From the NCBI RefSeq assembly GCF_900496995.4, contig NC_044024.1:12402698-12466697 (forward strand): a stretch of DNA of 64,000 nucleotides, written 5' to 3'. The translations under genes were made by a program, and so were the position numbers. Shown piece by piece: positions 1 through 64,000 of this stretch. Under the pieces are notes generated by a model. It was not told the DNA's origin and ran no database searches. It was given only the letters and a program-made list of their open reading frames with translations. The stretch is from Aquila chrysaetos chrysaetos. Lineage: Eukaryota > Chordata > Aves > Accipitriformes > Accipitridae. Every line of letters begins with the position of its first letter. The first letter of the stretch is position 1.

Positions 1-3000
1 CCATTATTTTGTAGAGTGCTTCACGAAACTTTAGTTTTTCTAAAAGTATTTTCTTCAACTAAATTCCACTCCATTTTCTTCAGGCAATAAATGAATTTTG
101 TTTACAAAGTACTTCAACAAGACTTGAAATTTCATTTATGGAAAATGGGCCTCAGACTTCCGAGGCATTTGAAACCATGCTGAAATATGGCAATTTCAAG
201 CACTTACCTGTCTCCTTCCTGCAAGTCTCTGAATCAAAGGTTACCATGACAACAAAGCCCACTCTCAGTCCAGCAGAATGAATTGTTTTTACATGACAGC
301 ATTATTAGCCAGGACCCAACAAAATTACGCAAATGAGATCCCCAGACAGCAGGACTACAAAAAGCCCAAACAAGCAGCATAACAGTTACATTCTAAACTT
401 AGCAAAGAAAGGAAAATGTCACCCAACTCCCCAGTAATAATTCTTTAAAAACCAAACCAAAAAGGCTGACCTCCTCCCAATGCCCCTGTAGGGCTACAGA
501 AGTAGTCCAGCTCTGCCCTGTTACAAGTTGGACTTGATTTCTACCCTGGGAAGTGGCACAGTTGCCTGCACATCCCAGCACATAGCCACTAGCGTTCCCA
601 GGGGGGATGCTGACTCCCAGCACACTCCCAGGAAGCTGGTTTGCATTATGCTGTCTACATGGAAACCCAAAGAGGGAGAAGAGTTTCTGCCTTGGGTGAA
701 ATGCAGCTTCTCACCACTTTGAGCTCCCCATGGCCATTGCATGATGCACCCAGGGCTCCTTCCCCCAGCACCAGGAGCATCCTTACCCCAAGGTAAGGAA
801 TTCTGCACATCTCTGCTTCTCACCCAGGACATCACAACACCGCCATGTGATGACAGACCCCCACCTCAGGGCTTCCCCTGCTCAGGACCACCTGCAAATC
901 AGCCTCCACATATCCTCTGGGCCAGAGCCCTCACAAGCCAGTTGCTTAGAGATGCTTCCCTTTATAACCATGGTCAGGTGAATGCAACCCCCTCCTCCCA
1001 CTGAGGATGTGCATAAGGTCCTCCAATCCTAGTTGATTGAGGGTTCACACTTGAAAATGAGTGTATTCTGGAAGCAGCTGTTCTCCAGAGGAGGGAGAGG
1101 GAGTCACTCAGCAATAAGTTGCTATAGATGGTCATTCAAGCATAATAAATCCTCCTTATCAACGCTGTCTCGCTACTCCTCATAATTTAAGCTGGGTGTC
1201 ATAAAGCAGTGTGAAAGCAAAGGCTAGCTTTACAGTCAAACTGGGGATTACAGTCTGGCACACATATTTAAAGACTCACAACAGCAAAGAGAAATTGTAA
1301 GAGGAGCCTAAACAGCATCCCTCGAATGCCAGGAGATGGGCTGATGAGTTATGGTCATTTCCAGCACAGGTCTTGGCTGATGTGTAGCTGAGCTGGGGTC
1401 AGACCAGAGACTTACTGTTCCTAGGCTTCTTGAGCAAGGGTAAAACCTGCATGTACTAAAAAAAATTGTGCATTGACTTTAGAGAAGGTTTCTGTCTGTA
1501 TTATATGCATTTTTGTCTCTCTTTTTTTTTTTTAAATGAAGATCACTGCATGCTTTTCTTTCTTTCTCTGAATAAACTCAGCAATACTATTTTGTCTCCT
1601 ATTCTCTCCCAGTCTTCACAAAAGTCCAAGACGAACCTTCCCCCTTATAAGCAACTTGCTACTCTGCATAGGAGCTAGGAGCCTTTGCTTTCTGATTGCC
1701 TCATTAAGGAAGCTAGCCCAGACCAGTCCCTCCCAGGCCTAAGCCTGAAGTTTACGGCACCACATCTGAAGGAGAGTTTGTAGGCCTGAAAGCTTGGCTT
1801 CTTTTCCCCAGCTGTCCTATCTGTGTAATAAAAGAATATTGCTTTTTCCTACCAGCCTTGCTTCACTTATGTCTTTTGCCTATCATGGCCGCAATGCCAC
1901 CTCTGCTGAAACCACTGCTGTCAATTCCTAGATTGCTATTTATCAGGGATCCCAAAGTGCTTTTATAAAATGCCCAATGCTCAGCTAGCTCCTACACCTC
2001 TCCCCTTCTGAAGTAAATCAGCCGGTGCTGGTTTTTGGACACATTTTCTCTCTGCTAGCCAAAAGGGAGGCCATGGGGATGGGGGTGGCGCAGCCCTGTT
2101 CAGCCCAGGGTCCCTGCCATCCCCGGGCTGGCTGACTCCTCTGTCCCGCCCAAGTGCCCTATGGCTGTGTCTTCCACACCCCCCACTGCAAAACACCCGT
2201 TGCAGCCCCGGGGTGGGGTGTAAAGGGAGACCTGAATCCCACCTGCAGTACTCCTCCCCTGGAGCAGGGACCATGGCAGTACACGGGGTACACGCCTGCT
2301 TTGTTGGCAACGCTGCAGGGTTGTCCAAGAATGAGACGCAAGGAGCCCTGCAGTTCCCACACCAGAGATGTCTTCCCTGCCCTGGGGTCAGAGCAGGGCT
2401 CGAGCAGGCTCCTTCTCCTGCTTCCGCTGACCACGGGGCTCAGGGAGGCATTCCCTGCTGCTGTGGGGTGAAGGAGCTTTGCTGTGGTTGGCACCCACAC
2501 CCACCGCTCCAGGCACATCGCCCAGTTCCCTCCACAGTCCATCACTTGCTGCCTGCTTAGAGGTGGAGGAGAAGAGGACATCTTCATCCCCAGGAAGGAC
2601 ACTGAGGATCCGCAGAAGGAGCTGAGCGTGTCCACACTGGGAAGCACCCCCTTTGCTGCTCTGGCTGCTGTTAACACACCACCCATCTGCCGAGCATGAA
2701 AAGGGAAGGTAGTGGGGGCAGAAGTAGCTTCACAGCCACTTTTTCCCACCTCTGATTGCAGTGAGTGTGCCTTGTGGCAGCAAAGCCTGGGATCCCCCGT
2801 GAGGTCCCTGCAGCCCGAAGCCTGCCAACGTGTGAAAGTATAAGGGAGAATGAATCCCAGCAAGCCACAAATCTGCCAAGCGAGGGTGTTCTCCATGGAG
2901 TGGGGCGACCGCAAAGCCTCAAACCATGCTCCTGCTGACAAGCTGCTGATGGATGAGTTTGGTCAGGAGGAATTGCGCTTTGCAGAAGAAAGCACTATTT

Positions 3001-3770
3001 GCTTACAAGGCAGACAGCATGGCAATGGTCCTGGGAAGAGCCCCACAAACAGGAGTTGTGCAGCGTTGGACCTGCTCATCTCATAGGGTGAAGGAACCAG
3101 AGAAGAGAGTTCCTTCCGCAGAGGGAACCCTACCTTGATGCTGGGGTTTCTGATCATACCACCCAAATGCATGAAGGCTAGCTTAGGGCTGGCTTTGGGG
3201 CACTCACCCCACTTCATGAGGAGGTGGTTTGCAGGAGACGTTTCTGGAACAGCCACCCTTTGAAGGCAGAAGATGACCACTGCGCCCCAAGGGACCCTTT
3301 CCTTCATGGGGCTGTGGGGCTGAGCCATCCCTGCCAGCCACATTGCTGCCTGGCACAGGGGACACATTTATCTGCTCCCCAACATCTGGCACCTCAGTAG
3401 CTACACATCAATGGTTCCTCTCCCCAAGCACTCCTGTAGTATAAGCACCTAATAATAAAACACAGCTATTGCATTCCTAAGACACCTGTCAGCCTGAGCA
3501 CTAAGTGCCGGGGTAATAAATACTTGCTCAGCTATGCCTCTTCTCCGCCAATTCTCCTGGCTCTGCCTGTTTTCATTAGTATTTCTTTTCTGTGGACACT
3601 GCAATTACACTCTGTTCCTCTTCAGGGCCCTTGTTCCAGGTTCAAATAGAGAAGTGATAATGCAGGGAAGCTTTTCACATCGCTGTTTATTTTTGTCTTC
3701 TGAGTCAGGAAGATCTTTTCAGGCTGGGACCAACCCTGTGCAGTTTTGATTGAAGAAGGACTCACGCGGT

Positions 3771-3786
3771 GGGGGGGGGGGGGGGG
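3771..3786 (+). repeat. G16 homopolymer
   Basis: An uninterrupted run of 16 G residues, preceded by GCGGT and followed by TGAG. It is a low-complexity tract that could form an intermolecular quadruplex. Its length is prone to polymerase slippage, so the exact count is uncertain. Confidence 0.9.
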
Positions 3787-5846
3787 TGAGCAGGGAAAGG
3801 GGTGAAAACTTCAGCTTCCAGCTTTTATGGTTTAAAACAGTGGTGGGCTCCTTCCTTGCCTGCTATTGCTGAGGTCACAAGCTACGCTCCTTCCTCAGGA
3901 AGACATAAGTATGCAGCCTGTACTGCTAAGACCCATGGTAACTATCCATCTGCCACAGCAGCTGCAAGCCCCGGCGCTCCCAAGCCTCCTCTGTCATCCG
4001 AATCTCTGAGCAAGAAGGAGGATTCAGCTGAATGCAGCAAATTCAAATGTGTAACTTTTTTGTTCAAGGTTGCAATATGTTTGGAGATACTGTCCCGCCA
4101 GCAAGTCCCTGGTGCAGCATCCAGATGGTGCTCAGGGAATCCGGGGAAGGGAGGAGGGGATTTTGTTCCTTCTTCAGGCATGGAAAACAACTGATGATGT
4201 CACCAGTTATTTGCTGCTTCTGCTATTTCCCAGTGGTAATTGAGGGGGGGAAAAGTCCTCACTGAATATGTGTGATTTGGGTAAATCATCAATATTTTTA
4301 ACTAAAAAGTAGCCAAAAATGCAGAAAAAAAGAATACAGGGGAACATAGGATGTTTCAAACTTAGTGCAATAGGAAGAACTTCAGCATTTCTTGCAGGTG
4401 ATTTTTCTTCTGCTTTTGCATTTGAAGAGATTTACTTCATTTCAGATCTTTCTGCCCAGCGAGAAATTTTTTCTATTAGTTGCTAAATATAACTTCTCAT
4501 GCATCCAAGGAGATGCAGTGAAGTGTCCAGATGAATCCCCTACACATTGAACTTTCTTGCCAGCAGACCACACAGTCACCTGGAGACATGGCATACTGTC
4601 CAAGTGATGTGGCATGGCCAGCTATGTGCTATTAAATCTCCCCTACCAGGGTAGCCACAATCAAAACTCCCCGCAGCAAAGGTCTCTGCACCATGGTAAA
4701 TCCCAAGTCATGCCTGGAAAATGAGTGGACTGAAGTGACAGTGGAGGTCATTGTAACAGCTGAACAGTACAGCAGGGTGGGTTGAACTGCCCACATTTCC
4801 TTGGCACACATTCCATTTACCACATGGCCAAAGACATTTGGGCTAAGGGACTCCATGTCCTTCTCCCCACCAGGGTCTCTTTAAGGCATGGTTCAGCTGG
4901 AGAAGTGTATCTGGTGGGTTGGATAAACCAGCGTCTTGGCCAAGGCCTCTTCTGCTTGCCCCTAGAGCAGCAGAAAGCTTGATTCATGTTGTACCTAAAA
5001 AAATGCCGAAGAGCTCTACTGGAAAATCAAAGTCTAACCATGGGCCACACACTGCAGGGAAAGAGCACTCCTCAGGGTCTCCTTCTTGCCCACCCATCAC
5101 ACCACCACCATCACATCTTTGAGTTGGTTCCCAAACTCCCCAGCCAATTTGCCTTGAACATACCTTGTGCCCTCCACTCCCCTGCCATCAGAAGGGAAAA
5201 TGTTTTACACACGACATGATGGGAACTATGGAATATTTTCAAGCTCTTTTATTTTCCCCCCAAATACCTATTTTTTCATGGGTAGCTTGTCTGCTCATCA
5301 CTGGGACAAACTCCCCAGATGTGCAGGTAGCCTGAAGCCCAGAGGACTGTCTCCCCAGGCTCCCCATCCCTTTGTATGTCAACATCATTTGGCTTTGAGA
5401 AACAGACCATGGAAAAAACAATTACACAGATTTTTTTAAAATATGAATTTTTATTTGTTTTGATTGGAGTTCGAGAGAGTGGGTAGAGTGGAAAAGCGGA
5501 GTGATTTAATTCAGTGAAGAGGTCTAGTCCTGCCTTGTGTGTTAGATCAGGAGGTTAGTAGGTGGTCAGAGAGTCCTCCTCCTCCACTCAGCTTGCTGAT
5601 CTTATTCATGTAGTTCTTGTTTCTGATGTTTTCTAATCTCTCTTCAGAACTTCATTGTAATTTTTTGAGACATTTTTCTGTTGCTTTAACTTATTGAAAA
5701 AGCTAAAAGCTGAAAAAAATTGCAGGACTCAAAATCCTGCCAATTAGAATGGGCAAAATTTTTTTTCCGGCAAAGGTTGAAAAATACAATTCAAAAATAC
5801 AAACAGGCATTGAACATTGCACCAAAAAGCATTTGAAACACAAATC

Positions 5847-5866
5847 AGAGAGAGAGAGAGAGAGAG
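5847..5866 (+). repeat. (AG)10 microsatellite
   Basis: Perfect dinucleotide AG repeat of 20 bp running into an impure purine tail (AAGAAAGG). It sits in AT-rich flanking DNA. Confidence 0.9.
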
Positions 5867-7980
5867 AAGAAAGGTCACAGTTTCCATGAGAAATCCCTTA
5901 AGAGAGTGGATACCAGCTAGTCAATAGAGAAAATAAAGTCAACAAAAAAATTAAAAAATGCATTTTTTCTAGTTGTTAATTATTTACAGCTGTAATAACA
6001 GGATTGTCATGCATTAAACTGCTGCCGGCTAGATTCTTTCTCATAGTGAAGAGTCTCACAAGATGGAAAACAAAGCAGAAGACATACTGGGGCACAGATT
6101 GAACCTGAGGGAGTGAAAATGAGCGTATTCTCTGGCAATTTTTTGCAGTGTGCTCTTTCCCATGATGGGCTGCCCTGGAGTGATGCTAATGCAACTTTCC
6201 CTAGCCTGGGCACCAGGGCTGCAGCTAAAGAAGCAGCAGGTGCCCTCACCTTCAGATAGGACATTTGCCTGTGGCTATCCCCAAGTCAGTCAACAGTGAA
6301 AATCTAGTTGATGAAGGGATACTTGTGGCCACCTGACTAGATTTGGTGGGCTGAGAAACTCCCTTCTGACAACCGAGAAGAGCCCTTCAACTCTAAATAC
6401 AACGTGGCAAAGGCAATGTGGCAATGACTCAGGTTTCCCAACTCTGCCCCTACTTTTTGTGGTTGCAAAAATCAAATCATTCAATGTATGATTGCTGTTA
6501 CATTTGCTGGGTGCCCTGCAAAAAAATAGGAGGAATTGACAGACTTTTCAGGGGAAACAGAGCTGCTAGCAGTGTAACATGAGCCAATGGACTTATCAAG
6601 TTGACAGGACCTTCAAGCAGCAGTGCAGAGAAGAGCCAAGAGCCTTCGAAGACTGTGGGAACATCCTGGCTCACGTAGCAAACCTGGGACCAGGCTTCCC
6701 TCTCTAGGCAGATGGGATTGTTAAAGCTGTGTGCAGAAGAGATCTGCACTGGTGGGGACCAGGACAGTGGGGAATAGGAAAGAGTAGCTAGAACATCATA
6801 TTTTGTCCTAGAGCTTGAGCTTCATGAGCAAAAACCAGCATAACCCCGCTTGTAGTGAAGGATGACAGGTCAAACATTAGGACTAATCCAAGCCTAAGGC
6901 TCTCTGCTGTTTAAAGCAGCACAGATTCCCATGGTGGGAGGCAGGCATACACCCAGAAAGAGAACCAGCTTTGTTTGCTTATGTGTGGTGACATCCTTCA
7001 TTCTCATGGCTGGGACACCACAAGGCACAGGTGGCAATTGCCGCTGACCGCAAGAACCTTTCTCCAGCAGCAGAGGAGGGAATATATAGGAGCTATGAGT
7101 GCAGTTGCAGGATCACTGCCTAAACGTTTCTTCTAAGACAGGGGCAGACGAAGGGGTGACATTAAGGGAGCTGATGCTGGGCACCATGCTAGGGGCTGCA
7201 CACCGCTGACTTACCATGACCCCACCGCTCACAGGCTGCCCAGCATCTGTCTTTGGTCCTGCGTGTGCTGAGCTGAGATCAGGTGCGGGTCCAGGACACA
7301 GTGGCAGCAAAGGCCTATGCTTTTGCTGACCCCTCCCACAACTAGCGCATAGTCACGTATCAGCACATCCCACTTGGATGAGCAGCAAGCAGTGGCCAAG
7401 GGCCAGCACTTCCCTTTGCTTTGCAGAACAGCCCAAGCTGAGGTGCAGCCCCTACCTGCGGTGTTTCTCTGACCAGGGACAGCTGGAATGGATCCCACCA
7501 GGTTTTGTGCTCCCTCCTGAAGCAGGCTCAGGGTGGAGACCTCACAACCCTTTACAATGCTCAACTACACATTCCCTGGTTGTGCTATGGGCTGAGGACT
7601 AATTGCTTATGGTATTCAGCTGTTGAAAAGCCATGCTCGCCTTCCTGGGAACATCCTAGTGTCCCGGACAGGACAAGGGCTGTGTTGGAGAAGTTATGAC
7701 ATCTGGGACTAAGTTTTCCTGAAAGGTGCTGGGCAGCACTGCCAGCAGTGACCTTGGTCCAGGCAGCAAGCCCGCACCAAGAGCCCAGCGTGGGCTCCCT
7801 TGCTCCCTTTGTTCCCTGTGCCTCCCAAAGCCATATAAGGACCAGCGGAGAGGGATGCACCTCTTTCCAGAAGATTTAGCAAAGAGAATGAGAGGGAAGT
7901 AAAGTAATTGAAAGTGGTCATTTTCTCTTTCAAAGAGAAGGAGGTTTGACTTTTAGGTATAAAGAGTTTGTGAGCATAAG

Positions 7981-8023
7981 TATACACATGCACATATGCA
8001 TATATATATATATATATATATGT
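7981..8023 (+). repeat. Compound CA/TA microsatellite
   Basis: Alternating TATACACATGCACATATG leads into a perfect (TA)10 run at 8001-8020. It is a simple alternating purine/pyrimidine repeat. Confidence 0.9.
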
Positions 8024-10809
8024 AAAATCCTTTGGCTGACTGAACAATAACAAGGTCAAACAGTAAGTATTTATACCTGGAAGCCATCAGTCTCATCCGT
8101 GTTGTGGCATCTTGCCAAAAATGCCTTCAGGAGTAGTTTAGCTTGATATGGAGAGAGGATTGGTGAATTGTTTGGGTTTTTTTTTCTCCCTACTTTGACA
8201 TTAACAGAGCATTTATGTTTTCATGAATGTGCCCGTCATCCTGGCTGAGCCCTCCCCACCCCCAACAGCCACCAAGGAGTCCGGGGAATGTTGTTTCTCT
8301 CCAATCTGCAAAATCCACACAGATATTTGATCAGGTGGGTTAAAGTGTGGCCCCTGAGAAGCATACAATTTGGGGAAGAGGGCCTGGAGCGAGGGCTGGC
8401 CGGATGCTGTGACGGTTCAGCCCCACACCGGCTCTCCACCACCCCCAGGACCAAGCATGTGGAAGGGGGGACACTAGCACATCCCTGTCAAACCGTTTCC
8501 CAGGTGAACCTATCGGGAGCTGCCTGGTCCTCTCCTGCTCATGGCATGCCCTGGCACGCTGGGGGAGTGCGGTACCTGTCCTCAATACCCACTCACCTTT
8601 GACTGTGATCCTTCCTTTAACAGCAGTGTGTGTTTAACTGCTCTGTTCCTCCAGCAGCTGCAAAGAGAACTGCGAAGAGGCTGTTTCTACAGCACCCTCC
8701 AGGACAGGCAACAGCTCTAGGTTTCTGATGGTCTCAGAGAGGTTCTTAGCAGAACAGAGGGTGTTCCAATGTGAGGTGATCTGGAGCAAGAGAAACCCCT
8801 TCCTGCTACGTGATGCAGCCCTTAATCCCCCCAAGGGATGGCTGAAAGGAATCCAAGATATGGACAGAAGAAATCAAGGCAGCAGATGAGAAATGAATAG
8901 ACCTTGTGTCCATAGGACAGGCTTGCAGAAACAGACTGGTCGTGACCTTGTTTGCATGCATGGCTTGTGTCTGCGAACAGCAAGCATTGGGGTCTGCTTG
9001 CACAGGAGATGTCCTACAGCAAAAAAACTAGGACACTGCCACTGCCACTGAGCTGGCGAGGATCAGGACAGGGGTGAGCTGTGTTGGCCACAGCACTTAT
9101 CTGTGAAACCTAGGGAGTGGCGAAGCCAGCTTTGCTTATGTTGAGCTTGGTGCATGGAGGAGAACTGGGAAGCTCTGTCTCGGGTGTCACAGTCCTGCTC
9201 GGTGACGTTCAAGAAGCTTCGAGGTATTGTATGGGGATAACTCCATCAGCCCTTTAGAAGAACAGGTGGCACCAAGGGACCACTTCTCCGCCATCCTTCT
9301 CATGTCACCCTGCAGAAATGTCACAGCACTAACACGGCGCTTACAGCCACCACGTGCTGCCTCCCCTGCCCGCTCAGAGGACCTCAGCCGAACCGTCCCC
9401 TGCCTCCCCGGGGCACAGAGCTCCTGAAAGCCACACTGCTTTTGCCCATGTGCAGTTTCAGAGGAGGGAAGAGGCAAGCTGCCAGCACCAAAATGTCCGT
9501 CTGACATTTTCAGGAGAATTGCAACTGCAGGCTTGGACTGCACTGTTTGTGTCCCAGGTGGTGCAAGCTACAAAACGGGAGCACAGACTGAACAGATCAT
9601 TTTTATCACCCGCAAAGACTTCTAATTCCTGCCTGGGAGATGCTCATCAAGTCAGGGAGGCTTTGGGCCTTGCCAGAAGAAAAGAAATATTGGAGTACTG
9701 AGGTTCACAGCAAAATGAAGTGGCCACTCCGTGCACAACTGTGGATTAGATTATCAATGGCCATGTACAGATCTATTCCTATACAGGAACAATTATAAAA
9801 ATGGAGCCCTTAGATACTATCACAGCAAGCAGTAAACCCCAGTAACTGATGCTAGGTTAGCTCCGGCCCGGCGTGCCCTTAGATGAAGCCCCCATCAGCA
9901 GCCTGGTGTTAGCTGGGAAGGAAACGTCCCAATTTGAGCTGCTGACAGATTTAAAAAAAAAAGAACATTATCTTCTCTGTGATGTCTGCTGGCAGGAGAT
10001 GTTAAACCACTTATTTATAACTATCTTCCCAAAATGCTTCCCTGCTTGGAAGCCAAACTACAAATCCTGTTTGGTTTGTTGTCTTTAACCAAAGGATGCC
10101 GGTATTTCTGCTTCCAGCTGGCAAAAAGACTTGAAGCCAGTGCCAGGCTTCAGTGGGAATAGACTTGGCTTTCAAGGCGTGCTAACACAGATCCAGGAAG
10201 GGAGCCTTTTATCAGGCAGAGAGCAAAGTTTTTGGAGTCAGGAAGAGCAAAGATGAGCCAGCAGATGGGTGTCACCGACAAGCCAGATCGGTGGGTTGTG
10301 TCCTGGGGAGGGACAAGCGTGTTGGCGTTGCAGGGAGGAAAGGACTGGGGGAAGAGACTGGCAGGAGATTCACCCCAACAGTTCGGCGAGACAGGTCGGA
10401 TCACCCGCAGGAAGCGAAGAGGCTCAGATGCTGCCCCAGTACTGTCCCTGGCACTGCAGAGAGGTCCAGTCCCGGCACCTTGAGCATCACCCTGCTGCAC
10501 TGTGCCCTGGGCGGGCAACAAAGGCAGTGCCTGCAGGTGCTTGGGCTGCCAAGAAGCTGATGGTAAGACCTGACAGTTTACGGAGAGCTCTATGAAGCAG
10601 GCATCAACAGACACAGGGAGACGTAGCAAGGCAATGTGCAGTAGGACGTGGCCCTCGGGGTAGAGGGGATTTTGGGGAATGCCCAGGCTTGCAGAGGAGA
10701 CCACCTCTACGCCGAGGCCAGCTCAAGTCAGCTAAGTCACTGGATCCTGTATTTAAACTTGCCTTTGATGTAATTCCATTAGTAAACACAATATACTCTT
10801 TGTTACCAT

Positions 10810-10815
10810 TTTATT
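10810..10815 (-). terminator. GABRA3: Candidate distal polyadenylation signal
   Basis: AATAAA on the minus strand. It is followed within about 15-30 bases by a T/G-rich run (TATATTGTGTTTAC) that could act as the downstream element. The upstream flank is AT-rich, as is usual at the end of a long 3' UTR. Assignment to GABRA3 rests on strand and position only. Confidence 0.45.
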
Positions 10816-11140
10816 GTGTTTGTTTTGCTTTTTATAGGGTTTCTATTCCATTCACTTAGGCCTGAGTATTATAGTGACATGAATGTTTTATGAGATACAC
10901 TTCATCTAGCTTATTTAAGAAAATGACATCCAAGTAGTTTCCAAAACAAACAGCCTCATGGCTGGTTAGTGTAGCACTTGCCACCGGAAAGCCCGGGGAG
11001 CAGAAGGGTGGCAGCAATGGCACTCGCTGCTGGAGGGGACGGTGCTCGCATGGAGGGAGCACAGGAACCTCGGTGGCGAGGGGTACGGGGCCGCGGCAGG
11101 GCAGTGCTGGGGCGGCCGGGCTGTCGGAGCGGGGTGTCTG

Positions 11141-11161
11141 CAGCAGCAGCAGCAGCAGCAG
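11141..11161 (-). repeat. (CAG/CTG)7 trinucleotide repeat
   Basis: Seven perfect CAG units on the plus strand, which read as CTG on the strand transcribed for GABRA3. The flanks are GC-rich with several CpGs (10980-11140). If the 3' UTR extends this far, the transcript carries a short CUG tract. Several overlapping frames are open here because of the repeat, but none resembles a known protein. Confidence 0.85.
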
Positions 11162-13405
11162 GAGGCCAGTGCCAGGAGGAACTGGGTGCCCCAGGTGCAA
11201 AAGCAGCCGGGATGTCCCCCCTGCTCAGCAGAAGGGCTGGGGATGGTGCACTCTCCCTCTGCTCCGACAACCCGATGCTGGGCGCAAAGAGGGAGAGCTC
11301 CTGGGCTTTCCCCTCTTCACCACCCAGCAGGGAGCCCTCGATGATGAAAGGCACTGTAGAAATGTCATGGCCAGTTTGGGGTGCGGATGCTGTGGGGGAG
11401 GATGGGGAGAGAGCTAGTTTCCTTAGCATCGGCTTGGGCGGGGAGGTTGCCACCTCTTGCCTGATGCTGCCTGTTGGCGTGGACGCACTTGTGGACTGAA
11501 CACAATGGGGGCTGAGCTAAATGTCTCAGGGCTCCTCTCCTCACCGCAGCTGTAGGCAGGGGGAGCGACAGCACTGCTGTTGAGCCAGCAAGATTGGTTA
11601 GGGATGGGCAGGACACGCACCAGTGTCACCCACGCTGCAGGACAAAGTGGCCTGGTCTCCCACACTCCATCCTGCCATCCCCATGGATATTCCAGGTGGG
11701 GCAAATCCTGTGCCTTGTGCTCAGCCCTGCTCCTGCATGGGCAGGGGTAAACTGAACTGGGCACAGCGGCTCAAAGCAATACTGAAGACATCACCTTGGG
11801 GGTGCTGGGGCTTCGGCCTGTCTGCATGTACCTGAAATGTGCTGAGGGCAGCTCAGGGGGGCCAGGAAAGAGGGGGTGCATCCCACCCTGGGAGCAGGGC
11901 TGCTGGCAGGATCAGTGCTGCCCACGGCCTAGGGATGAGAACTCACCAGGCAGAGGATGTCCTTCCTTGTAGCAGGACAGTGTGTCCATGGGTCTGGGCA
12001 CCAGGGAGTGGGGACATATGATTGGATGCCACCATCTTGTGCTGCTGCTGGGAAGGGGACGACCACTGGTTTGGGTCCTTGACTGTAGTGACCAGGAAGG
12101 GAGAAAAAGCCTCTCTCCAAGGCACTGGAGGACTTTCCTTGGAAGAGCGTGCAGGTGTTAGAGTTGGGTCTTATCTCAATGGCTTTGTGGGATGGCACCT
12201 GGCTCACATGGCTCTCCGGGACAGCAGTATCACCCTGCTGTTTCGAAGAGTGCCTTCTGCTGTTCTCCCGTGGTGCTGAGGATGCTGTTCAGCAGGGGCA
12301 GGGAGGTACTTGGGGACCGACTGTCCCCTGACTCACCCCCACAGGTGGCCCCAGTGTGTCCCACAGGAAACAGCCTGCACCCGAGCTGGCCTGAACCAAC
12401 ATCGCTGCTGCTCTGGTGCACCGGAGCAGGGATGCACCATGAGCTGGACTCTCCCGGGCTGTGCTCCTCCCTGTCAGTGTGGATTACCTGAGACGCAGGG
12501 GCTTCTTTGACTAAATCCACCCACGAGCAGTGCGATACTACAGAGGGCTGCTGAGTAGCCAAAGGAAGATGAATGGGGAGCTGGAAGAAGGGGCGGGGAC
12601 AGAGAGGAGATGCCAAGAAGGATAAGTGGATTGGGCCAAGAGAAAGTGATAAACCACCCATGTGAACACGAACTCTACGGCTTCCAGTCCTGATGCTGAA
12701 TGCGTGCGGCCTCACAGCTACTATCTCCTCCAAGGCATTATAAAGCTCCTGTCTTCACTTCCTGACTGACCCTGGAAAAAATTATTTCTCTGGTAGGAAC
12801 CACCCCACCCTCTAACATGAATTGTCCCAGGAGTGCAGGATGGCAGACAGACAAGACCTTTCTCACCAGTTCTTGTCTGGGGAGAGGCACGGAGGAAACC
12901 AGCAGCTGGGTTTGGTGAAGACAGAGAGGAAGAAGCCCTGTACATACCTACAAGATGCTGCCACCCTGTTCCAGCACTGCAATGGCTCCATGGACCACAG
13001 CAATGGTGGGTTTGCCCCCAGCAGGCATTGGGCTACAAGCTGGCCCACACTGCACTGCTCCCTCAGTGGACCAGCTCACCTGCATCCACAGCCTGGGCAG
13101 TGCCACCTAGCACAAAGTGCCAGGCACTGAAGAGCAGCCCAGCTGACAGGCTGACTCTGGAGGCCTCCAGATCCTTGAGCCCAGGCCACCAGGAGCATCC
13201 ACCATGCTAGGGCAGTCCATCGCAGAAGAGGAGGAGGGGGGTGGACTGCAGCAGCAGCCCCCAGCAGAGTGGAGCGTGGAATGGCAGTGGCATGCAGACC
13301 ATGCGAACGGCAGGAGGTAGAGGAGGAGAAATGGAAGCACAGGGTGACTTGGACAGATGAGGGACATCAGACTCACGATGTTAGAGGCACAACTTGTTAT
13401 GATCC

Positions 13406-13418
13406 TTTTTTTTTTTTT
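13406..13418 (-). repeat. T13/A13 homopolymer in putative 3' UTR
   Basis: Thirteen T on the plus strand read as A13 in the GABRA3 transcript, 200 bases after the stop. A genomic A-tract here can cause internal priming in oligo-dT libraries and mimic a polyadenylation site. Confidence 0.8.
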
Positions 13419-13616
13419 CCTTTCGTCATCAAAGTAAAATGAAACTAAAGTATAAGGGATTAAATTAAAATCACAGTTTTGTTTACATTATAAAAGAACG
13501 ATCTAATAATAATAATATCAAATGAACAATAATAATTAAACAAAACAGGAAAGAAGAAAGCCCTGGAGAATTCCTGCCTGGATGGTGCTCACTGATGGAA
13601 GGTTTGTGTGACTGGT

Positions 13617-13622
13617 TTTATT
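13617..13622 (-). promoter_or_regulatory. GABRA3: AATAAA hexamer overlapping the stop codon
   Basis: The end of the reading frame, CAA TAA followed by AA, creates a perfect AATAAA. Use of it as a polyadenylation signal would leave a 3' UTR of only some tens of bases. It may simply be chance. Confidence 0.4.
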
Positions 13623-13947
13623 GTTTGGGGATCATTCCCTTGATAGCTGACTCCCGGTTTACGTATGTGGCCCAGTAGACCAAGTTGAAAATGGCAAAGA
13701 GGACTGGAAAGACGATGCGGGACATCTTGTCTACCTTGCTGACGCTGTTGTATGTCTTCTTACTCTCTGGGAGCTTCTCCTCTATGCGGGGCATCTTGGG
13801 GGGTACGTTGGTGGCAGTAGCAGTGGCAGCAGCACTCTTGGAGATGGTGGGCAGGCCAGGGTCCTTGGCAATGTTGAGGGCATATGTGGTGCCAACAATG
13901 TTGTAGGTGTTGTTGGTTTTCTTCGCTAGTGCCACTGGCTCTTTTTT
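13618..13947 (-). CDS. GABRA3: GABRA3 last coding exon (M3-M4 loop, M4, C-terminus)
   Basis: This exon encodes the final 109 residues of the GABA-A receptor alpha-3 subunit plus a TAA stop. It starts in phase 0 after the acceptor TTCCCTAG. Residues 1-75 form most of the cytoplasmic M3-M4 loop. They include [11 protein letters not shown] (residues 15-25), which matches the gephyrin-binding motif specific to alpha-3 (FNIVGTTYPIN in mammals, recalled from family knowledge). An Ala/Thr-rich segment ([10 protein letters not shown], residues 38-47) comes next; this part of the loop varies among species. Residues about 76-97 ([20 protein letters not shown]) are membrane helix M4, followed by the short extracellular tail [14 protein letters not shown]. 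That tail separates alpha-3 from alpha-1, -2 and -5; mammals have Arg where this sequence has Pro in MIPKQ. Identity is very secure. Confidence 0.97.
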
Positions 13948-14665
13948 CTAGGGAAGGTGGAAGAAAAAAACATAATTGAGGTGAAGTGACTGTAGAATTG
14001 CATGGAGAACATTTTGTCCTCTGAGTTTACCTGCTTGCCCAGATGAGAAGATGGAAAAGGGTGTGAGGAGCAAGAGACCAAGAAGGCATTGTGGAAGGGA
14101 AGGAAGATGTGGTGAGAAGATGGCCAGAACCCATGACATCTGCCACTTGAGGGCTGCTGGAGCATAAGGAAGTGCTGGACTAGGGTGGACCAGCTACTCT
14201 GTGTAAGCCTGGCATGCAGCACGTAGCACAAAGAGGTCCTGGCCCGGCAGCTAGGTCCTGCTGCAAGTCAAGTAACTGAAGCCACTAGCTGGGTTTGTAG
14301 CCTCCTTGCAGCCCCTTAGATCAGAGTAGTTGTATAAAAAGGTGTGTGCAGCTGCGCTTGAGTAGTAGCTGCCCCAGACAGGTGACTCCTTGATTGGCTG
14401 AGGGCTGCCAGGTCTATGTTGCGTATCACCAGGTTAGTATAAGTGAATGAAGGCTCTAACTATACAGACTCCTTGTTTTGTCTCTCAACTGGGCAGTGTT
14501 TTCTGTTAAATGTAAGGTTCAGCCATGGAAAGACGATGCAGGAATGTAGTCTCTAGAAAAGAATGACACCCCGTGTAGTCATCCTGGAGGAAGAGTTTGA
14601 TCTTCTGCTTTGCTGGCCTGCTTGCTGGGTCAGGTGAGAGGAGGAGACATCACAGAGGATTATAG

Positions 14666-14695
14666 TTCTTTTTTTTTCTTAGTAGTAGTAGTAGA
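14666..14695 (+). repeat. T-run plus (TAG)n short tandem repeat
   Basis: An interrupted T-run followed by AGTAGTAGTAGTAG. It is a minor simple repeat in the last intron. Confidence 0.7.
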
Positions 14696-17600
14696 AAGCC
14701 AGTGGGGCTTTAAGAATGTGGGTGACAGCATTGCAATATTTTTGCATCATATTACAAGGCCGTATCATACACTGCCTCAGTGCCCCGAATACCTCACAGG
14801 AATACCTCACAATTTAACATCACAATGTCCAAAATTTCTCTGGGACCCTTTAGAGCACCTCATGACCTACCCAGGTAAGATGCAGAACAGATAGAAGGCA
14901 TTTGCACTAGCCCTGGATTTCAGGACTAGCCATGCTGTCCATGGGGAAGGAAGGAGAGCTTGCATAGCAAATGGCAAAAGAGGCACTTACGTGACAGACA
15001 CGATGTACTGAAGGATGATGGAAGATGCTGAAGACAGACAGTTCAGATGTTAATGAAGATGAGTGGACAGGAAGACGGAGCTAGGAAGTCATGATAGGTG
15101 TTACCCCCACTCTGGGGATCTTCCTGTTGCTGTCAGGGGCCTGAGACCAGCTGCACCATAGACCATATCATATAAAGCAATCCAGGTCTACCAGGAGAAG
15201 CCCACTGAATGAAATCTATTCATATGCAAACATCAGGCATCTTACACATCCCAGCACTCATGTACTCCATGTGGTGTCCACTGTAATTACAGAAGAGCCA
15301 GCATTAGATACAGCAACGACTCATGGTGGGAATCTAATACCTAAACTCAGAATGAGGTGTGACTTTGGATCTCATTTTCTATTCATAAGCAATTGAAACA
15401 CAAGGTAAGGCTCATCCGGGCATTTCCCAGGGGTGCTTGGCACGGTCTTGCATGTACGTGTGAGGGAACTATGTACAAAGTGATCGTCAGGAGAAAGGGA
15501 GAGTGTGCAGCCAGCAGGACCTATACATCTCCCTACCCTAGCCTGGGAACTGGTAGCAGACACCATAGCTGGGTAGCACTGGGAGCTCCAAAGGCCACAT
15601 TAGCCCAGTCTGCTCTGCAGAGATACTCCAAGGGCTTTAGCTTTCATACTGTACTTCCAGTTTAAATGTGTCCACAATCACCATGGATATTTCTGGGTAC
15701 CTTAGGAAATAATTTTCCACAGTGATTTTCAGAGGAACACTAAAAGCAGACCTCTGTGCAATCTTTAAACCCCCCTCCAATAACATCATAGCCAGGCCTA
15801 CAGCCTCGTAATAATGCCAGCAATTACAGAAATTAACTTGCTGTTAGAAGGAGGTCTAAATGCCTTCAGACTCCAGATCAGATTAAACCACTGATCAGAC
15901 CATATTCGTAGTCTTTTATGGGAGTGGGTGTTATGATCTTTAACGATTAACTGAGCAACTGATTTCTGCAATCATTAAAGCCATGTTAACTTGTACCCCC
16001 TGCACAGCAGGTGAACTTTTCCTGCTAAAGAGCTGACAAGAAGCAAATAAAGGACTAAAGATGTTTCACCTTCTAAAACATTTAAATATGCTTAAGTATG
16101 ATTACTTATTAACAGAGCTACAGGAGGTAATAAAATAATTAATAATCAGTAATGAAATGAAAAACAGATTGTTGTTCACAGAATGTAATTTGAAGTGCAC
16201 TGTGATTATTTTAGTATTAATCAGCTGTGTTATTTGTTACAGGAATAAGATGACTACAAGTGACATGACATTTTCAACCTGGCTAGCTTTTCTGCCCCAG
16301 AGCTTGGAAAGTGGATTCGTCTTGCCTGGCCAAAGGCATCTGAAAACAGCAGGCTGAAACAGAGTAAAGTCAGGCAAATATGAATGCTGTGGATGGTGAT
16401 AGCAAGCTACTGCTCCTATTAGTGTGATCCAGAGCCCCCCAGCATCAACTTGGGCTTCTCTGGACCTCAGATGAAGCTGTTCAGGTACTGCAGAGGCTTG
16501 GGAGCCTACAGCCAGGGCCTTTTTCCAGCTGCCTATGGAGTCTTCTGCCCTGGTCAGAGCTGGGAGGCTGGGTAGCCTTTGGGAAGCACCCAGAGCACAC
16601 ACCGCCTACACCAAGGCACATGTGTGTGCTCTGGATGTGCTCTGCTCCTGAGATGTCAGAAGAAATGGTTCAGTCTGAAGTTTACTGGCTTGTGCTTTAC
16701 AAGTGTTTCGGGCAAGATTTTGACAATCAAACAAAGCAAAATGTGCTTATTGCTGTCAGCTGCAAAGTAGCCCCCAGCCTTCCCCCTGCATCTTTATCTG
16801 TGAGGAGTTCCACGACCTACTGAAACAGAAGGAAAGAGTAGAAAAACAGCAGGCAACCCCACATTTGCTTTGAAAACTTGTCCCATTTAAAACATCTATG
16901 TTGCAAAGCAATTCCTGCATTTACAGCCCTGTTTGGGCACAGGGAGACTGAACCTCTGCACAAAGCTGCCCCTGCGCTGCTCTCCTGAGGGAAAAGCTGT
17001 GAAAGCTGGTCTAGAGATAAATATGTTCCCTGGATATTGCAGTCTGACAAGTTCTTCCACAACACACATACTGGAAAATAACAGCATTTTTGTTAAATAT
17101 TCTTGTCTTCAAGCCTTTCTGTTGAGGAGCTAATGGCTGAACGTCTAAATTATGGGAACTACTGGTTCTGCCTATGATGTGCTGTAGATACAGTTCTCTG
17201 CACCTGCTTCTCGGCTAGAAATTTGGGTTGGAAGCACTATCCCTCTGACAGGCCACTCTGAAGGTCACCGTCACTAATATCTTCAGTACTTGAGAAATGC
17301 AAGGTATCTGCCACTTGCCATTCTACAGAAAAGTCACTTTAATGATCTCCAAGCAGCTCTAGTCTCTGACATACTTGTATCCTATAATTCAAAGCCCAAC
17401 AACTGCAGTTGCTGTTCCAGCAAACATGTCACTCCTTCCTCATGCCAGCCAAAGTTCGCCTCAGCAGCGTGCCAGAGACTTGATCCTATCAGATAATAGC
17501 CGCAAAGTGTTTTACACTGAGATGCCTGTACCCTGAGCAGAGGCAAAGACTCCAAACAATGCAATCTGGCATTAACAAGCAGGCTACATCAATGCCAGGT

Positions 17601-18805
17601 TACTGTCAGCCACTGGTGTAGCCTTTGGCATCACTCATCCCTCCCATCTCTTCATTCAGATTACGTGGGACTGAGCCCAATGATCTTATGCTCCCTGGAT
17701 CACCAGACAGACTCAGAGGTTGGACGGAGTTAATAATCAGCCCAATACACCACGCAGATAGTGTTGAGAGCAAGACAGTGAAATGTTGTCGAATGATACA
17801 TGGACTCTAGTGAAGATGTTGAGAACATAAATCACTTGCAGTGCTATGAAGAGCTACAGGTGATTGCAAGTGTAGTAGGACAAAGGACACATGGGCTGCA
17901 GAGCACGGTCAGCAAGGGAAAGTCCCAGCAAAAACATATTTACCATAGTGAGGCAGAAAAAAAGGATGGGTCTGAACCACCCCATGAGTCTGTAAGACTT
18001 CAAACTGGTGGAAAAGGGTGGCCTGTCAAGGTTGGTTCTAGTTCCTCTCTGTTGGCAAGGAGGGAATTGAAACAAAGATGTCACAAATGGAAAGAAACAA
18101 AGGAGAAAGAAGAATGATTCCCAAGTGACCTGGATCAAGGGACAAACTTTAGAATTGCTGAAGAGTGAGTTGGACAAAAAGTTAGGCTTTAGTCAGTGGA
18201 AAAGGCACCTAGTGCAAATGGTGAGCATCCCTGTCACTTCCAAAATACAAGAAAGAAAACCATGATGATCATATCAAGAGAAGTTTGGAGGATGCTTTTT
18301 GGTGACTTTCTCTAAGTGAAAAGACATGTGAAAAGTATATAAAAAGCCTGGACCTAACCTTCTCACCATGCACTACAGGATTATTGTCTTACAGATGAGA
18401 AGGATAAAGATCCAGGACTATTCCTCCATCCAAACTGTGTCTTTCCTTGTTTTCATGTGTCTGACTGCAGCTACTTGTATTGTTTTTGTTGATTCTTGCC
18501 ACCCAGGATTTCAGAGCAATGTCACACAAGCACAGATACAGAGCTAAACCAGATTTTATGCATAGACATGGCATTGCAGGCAGAAGTGGGTTTAAGTAAG
18601 CGTCTTCCAAAGATCCAAAGCATCTTCCATCCTGAGGAACAGACAACAGTTCTTTGCAGGGAACTCCCTGGTAATTGTCATCCTTGCAGACTTCATGAGT
18701 TTCCCAGTGGCAAAGTCACCATTAATGGTTGTCCCTCTGGATCCTCACTGTAACAGCTGCTCAGAAAGTGACCTTGTTGGCTCAAGAGATGGCCATCCTT
18801 ATGGT

Positions 18806-18845
18806 TGGGATGGATGGATGGAATGGGATGGATGGATGAATGGAT
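18806..18845 (+). repeat. (GGAT)n imperfect tandem repeat
   Basis: Imperfect tetranucleotide array of GGATGGATGGAATGGGATGG type, about 40 bp, in the last intron. Confidence 0.85.
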
Positions 18846-21691
18846 CTCATTCTGTTCAGACACAGCCCTTCTGTCCTGAAGTGGATCCTTTTAACAAGAT
18901 ATTTTGAGGATGCTGGAGATAGAGAGCTTTGCTGGCTACTGAAACCACTCATCTTTCAATCTCTTTGGCCTCTCACTCCTCCCCAACTACTGCCATCTCC
19001 CACCTTCCTCCTGATGATGTTTTTTTTAAAATCATCTTTACTAATGAGTTTTCCACACTGGATCCAGATACCTCTCTCCAATTTGATCTGTACCTCTAGG
19101 TTGGTTGCAGCCACTCTGCCATACAAAAGGAGAGGAAATCCTTCATCCACAATTAGCGATTACTGGTGGCAGGCAGGAAAGGCTTGAAAAATATTTGGAT
19201 CCAAGAAGCATTAGTCAAATCTTACCAGAGTGCGTGGTAAAGGGACTTTTTGGTAACATCTATGGTGATATCTGCCTGCCTTTCATTAGAGGAGAACTGC
19301 AGAGAATGTGCAGAGTATCTCCCAGCTAGAACCACAACCCAGCTGTGGCTATAGACAGAACATCATCATGATCATTTATGATGCAGAGATCAGCAATTCA
19401 CCAAGATCAGCCCATCATGTTAGATTCTACCAGAAAAAATGCTCTGTTCCCATCTAAACTGATGGGTTGGCTGAAGGGGAGAATGACAGAATGGAACCAG
19501 CCCTGAGAGAGTGAACATGCTGGGAGTGCCTGTCACCAACCAGCAGCTTTTGCAAGGTAGTGATTTCTTTCAAATGGGATGGGAAGCATTGCTGCTGCCT
19601 ACATTTGAGGTGAGGGAAGGGCTGATGCTTATTGATTTTTTTTTCATGTTCATGCAATGAAACAATCAAACCTGGAGTGAGGATCCTTGCCATCACATCA
19701 ATAAAAAGCATTCTTTTTGGCTGGGGGGAAGGCTCTCCAGAGACCAGGGCTCAGCCTGGGCTTGTCACTGGTAGTTTTACTCCTGATACAAACACTTTAA
19801 AATGCCAATAGTTATTCTTTTGCCTCCTCTTTCTTTTGTGGTTTCCACCACCTGGCTTGTCAATTGTTTCAAGAAGAGCTAATTAAAGGCTGAAACTGAG
19901 CCAATGAGGCACCTTCATTGCGTAGCAAATTCACTGCTTGGAAATATTCAATGGAATAAAGGTGAAAAGCAAATATGGTGACACATCGTATTCCCAAGCT
20001 CCCTGGAAGCCCACTACTCTTCAGGGAGCTCTCTGAGCTGCAGAGAATGGGAGCGGGTTAGCCTTCTAAGATAAAGATTAGGGTTAGCTTGAAAAAACAT
20101 CTCCAAATTTGGAGTCCTTCCTGATTCTCCAGCATAATACCAATAGCAGCAAACTCGCAAAGAGCCCTCCCTCTGAAACATTCCTGGTCCTGCTTTGTTT
20201 TCTTGTTTGATTACCATGTGCACAAACATTCTGCCTGCTCTTACCCTATTGTTTCAGCACTGTTAGTCTTGCAGTGCTGGGTCAATGAATAAATTAAGGA
20301 GTGTGCTTCTTCTGTGACAAATAGAAGCTTTTGAGCCTTTGCTGCTTTTTTGGCTGTGCCCAGTTCACATAATTGCTCAAGGCTGAGCAGAGTCAGTGAA
20401 TCCTGATTTAGTGCTGATTTTCCTGTCCCTGAAAGGGACGTGGTTGCTTTGAGGACCTGTTCTGATCCTTCGCTCATGCCAATGACCCGGGAAAGGCTTC
20501 TCTCATCTCTAGAGGCCAGATTAGCGTTATTGTTCATGATGGAAGTGGAAGACCATCAACTGGCCTCCTCTGGAGCCTTTCTGCCGTGAGTCTGTTGCTT
20601 AGACCACAGCTGCAAAAGCAAACAGATAGAGAGAGTCCAAGAAACACAAGAGAGAGGCATTCAACACCCAGTGATGGCTGTGGTTCTCCATAAGGCCTCT
20701 GTTCTCCTGCTTTGACCTCCACACCAGAGAGATGACTGGCTGTTGTCTTCCCAAAAGTTACTGCAATTCTGCCAGGTATTTGCATACAGCCCCACAACAA
20801 TTTTAAACAACACATTAAAATGCAAAGGAGAAAAATATAAAGGCTCCAGAACCAAGAACAAGGACAAAGCTGATTTTCAAATTGATTCAATAAATATAAA
20901 CAAGGAGCAGCATGCTACAGTAAGCGATTTCTCTGTGCAGCCGAGATTAAATCAGTTAGGAGGGAGGGGGCACGAGCAGGGGTAGCGGTGGCTGTCAGGA
21001 AGGAAGCTGCCAGAGAGGCTGATCCCGAGTGAGAAGGGAAAACGTGGGTGATGCCAGGCACTAATTTACTGCCAGTTGCCGTTTCTGATTGCTTGCTTCC
21101 CACCCACCCTCTTTGCCCGAGCTTACAAAGCAGCAGCTGCCGGCAGCTGCGGGCAACAGCACAAGCATTAGACCTTCCCATCGCTGCACCATGCTTGCCC
21201 GTGCCAGGGGAGACCTACAGTCGGGGATACCAGCCACAGGGGACACAGCAGAGTAGGACCATCTCCATTGGTGAGGCTAGCATCCCATGGCCTACTTGGG
21301 TTTGTGTGGCATGCTAGCAACATGGAGCGTGGCATTTATGGGTTGGAGGGAGAAGAAAGGAGAGGAGACCACTGGTGGAGCAAGACCAAAACATGCACGC
21401 ATTCATGTTTCCACTGGCAAATGGTCGTGCAGAAGGACGGAGGGAAAAGTGAGCAGTCAGGCCTGGGTGTTTTTCTCCAGCTAAGCACGGTGGCCAGCCC
21501 TCCAAGCCCTTCCTCCCTCGACCCTCAAGAACCACTCCAGTTGAGACCTGAGCTGAGGACCCCAGTAAGTAGCATCCAGCCTCCTGGAGTGCTGCGGGGC
21601 TGCATGTTACCCACTCCTGGCCCCAGCGCAGCTCTCTCGTGCAGTGTTTCTTCACCACCCGCTCCCCCCCAGCCTTGGCCACAGGGCTGAC

Positions 21692-21903
21692 CTTCATCTC
21701 TTGGGCTTCCAGCACCTTCTTGCCATCCCAAGCCCAGCTGCGCTTGGTGAAGTAGTTGACGGTGGCAAATTCGATCAGCGCAGAAAACACAAAGGCGTAA
21801 CAGACGGCTATGAACCAGTCCATGGCCGTCGCGTACGCCACTTTAGGTAACGAGTTTCTTGCGCTGATGCTTAGTGTGGTCATGGTGAGGACGGTGGTGA
21901 CAC
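21692..21903 (-). CDS. GABRA3: GABRA3 exon encoding M2 and M3 (212 bp)
   Basis: The exon starts with GT, completing a Gly codon split from the 153-bp exon, then encodes 70 residues ending [11 protein letters not shown]. Residues 1-13 ([13 protein letters not shown]) are the main part of pore-lining M2, including the 9' leucine at residue 5. ARNSLPKV is the M2-M3 linker that couples agonist binding to gating. Residues about 24-46 ([20 protein letters not shown]) are M3. The rest starts the cytoplasmic loop. Residue 31 is the Ile of the known I/M editing site, with genomic codon ATA at 21809-21811. The acceptor is TTTCCATAG. The donor is GTCAGC, weaker than the usual GTAAGT. Reading on past the donor stays open to 21314. 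Confidence 0.97.
21794..21839 (-). promoter_or_regulatory. GABRA3: Exonic hairpin for A-to-I editing at the I/M site
   Basis: On the transcribed strand GGCGTA (21839-21834) pairs with TACGCC (21799-21794) and GACGGC (21830-21825) pairs with GCCGTC (21808-21803), separated by a symmetric 3x3 internal loop. Next comes a C-A mismatch (C at 21824, A at 21809), then ATG/CAT closes an 8-base loop. The mismatched A is the third base of the Ile ATA codon in M3. In mammals GABRA3 is edited by ADARs at exactly this codon, changing Ile to Met. The pairing is read directly from the sequence; that editing occurs in this species is inferred. Confidence 0.75.
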
Positions 21904-26334
<4,431 letters not shown>

Positions 26335-26478
26335 CTGTGCTGGATCGAACCATCTCTGTCCCAACAACATGGCCCAGCAGGTCATACTGGTTCAGGCGAG
26401 ATCCACCCTTCGCTACTTCCACTGATTTATCCTTCCCCAGTGTCCAGGTGTAGATCACTTCCGTCTTTGTGTAGGCAT
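26335..26478 (-). CDS. GABRA3: GABRA3 exon encoding loop F region (144 bp)
   Basis: The exon begins AT, completing the Tyr split from the 83-bp exon (FGS-Y-AYTKTEV), and ends with a single G. It encodes 47 full codons. [20 protein letters not shown] leads into [20 protein letters not shown] and EMVRSST, the beta-strand, loop F and start of loop C of the extracellular domain. The family consensus is closely followed, and the exon length of 144 bp is the canonical one for this position. The acceptor is CTCCTCCGCAG. The donor is GTACTT. Confidence 0.97.
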
Positions 26479-29400
26479 CTGCGGAGGAGAAAGAAGAATG
26501 AGGTTTGTGCTTCTGCCTGACCTAAAATATACCAAAATTAGCCTGTAGCCAAATTAATCCCTGCTGTGCATTCCTCAGAGCCACATGGCTGAGCACAGCG
26601 AAGCATGGCCAGAGACCGAGGCAGTTCAGCAACTGTTAAATCAAATGAACAAAAGGGAGCTGGGGTTTTCAGAAGGGAGCTGGAAGAGGGGGCAGAGCAC
26701 TGTCATTGAGAGACATGCTGTCCCCTTGACATGCTGACGCTGCAAGGGCTGGCTCCAAGCAGAGACAAGATAGGTGTCCAGACCAGCAGGCTGCTGGGGC
26801 AGCAGGACAGCCACAGTCCTGCCATGCCAGGGACCAGGAGAGTCATGCTGGTAGCAGCTGGCGAGAAAGGCTAAACGCAAATGAGGTTGAATTTTAGGTT
26901 AAGGAGAAAAAGTTTAAAATCTTTACTCTCACTCAGAAGCAACCCTCTCCAAGCCTCTCAACTTTGGAGGTAGTGTGCCCTCCCACCAAGATGCTTTTTC
27001 CCCTGCATGACCCTGTGTTTGCCAGCCTCCAGGCCAATCCACCAGGCAGCGAGGGAGATCAGTGCTGAGAAAAGCCTGCCCGCACATTGCAAGAGAAACA
27101 GCAGGCAAGTGGTGCTGGACTGCTGCATGGGGTAGCACTGGGCTCAGGGCCAGGGCATCCTTCCAGGAGCTTGCAAGTTCCCCTCTCTATCCCACCTGCC
27201 CAGCTCCCCATATGCAAACACCTCTCTCTGACACACACAGTCACCATCACCTTCACAAGCCTTTGTGACCAAACTCCTGCTTCTCCTCATAGCCACTCCC
27301 TTTCCCAACAGTGCCTGCATGCTCTTGCTTTTGCCAGTCCTATCGTATCCAGAAATTGAGTCTCTCCGAGCTCTACTAGGAGATACTTCTCCCCATAATG
27401 CCCAAGTTTCCTGTCCATACCCATTCTGCACTGGTTTTTTAGGCAAGAACAAAAAGTTCACTAAAACAAGTTTTTAATTCATTTTTACCACCAGCTTCTC
27501 CTATTAAGACATTAATTGGCTGGGGTCAGGTCAAGCAGTGGCTCAGGTCTGCTACAGAAATGTCTCAGCTCCTGCTTTGTGGAAGATTGTGTCCTGAAAC
27601 AATCAGATTTCTCTGATCTTTCTGAAACAACCATTGTTATCCCTGCACTGTAGGTTTTGGCAAACCTATTAAATAGGTAAGTAGGCACTGTGCAAAGCAG
27701 GGGGAGTGGTTTTGATGATCAGCCAATGTTTCTCAGCATGCCAGCGTGCTGCCTAAGCACTTCTGATGCAGGCTGACACCTCTCACCCGATATGCAACAC
27801 TCTGCTTTTCCAACCCCTACTTCCAGCTCTCAACATGCTTCTGGAGACCTCAATCCTCCTTCAGGTTTAGCTTTGTACAGCTCTGCCAATGCTCTTCCAC
27901 CTTGATGGGCAGCACCTTCTGCTCCAGTAGTCATGGTTCACCCACCACCACTCTCAGTCTAAAAAGGAAACTTGCCCACAGTTTCATTGCCATCATCCCT
28001 GAAAATGCAGTTGTCTACATATCTGGTTGTGTGGGACAGAAGCGTATCTGGTGTCACATAGGCATGGTATGGATGCTTGGAACATATTTAATGCCATGAA
28101 GCCGTTTCGGTTCTGCTCAATGCCTCGCTTTCAATGCAGTCTAGTCCAATCCAAACAGGGACAGCTCTTTGACATTTAGCAGAGCCGGTAACTTCAGCAA
28201 CATCTTCTGCTAGCCTAGTCTCAGACAACTGCTGTACAAACGTCCTATGACTGGCTTAGAAACAGTTGTTCTCTGCTGTGTACATCCATCTTCTAGGCAG
28301 CATGGCGATAGGTAAAGCTATCACCTTCACTGCACTTGGTCCAAGGAATGATGCAGGTGGGCAGCTGAAGCTATTTGAAAAGCCTGATGCCCTTACTTCT
28401 CCTGCAGGCTCTCTGCCTTCCCTCTTTGGCTGGCTGCCATGGTAGCAGAGGGACAGGAGGCCACTGATGAGCCATTCAGGTTGTGGGGATCACTGGAAGG
28501 TGGTCACTGAGGCAAATTTGGCTACCCTTTGAACAGCATGTGTCTCGCCCTGGCATTGTCCTTCTACTTGTAAATCTGACCCACTTTAAGCTTCTTGAAA
28601 ATGAGCAGCTTCCAGCTGTCAATGGCTTTTTGGTGCAAACACTAGTTTAATCCTACTCCAACGCAGGAGAGGTGAGCCTAGATGCTATGTGGATGGGTGC
28701 TTTAGTAAAAGCCATACCAATATTAATCAGGGGGAGCTCTCTGAGCTGCTTGTGTCAAAACTCTCATCATTCAGAGGCCAAATCAGTAAAAATACCCAGA
28801 AGAACCCCAAAGGATGTTCCAGCAGAAATATGAACATTAATCTCTTTTCCTCACCAAAAAAACATCATAAGCAATTGGATGTGGAGTAATCTGCCTTCCT
28901 GCAAATCTTGTAATAATCCCAGAGATTAGGCCTGAGGTATGAGATTTTATATTCCTCCTCACAAGGTCAATTAACATCCTTCTCTAAGGCTTGCTATTTT
29001 ACTGGCCTTAGTGATGTCTTCTGGCAATGAGTTCTACACTTAATTAAGTGCTGCCTAAGAAGTAACTTTATTTTAGTAGTTTTAAATGATCCAGTTTCAT
29101 GGATGCATTTTGTCATGAGGCAGAAGAGCAGATGCACATGATAAACATGATTTCTTCTGGTGTTAAGCAAACTTTTCAACTTTCTCCTTAGTTAACTCCC
29201 AAATGGCTACAGGAAGGAAGTATCAGTTTAGAAAGGTTGTGATTTCTGTGTTTTCTTAGAGTCCAAAAGGAAGATTACCGGTGGGGGCTCATTCTTTAGT
29301 TGGAGGTGGGTAACTCTTCCATCTAACACAAACATAGACTGAGACTGGTGCTCAGTTCATTGGACCTGGAGGAGACTCCAGGCAGTGCAGGACTAGGACA

Positions 29401-30232
29401 TTTATTTCCACATTATGGTGTACCAGTGACTTGGAATTTGGTTCCCACTCACTTTAGAAACAAAACCAAAAGAAACTTAACTTGCATATGGGAGAGAAGA
29501 GGGAACTTGTTCCTAGGCAGGATATGGGAAGCCCAGGCAGATGACCAGCTGCAAGCCTGGGAGGCTGGGAGCAGCTTTCAACTCACCAGCAGCCTGCAAA
29601 TCTTCCCTAAACCAGGACCCTTGGGTGTTGGGACTGAGATTCCCAGAGTTTCCAAGCCTTTTACTTGAGAGCAGCCTGCCTGACAGATTGAAGAGGAGCA
29701 AGGGGTTTGTAAGCTCCATTGGAGCATGGAGCCAGAGCAACCAGAGATTTCAGGCTCTCCCCAGACTGGTAGGAGTGATGTAGGGAAGCTGGACAGGACA
29801 CCTAGCAGCAGACACCACTGCTATCTTCCCAAATCTGTCATCTCAGATCACCTTGTGATGAAGCAAAAGTGTCTCTGAGTCTTCCACCAACTCTGGTCCT
29901 GCTGGGGCAGTGCTGAAAAGGCAGCACTGCCCACCGAAGGCAGGGAGAGCAATGGGAAGCTGCTCTTCCCACTTCCCTAATAAACTTACAGCAAAACCAT
30001 AGGAATCTAACCCATCCTGTGAGCCTGAATTGACCACACATTTGCTTGCTGCCCATTTCTGATGATGGTAGGAATTGCATGTATTTTGTGACCAGAAACA
30101 AATTTTTGGTCACATTATCATTAGCAATAATTAATACCACTGTTACTAAAATACTGGAAAACACTAGCCACACAAAGGACTGTTCTTTAGCTCTGTACCC
30201 ACCTCCTTGCAGAGGATGATCAGGGTACTTAC
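26479..30232 (-). other. GABRA3: GABRA3 intron (3.8 kb)
   Basis: Bounded by donor GTAAGT and acceptor CTCCGCAG. It contains a degenerate CR1/L3-like remnant at about 28975-29185. I see no exon or RNA gene in the rest. Confidence 0.85.
28975..29185 (-). mobile_element. Ancient CR1/L3-like LINE remnant
   Basis: The plus strand contains GGCCTTAGTGATGTCTTCTG, then GGCAATGAGTTCTACACTTA, GTGCTGCCTAAGAAGTAACT and TTTTAGTAGTTTTAAATGAT. This recalls the widespread amniote CR1/L3 block (GGCAA.GAGTTCCACAG...TGTGTGAAGAA.TACTTCCTTTTGTTTGTTTTAAA), normally seen as the reverse complement of the element. It is strongly diverged and non-coding. Similarity is judged from memory. Confidence 0.5.
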
Positions 30233-30315
30233 AGCTCCCAAATTTCAGCGGGCAAGCATGCACATCCATTGGGAAGTCCTCCAGGTGCATGGGGCACTCT
30301 GCATGAATCGTTAGC
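30233..30315 (-). CDS. GABRA3: GABRA3 exon encoding the Cys-loop (83 bp)
   Basis: The exon begins with G, completing the Arg of YTMRLTIHAE, encodes 27 whole codons and ends with T of a split Tyr codon. It holds the complete signature Cys-loop of pentameric ligand-gated channels, [15 protein letters not shown], with Cys at codons 7 and 21. The 15-residue loop forms the disulfide at the membrane-facing end of the extracellular domain. The length of 83 bp is the family standard. The donor GTAAGT and the acceptor TTTGTCTTGTAG are good. Confidence 0.97.
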
Positions 30316-31398
30316 CTACAAGACAAAACACAGGGCGTGATCAGAAACACATGGCTGCAGAGGCTCCCACCTGGCCCTTCTGCCACGGCATCTTTGCCCT
30401 GCACCCATCAAAGGCCACAAAGGCCTCAACGTGGTCACTAACCTCTGGGTCTCCGGGCAGAAGGCCATCAGCTGTAGAGAGAACAACAGGCACACAGATC
30501 TGGCAACCTTTCCCATTGTATAAACTCAACCCTATTGACTGAGTTCATCTTTATCCACTCAGTGCAATCAGAAAATCTGCTAAAGCCCAGGACTTCTGTT
30601 TGCTTACGCACTGTGCATAAAGAGCTTATTAATGCCTGGGGCCAGGGGACATCTCATGGACCATGCTGGAAAGCAGAGGGAAAGGGCTTCCAGGGAACAC
30701 AGCTTGATCTTCGCGGTGGTCTGGAAGGAGTCAAGGGCTGGCAGATTGTTCAGTCAGGAAGCCGCAGCACTACTGGGCTTGCTGAACAAAGTCAGTCAGA
30801 GCCCTGAAGTCGCAGGTGCTGCACCAGGGTACAACAAACCCCTGTGCATGGGGGGGCACCTCACCCCACCCCACCTCCCTCAGCTCTTCCCTCACTGGTG
30901 GCACTGCAGAGGATGCTGCGGGCTGATGCAGAACTGCATGTCCTGAGGCTGTTTGGGGGGGTGCAGGACAACTAGTGCATTTTACGCATCCACCAAATCC
31001 CAGCAGGATACCTCATCAGGAAGCAGTTTTGTGAGGGAGGCACAACCGTAAAAGCAGTGTGCTGCAGAACATGGGGCCAGGCATAAAGGGATCTGTTATA
31101 AAAGGCTCTAAAAAAGGTAGCTCTAAGCTTGTGTTCCTTCCTGAAGTACTGCAAAGCCTGCAGCCTAGGAGGGGGAGCCAGGACAGACAGCTTCCCAGGA
31201 GACGTCTAATACAATCTTCTCTGAAGGAACCATTTCCAGAGAAAAAAAGGACCCACTTCTGATGGCTCGGCAAAATAACAAATAAACTGCGACAGGAGCA
31301 ACAGGTGGATGCAAAGGGCAAGTGCACAGACCTAAGGCTGAAGGTGGTTTGTGGAAAACTCAGGTCAATAAGCACAGTGGAAAGCTTCCGTTGAGATA

Positions 31399-31612
31399 TT
31401 TTCTTTCAGCTGGAAAAACGTTAAGTTATTCTTCATAGAAAATATTGAGCCTTAGTCAAATGCAAAACAAACCCTGAAAAAAATAAAGGGTTCAGATTTT
31501 GTTTGCTAAAAGCAAAGAAGAAAAAAAAAAAGAAAGAAAAGAAAAATAAAGGTTTTTTCTTTCAGGTGGACAAACCTTAAATGATTCTACAAAAAAAAAA
31601 AAGGAGGGGGGG
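31399..31612 (+). repeat. Imperfect 34-bp direct repeat in purine-rich DNA
   Basis: TTTTCTTTCAGCTGGAAAAA at 31399 and TTTTCTTTCAGGTGGACAAA at 31555 begin 34-bp segments that match at 29 positions. They are 156 bp apart, with an A/G-rich low-complexity tract between and after them (31511-31550, 31591-31612). The copies suggest an old local duplication. Confidence 0.7.
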
Positions 31613-33104
31613 ACACACTGTTTTTTAAACTTGGCATAAAAAAATTTGGTGGACAAAACCAAGCACTTCACAAATCACTCTAAACCCCCCTGTGGGGGAA
31701 ACAAAGCAGAATCACCATGGTTTGGAGGTGGCAGGCTGTCGCCGGGGCTGCAGCAATGGTGGCTGCAGGCGGCAGATGGTGCTGTGACAGGAGGACACCA
31801 GTGCAAGCGAGGGATGCAGCAGCAGTGAAGTCCTGCACAGCTGCTCCGTTTCGGCTGCGAGAGTGGGCCCGGCTGTGCTGGAAGCCCTCCGCTGGCTGTG
31901 AATTTTGCTCTGCTAGGTGAGGAAATGAACCTCGTGATTTCAGACCCACATCCAGCCTCATCTGCTTCTTTTAGAGGATCTAGAAAAGGTGTCATGCCCG
32001 CGAGAGACAGGCTGAGGCATTAAATGAAGAAGCGGAGGAGCAGAGGTGGAAGCTGCTGTAACTTCGATGGGGCAGGGCTGGGTGGCCAAAACCCTCCTGT
32101 GTGACCTGGAGCCCCTGCAGCACCCACAGCAGGGGTTTAAATTGCAGTTAACCCAGCCTTTGGGCACGTCTGGGAGATGAGGCACGCGACGCCTTTGCAA
32201 CAGTCACTGGGGTCACAGTGCTGCAGAGCAGATTGCACCGTGGGGAAGTCTACGGCTTACTCTTGTATGGAAACGCTGCCCCACAGTGCTTCAGTGGAAC
32301 CTCCCTGCTCCTTAATGCAACAGCAGCACATATGCATTTCTGCTATTTTTCAGTGCCGGGTACCAGTGTCCTGTCTCCACTGGGCACATCCGCCCCACTG
32401 TGCCCCAGGAGCTACCCCACAGAGGGAAAAATACCCTGTAAAAGCAATTCCCACAATCAGGACAGGTCTGGTCCTGATAAACAGCTCTTAGCTATTCAGC
32501 ATCAGCAGGACATGGTCCCTGTACACCCCATGGGGACTACTTGCACTGAAGCCCTGAGGGGCTGGCTGTTGAGTCACCATTCACTGTTGGGTCCCAAGGA
32601 CTCACAGGCCAGCCCTGTGGCTGATGCAACGCTCCATACTCTGGCCAGGTTAATCACAGCAAGTTTATTGGGTCTATGTAGGCTGACTCCACCTCCAGTA
32701 GAGCAGGCCAGTGGATACTTACAGAGAAGTACAAAACCTGGGTGAATTCAGAGCAAACCACACCTTGCTGTTGTCTCCCAGCAGCCCGTGGCTTACAGCT
32801 TCCACTGTTCAGAGGCTGTATCCAGGCGATTGAGTGCACCAGAGACCAAGGACCTTTTCTACAATGAGTCTGCCAATCCTTTCTGAATCCATGTGTATGT
32901 CCTGTAGTAATCATTCTACTGACAAAGAGGTGGCGATGACTGTCCTTCTTGCATTATGTCTAGCCCCAGCTTGGCTTTCTCAGCCAATCCGAGAACCACT
33001 GTGTGGCCAATGTAACTTCCTTGGAAACAAATCACTCTTTCTGACTTGCTGATCTCTTCTTCACACCTGAACTGAATGTTCTCCACAAGAGAGAAGAAGG
33101 CCTG

Positions 33105-33170
33105 ATCTTTAGGACTTCAACCAAGGTTCACTGAAGTCAATGGAAAGACCGACAGTGATTTTGACAAGCC
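33105..33170. repeat. Possible ancient amniote interspersed repeat
   Basis: Contains TTCACTGAAGTCAATGGAAA, which resembles a motif found in very old amniote repeats (CACTGAAGTCAATGGGA). Flanking similarity is weak and the family cannot be named from sequence alone. Confidence 0.35.
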
Positions 33171-36100
33171 TACAAGCACATCGTTGGAATGATTTTCTTC
33201 TGGACACTCAAAGGCCACCATGAACAAATTCCTCATTTGCTCTGATGCCTCTCTTTTGTAATCTTGATGAAGATTAGGATTTCAAGAAGCAGGTGTGAAA
33301 ACCTGGCAGCAAGGTGTGGACTCAACAGTGTTGCTCCTCCTGTTCTGTTTCTTTTGTGATGCTTTCTTCTGTCAGCTCAAAATTCACTTGGGGTGCTTCA
33401 TGGTTGACAAGCTTTACAAGCATGTCCTCACGGATCTTACCATTCAATTCTTTCTGTGTCCTTTCCAACTGCAATGGACTTTTTGCTTCTAATATTTGTC
33501 ACTGTCACCTGTGTAAAGGAAATGTTGAAGCATTTCCCCTGTCTCCCTCAGCACGCCACACAAGACTTTTCCTTTTTACCTTCCTATTCCTTCGTTGGCT
33601 TCACTAATTACTTTATTATTTCAAAAGGCTCTTAGCTGGGTGTTCCCAAAGTCGGCTTTTCCAAAGGACCTCTCCTCTGATCAGTGCTTTCCTTCTGATG
33701 TATCCCGAACTCCTCCAAAAAAACAGAAAGGCCTTTTTCATCCACTGTACTGTTTGCAAGTCTTGGCTGTGATCAACAGCTACTATGAATAAGGCTGAAC
33801 AACTCAAAAGACTGCAGATTGTGGTTCTGGTGGTTGAGTGCCATTTAGAGCAGCCAGAAAGAGCCTCAGAGGGGGCCAGGATGGCAGCAGAGACCAGCTG
33901 GGCACAAGCTGGCCTTGGCCATACCCTCCTGCCCTCTCCAGGCCATGGCCAACAAGAGCAAGTGTTGTCAAGGGAAGGAGACAACTTTATACAGATGCTG
34001 GATGACTCCATAGGTGTGTGGGAATGCAGCAGTCACACTTTAAATCTAAAGTGTTTTATTAGCTGAGCCAGTAAATACCACCACAGTAAATCCATCAACA
34101 AACCACTGAAAAAGCAACCTAACCTGCCACTTCTCCACATACAAATGAAGGAGCTTTTATGTCTCCTGAAATTAAATAAAAAAGAAAATGCCGTATCATT
34201 CCAGCGAGATGGTTCAGCAACTTCAGCCAGCCAGAAGTCAGCATGTTCACAGATAACACACGAAGGCAGTCAGTTTCCCTGTCGAAGGGGGAAGCAATAC
34301 AGGCATTCCCACTTCCAGGTGTTCTCCCTTGCCTGAAACCTCTTTGCTTTGCCCCCGCACATGCTGGGGTGTGCTGGCTCCCCAAGAGGCTCTCCCCACA
34401 ACCAGAGTGCATGCACTGCTGCTCGCCCCGCTGCCCCCCCGCATCCTTCGGCCATCTTTCACCCCCCTCCTGCAGCCTCTCTTGCACACGCTCATCTTTC
34501 AGAGTGCTAATTAGAAGAGGTATTTAGGTAAGCTGTGGAATCAATCACCGCTCAGGAGAGTGCCCACATTCCCCTTCTGCTCCAACCCCCCCGCCGCTGG
34601 CCTTCCCTGCCACCTCCTGTTGCCGGCAAAGGACTCCTCAGCACCATATGCTTTGCCTAATGAAACGTCAAAATGTCAAACTAAGAGGAATGTATCTCGC
34701 TTCCCAGACAATTACCACTGCCTCTGCAGCATTTGGGTAAAAGAGCCTGTTCATCTCATCTTCATCTCATTCTCATCTTTGCCCCTTACCATGTGCAAGG
34801 GAGCTTGTGGCCAGCTAGCCACAGAGGTTTGCTTCATTGCTCCAATGCCCTGTTCAGGTCCAGACATCTGAGCCCTGAAATGTCATTATAAAGCCTAAAC
34901 AGCATGTGAAAAATAGCCAAGCTGCCAGCAATCACATAATCCAGCTGTTGTATCCTTTGGCTCATCTGTCCCAGGCGCTAGCAATAACTTACGCAGAACT
35001 GTCTTGAAATCAAACCCCAAACTCCTCGTGTTTTCTTTTCACTTTGCTGGCACAATGGCAGCAAAAGTGGAACATCCGGGAGAGAAACCATGTTTTTCTC
35101 TTTAAAGTCATGGGAAGTCCTTTGAACTGCTCAACACAATGGCAAGAAGCGTGAATCAGGCTAAACATACCTCTCCCAGGGCTGACGGTACAACAAACCA
35201 CTTCAGCTTCGTTCTCATGGTTACCAGGAGCTTAGCGAAGCCTTTGATGTGTCATTAGAGCCCCTGTCATTACCTGCGTCGTGCTGCAGGATGAGGGAGA
35301 GTCTCAGTCCAATTTCTGGGACGCAAATGTAATAATCCCTTGGTGTATGTGTGGTACAAAAACATGACAGCACCCTGCACAGCAGAACCAACTTTGTTTA
35401 TGCCAGGGATATTGCTTGAGTTTTGTCCTGATTTCTCCTCTAGGAGATTCATTAATAACCACAGTCAGGCCGAATAGTGTTTACGGTTTAGGCTGTGTGA
35501 GAATCTAGGTTAGGTTTAATTGCTGGGGTTTGAGCTTGAAAGCCAAATTGCTTCTAGGATCCTTGTGCTGGATCTGAAAGCACTGAATTCACTTTGCATC
35601 TTCTCCCAGCCCCTGGAGATTTCAGCCCATGATGGCAGAAATGCAGCGAGATAAGGTGATCTCTGAAGATTTCTTCCTCCTGGGACAGCTTCCTTACAAA
35701 AGTCTGCCTTCACAAAACCAAGCCTGGAAAACATGATTTCTACCTTTGGATCCATTCTGGAATCTGTAAGGCAGGGAAAAGCAGGCTGTGCAAACCTCAC
35801 CTCATCTATTCATCTGCTTGCAGATATTTAGCAGTCTAGCTTTGATCTGCTTGGGTCCATTTATGCTGTTGTCTAGGATCATCCCTGACATGGGATGCAG
35901 TCAAATAGTTTCCAGTCCATACTACCCAGAGGAGCTGGTGCTGGCATGTCCCAGCTGCTGCTCTTGCAGAAAGGAAAATGATGGTTGCACCTCCATTGTG
36001 TGGAAGGGTTCTGCAAGCTCCAGCCTACAGCTCCCAGAAGTTGCCCAGGGGTTCAAAAAAACAGGCAGTAAAAAAAACACAAAGCCTTTGCTGGAAGAGA

Positions 36101-37654
36101 CATTGTGAAGCTCTGTGATTTCAAAAAGCAGCCTGGGAAGCTCAAACCCCTGAGCATGCCCCATTAGGTACAAGACTTGTTATCTGGGGTTCAACTGCCC
36201 TGGTAGGACTGCACGTGTCCTGGGTGCCTTTGTACTCAGCTTTCCCTCCTGTTCTGCCTCTGCCTCACCCAGGAGTTCACTGACCCTCCTTCCCACATGC
36301 TCGTCCACTGCTGCTGACTTTCCATTGTCTTTAGCAATACAGGTCCTTGAGGCAGTCTTTGGGCATGCAGCTGAATGTGTCAGCCTGGCATTAAAGAAAA
36401 CATCCTTTAAGTGCGTAACTTGAGCACATATTGACTGGGAACCACTCTGACAATAACCACAAAGCCTCAACATGCCACTCTGACATTCCCTGTGAAGAGA
36501 AGGAGAGCTCTTTAAAGCCTGGATTCACAAAGTTGAATCCCATCGGCACACCATTAAGCTTTCACTATTTTCATATACTTCAAGGCCAGGAAGAACCAGA
36601 ACATTATCTATGTGCCCCATACAATTCGAGCCAGAGAGTACATCCAGAGATTGCTGCAGCAGTTGAGTTTTCATCTGTACCTTATGTAAATCCATGCACA
36701 ATTCCCAGTTTGTTTTACTCAGGTCTGACACCAGAGCTTTGAGGCCCTACCTGGGCTTTTGTGAACTACTTGGATCTTGTAGGGGCTCCACAAACAAGCC
36801 TGCAGAGGCAGGGCTACATAATAAAACTGTGTTCCCCATGCCCTCTAAGGTATCCAGAGTAGCAGGGAAGAGGCAGAGGGATCAGTAATCCTGTCCCTTC
36901 CTCAGTAGCCAGAAGGAGGTGAATAGAGAAATGCAATTTTGTGCTGCGGTCACAAAGGCCATCTTGTCACGCAGGTGCTAAGGCCTGAGTCAGTGATCAG
37001 ATGTTTGCACTGTGATGTTGCACTGACCCATGAGGAGGCTGTGCTGCGACTAAAGGAAATCTCTGGACGCTCAGCTACAGCTGTTGTGTGACTTGTTGAA
37101 GCTCAGGTCAGTGATAAAGAGGCTCTCTCCAGGAGCTATAAATATTGTCACACAGGTGTAATTTTGCTGGATGCATGTGTCAGAGTTGCTGTTCCACCAG
37201 AGCAACTTCATCTATAAATGTATGCCTTGACTAAGAGAAGTTGGCTTTCACAGCAGGATAAATAGCAAGAGACATGCCCCTAATTGCACATCAGCAGAAC
37301 TGATCCCTCAAGGATATTGGCTGGTACAAGGTAAAGGAGTAGGATATGTCTCAGGAGTCAAACTGCATGGCAATCTACCAGTCTAGACAGAGCTTGCAAG
37401 GGATCACTTGGGCAGTCCTGCCAGTCCAGGGGAAATCTGGTGGAGGTCCAAACCCACTCCCTAGTCAGTAGGACAGAATGTGCCTCTTCGGGATGTGCAC
37501 TTTGCTGGATGTCAGCTCTGTGGGGCTGAGATTGGCTTCATGGTCCTGCTCCTTCCTTTGAGAAGGACACATGTGCATGCCCCTGTGCGGGGGGGGACAA
37601 CAGTGAATGTGTCACTTGGATATAAAACATGAGTCTCCTTCCAGCCCTTTCCTG

Positions 37655-37800
37655 GGAGGAGGTTTCAAAGCACTTAACAAGGGAGGGTAATACCATCATC
37701 ATCATTTTACAGGGGAATTGAGGTGTGCGTGCCTATGAGTGGCAGAGCCAGGTAGGACTTGGTGTCTGAGCCTCAGCCTGAAGCACAGTCCTGGACCATG
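37655..37800 (-). mobile_element. MIR/CORE-SINE-like remnant
   Basis: The plus strand shows CAAAGCACTTAACA, then CATCATCATTTTACAGGGGA, then GAGTGGCAGAGCCAGG and TCCTGGACCATGCAG. This order matches the reverse complement of MIR-type SINEs (CCCATTTTACAGATGAGGAAACTGAGG ... AGTGGCAGAGCC.GGA ... GTGCTC) with a short internal deletion. It is a very old non-coding tRNA-derived SINE fragment. Confidence 0.55.
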
Positions 37801-40103
37801 CAGTCTGTGCCCTTGCATTTTCCTTCCTGAGCCTCACTCAGAAGACCCTCTGTGGCCCTGAGCAGACATTTCCTTCAGCAGCAGTGAGAAGGGCAATCAT
37901 CAGATGCACCAGGACAGACATACCATCCTTGATAAGTTGAACTGCAAACCCAGAGCTCTGCTTCACCCCTGACACACTGTCCCAGGCAGTGGGCAGTGCT
38001 TTCCAGGTGGCCATCTGGCCAGCTCTAACCACATCTCCAGCATCAGGCTGGTCCAATACTGCCCAGAGCCTCACCAGGATAGCTTCACACACATCTGCAC
38101 AGCAGCAGTCTGTACTGGGTAAGGAAAAGATCTCCATGCACTACGGCTCCTGGTACTGTGCAATACAACACATGACAAAGGGCCTCACATCCAACCCTCG
38201 ACCTTTGGGTATCTCTGAGTGGGCTCTTCACCTCTTACAAAGCCTTAGAGGTACATTTAAGGGGGGCAGGAGCACACGCAAAGGGAGGTCCAGACTGTCA
38301 TTCATTCCCCGCTTCTTTGGGAGACAGCTAAACTGAAGGATGTGTTGAATTTATTTAAAAAGTCCCATGACTCCATTTTCTTCAAGAAGCTCATTCCCAA
38401 GAGCCTCGTGATGCTGCCATCCTGGCACCTGCCCAGCCCTAAACGGAAAAGTAAATCCAATACTTTCTCAGTCACACAAAACCTGCTGAAGCTAATGGCT
38501 GTTTGCTGAATAAAGAAGAAGTGAAATGATATAAAAGCCCTGAAATTGAGTCCTTTTTTTGCTGTCTTATGCCAGTAGCTCCTCTAATACTTTACAGTCA
38601 GACAATGATACAAACGGGGCGGGGGGGAGTGTTAGTCATCCACATGCAGGTCAGAGAGCCGGGAGCAGAACCCAGCCCTTAAGCCAAGTTGGGCTTCTCC
38701 CTTCATTTACCCCATCTGCCTCAGTAACGTGAGATCACTGATGTGTGGAGACCTAAACCCCCAGGGCACTGGCAGGATTAGCTCATATTTGAGAACTGCT
38801 GCACAAAAGCAGAGCATTGTTTATCAATGTAGGCTGTAAAACTTGCTGACACTATGTAGATTCACAGCCAGCTTAACTATGAAGAGATGAAATTCTGTCT
38901 GGTTCTCAAAAAACAGAGGTGAAAGTGCAGCATCACAGCACACAGAATCCACTATGAAGCCTGTTATTAGTTAGGATCAGCTTGAAGATGGAGGCAGAGA
39001 AAATAATTTTTGAAAGCAAAGATTTATACCTTTCCAAAACCAACTTAACACCTTTCTTGTCCATCTATGAGTAGCTTGTTGTTTCATTTATAAGCCCATT
39101 TACCCCAGAAGGCAAATTAGTAGATCAACCCCAGGTGGCAAACATTATTTATGTGGGTGAATAGCTTACAAGCATACAGGAATATCTGAATAGTTCCAGA
39201 ACAAACATGCAATTAACCCAAAGGCATTTCTCTTCATGCTCTCCACCTGTTGCAGCTTAGTGATAAATGTATGTACCAGGGCTGTTCTTGAGAAATCCAG
39301 AGAAGATGACTGCCGAAGCATGGTTCCCCAACAGCAACTCATGTTTTAGAAGGAAGGCCCCAGTTGCTGGACCTCACAGTGGGGTTGCACAGGTGGTATC
39401 ACTGCCTGAGGTCTCATGCTGCAGGGCTGCCTCATGTTCAGGGCTCGCATTGAGAGCTCAGCTGGGGACAACCCGGGCTGGGTTAAACTGAGAACTTCCA
39501 ATGGCCTCTCCAAACCTGGCACCTCCAAAGCACAGTTTTTAATAAGCTGGTGATTTTTTTTCCTAATGATTACACAGATTTGGATTTTTGATTCCATGAA
39601 GTAGGAAAAGAAACCCCATTGTTCTCACAAGCAAGCTTGGGCTCATTAGAAGTTTCAAACAGCTCCGGTGTAACATGCTGAACAAATTTAGATCTGTTCT
39701 CAAGCTGCTGGAGAATAACAAATTCTCCTATCCCAGTATTCCCCTACCAATACTGGAAACCTGACTTCATATCCCATCAGAGATCAGGAACAAAAATAAG
39801 TCGGGTGGCACACCAACTCCACAAACTATAGATCCCAACACTTCTACCTCATCACGTAAAAGAAAAAAATCAACATGAATGATGAGAAAAAAGCTACCTG
39901 TAAAAATGTGCTTAAGTTGAGGATCAGTGATGCTGCCTAGGTAGGAAACAAGGATAGCAGGGAAAGCAGCAGGATAAGACTCAAATGTGCTAACAGTCAG
40001 TGGAAGTCTACACAAACCCTGCTGTAACATACCTTGAGGTCCCATCCTTGCCTGCCTGTGTATAGGGACCTGGAAGACCCTGGCCCAGGAGACCCAAACT
40101 TAC

Positions 40104-40324
40104 CTCATGGTGTACAGGAGGGTGCCATTGTCCACCAGGCGCAGCAGCTTGTTGGGTGTTGTCATGTTATGGGCAACAGATTTCTTCCCGTTGTGGAAGA
40201 AGGTATCAGGAGTCCAGATCTTACTGGCCAGCAGGTTGTTCAGGGGAAGTATTTTCATGGGACCGTCAAATTTCAGCCTTTCATCTCTCCAGGATTGCCG
40301 GAAAAAGACATCAATAGTGTATTC
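40104..40324 (-). CDS. GABRA3: GABRA3 exon with principal ligand-binding segment (221 bp)
   Basis: The exon encodes 73 codons plus AG of a split Arg, starting in phase 0 at [10 protein letters not shown]. It continues through [35 protein letters not shown] and [16 protein letters not shown]. The Phe-Phe-His of [10 protein letters not shown] contains the histidine (codon 44, CAC at 40193-40195) that makes alpha-1, -2, -3 and -5 receptors sensitive to classical benzodiazepines; alpha-4 and -6 carry Arg. The region forms strands of the extracellular domain at the alpha/gamma and beta/alpha interfaces. The size of 221 bp is canonical. The donor is GTAAGT. The acceptor, CTCCACAAAG, follows a pyrimidine tract. 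Confidence 0.97.
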
Positions 40325-44281
<3,957 letters not shown>

Positions 44282-45082
44282 TTAGAGAACTGAATTTGCT
44301 TGTATAGGGAAGGGTTTGGGGTTTGTTATGTGGTGGTTTTTCCTGCCAGGCGCCTCCCTGGCGAGCCCTCAGCAAGCCGGCATCATGCTCTCTGCTGTGC
44401 CCTGAACAATGGCCGATTTTATCACTCGTAATTGGTCAAATTAATCTCTGATGTAATTCTGCTACTTTCCACACTTACACCAAGGATGAATATGTCCCAC
44501 ACAGCCAGACAATGTGTATTTACGAAATGTATGCAGCTACACGATACATAATGTGGTACAGATCCACACGTTTTCAGTACAGAGGTAAGCCCTGATGCTT
44601 TGAAACTCCTTTTAATCTGAAATCCCTTTGTGTCTCCCAGCCTGATAAACAGCCTAGCAATGTTCCACCAGTTTTAGGAAACCCTGGGTTTGTTACAGCT
44701 TCAGGCTTATCTGTATGTAAAAAGAATCAATATTCCAATTGCCTTTTACTGCCATTGTGTTTGCTGTTCTCCTAAGTGCCTCGCTCCTGGTGAGAGGCTG
44801 CTCTTGCAAAGCTGCTGCTCGCCTGCATCACACGCTCCCCTGCATCCCAGGCTGCGACACCCTCGTGGATGCTGAACAGCAGCCTCACTGCCCCAGCAGA
44901 ACCACAGAGCCCAGTTCCTGTCCCGAGTGCTAAAACCCAGGGGCAATCTTAATCACATGCCTTCAGGTAAAGATAAACTGAAGTGCTTTGCAGAACACAG
45001 CCACAAGCACATGTGCCAAACAGCACATACAGCTCTCATTCTTGACTTAATTACGATTTCGGCATGTTTCCTAATTGAAATC

Positions 45083-45176
45083 TCTGCTGCTGTCCCATTT
45101 TGCAGGGAAATCAAGGCATAGTGATTTGCCAGATTCATGGTCCTACGCTCTGCCCACTGGGTTGTACTGAAAAAAT
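45083..45176 (-). mobile_element. MIR-like SINE remnant
   Basis: The plus strand reads GTCCCATTTTGCAGGGAAAT, CAAGGCATAGTGATTTGCC, then CTCTGCCCACTGGGTTGTAC. This resembles the reverse complement of MIR-type SINEs (CCCATTTTACAGGGAAACTGAGGCA...GTGACTTGCC ... GCTCTGTCCACT) with an internal deletion. It is non-coding and old. Confidence 0.55.
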
Positions 45177-48100
45177 GATGGGTGAGGTGCCTTGAGTTTA
45201 GCACTATGTTACCATAAATCCTCACCACTTCAGGGATAGAACATGCCATTGTGCTCTTTTTGTATGGCATTAGCTGGCTCAGAGGCTGCTTTCCCAATGA
45301 AAGAACCAATTTGGAGCCCCAAAGAAGAGTTCATATTTTATGCATAGTGCCTCATTTTGGCCACTGCAGCAGCTTTGCAAGTAGCCTGGATGGCCCATTG
45401 CTCAATTCAGTTATGGAAATCCTTCTGTCCCCTGACAGTTATTTTGCAGTACTATGAAGCTTAGTTTTGTGATTCAAAGTTTTGTATCCAAAAATAAGAT
45501 AATGCATTCTGGCAGGGTTTTCTCCTTAATGGCTAAAATATACGTATACATGTCTTTCGTTATTATGGCTGGAAAGCTTCTGACACAGCCTGTGGCTGAT
45601 ATTATTGTGCTATATAAGTAACCCTTGATCTTGTCTTGATGTGATAAAAAGAAGGTTAAAGAGAAATATGTATGCGGTACACTTTCTGAAACACCCAGAA
45701 GCCAACAAGACATCATCCTGAACAAAATGAGTTACTTCTGTAAGACTTAAACACTCAGGGTATTCTCTCTGTCTTCCTCCAAACAAGTCCTCAAATGAGA
45801 TACACAGCAGAGAAGAACATTTAGTGAAGCGAGGCTCTTTCTGCTAACACATGCAGCGAGAGAAAGCTAATTATGTTTTAGAGAAAACACAAACTCTCTC
45901 TTCCCTCCCCTCCTCCCTTCTTGGCATTCAGTGTGCCCAAGATAATAATTTACAGCCGTGATTATCAAATCAGGATCCATGGCTGCCCATGGCCACTGAA
46001 GCCAGTCCTTGTGAGGTGCAGAATAAATTGCCCCCTGCACCTGAGGGGGCAGAGGGACAGGGGTCCAAGAAAGCACCCATGCTTTACAATGTGATCCTTG
46101 GGGTCCAAGTACAAGGGAAGAGATTCAGGAAGTGATGAGGAGCTAAAAAGGCAGAACTAGTTTTGGACACCTTTTGATATGATCCTGCTATCTTTATGTG
46201 AGCCTTTATGTCCTTAACGTGCTGTAACCTGACTGTCACAGAGCTCCAGAGCTTCCCACCCCTTCAATCTACTGACAAATCCAATCAAAGATAATGGCAT
46301 TAACAAATACCATTAATGTATTAATATTAATAATTAATTACAGCGTGGGTCTGAAGAGGATCCCCCATTTCCAGACCGCAGATGTACCCCCCGGGCCAGG
46401 CCATGCAAACCTGCTGAACTCGGTGGGACCCCTTTGTGCCTGCAAGGCAGCGCCCAGTGCAGGGACAAGTTGGGGGGCCTGGCTCGGTCACTGGCTTATT
46501 GATGTCCGCCAGCACTTAATAAAATGGGCTCCCTGCACCTTTCCTGACAAAAGCCAGACTGAACTTTCCCTCTTAATGTGTGCTCCTAAGGGCAGGATTT
46601 GGCTGGGATCCGGAGGGATTTCTGAACTTAAATCATTGCTACGCAAGCAGGGATTTCAGCGGAGCTGGGCAATCCAGAGATAAGTAATACACCAGCGGAA
46701 CAGAGTGAGCTCCAGCCTCAGAGATTCGCTTCCTTCATGATCCTACAGCCCAAGAGCATCTGCACAGCTTGCAGCTCTGCTGGAGCTCATCAGCTCTGTG
46801 ATGGTGACACCTTCTCCTCCAGAGAAACCAGGAGCTACTCAGCCAGCCTCCCCTCTCCTTACCCTCACACCTACCCACCCTGAGCCTGAACAAGAAGAAA
46901 CTGCATCTACTTTTGCAGCAAGAGAAAGCTGAGAGGGGAGCATCTCCTGCCTCCGCTCAGAGACATGGCAGGGAAATCCTTATCTCCTTCTCAATCCACA
47001 GACATGCTCATGCTGCAGCTTGGCTGTCTTGCCCAGTTCTCACCAAAGATTTAATAATTAAGGACTGTACTGCAGAGGGTTAGGCACTTTCCCTAGACCT
47101 GTTGCAGAACATTACATGGCATTTTTCCTTTTCTAGCATCATCCTTCCCTGTGACTCAAAGTTTTTTTTACATGTACAAGTGAGTTGAGCCTTCAAGCCT
47201 GCTGGGGTGGCAGGTGGATGCTGCCAGTCCTCTTTTATAATTGGGGAAAAAAAAAAGAGAGACTTGGTTCAGGTAGGAAGCCAGAGCGGAGCAAGGACCA
47301 GAGCCCAGAGCCCTAGGGAACGGTGTGGGCTGGTGCACCACTGCCCAGCGGAGGGCTCGGTATTGCTCTTGGCAGGCTGCACAGGCACCCTCCAGCCACG
47401 CTGCTGAGCCTCACCATGCCCCAAGCTGCTGCCACCTGGGGACCGGGAAAGCAAAAAAAGACCCTGAAGCAGTCATGAAATTAGAAGAGCAAGAGATTTT
47501 CAGGTTCAACGTTTGAACATGGGCAGAATTTAGAGACCCAAGTGGCACGTCATGTTGCCAAGCCATTTGTTTGAGGCCGATTCCCTTGTCTGGGGGTTTT
47601 TCCCATTTATAGGCTCAGCTTATTCCTAAGCTTCAGCACAACTGTGTTTCTAAAACCATCTGGAGCAAGCGTGTGAGCAGGAACAAGGTGCTGCAGGCCG
47701 ATCAGAGCTGCCCCTTCTCCCACATGGTACAAAGCCCCGTCCCTGCCTGCCAGCCAATGCTGCCTTGCTCCCGCCTGCAGAAATCCCCCACAGCTGGGCA
47801 GATCTGCAATGCAAATGTAAAACAAAAGCTATAACATCCCTTCCCACAGTGTTACCATGGCACTCCCTACACCTGCCTGCTCTTTAAAAGCTACCCCGCT
47901 CCTTCTCCAAGAATTTGCTGCGCCAGATCTAGCTGCTTGTGCAGGCAATAAACATCCCTATTAGCTCTGCGTGGAGGGTCGGATCCTGCCGCCCTGAGCC
48001 CCACACCAGCAGGGTCGGTTGCTTCCCTTGTGCGTGCAGAAGGTGTAAAGCAGCAGCAGCTGCTGCTAATGTGCTTCAGGGTTTCCATTTCACCCATCGT

Positions 48101-48680
48101 CCCCTGTCCCCTCCTCCGAGTCCCCATGTCCCATCTTCCTGGCCCTGGCTCAAGGTAGCCTTCCCTCCCTTCCCGCAATCTCCCTTTTAAGTGCTCGTGA
48201 CTCCCTGGGCCTGTGAGGAGATAGCTATTATTTACAAAATGACGGAGTGCTATTTTTACTTGCTTCTTGGAAGCACTAGGAGCAGTAGCAGAGCTGGAAT
48301 ACAAATTATGCTGCCTCGCTGCCTCTCCCCTCGCTGGCTGTAGATTGTAGGGCTGCCTCTACAAGTGATTATAGGAGGCGGGGGGCACAGGGTGCTGAGG
48401 AGGCTCTTATTAAACATCCCGCTGCACTCATCAAGTGCTGTTTATTTAAGAATCTCAGCCGTAAAATAATTGACTCGGACGGTTGTGTTTCAGCTCTTGA
48501 GGTTTGCGGATGTGCTGAACACGGTCACGTTTCCCAGGCGGGGGTTCCCAGAGGCTATGCCGCAAGCTAGCAGAAATGATGTGCCTGCATCCAAGCACTG
48601 GAGGCTCCCAAATGATGTGCACTATTAAAACAGGGGCGAAGCCACTGCGGCTTCGTGCAGGGGATTCCTGGCTGCTGTGC

Positions 48681-48769
48681 TGACGTCAGGGAGCCTGCAC
48701 AGCCTTATCTCAGAGATAAGCTGGATGAGCGAGGGAATTGGGACCTCCTCGAGGCTGTGCTCCACGTGG
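48681..48769. promoter_or_regulatory. Cluster of palindromic TF-like motifs (candidate enhancer)
   Basis: Within 89 bp lie a perfect cAMP-response palindrome TGACGTCA (48681-48688), an inverted pair of GATA motifs CTTATCT-CAG-AGATAAG (48704-48720), the palindrome CCTCGAGG (48747-48754) and an E-box palindrome CCACGTGG (48762-48769). This density of known binding-site palindromes in an intron suggests a regulatory element. Function is not shown by sequence alone. Confidence 0.4.
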
Positions 48770-51574
48770 CAGTGCTGGGACCTAAGGGAGCTCGGAGGTG
48801 AGAAGCCTGTCTGTACTGGTGTTTCTGTGTGTAATGGCATGGCTGAGACTAGAAAGCAGGACAGTGCTATTCAAGCTCTTCTGCACCCAGGGGTACAAAC
48901 CGTCAGACTGCTCCAGCCCAGCTCCTGGAGGTAGATGCTTCTGCACTGGGCTCCCTATGAACTGCTCTGGAATCCAGCCAGCCCAATATCCCTTCTCCAA
49001 CCATGGTCACAACCTAGAAAGTGCAGTAACAAGCTGATAATGCCCCTTAACACCCTCCCAGACTGCATTTAGCCTCAGCTCAAGAGTTTCTCAGCTTGAT
49101 GAGGTCCCCTTATTCAGTGATCCTCTTCCAAGGCCTGTCCAGTGTCCACTCAAATACACAAAATCCTTTGGGAAGGACTTCCACCAGCCTGAGGTGAGGA
49201 CAGTGTCACCACGAAGAGAGAGGGGACGCCGCGTAGCTCTTTCCCATGTTATGTAACCCAAAGTAAGCACACTGGACAGGATGGTGCTTTACAGCTAACC
49301 CAGCACCCCCAGGAAGGGAAACACAAGAAGTTGGTTTGTACTACCGACTTCCACCTCATGCCTTCTCCCAAATCCTTGCCATGCTAATTAATAGGCAGCA
49401 GAAGGTAATTTTTGCAGCTGCACACAGAAGCTTTTTGGCTGTTTCATTCTTTGTTTTCTCAGCCTCTCAGTGGGGGGATTTAATTTTCCTTCCAATTTTA
49501 GCCTCTGGAAAAAAAGAGGCTTCCATGACCTTTGCTACAAGCCCCATGAACCCCCTGGAGACAAGCCACACCACAACCCAGGGCAGCCCTTGCCTTCGGA
49601 GCCAGCACGCTGCAGCCCCCAGCCAGAACTCCATCCTTGGGTGCCTTCTCTCACTGACAGCATCAGTCCCATCACAACAGGACTGCTGCCTTTGCCAGTT
49701 CCTACCTTGGCTTTTCAGATGGCCTTTTAACCTGTGGTGCTGCCTTGTTTGGGAAGTAGGAGCTGAGTTGTGTCTCCTTTCAGTAAGAAGAGAGGCATTG
49801 AAGAAGGAAGGGCACATCTCTGGGTGGTGTGGCACAGGGTACTCTCTCTGTGTCTTTGCCCTTGGGACTGCTGTGCCAGTACTGGGAGAGCACAGGGGAG
49901 AGGGCAATCTTGCCTCTTACCACAGCCTCCCTTGCAAGAGCTGCAGGAATGGAGACATGACATCTTCTGCATCACCAACCACACACAAGAAACCCCTGAG
50001 GTAGCCTTCAGTGCTGCTCTCCTGCTGCAGGGCCAGCAAGACTCTCCCACAGACATTAGAGATGCTTTTCTTGCATTTTTTTGCTAGGGAGCTCAGGAAT
50101 AGCAGCACAGAAGGAAACATTTCAGTGAACATCACTGCAGTGCTGTTAATGCCTCCTAGGCTTGTCCAGCCCAGCCAGGAGATAAAGCTGACTCCAAGGA
50201 CATAGACTGACGGAGCTCCTGCCACCCAAAGGCCACAAAGCAGCATGAGCTATTGCTAATGTCAGGACCACAAACATCCCTACTGCACCTGGGATGCTTT
50301 CACACCAAGTATCCTGGGAGCAGAGGCTATGCATGGGTCAGGAAGGGAAGGCTGGGGAACAGAGATGGCAAAAAATGGAGAAGGTACTGGCATTTCCTCC
50401 AGCATCTCCAAAAGGGAGAGCAGAGCTGGAGCGCAGAGAGATCTGGGCGGCTCTCAGCACCGCTCCTTCTCTCTCCTCAATTCATTTTGACTTGGGGATC
50501 TCAGAAAACACATAGGGAGGTCACAGTCAACCTCTTCAAACTCCCAGTCCCAAAGTAAAAATACATATTTTCAGATGTTGCTTGGCTGTTTTAGTGCTTC
50601 AGCATCCTTGAATACGAAGTTACTTGTTCACAAGCAAAAGCCAAGTCTCATATCACAGACATTTACCCAGGTTTGACAAGTTCAGCCTGAGCATCTTTCC
50701 CAAAAGTGGATAGCAGCATGCACGTGTTCTTCAAAGAAGAATAACCCAGAACATACATAGGGTGACTCGGTCCTGTCAGCAGCCTTCCTTACATAGGAAT
50801 AAATTGTAGCCACCTCTGTATATAGAATTACATAGAATTGAAACAGATGAAATCACTAAGAAGCAAAGACTTTTGGTAGCACACCACACAGCCTACAGAA
50901 GTCAATGCGAAATGGCCAAGAGTGTCACCAGGAGGGCTGGCAGCTGGCCCAGTCCTGCGCAGGCCGGACAGAGCTAAGAGCAGCATCAGGTTTAATTCCC
51001 TGAACTACCTAAACCACCAACACATCTCCAGAAAAACTCACTTGGGCAGAATCATCAAGACACAACAGAGACCCCCTTGGCCCCATTTTGTCTATGGTGG
51101 GAGGGTAATCCCAGACATTGGCCAGCCCACCCAGACCTGACTGCCTCTGATGGCATCTGCCTCTCTCTAGTGAGTGAAGAGATGAAGATGACGACCAGGG
51201 TCCCGTGGATGAAGGCTGGCCTTAGCCTCATGCTCCCACCTGGGACAACATGGTTAAAGATGACGGGATGCTCATCCACTGCAAAGTGGGGTCAGCCAAG
51301 TACTGAGCACTGGGAAATTTGTACTCTGCAAAATAAACCACACAGTAAGGAAAGAAACAATATAAATGTCTGAAACAAATGTCTTATCTCAACAAAAGGA
51401 GGGGTGAGTAAAAGCCTGCAGGGGATTGCCAACGAGACCTTTGGATCAGATCTGTATCTAGCTGTGCCTATGTGTCCTGAACTATTTGTCTAATGCAGTT
51501 TTGCTCAGCTATTTGCTTGCTTCCAGAAGTGGTCACCTTGTCTCACTTGTAAAGCTGAAATAACTGAGTCTGTG

Positions 51575-51650
51575 TAACAGATCTGACCCCCTCAGTTACA
51601 CTCCCAGTGAATTCTGCAGAGTTATGATCAAAAAGGCATCACATTTACAC
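51575..51650. repeat. Possible ancient amniote repeat
   Basis: GATCTGACCCCCTCAGTTAC and ACTCCCAGTGAATTCTGCAG recall old repeats carrying GAATCTGGCCC and CAGTTACAC motifs. Divergence is high and the family assignment is uncertain. Confidence 0.3.
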
Positions 51651-53749
51651 AGGAAACAAGGCTATCTGCTGCTCTCCATGAAAGCATCAAGCCTGTCCCT
51701 CCCATGCTGGGGTGCCAAGGCATCTTTTCACAGGGGTTGGCTTATCACCCACCACTGCTGCTTGAATCCCCTGGGACTGCCAGCATTTGCTGTACAGACA
51801 GTTCCCAAGTTGCTGCTCTGTGAGCCACGGTGATTAATCACTACTTTCTCTCTGGTGTGATGGCACATCAGTGTCTACAATTGCATGTCCTCCAGCCAGA
51901 CTAGAGAGAAGTCATCAAATCTGTAAACACAGATACGCGTGTGGTATCACTTCCAGCTGCGCTCTTTCTCCTTTCTCCCCCCAACTTGGATATTTCAGCA
52001 TAGGGATAGCAAGAAGTTCAAAAGAATTTCAGGGGCTGTCTCAAGAGACAGCCGACAACGAAACCACTCACACATGATGAGAAACATCAGCATGGTCTAC
52101 AATTACATGTACTTAATTTTTCAGCCCAGATGAAGTGAGATGATGCCTGTCAAATCCCTCGAAGAGATGGCCTGCTGCCCTGGCTCTCTTTCTTAGCAGG
52201 GCCAGGGGAGAGCTGATGCAATGAAGAGATTTATTCCCTGTCTCACACAGCATGCCGCAATACGCAGCTTTGTAACATGGCTGCATCCAGTGTCCTCTGC
52301 AGGAACCAGATGCAGGACCATGAAGTGACCCAGTTACCACTTGAGCATGGCTTGTCTAGGATTTATGGCACACTGTAATGCCTAGATGGATGTCTAATTC
52401 CTAGGTGATCCCTGGGGCACAAGCCACCCAGGGCAAAAACTCCTTGGGTTATGTAGGGAAGATCAGCTCAGTTCTTGGAAGAGAAATCCCTAAGCAGTCT
52501 CCAAATGCGCTATACACATGCTTGTGGCTCTGACCCAGGTCTCAGCTCTCTCCATGCCTATGTAACACATTGGCCATGGAGTTTGGAGCAAGGCATAACT
52601 ACTGCTGAAAGCAGAGGAGTCAGGCACATCTTATTCCTCCTTGCTTCCAAGTGAGCAGGGAGCCAGTGTCCCAGCACAGCGCTGAGTGGCACACAGGGCA
52701 TCTGCTTGTCCCTTCTGGGTGAGAAACTGCACTCCCTCCCTAGCACTTCCATGTGAATAATGGCACAGGGTAGCCCAGTCTTCTGGTCTGAACTCCCTGC
52801 ACAGAGCATGCTACACTGCCTCTTTATCTCAACACGCAATGGATAAGGGGGCTCTAGGCATTCCTGGCGCAGTGAGTAAGTCCACGTGTTGCTGTAGAAG
52901 ATGCTATAGGGATTTCACACCCTCCCACGCTGGAGAAAGGCATTTTCTCACATTTACCACGAGTGGGGGATGCAGGTTAGAGCTCTATCCAGCAGAACAG
53001 CCTAGGAGAGATGCTGCTGTACCATTAGTGGAGCCAACAAATCCTGCTTTCCTGCAGATCAGCTTTTCCTGCCTGTTTTTCAGATGCCTAACACCAGTTG
53101 ATCCCATCCAGTTACCTCTCTCTACTTCAGGTCTTTTTCCACTCAGCTGCATAATTCCACAAATCTTGCAGGAACTTAAAATCTCTGAGATATCTACCTT
53201 CCTGTCAGGTTTTGTTCAGATCAGCCAACAGGCTCAAAAGTTTTTAGAAGACAAAAGGCAGAAGGAAAGATGTGATAAGCCTTACTCCATTAGGAGCCCA
53301 GGCAAAAAACTACCGCAAGACTCAACAGAACTATGCATTTGGCTCATGTAGTTTAACTTAGCTTTCCCTCATTGCCCCATGCAGGCATGCACATGCACAT
53401 GTTCTTATTACTGCATTAAGTGACATAAAATACACATACAGAGGTTAGAATCGAGGTGTGGTGCAAGTTATTGATAAACACAAGCCCAGCTGGAATAGAA
53501 GAGAGAGTCAGATAGAAGAGAAAGTCAGAAGCAGCAACTGCTAGAGGATGTGCAGTCATGGAGGCTTTACACACATCCCTCATTCTCACACATACAGACT
53601 ACAAACAGAGACTACAAATTAGTGGCGCTATTTTTGCTACAGACAGAAAAGACAGAATGAACAAAGCTACTGTAGTTACTATTTTAAGGACTTAGGACAC
53701 CCTCAGATGCTATGAAGACAGAGGAGGAATATGTATGTATGAGCTTGCT

Positions 53750-53840
53750 TTTAGAGGTTCTACAGTGCTTTGAGACCCTGTGGTAACGGAAGAGAGATGC
53801 TACATAAACATGTTTGTTATATATTATAAATACAATGAGA
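53750..53840 (+). mobile_element. L2/CORE-SINE-like 3' tail remnant
   Basis: TTCTACAGTGCTTTGAGACC, then AGAGATGCTACATAAACATG, then TTATATATTATAAATAC. This matches the layout of the common amniote 3' tail (GTAAAGCGCTTTGAGATCC...AAGGCGCTATATAAATGC...TATTATTAT). It is a short non-coding fragment in plus orientation. Confidence 0.5.
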
Positions 53841-55025
53841 AAATGTGTGAATATAAATTAGCATGCATAATTTAACATATTCAGTATTAAAGTCTGTCCT
53901 TGATGGCTAAGCCAGAGGTGCTCGGGGAAGGGAATCCCTGCCAGTCCCAGTGGACAGGGGAAGAGCATTCAGACAACACCGTGTTGCCAGCTGGAACACG
54001 TGGCTGTGGCCCTAACGAAACCAAAGCCAGGAGAATTTTGCTGACCACAGTCCTGCAGGGTGCCTACATAGCTGTACACACCAGAGGGAGCAATGAGATG
54101 AGGGCAAAGATGCCAGACTGGTACTTCAGCATTAGGCAAACCTCTCCATGTTACCGGCAAAACACCTGTGTTTCATTTTGGGCCTGCTTTCCTGACTTCA
54201 CCTTCAGTTAATTTCCCTCTTTAGGGGTCAGTGATGATGTTCTTGTTGACCACATAAAGGAATTTTGGTGAACAGCACCCTCAAGGAAAGACTGCAGCAG
54301 GTCCTGTGCCCCAGTACTGTGGCTGAAGTTGCACATACACGGGAGGGATAAGGCACCAGAACAAAGCAGCCACTGAGCCGCTGCCTTTGCTGTATCCCCT
54401 CACACATGTATAACTTGGCTGGGAGAGTCAGTCATTAGACCAGGCTTATCCAGAACCCGTGTGGACATGGTGCACCTCTGAAGCTTCTCCATCAGGGAGC
54501 TTGCAGACTGGCCCCAGCAGGTTATCTCTTACTCCCTTTCCTAAAAACACTGAACCTTTTGTTAACTCATTCGCAGCAAGTCTTTCTTTAACAGAAATCA
54601 TCACCTCCCAACAGGCCACTCACATGCTTGAAGAGGAGCTGCAAAAACATCAGATCAGTGCCAGTAAAATCCTTAGCATTTGGAAAGCAACTACTGAGCT
54701 CTGTAATTCATCAGAGCTCAAGGCAGATCCCCAGGAAAAAGATAAGCACAAGGGTGCAATACAAAACTGCTGTTGCTAACCTGGTAATCATTGATACATA
54801 GAAAACAACTGGAAAGATTGGAAAGCCAGAAAGCAAGCAGAGAAATGCAAGAAAAATCAAATGAGAAACACACTGCATTGCATTAATTTTATGTCATTGC
54901 AGAGGGGGAAAGAATAAACAAGATGTCTCAATCAAGTGCGTGAGGTTTGCAGGCTCAGCTCTGAGCTCCAACCCCACCATTGGTGCTAATCTGCACTATG
55001 GCACTGAGCATGCAATGCAGTTCTG

Positions 55026-55056
55026 CTGTGCCTAAGTTTCCCCATCTGCCTTTTAG
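55026..55056 (+). repeat. Short MIR-core-like fragment
   Basis: TGCCTAAGTTTCCCCATCTG resembles the sense core of MIR (TGCCTCAGTTTCCCCATCTG). Only about 25 bp are similar, so this may be coincidence. Confidence 0.3.
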
Positions 55057-56657
55057 CCCCAGTGCTGCCTTCCCATGCCTCTGGCTATATTTTGTTCCAG
55101 GTTGCTCTGCAGGCTGAGGATTGCCAGACCGCATGACGGACTGTAGTGTGCAAAAAAGAAAAAAAAGAAAAAGAAAGTGGCTCCTGGGGCTTGCTGTATA
55201 GCTGAGAGGAAGAGTCCATTTAATTCTCAAGCCTGTCCCCTGAGGCCAACGCCAGGTAGTGAGATGAAGATATAAGAAAACCATGGCAGGGAGCAACACA
55301 GTCATTTGCACTCTGGTTCCCTTATCCGTTAGCTCCTGGCTAGCATTTCCTTCAGCAGAAGAACTTAATCATCTCCTGCGACAGTGTGCCTCCAACAGTG
55401 TGCCTCCGGTGACGCTTCTGGCATCCTTCACCACCACCCCCAGGGCAATGAACACAAATGCTTTCCCTTCCTTATGCACCCCAACATGGTCTTTGCCTGT
55501 GTGACCACTGAGCTGTGCACAGAGCCAAGGTCTCCACTGAGCTGTCTCTCCACCATCATGCACGGGTCTCTGGGCTGCGTGGCCACTGCTCATTTAGTTT
55601 GCAGCAATGCCAATACATCGTACAAATAAACTTATTTAATTCACATTGCCTTACGCGGGTCAATTTAGCATTTCCTCTGATGCTGGAGTCCTGTTGTACA
55701 GTACGGCAAGCTCTCCTCGCTGCCTGGGCTCACCTAGCTCCCTGTGTTACCTCTGCACACACTGCTGCCAACGCACCAAGAAATGCATTAGACAGCACGG
55801 ACTGCGAGTTCACCTCTGCCACGCAGAAATAACTCCTCCTGTGTTTGCTGTCCAAGACTTGGAAGCAGAAATAGAGAGTCTCCAAAGCGCAAGATAAAAC
55901 CCCAGACATGCACTGTGCCCCTCCATCACCGTGCCTCCCAGGGAAGTCCCTGGCCAGCAAATGGGGCCAGCAAACCCCAGGAGTAGCAGGGTGATCCACA
56001 CACAGTGAGATGGGCTTATTTGTGCACTCAGGATGTTGTTTTATCCCCAAGTAAGCAAAACCCTTTTAAAGGAAATTCCCTTATGGCTCTAAATCTTCCC
56101 CTCCCCAGCACTGTTCAGACACCAGCGTTGTCTGTCCTGCACACAGGAAGGCTTTTTATCACAGTTACTCAGAAAAATTCGGCAACAAATATCGCATTTT
56201 CAGTTCTACCCACTACACGAATTACGATATGCTGCATAATACTCCGATACTCCCATCAGAGACAAGCAGAGGGCAGATGCCTCCAGATGTAATTTTTAAT
56301 TTCCTTTGCTGGGGAGAATGTTTTCTTGTTTTAGCGATGTGCATTCAGAGCGTTCCAGTTCCCATGGCAACTCTCTGCTTCCACTGGAGATGTCATTTTT
56401 CATGCCATCCCTTCAGAATTAGACATCTCCTAGCAGAAGTTTTGAAGAAATGTCTCTCTTAAATATATATTTATTAGAGACAGTGCCTGCGAGTGTGCTT
56501 TATTGACACATTTCTTAGGCGACTCACAGCCTACAGAGGAGAAAGCTGTCTCCAGAAATATGCTGGCTGCCAATCTGCCTTTTCTCAGCTTCTGTTTTCA
56601 ACCAGAACTCTCCTCTTTTTCTGCTTCATACATAATAGCCAGCACCTGCTCCCTTTC

Positions 56658-56676
56658 TTTTTTTTTTTTTTTTTTT
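56658..56676 (+). repeat. T19 homopolymer
   Basis: Nineteen consecutive T within a pyrimidine-rich region of the upstream intron. The exact length is uncertain in any assembly. Confidence 0.85.
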
Positions 56677-56929
56677 ACTCCTTTCTGTTCCCATCACTCT
56701 CCCCCATGCCTGGTCTTGGCCCAGCTCCCCGATAATGCAAGTGCAGCAGGGGAGCGCCCAAACAATTCAGCACACGCTGAAAGTATCTGCACCCGTCCGC
56801 TGCCTGCTGGCACGGGCACTGCCCGGAGCCATCACGGGCCTCATTATACATTTGCATGCAGAGGAAAACCCAAAGTACTGCAAAATAGAGACCACTACAA
56901 GAGCCTCTCAGCCTCGGAGGGCAGCATGA

Positions 56930-57650
56930 GGAGCATCTGCACCATCTCTGCCCCCGGCTGCTCTCCCTATGCCATCTGGCCGTAGCCTGCTGGGCACCAG
57001 GTGCCCTCTGGGAAGCTGTGAGCACATCAGAGCACTGATCCTGCTCCCCAGTGCGGGAGCCTGTGCACGGGGCTCCCACACTGGCTGGGGGAAGGATTCG
57101 TGCCCCAGGTCTTGGTTATCTGGTGCCTCTCGGGCACCCCCGGTGCAGCGGTTCACAGCGTTTGCAGCACCTCTCTGGGCTCCACGGGTGTGGAGCCGAG
57201 GGATGCTGAGAGGGACCCACCTCCCTGCCTAACACACTGCCTTCCCTGCCGCACCGAGGCACGCCACCCGCCTCTGCTCCCGTGCAGTCCTCGCCTCACC
57301 ATCACACCCGAAAAACCCACGCCTCTGGCTCAGAAACCCCCTGCAGAGAAAGTGAGATGCAACATCCCACCCGCAGCAGCTTCCAAAGATTTTTCACAAG
57401 ACCCCCGGGGAAAGTTCCTATTTCAGGCTGCGCAGGCAGCCCCCAGACCCGCTGCCCTCCAGGGGCTGGGAGGCCCCCCTCACCCCGCAGGGATCTCCAG
57501 GCTCCCTGGGTACCGCAGCGCCCGCGACCCCCACTTGCATCACGCTCAGCATCTCCCACCCGAGCTCCCGACAGCTCATCAGAAAAAGGCGGCACCAGCC
57601 TTGGCGGGGGTCCCGGCGGGAAACCACGCTACAGCTCTCTAATAGAGCTG
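56930..57650. promoter_or_regulatory. GC-rich, CpG-enriched stretch in the upstream intron
   Basis: This stretch is clearly richer in G+C and in CpG than the surrounding intron (for example GCAGCGCCCGCGACC and GGGGGTCCCGGCGGG near 57515-57620). Several frames stay open on both strands, as expected from low stop-codon density. It could be a weak CpG island marking an alternative promoter or enhancer. I see no TATA box tied to a convincing first exon. Confidence 0.3.
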
Positions 57651-60566
57651 TAACATTGCAGCTTTGAATTGCCTTCCTTCAGGAGACAAATCCAAGCAGG
57701 TAAATTGGTAGGAGCTGAGCGGATCTGGAGGCTGATGGAGCTAATCCCAGGCATGTTTAAATGCAAAGGCCCAGGGAGCCTCACTCAAACCTGACATGAT
57801 CGCTGAAGCTCGTTGCTGTGCTTAATTCTCAGGCGCAGCCTGCTCAGAGGGGTGTGAAAAGCAGAAGAAAAGGCAGAGCACTGGGAGCAAAAGCCACACA
57901 TCGGCTTCAAGGTCAGGACGTCAGCCCTCAGCAAAACCATGCACCAGCCAAACAGCAGCAAAACAGCAGCTCCTGTTCACCCCATCGTGGAAACCGCACA
58001 GATAAACATTGCTGTTGTACCTCAGAGAAGTTTAGAAACATTTTCTTAGCCCAGCCTCCAGCAGGGACACATGGGCTCAGGGGACACTTCTTGCTGACTC
58101 CAGACTTCACATTAATTGTACTGTCCCACCAGCCATTAATCAAACGTCCTCCACTGGCATTTTTATTGAAAATCAATTTAATAAAGTAGGTGGGAGTCCA
58201 CATGCTTCCATAACATCAGATAAATATTCATGGGGGCTTGTGCTGCTTTAGCTAAATGAGTTTTTTAAATTTAACTGGTGCAATTTCCTTGTTCCTTAAT
58301 ATATAGCTTTTCTTGCCCTTGTTCAGGAATAGAGATGAGGTGGGACTCAGCCCTGTGCTGGCTCGCTCTCAGGCACACCAAGGTACAATCCTTTGCTATC
58401 AAGCCAACACCTTTTGGCAAGGATATTGTCATCCATAATAGGAAATACCGGTCTGCTGGGGTCAGCGTCACCTGGTGCGAATCCCCAGAGCCAAGGCTGA
58501 ATTCAGAAGGGCCATTTGGAGCTGAAAACTCATTTCCAACCACTAAGAGCGTGGCCACCATTTCTACCTCTGCGGGTGTGCCATTTGATTTCTGCTTTTC
58601 CCTCCCTGTTTAAGCAGCTATTGTGCTTCAACAGCAAAAGCTAATGAAAGCCATCAGAAAATGCATTCCCCTGATGCTTACTGAAGGGGGTTAAAAGGCT
58701 TCCAGCTACCAAAATATACAACGCACCAGTGAAAGAACCGAAACACACCCACACAAAGCTTCAAAATTTGTGGGGCGCATGAGTCTTAGGACAAGGGATG
58801 AGTGCCAAGCTCACCCTCACTGAGACAACATCCATCTGCAGCCCTGGCTGTGAGCATCAGCCCCGGGGAGGGCAGGTTAACCCCTCATTCCCCAAGGAGG
58901 CTGCAGAGCAGCCGTGACCAAGGCTCCATACTGCAGTCCTCCTTCTCAAAGGCAGTTATTAGAGTCCAGATGGAAAAAAAGAAAAATCTGACACATTGAT
59001 CAAATTTAGTAGAAAGGCAGGATTCAGACAGTCCTTATCAGTGAGAGATTTTACAGCGTCTAACAGCTTCTTTGTTAACTGGAGCAGTGAAGAGCTGCAG
59101 CTTCCAAAAAGCGGCAATGCAAGGCAATTCAACCACTGCCAGGACTCTTGTCGTGTTATCCTAGTGATACCCTTTCTCTTGAAAGGCAGAGCTTTAGAAA
59201 TCAAGCGCATCATCATTTTGCCTTTGTTATTAACGCAAACTGACTTGTTTTCATCATTACAGCCTCGACCTAATTCCCCGTGCACACTCTCCCTAGAGCG
59301 GCTCAGATCTCTGGACGGGATTTGCTTTCCCTGTGCTTTAATGACATGAAGGTTGTGACTAGCCCCGCAGACACACACTGATAGCCTGAGCCCAGGAATA
59401 GGGTGCGAGCAGCCCTCCCTGCCCTGGGCACTTCCGCACGTGAGCTACCGAGGGTCGCGTTTCCTACGCCCCAGCTCCAGGGTGGAGGTAGTATGAAGAT
59501 AAATGGAGTCCATGAACTGCCACCATAATCATTTTCCCTTCATCCCCAGCAGGTACCGATGCAGCAGAGGTGGGCAATGCCCACTTTCTGATCCCATGAG
59601 ATAGTCTAGTCACAGTTCCTCCCAAAACACAGCACTGGCTGCAGGGAGAGTTCTCCTCCAAGCCTCTGAGCCTACTGATTTCTCTGATGTCCACCCTATT
59701 AAGATAGCAGTCCTGCTTCTGAGAGATCACCCTTGCTGGAGACAAACTGCCTGTCAGCAAACAGCATTAAATACAGGGTATTATATTCAACACATAATGG
59801 CATGCTTTTAGTTTTTTCTCTCTTGGATGCAGGTCACACAACTACTGTCATCTCCAAACGCTGAAATCCTAGATGTGAAAAGGTAAAGCTTAATTGCCTT
59901 GAACAGCAACTCTTGTATTGACTCCAACATAAGGCCCATAAATATTAATACAGCTATATTTAGCCCCTTTCAATTATACATACAAAATTAAACATCTTTC
60001 TGGGAACAAATCAGTCCGGATAGGGTTTGGATTTTTTTCTTTTTCCCTTTTTAATGCATTCTGCATCAAAATAACAATAATTCTAATAGACCTAAGGCTT
60101 GAAAAAAAAAAGAAAGTGGACGGAGGCAGAGGCTTAAAGATATTCAGTTCACCTGGCTCAACCAACGTACTCCACAGATATTCAGAGGCACTTGCATACT
60201 CCTAAGCAAACCCTTGCTCCACCTGCTTCCCCTGTTATTTGTTAGATTCAGTCCCTTTTCTGGCTGCCAGCAAACCAGGACCCACTGAAGGTGTGTGCAC
60301 AGAGTGGGGCACATGGGGGAACCAACCCAGCCTGGGACCTCAGGGTCCCAACATCACCACTCTGAGGGGAATACTCGAGGAGGGACCCCTGCCCTGCGGG
60401 AAAGGAGAGGTCCCATCTGCAGCACAGCCATGCCCACACAATGCCTTCTGCAGTTAAAGACCTTCTCTTTTGTATAAAAATCACATCCACTTTCCTGATT
60501 TGCAAATTAATTATACGTCGCTTTCCTTGCCAAAGTGGACTTAATGGTATTAACATTACATGACAA

Positions 60567-60591
60567 AGAGAAGCTATCAGAAAGCTTCTCT
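60567..60591. repeat. Perfect 9-bp inverted repeat
   Basis: AGAGAAGCT and AGCTTCTCT are exact reverse complements separated by the 7-base spacer ATCAGAA. It can form a short hairpin, too short for a microRNA precursor. Confidence 0.7.
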
Positions 60592-63500
60592 CATAATGAT
60601 GGCTAGATTGATCAGGAAAGAAGAAAGGAGATTTCATGCTTTTGTTCTTTAACCCTTCCTCATGCAAGCAGACAGGGCCCTTTTCTAGGAAAAGGCTTTT
60701 TCCAATTCTCAGGCGAGACCAGGTGCATCTCTCCAAAGGGAATCTTTCAAGCACAAAAGCCTGTAATTCAATTCCCACATGTGCATAGACCCTTTACAGA
60801 AAACACAACTTGTGGAAAGAAGAGTTTGCACCTTCATTTTTTGCAGGACAGTGGCCTTAACTGGCTAAAATGACATTCACAGCTCTCCAGAAGACATGTC
60901 TTCAGGTGAGTAAGTAGGAATGCAGGACTGCAAAAAATCTGATCTGGCCTGTATGGATACAAACAACTTCCTCGACAAGAATTCAGATGGGTGCAGTAAG
61001 CCTTGTGCAGAGCCTCTGTAACCTTCCCCTTTGCAAATTGCTGTGGTTTTTTGTGTGTTGGTTTTTTTTTTTTTATGGTCATCAGATCCTTTCATTGACA
61101 AAGCTTCTTGTATTAGAACTGATCCTTCCAAAAAAGAGGCATCTAAAATGACATTTGCAAGGTTGAAATAGTGTCTTGAATTTTCAGACACAATTTATTT
61201 TGCTCCAGTCATGAATCATTTCATCCACTGATTCAGTCTGAACTTGTCATCAATAGGATTTTCCAGTAGGTTTGGGGGGAAAAAAAAAACAACACAAAAA
61301 GCTTTTTCCATGCCTGTTGTTCTCATCACTTTGGTTTGAATTATGTTCTTCCAGAAGGTAAAGTGAATGGGGTGTCCTTTTCTCACAATGCAAAATGCAG
61401 ATTAAAAACTCTTTCTAGGCTATACTCTATGCTTACAATTGCCAGTACTCCACAAAGACTTTTTTTTTTTAATAAACATTAGCTGTATGTCCTTCAGAGG
61501 CAGATTTTTAAAGTAAGCTACAGGGCAGTACACAGAGACAAAGAAATCATTACACGAAATTCCTGCCCCACCAGACTCAGTGAGAGTTCTGCCATTTACT
61601 GCAACAGGGTGAGAATTTCACTCTGACTTTTAACAGTATTTGGTTAAGGGACCCTGCACAGTTTAGCCTCATAGTCTTGCAGGAACTCACTCCCCAAAGC
61701 CCCATGAATCTTCCAGAGCCTCATGAACACTCCAATATTCTTATTTAATCAAACAATAACCTTTAAATAAATGAAACGGCATTAACAAGCTAACAGGTCT
61801 GAATCAGCAGCATTAATCCCCCCACCTCAGGGGGCCCAGGTAGATGTGATTTGATTGCTTCTTCCAGATGGAACTGGGCTGAAATTCACCACCAACACGA
61901 TCAATGACTTTGCCTCATCAGACATAATCAGTGCCTCTGTATACACACACGAACTGCTGCAAACATTTTATCCTCTAGCTCAACAAATAAAATAACTGCT
62001 CTTTCCTCAATATTTGACCAGTTGTTTCACCACCAGCTTCCCAGAATAAACCAATTAAAGTTGTTTTTAAACTTTATAATACCTAATAAAAAAAATCTTA
62101 TTTCACAATCCATATCAAAGACACATTATAAATCCTTTACATGGGACTAAACGAGTGGAAATTCTAATAAATGAGTAGCTGCCATAGTCCAACAGATCAA
62201 TAAAGACATCCTTGCAAGCAGTTTATAGCCATCTCTAACATCATCTACTAATGTTCTTAAAACCATCTAACACATGTTCAACACACTTAAACATCAGCTC
62301 CCCCCTTCCAAAGTCATTATAAACAAGTTGCGACATACCGTCTCCAACACGCACCCACCAGCTTCCCCTCAGGCAGGGATCAGCTGCCTAACATTCACAC
62401 CGGTTTACTGCAGGTGTCTGATGTAGCATTGAAGCTCTGAGCTGTTACTCCAGTACAAATCACTGGGGTAAAAATTCCTCCAAATGGGTTCACTTTCCTA
62501 GAAAAATTTCTCAACCTTTGGGAAAAATCTTACTTCTTGCCTACATGTGCGGATATATGGAGGGGTTAGCAGCTTGGGGCAGACTCCTCATTGGAACCAC
62601 AAGCAGCAAATGAAGGCACCATCTAAAAAAAGGCATCCAAAGTAGCATGAGAAACACCCTCCCCTCTACAGCCTCGGCAGCCTGGGGACTTGGTTGTGAC
62701 CCCTCTGGAGAGCCCAGGAACGCGCTGCCCAAGGACAGCCTCATCACGGGTCATTGACTTTGGCTACACGACTGCCCCATGGAGAGGGTGGATGGGCAGG
62801 GACCCGCCGTAGTGGTCCACTCCCTCCCATGGCGCTGCAGAGGCACAGGCAGCTGTGAGATGCCCCCAAAGGACCCAGTGCTGACCTGAAGCCCAAGTGC
62901 CGTTTCACACAAAAAGCTATGAATCTCTTTTCACAATGGGTTTCTGACCCCTACGGAGTGTTTGTGATATCCCTGAAGCTTTGATACAGGCTTGTTGCCC
63001 TAAGCAAATTCATAAGTTATTTAAGAGAAGGCTTTCACCCTTAGGCATAGCTGTCAAGCCCGTATTCCTCACTTGCCTTCTGATGTGTGCATGCCTTTTC
63101 ACACAGAGCTCCCTCTCCCTGTACACCATGGGTTTAAACAGCAGCACAACTGGGATTTCTGCATGAGAGAGGAGAGCATCGGGGCTGTGCAAATCCATGG
63201 CAAAGCTGCCTTTGGAGAGCTGCACCCAAAGGGAAGACAACCTTTTTTTAATTTGTTCATAGATCTTAACTTCAGAAGTTTGATGAGACAGAGCAGGGTC
63301 CCTGTTGCCCAGAAAGGTAAATACGAGAAAACGCTGTTCAGGCAATGCCTCAGCTTCAAATTAAAACTCATCAAGGAATCTCAGACAAAGACAAAAATCT
63401 TAGATAAGACATGGATTTTTTCTAAGAAAGGATCAAATTCCTCCCTGGAGTAATCAATACAAGGCATGAAGTCAGATCAGAGAGAAGAGATGAGAAGTTG

Positions 63501-64000
63501 GGAGAGGTGGAACATTAAGACAGAAAAACAGATTAAACACAGTCCTGAAACCCTGGAAATCATAACAAACCACAAAGGACCACTGAGTTTGTCATCTAAT
63601 GTTTCTCTTGCACAAACAGTAGATCTAGATAATGTTTATGACAAGCTGCAGGCAGCTTCAGCACGCACAGGTGAAAAAACCTGCAGAAGAGCTCAAGGCC
63701 AGACCCAGTCTGGCCTCCCTGGACACCTGAGGACCAGCTCTGCTGCAATGGGGAGTGGGACATACTGCAGCGGGACTCTGCCACCAGCACACAGGTGTCC
63801 CTACAGCAACAGGCAGTACCCAATGCTCCTGCCAAGGGACCAAGAACAGACTTGCCTCCACCCCTCTGTCCACCACCGAGCACCTGAAAGTTGGGCTGCT
63901 GCATGCTGCAACTTTACAGGCACCCCAAGAGCTTGCGAGGGTCCCTTCCCCAGGGTTTTGCAACCTATCCGCAGAAGAAAAGGACAATTTCAACATTTCA

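What the first reader, a model, noticed from the sequence alone, without database searches (positions are those of the whole stretch)
21794..21839. Genomic ATA and an intact ADAR hairpin at the GABRA3 I/M editing site
The transcribed strand folds into two perfect 6-bp helices split by a 3x3 internal loop, then a C-A mismatch at the third base of the M3 Ile codon (A at 21809, minus strand), then a 3-bp closing stem. The edited adenosine sits in an A-C mismatch with U as its 5' neighbour, the context ADARs prefer. Mammalian GABRA3 is known to be recoded Ile to Met at this codon. The genome here has not fixed ATG (Met), so I infer that editing is kept in this lineage.
Basis: partly seen in the sequence, partly recalled or inferred. 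Interest (0 to 1): 0.75.

Follow-up and report, generated by a model that had tools for sequence, protein, structure and literature searches.

The report
GABRA3 RNA-editing hairpin in a bird
This is the known spot where a brain receptor's messenger RNA is edited from isoleucine to methionine, seen here in a bird genome with its editing hairpin intact; the site itself is ordinary, and the new detail is a longer intron hairpin nearby that may help recruit the editing enzyme.

Summary
Window 21794-21839 (minus strand) lies in GABRA3 exon 9 of a bird and forms the hairpin described, with A21809 in an A·C mismatch between U and G (the apical stem is better read as 5 bp than 3). It matches Rfam RF01803 at 77.1 bits. 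The I/M site, its editing in chicken and the hairpin's conservation in birds are already in print.

The inference that editing is kept is probably right, but "ATA, not ATG" is weak evidence. Five of six alpha-subunit genes found in this genome carry ATA, and all six pass the Rfam cut-off; only alpha-3, and less exactly alpha-1, folds. A GC3-matched synonymous null gives P 0.02-0.04.

Stronger support: the most stable of 287 hairpin domains found in the window (44 bp, -65.6 kcal/mol) starts 155 nt downstream in intron 9, where mouse has a proven editing inducer; all 23 listed bird alpha-3 proteins keep Ile, while listed frogs, most ray-finned fish and some squamates have Met; ADAR1- and ADAR2-type exons are present.

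Editing itself was not observed, and homology of the intron hairpin to the mouse inducer is unproven.

The parts
21794..21839 (-). I/M editing hairpin in GABRA3 exon 9
   Evidence: Folds as described, 17 of 17 pairs; Rfam RF01803 at 21791-21844, 77.1 bits
21809..21809 (-). candidate edited adenosine, third base of the ATA codon, opposite C21824
   Evidence: Sequence and fold; correspondence to the mammalian I/M site via RF01803 and the exon 9 peptide
21525..21654 (-). intron 9 hairpin, 44 bp, candidate editing-inducer element, 155 nt 3' of the edited base and 37 nt after the donor site
   Evidence: -65.6 kcal/mol, most stable of 287 hairpin domains found in the window; lowest energy of 168 windows in the downstream introns of six alpha genes
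21692..21903 (-). GABRA3 exon 9 (212 bp)
   Evidence: AG/GT boundaries and open frame across joined exons
13618..13947 (-). GABRA3 exon 10, coding part to the stop codon
24525..24677 (-). GABRA3 exon 8
26335..26478 (-). GABRA3 exon 7
30233..30315 (-). GABRA3 exon 6
40104..40324 (-). GABRA3 exon 5
44183..44250 (-). GABRA3 exon 4

Best explanation
This is the avian copy of the known GABRA3 I/M A-to-I editing site. In the pre-mRNA the exonic hairpin presents A21809 in an A·C mismatch to ADAR, and deamination makes AUA (Ile) read as AUG (Met) in transmembrane helix M3. The 44-bp intron hairpin 155 nt downstream probably (about 0.65) acts as an inducer that concentrates ADAR on the transcript before intron 9 is spliced out. 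Shown: gene, codon, both predicted folds, contrast with paralogues, presence of ADAR-type genes. Inferred: that editing happens in this species, that it rises with development as in mammals, and that the intron hairpin induces it.
For: Hairpin with the A·C mismatch and RF01803 at 77.1 bits; exon 9 peptide closest to alpha-3 chains of the PDB; a 402-codon open frame over seven exons. Chicken GABRA3 stated to be edited in brain and retina (PMC4449034, passage); GABRA3 stem-loop listed among elements conserved in birds (PMC4378963, passage). Intron hairpin ranks first of 287 domains, at +155 nt and 44 bp, against +143 nt and 54 bp in mouse (PMC5654063, passages). All 23 listed bird alpha-3 proteins keep Ile while 10 of 10 frogs and 39 of 40 teleosts listed have Met. 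ADAR1-, ADAR2- and ADAR3-type exons in the genome (names from recalled motifs).
Against: No RNA data. ATA also occurs in four other alpha genes and RF01803 also rings over its cut-off in five other alpha genes. The GC3-matched null is only P 0.02-0.04. Against the intron part: domains of 40 bp or more are common here (55); the next domain is only 3.2 kcal/mol weaker; alpha-2 and alpha-5 introns reach similar z, -3.5 and -3.2; mean pair probability falls to 0.77 in the longest context; mouse primer ends give no clear match.
Confidence: 0.85

Rival explanations
1. The site is edited, but the intron hairpin has nothing to do with it: a chance structure in a GC-rich intron start, or one related to splicing.
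For: 55 unbranched domains of 40 bp or more in 128 kb of strand sequence; similar z values in alpha-2 and alpha-5 introns; no clear match to the mouse primer ends, and the best local match of the 5' primer in the region lies just beyond the hairpin's 3' end; only one genome seen.
Against: It is the most stable of 287 domains although its GC content (0.58) is not the highest of the top rows, and the place was fixed beforehand by the mouse element. Inducer action is reported to be independent of sequence and tolerant of position (PMC4053975, passages), so lack of sequence match is not strong evidence against.
Confidence: 0.3
2. The hairpin is mostly a by-product of the conserved peptide and high GC3, and the site is not edited in this species.
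For: Random synonymous recoding already gives 14.6 of 17 pairs on average; unedited-looking paralogues share the codon.
Against: Alpha-2, -4, -5 and -6 do not fold; chicken, another bird, is stated to be edited; the intron duplex.
Confidence: 0.08
3. The exon belongs to a paralogue or a pseudogene rather than GABRA3.
For: Alpha-5 exon 9 of this genome is 94% identical in protein.
Against: Seven exons with splice sites and an open frame; the exon 9-10 part is identical over 178 residues to a protein named alpha-3 of Falco peregrinus; alpha-5 is a separate locus on C23.
Confidence: 0.01

Closest known systems
Mammalian GABRA3 I/M editing site
   Same: Exon 9, AUA codon in M3, exonic hairpin (PMC2831006, PMC2694175 and PMC3391646, passages)
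   Different: Bird; editing not measured here. In mouse brain 631 of 679 reads carried G (PMC2831006)
Chicken GABRA3 editing (stated in PMC4449034, which cites Ring 2010 and Daniel 2011; those two not read)
   Same: Same gene and site in a bird, edited in brain and retina
   Different: No avian nucleotide sequence was at hand to compare
Rfam RF01803 (GABA3)
   Same: Full-length match over the gathering score
   Different: The family also rings over its cut-off in five other alpha genes of this genome, and its consensus shows U, not A, at the edited place
Mouse Gabra-3 intronic editing inducer element
   Same: Long intron 9 duplex about 150 nt downstream (149 nt, 54 bp, +143 nt in mouse: PMC5654063)
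   Different: 130 nt, 44 bp, +155 nt here; sequence homology not shown; function untested
GABRA1 exon of the same genome (L002)
   Same: ATA codon and a stable hairpin at the homologous place, -22.9 kcal/mol
   Different: The A pairs with U inside 12 uninterrupted base pairs instead of facing C; no editing report seen in the listing

Membership tests
GABRA3 I/M editing site | Lies in GABRA3 exon 9, M3 | tested here: met
GABRA3 I/M editing site | Genomic ATA codon | tested here: met
   not specific, 5 of 6 alpha genes
GABRA3 I/M editing site | Exonic hairpin with the A in an A·C mismatch | tested here: met
   17 of 17 pairs
GABRA3 I/M editing site | A-to-G in brain RNA, rising in development | not testable with these tools
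   no RNA data at hand
Rfam RF01803 | Score over the gathering cut-off of 57 bits | tested here: met
   77.1 bits; six loci of the genome also meet it
Gabra-3 editing inducer element | Long stable intron duplex about 150 nt downstream | tested here: met
Gabra-3 editing inducer element | Sequence conserved with the mouse element | tested here: inconclusive
   only two primer ends available; paired score 81 near the hairpin, reached by 0.7% of minus-strand positions, while the best places elsewhere score 103-109
Gabra-3 editing inducer element | Deletion lowers I/M editing; the duplex is itself edited | not testable with these tools
   needs a minigene or nuclear RNA

The most novel reading that the evidence does not exclude
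In this bird GABRA1 also has ATA at the homologous codon, with the A inside 12 uninterrupted base pairs and between U and G. Birds may therefore recode Ile to Met in alpha-1 as well as alpha-3, a second I/M site; I saw no such report in the 15 of 210 papers listed by the one search made for it.
Probability: 0.12. Interest if true: 0.6.

Novelty: already known. Interest (0 to 1): 0.3.

Why it matters
The exonic site is textbook. What would matter: (i) an inducer duplex in birds would mean that the two-part substrate (weak catalytic hairpin plus recruiting intron duplex), described in mammals, goes back to the amniote ancestor or arose twice; (ii) the residue table shows Met in the listed frogs, most ray-finned fish and some squamates but in none of the listed birds or mammals, so GABRA3 is a good case to ask why some lineages keep editing and others hard-wire the edited residue; (iii) an Rfam hit to RF01803 should not be read as an editing site without checking which alpha gene it lies in.

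Tried and rejected
Rejected: reading genomic ATA, or the Rfam hit, as proof of editing. Rejected as a measure: counting base pairs of the intron hairpin (55 domains of 40 bp or more); domain energy was used instead, a choice made. A weak mir-4874 match at 21548-21632 (20.9 bits against a gathering score of 70, E 0.56) was taken as chance; it overlaps the intron hairpin. The plus-strand RF01803 match (25.9 bits) is the mirror of the same hairpin. Searches read minus-strand loci on the wrong strand and were replaced by 31 and 32. The second protein search was meant to add squamates; it added one. The GRIA2 positive control for the hairpin scan never ran. Ohlson 2007 (PMC1852825) and a DOI that I recalled for the 2012 inducer paper are not held. 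PMC8659423 (passages) does not mention GABRA3. PMC4449034 names GABRA3 once, in its introduction; its own chicken data as seen in the passages do not include it.

Answered paper searches: (open-licence library only; each shows the top 5-30 titles and abstract starts). For an inducer in birds: in whose listings I saw none; PMC5654063 has no word 'chicken' in its main text.

Full report
What it is. The window lies in a 1.234-Gb genome held in 144 contigs. Its minus strand carries seven exons of GABRA3, numbered 4-10 here by counting from the published exon 9; joined, they give 402 open codons and a stop. The exon 9-10 part equals a protein named alpha-3 of Falco peregrinus over all 178 residues compared, and equally that of an antbird; the other 21 bird entries are 94-99% identical except one parrot entry at 81%. 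Of 119 PDB sequences matched by the exon 9 peptide, the two best are alpha-3 chains.

The observation. The finding's letters, coordinates, codon, 5' neighbour and mismatch are correct. The helices are GGCGUA/UACGCC and GACGGC/GCCGUC, and A21809 faces C21824. The apical stem is 5 bp with one G-U pair rather than 3 bp (-22.9 against -21.6 kcal/mol), and the minimum-energy fold pairs part of the 3x3 loop (-23.7). The helices persist in contexts of 46-414 nt and 681 and 1201 nt. Rfam RF01803, "Editing element of GABA-3 exon 9", matches end to end at 77.1 bits and is the only match in the window at its gathering score.

How far beyond chance. One of 200 dinucleotide shuffles folds as well (z -3.55). 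A fairer null keeps the protein: with uniform synonymous codons P is 0.0075 (n = 2000); with codons matched to the local GC3 of 0.70, P is 0.041 for energy and 0.021 for all 17 pairs (n = 10000). The peptide alone gives 14.6 of 17 pairs on average. One genome therefore gives modest support; the identification rests on the known family and published editing.

Controls inside the same genome. RF01803 gives seven matches at E up to 10, six of them over the cut-off (69 candidates were scored, so this is a lower bound). Those six are alpha subunits, named by me from the flanking peptide, with GABRA1 (77.8 bits) above GABRA3 (77.1). Five of six have ATA at the I/M codon; alpha-2 has ATT. Of the 20 loci fetched from 24 exon-peptide matches, the 14 that are not alpha subunits have Val, Leu or Phe codons there. 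Alpha-2, -4, -5 and -6 fold no better than their recoded controls (P 0.55-0.90). Alpha-1 folds (-22.9 kcal/mol, P 0.029), with its A paired to U inside 12 uninterrupted pairs, but its 16 of 17 pairs in the alpha-3 structure is not unusual (P 0.15). Between alpha-3 and alpha-1, two inner-helix pairs differ on both sides at wobble positions and remain pairs: 21830/21803 is G-C against C-G, and 21827/21806 is G-C against U-A (from the sequences). With two genes this is suggestive only. So neither ATA nor an RF01803 hit alone identifies an editing site.

The intron hairpin. In mouse, I/M editing depends on an inducer in intron 9: 149 nt, 54 bp, 143 nt downstream; its deletion cut reporter editing from 40% to under 10% (PMC5654063, passages), and from 37% to none detected in PMC4053975 (passages), where other duplexes could replace it and moving it changed editing little. 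I scanned the downstream introns of the six alpha genes (28 windows of 150 nt each, 60 shuffles per window): the lowest energy of 168 windows (-74 kcal/mol, z -3.3) is in alpha-3 at +120. In a finer scan of 30 windows z ranges from +0.9, where the hairpin is cut, to -4.27. The element is one unbranched hairpin at 21525-21654, 44 bp, -65.6 kcal/mol, 155 nt after the edited base and 37 nt after the donor site. Of 287 non-overlapping domains of at least 25 bp, found by folding 6384 windows of 160 nt on both strands, it is the most stable. Against it: the second domain reaches -62.4; by base-pair count it is not unusual (55 domains of 40 bp or more); alpha-2 and alpha-5 introns reach similar z; its mean pair probability is 0.81, 0.96 and 0.77 in contexts of 430, 681 and 1201 nt; and two mouse primer ends, the only mouse sequence at hand, give no clear alignment. 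I put about two in three on its being the avian counterpart.

Who keeps Ile. Two protein searches (best 120 listed of 1706 hits, and of 1307; 138 distinct proteins) were read at the I/M residue. Clades were assigned by me from the printed names; several entries are called hypothetical or unnamed, one teleost entry is called alpha-2, and one entry labelled Amniota was put with the mammals. Ile: birds 23 of 23, mammals 26 of 26, turtle and crocodilian 2 of 2, salamanders and caecilian 3 of 3, coelacanth and lungfish 2 of 2, sturgeons 2 of 2, cartilaginous fish 5 of 5. Met: frogs 10 of 10, bichir, gars and bowfin 6 of 6, teleosts 39 of 40 (the exception is an unnamed Coregonus protein that may be another paralogue). 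Squamates are mixed, 7 Ile and 6 Met, with both states among geckos and among iguanians. Six further entries (other subunits, or no usable name; 4 Ile, 1 Met, 1 Val) were set aside. Met has thus probably been fixed more than once elsewhere, while the listed bird entries keep Ile. Caveats: these are cluster representatives and gene models, some share a species, and a protein cannot tell ATA from ATT or ATC.

Enzymes. The adenosine-deaminase domain PF02137 gives 23 exon matches at five places. Motifs in the fetched loci fit ADAR2 (C6, both motifs sought), ADAR1 (C9 near 26.97 Mb, PCG motif only) and ADAR3 (C3, HAE motif only); the names rest on recalled motifs.

Mechanism. Shown: gene, codon, both predicted folds, paralogue contrast, Ile in the listed birds, deaminase genes. 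Inferred: ADAR, recruited by the intron duplex, deaminates A21809 before intron 9 is removed, giving Met in M3. Reported effects in mammals are smaller currents, slower activation and faster deactivation (PMC2694175, passages) and lower surface expression (PMC3391646, passages), with editing rising during development. [quoted passage not shown] That avian listing rests on Rfam models, which here also hit the paralogues.

Verdict. A correct observation of a known site. Editing in this species remains to be measured.

Noticed in passing
L002 (G000:C22:8248350-8248403, minus strand): GABRA1 exon has ATA at the I/M-homologous codon inside a stable hairpin (-22.9 kcal/mol, 12 uninterrupted pairs, A paired with U): possible second recoding site in birds.
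   Followed up: partly
L002-L007: Rfam RF01803 passes its gathering score at six alpha-subunit genes of one genome; alpha-2, -4, -5 and -6 do not form the hairpin, so the family is not specific for editing sites.
   Followed up: yes
proteins P0026-P0033, P0036, P0040, P0046, P0056, P0123: Squamate alpha-3 proteins are mixed at the I/M residue (7 Ile, 6 Met), with both states among geckos and among iguanians: possible repeated hard-wiring of Met.
   Followed up: partly
window 24623-24776, minus strand: A 56-bp unbranched hairpin (-60.2 kcal/mol, rank 3 of 287 domains) spans the exon 8 acceptor site.
   Followed up: no
L018 (G000:C21:12345897) and L023 (G000:C21:12601765): A gamma-like and a beta-like subunit exon lie on the same contig on either side of GABRA3, fitting a receptor-subunit cluster; the subunit names are my reading of the peptides.
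   Followed up: no
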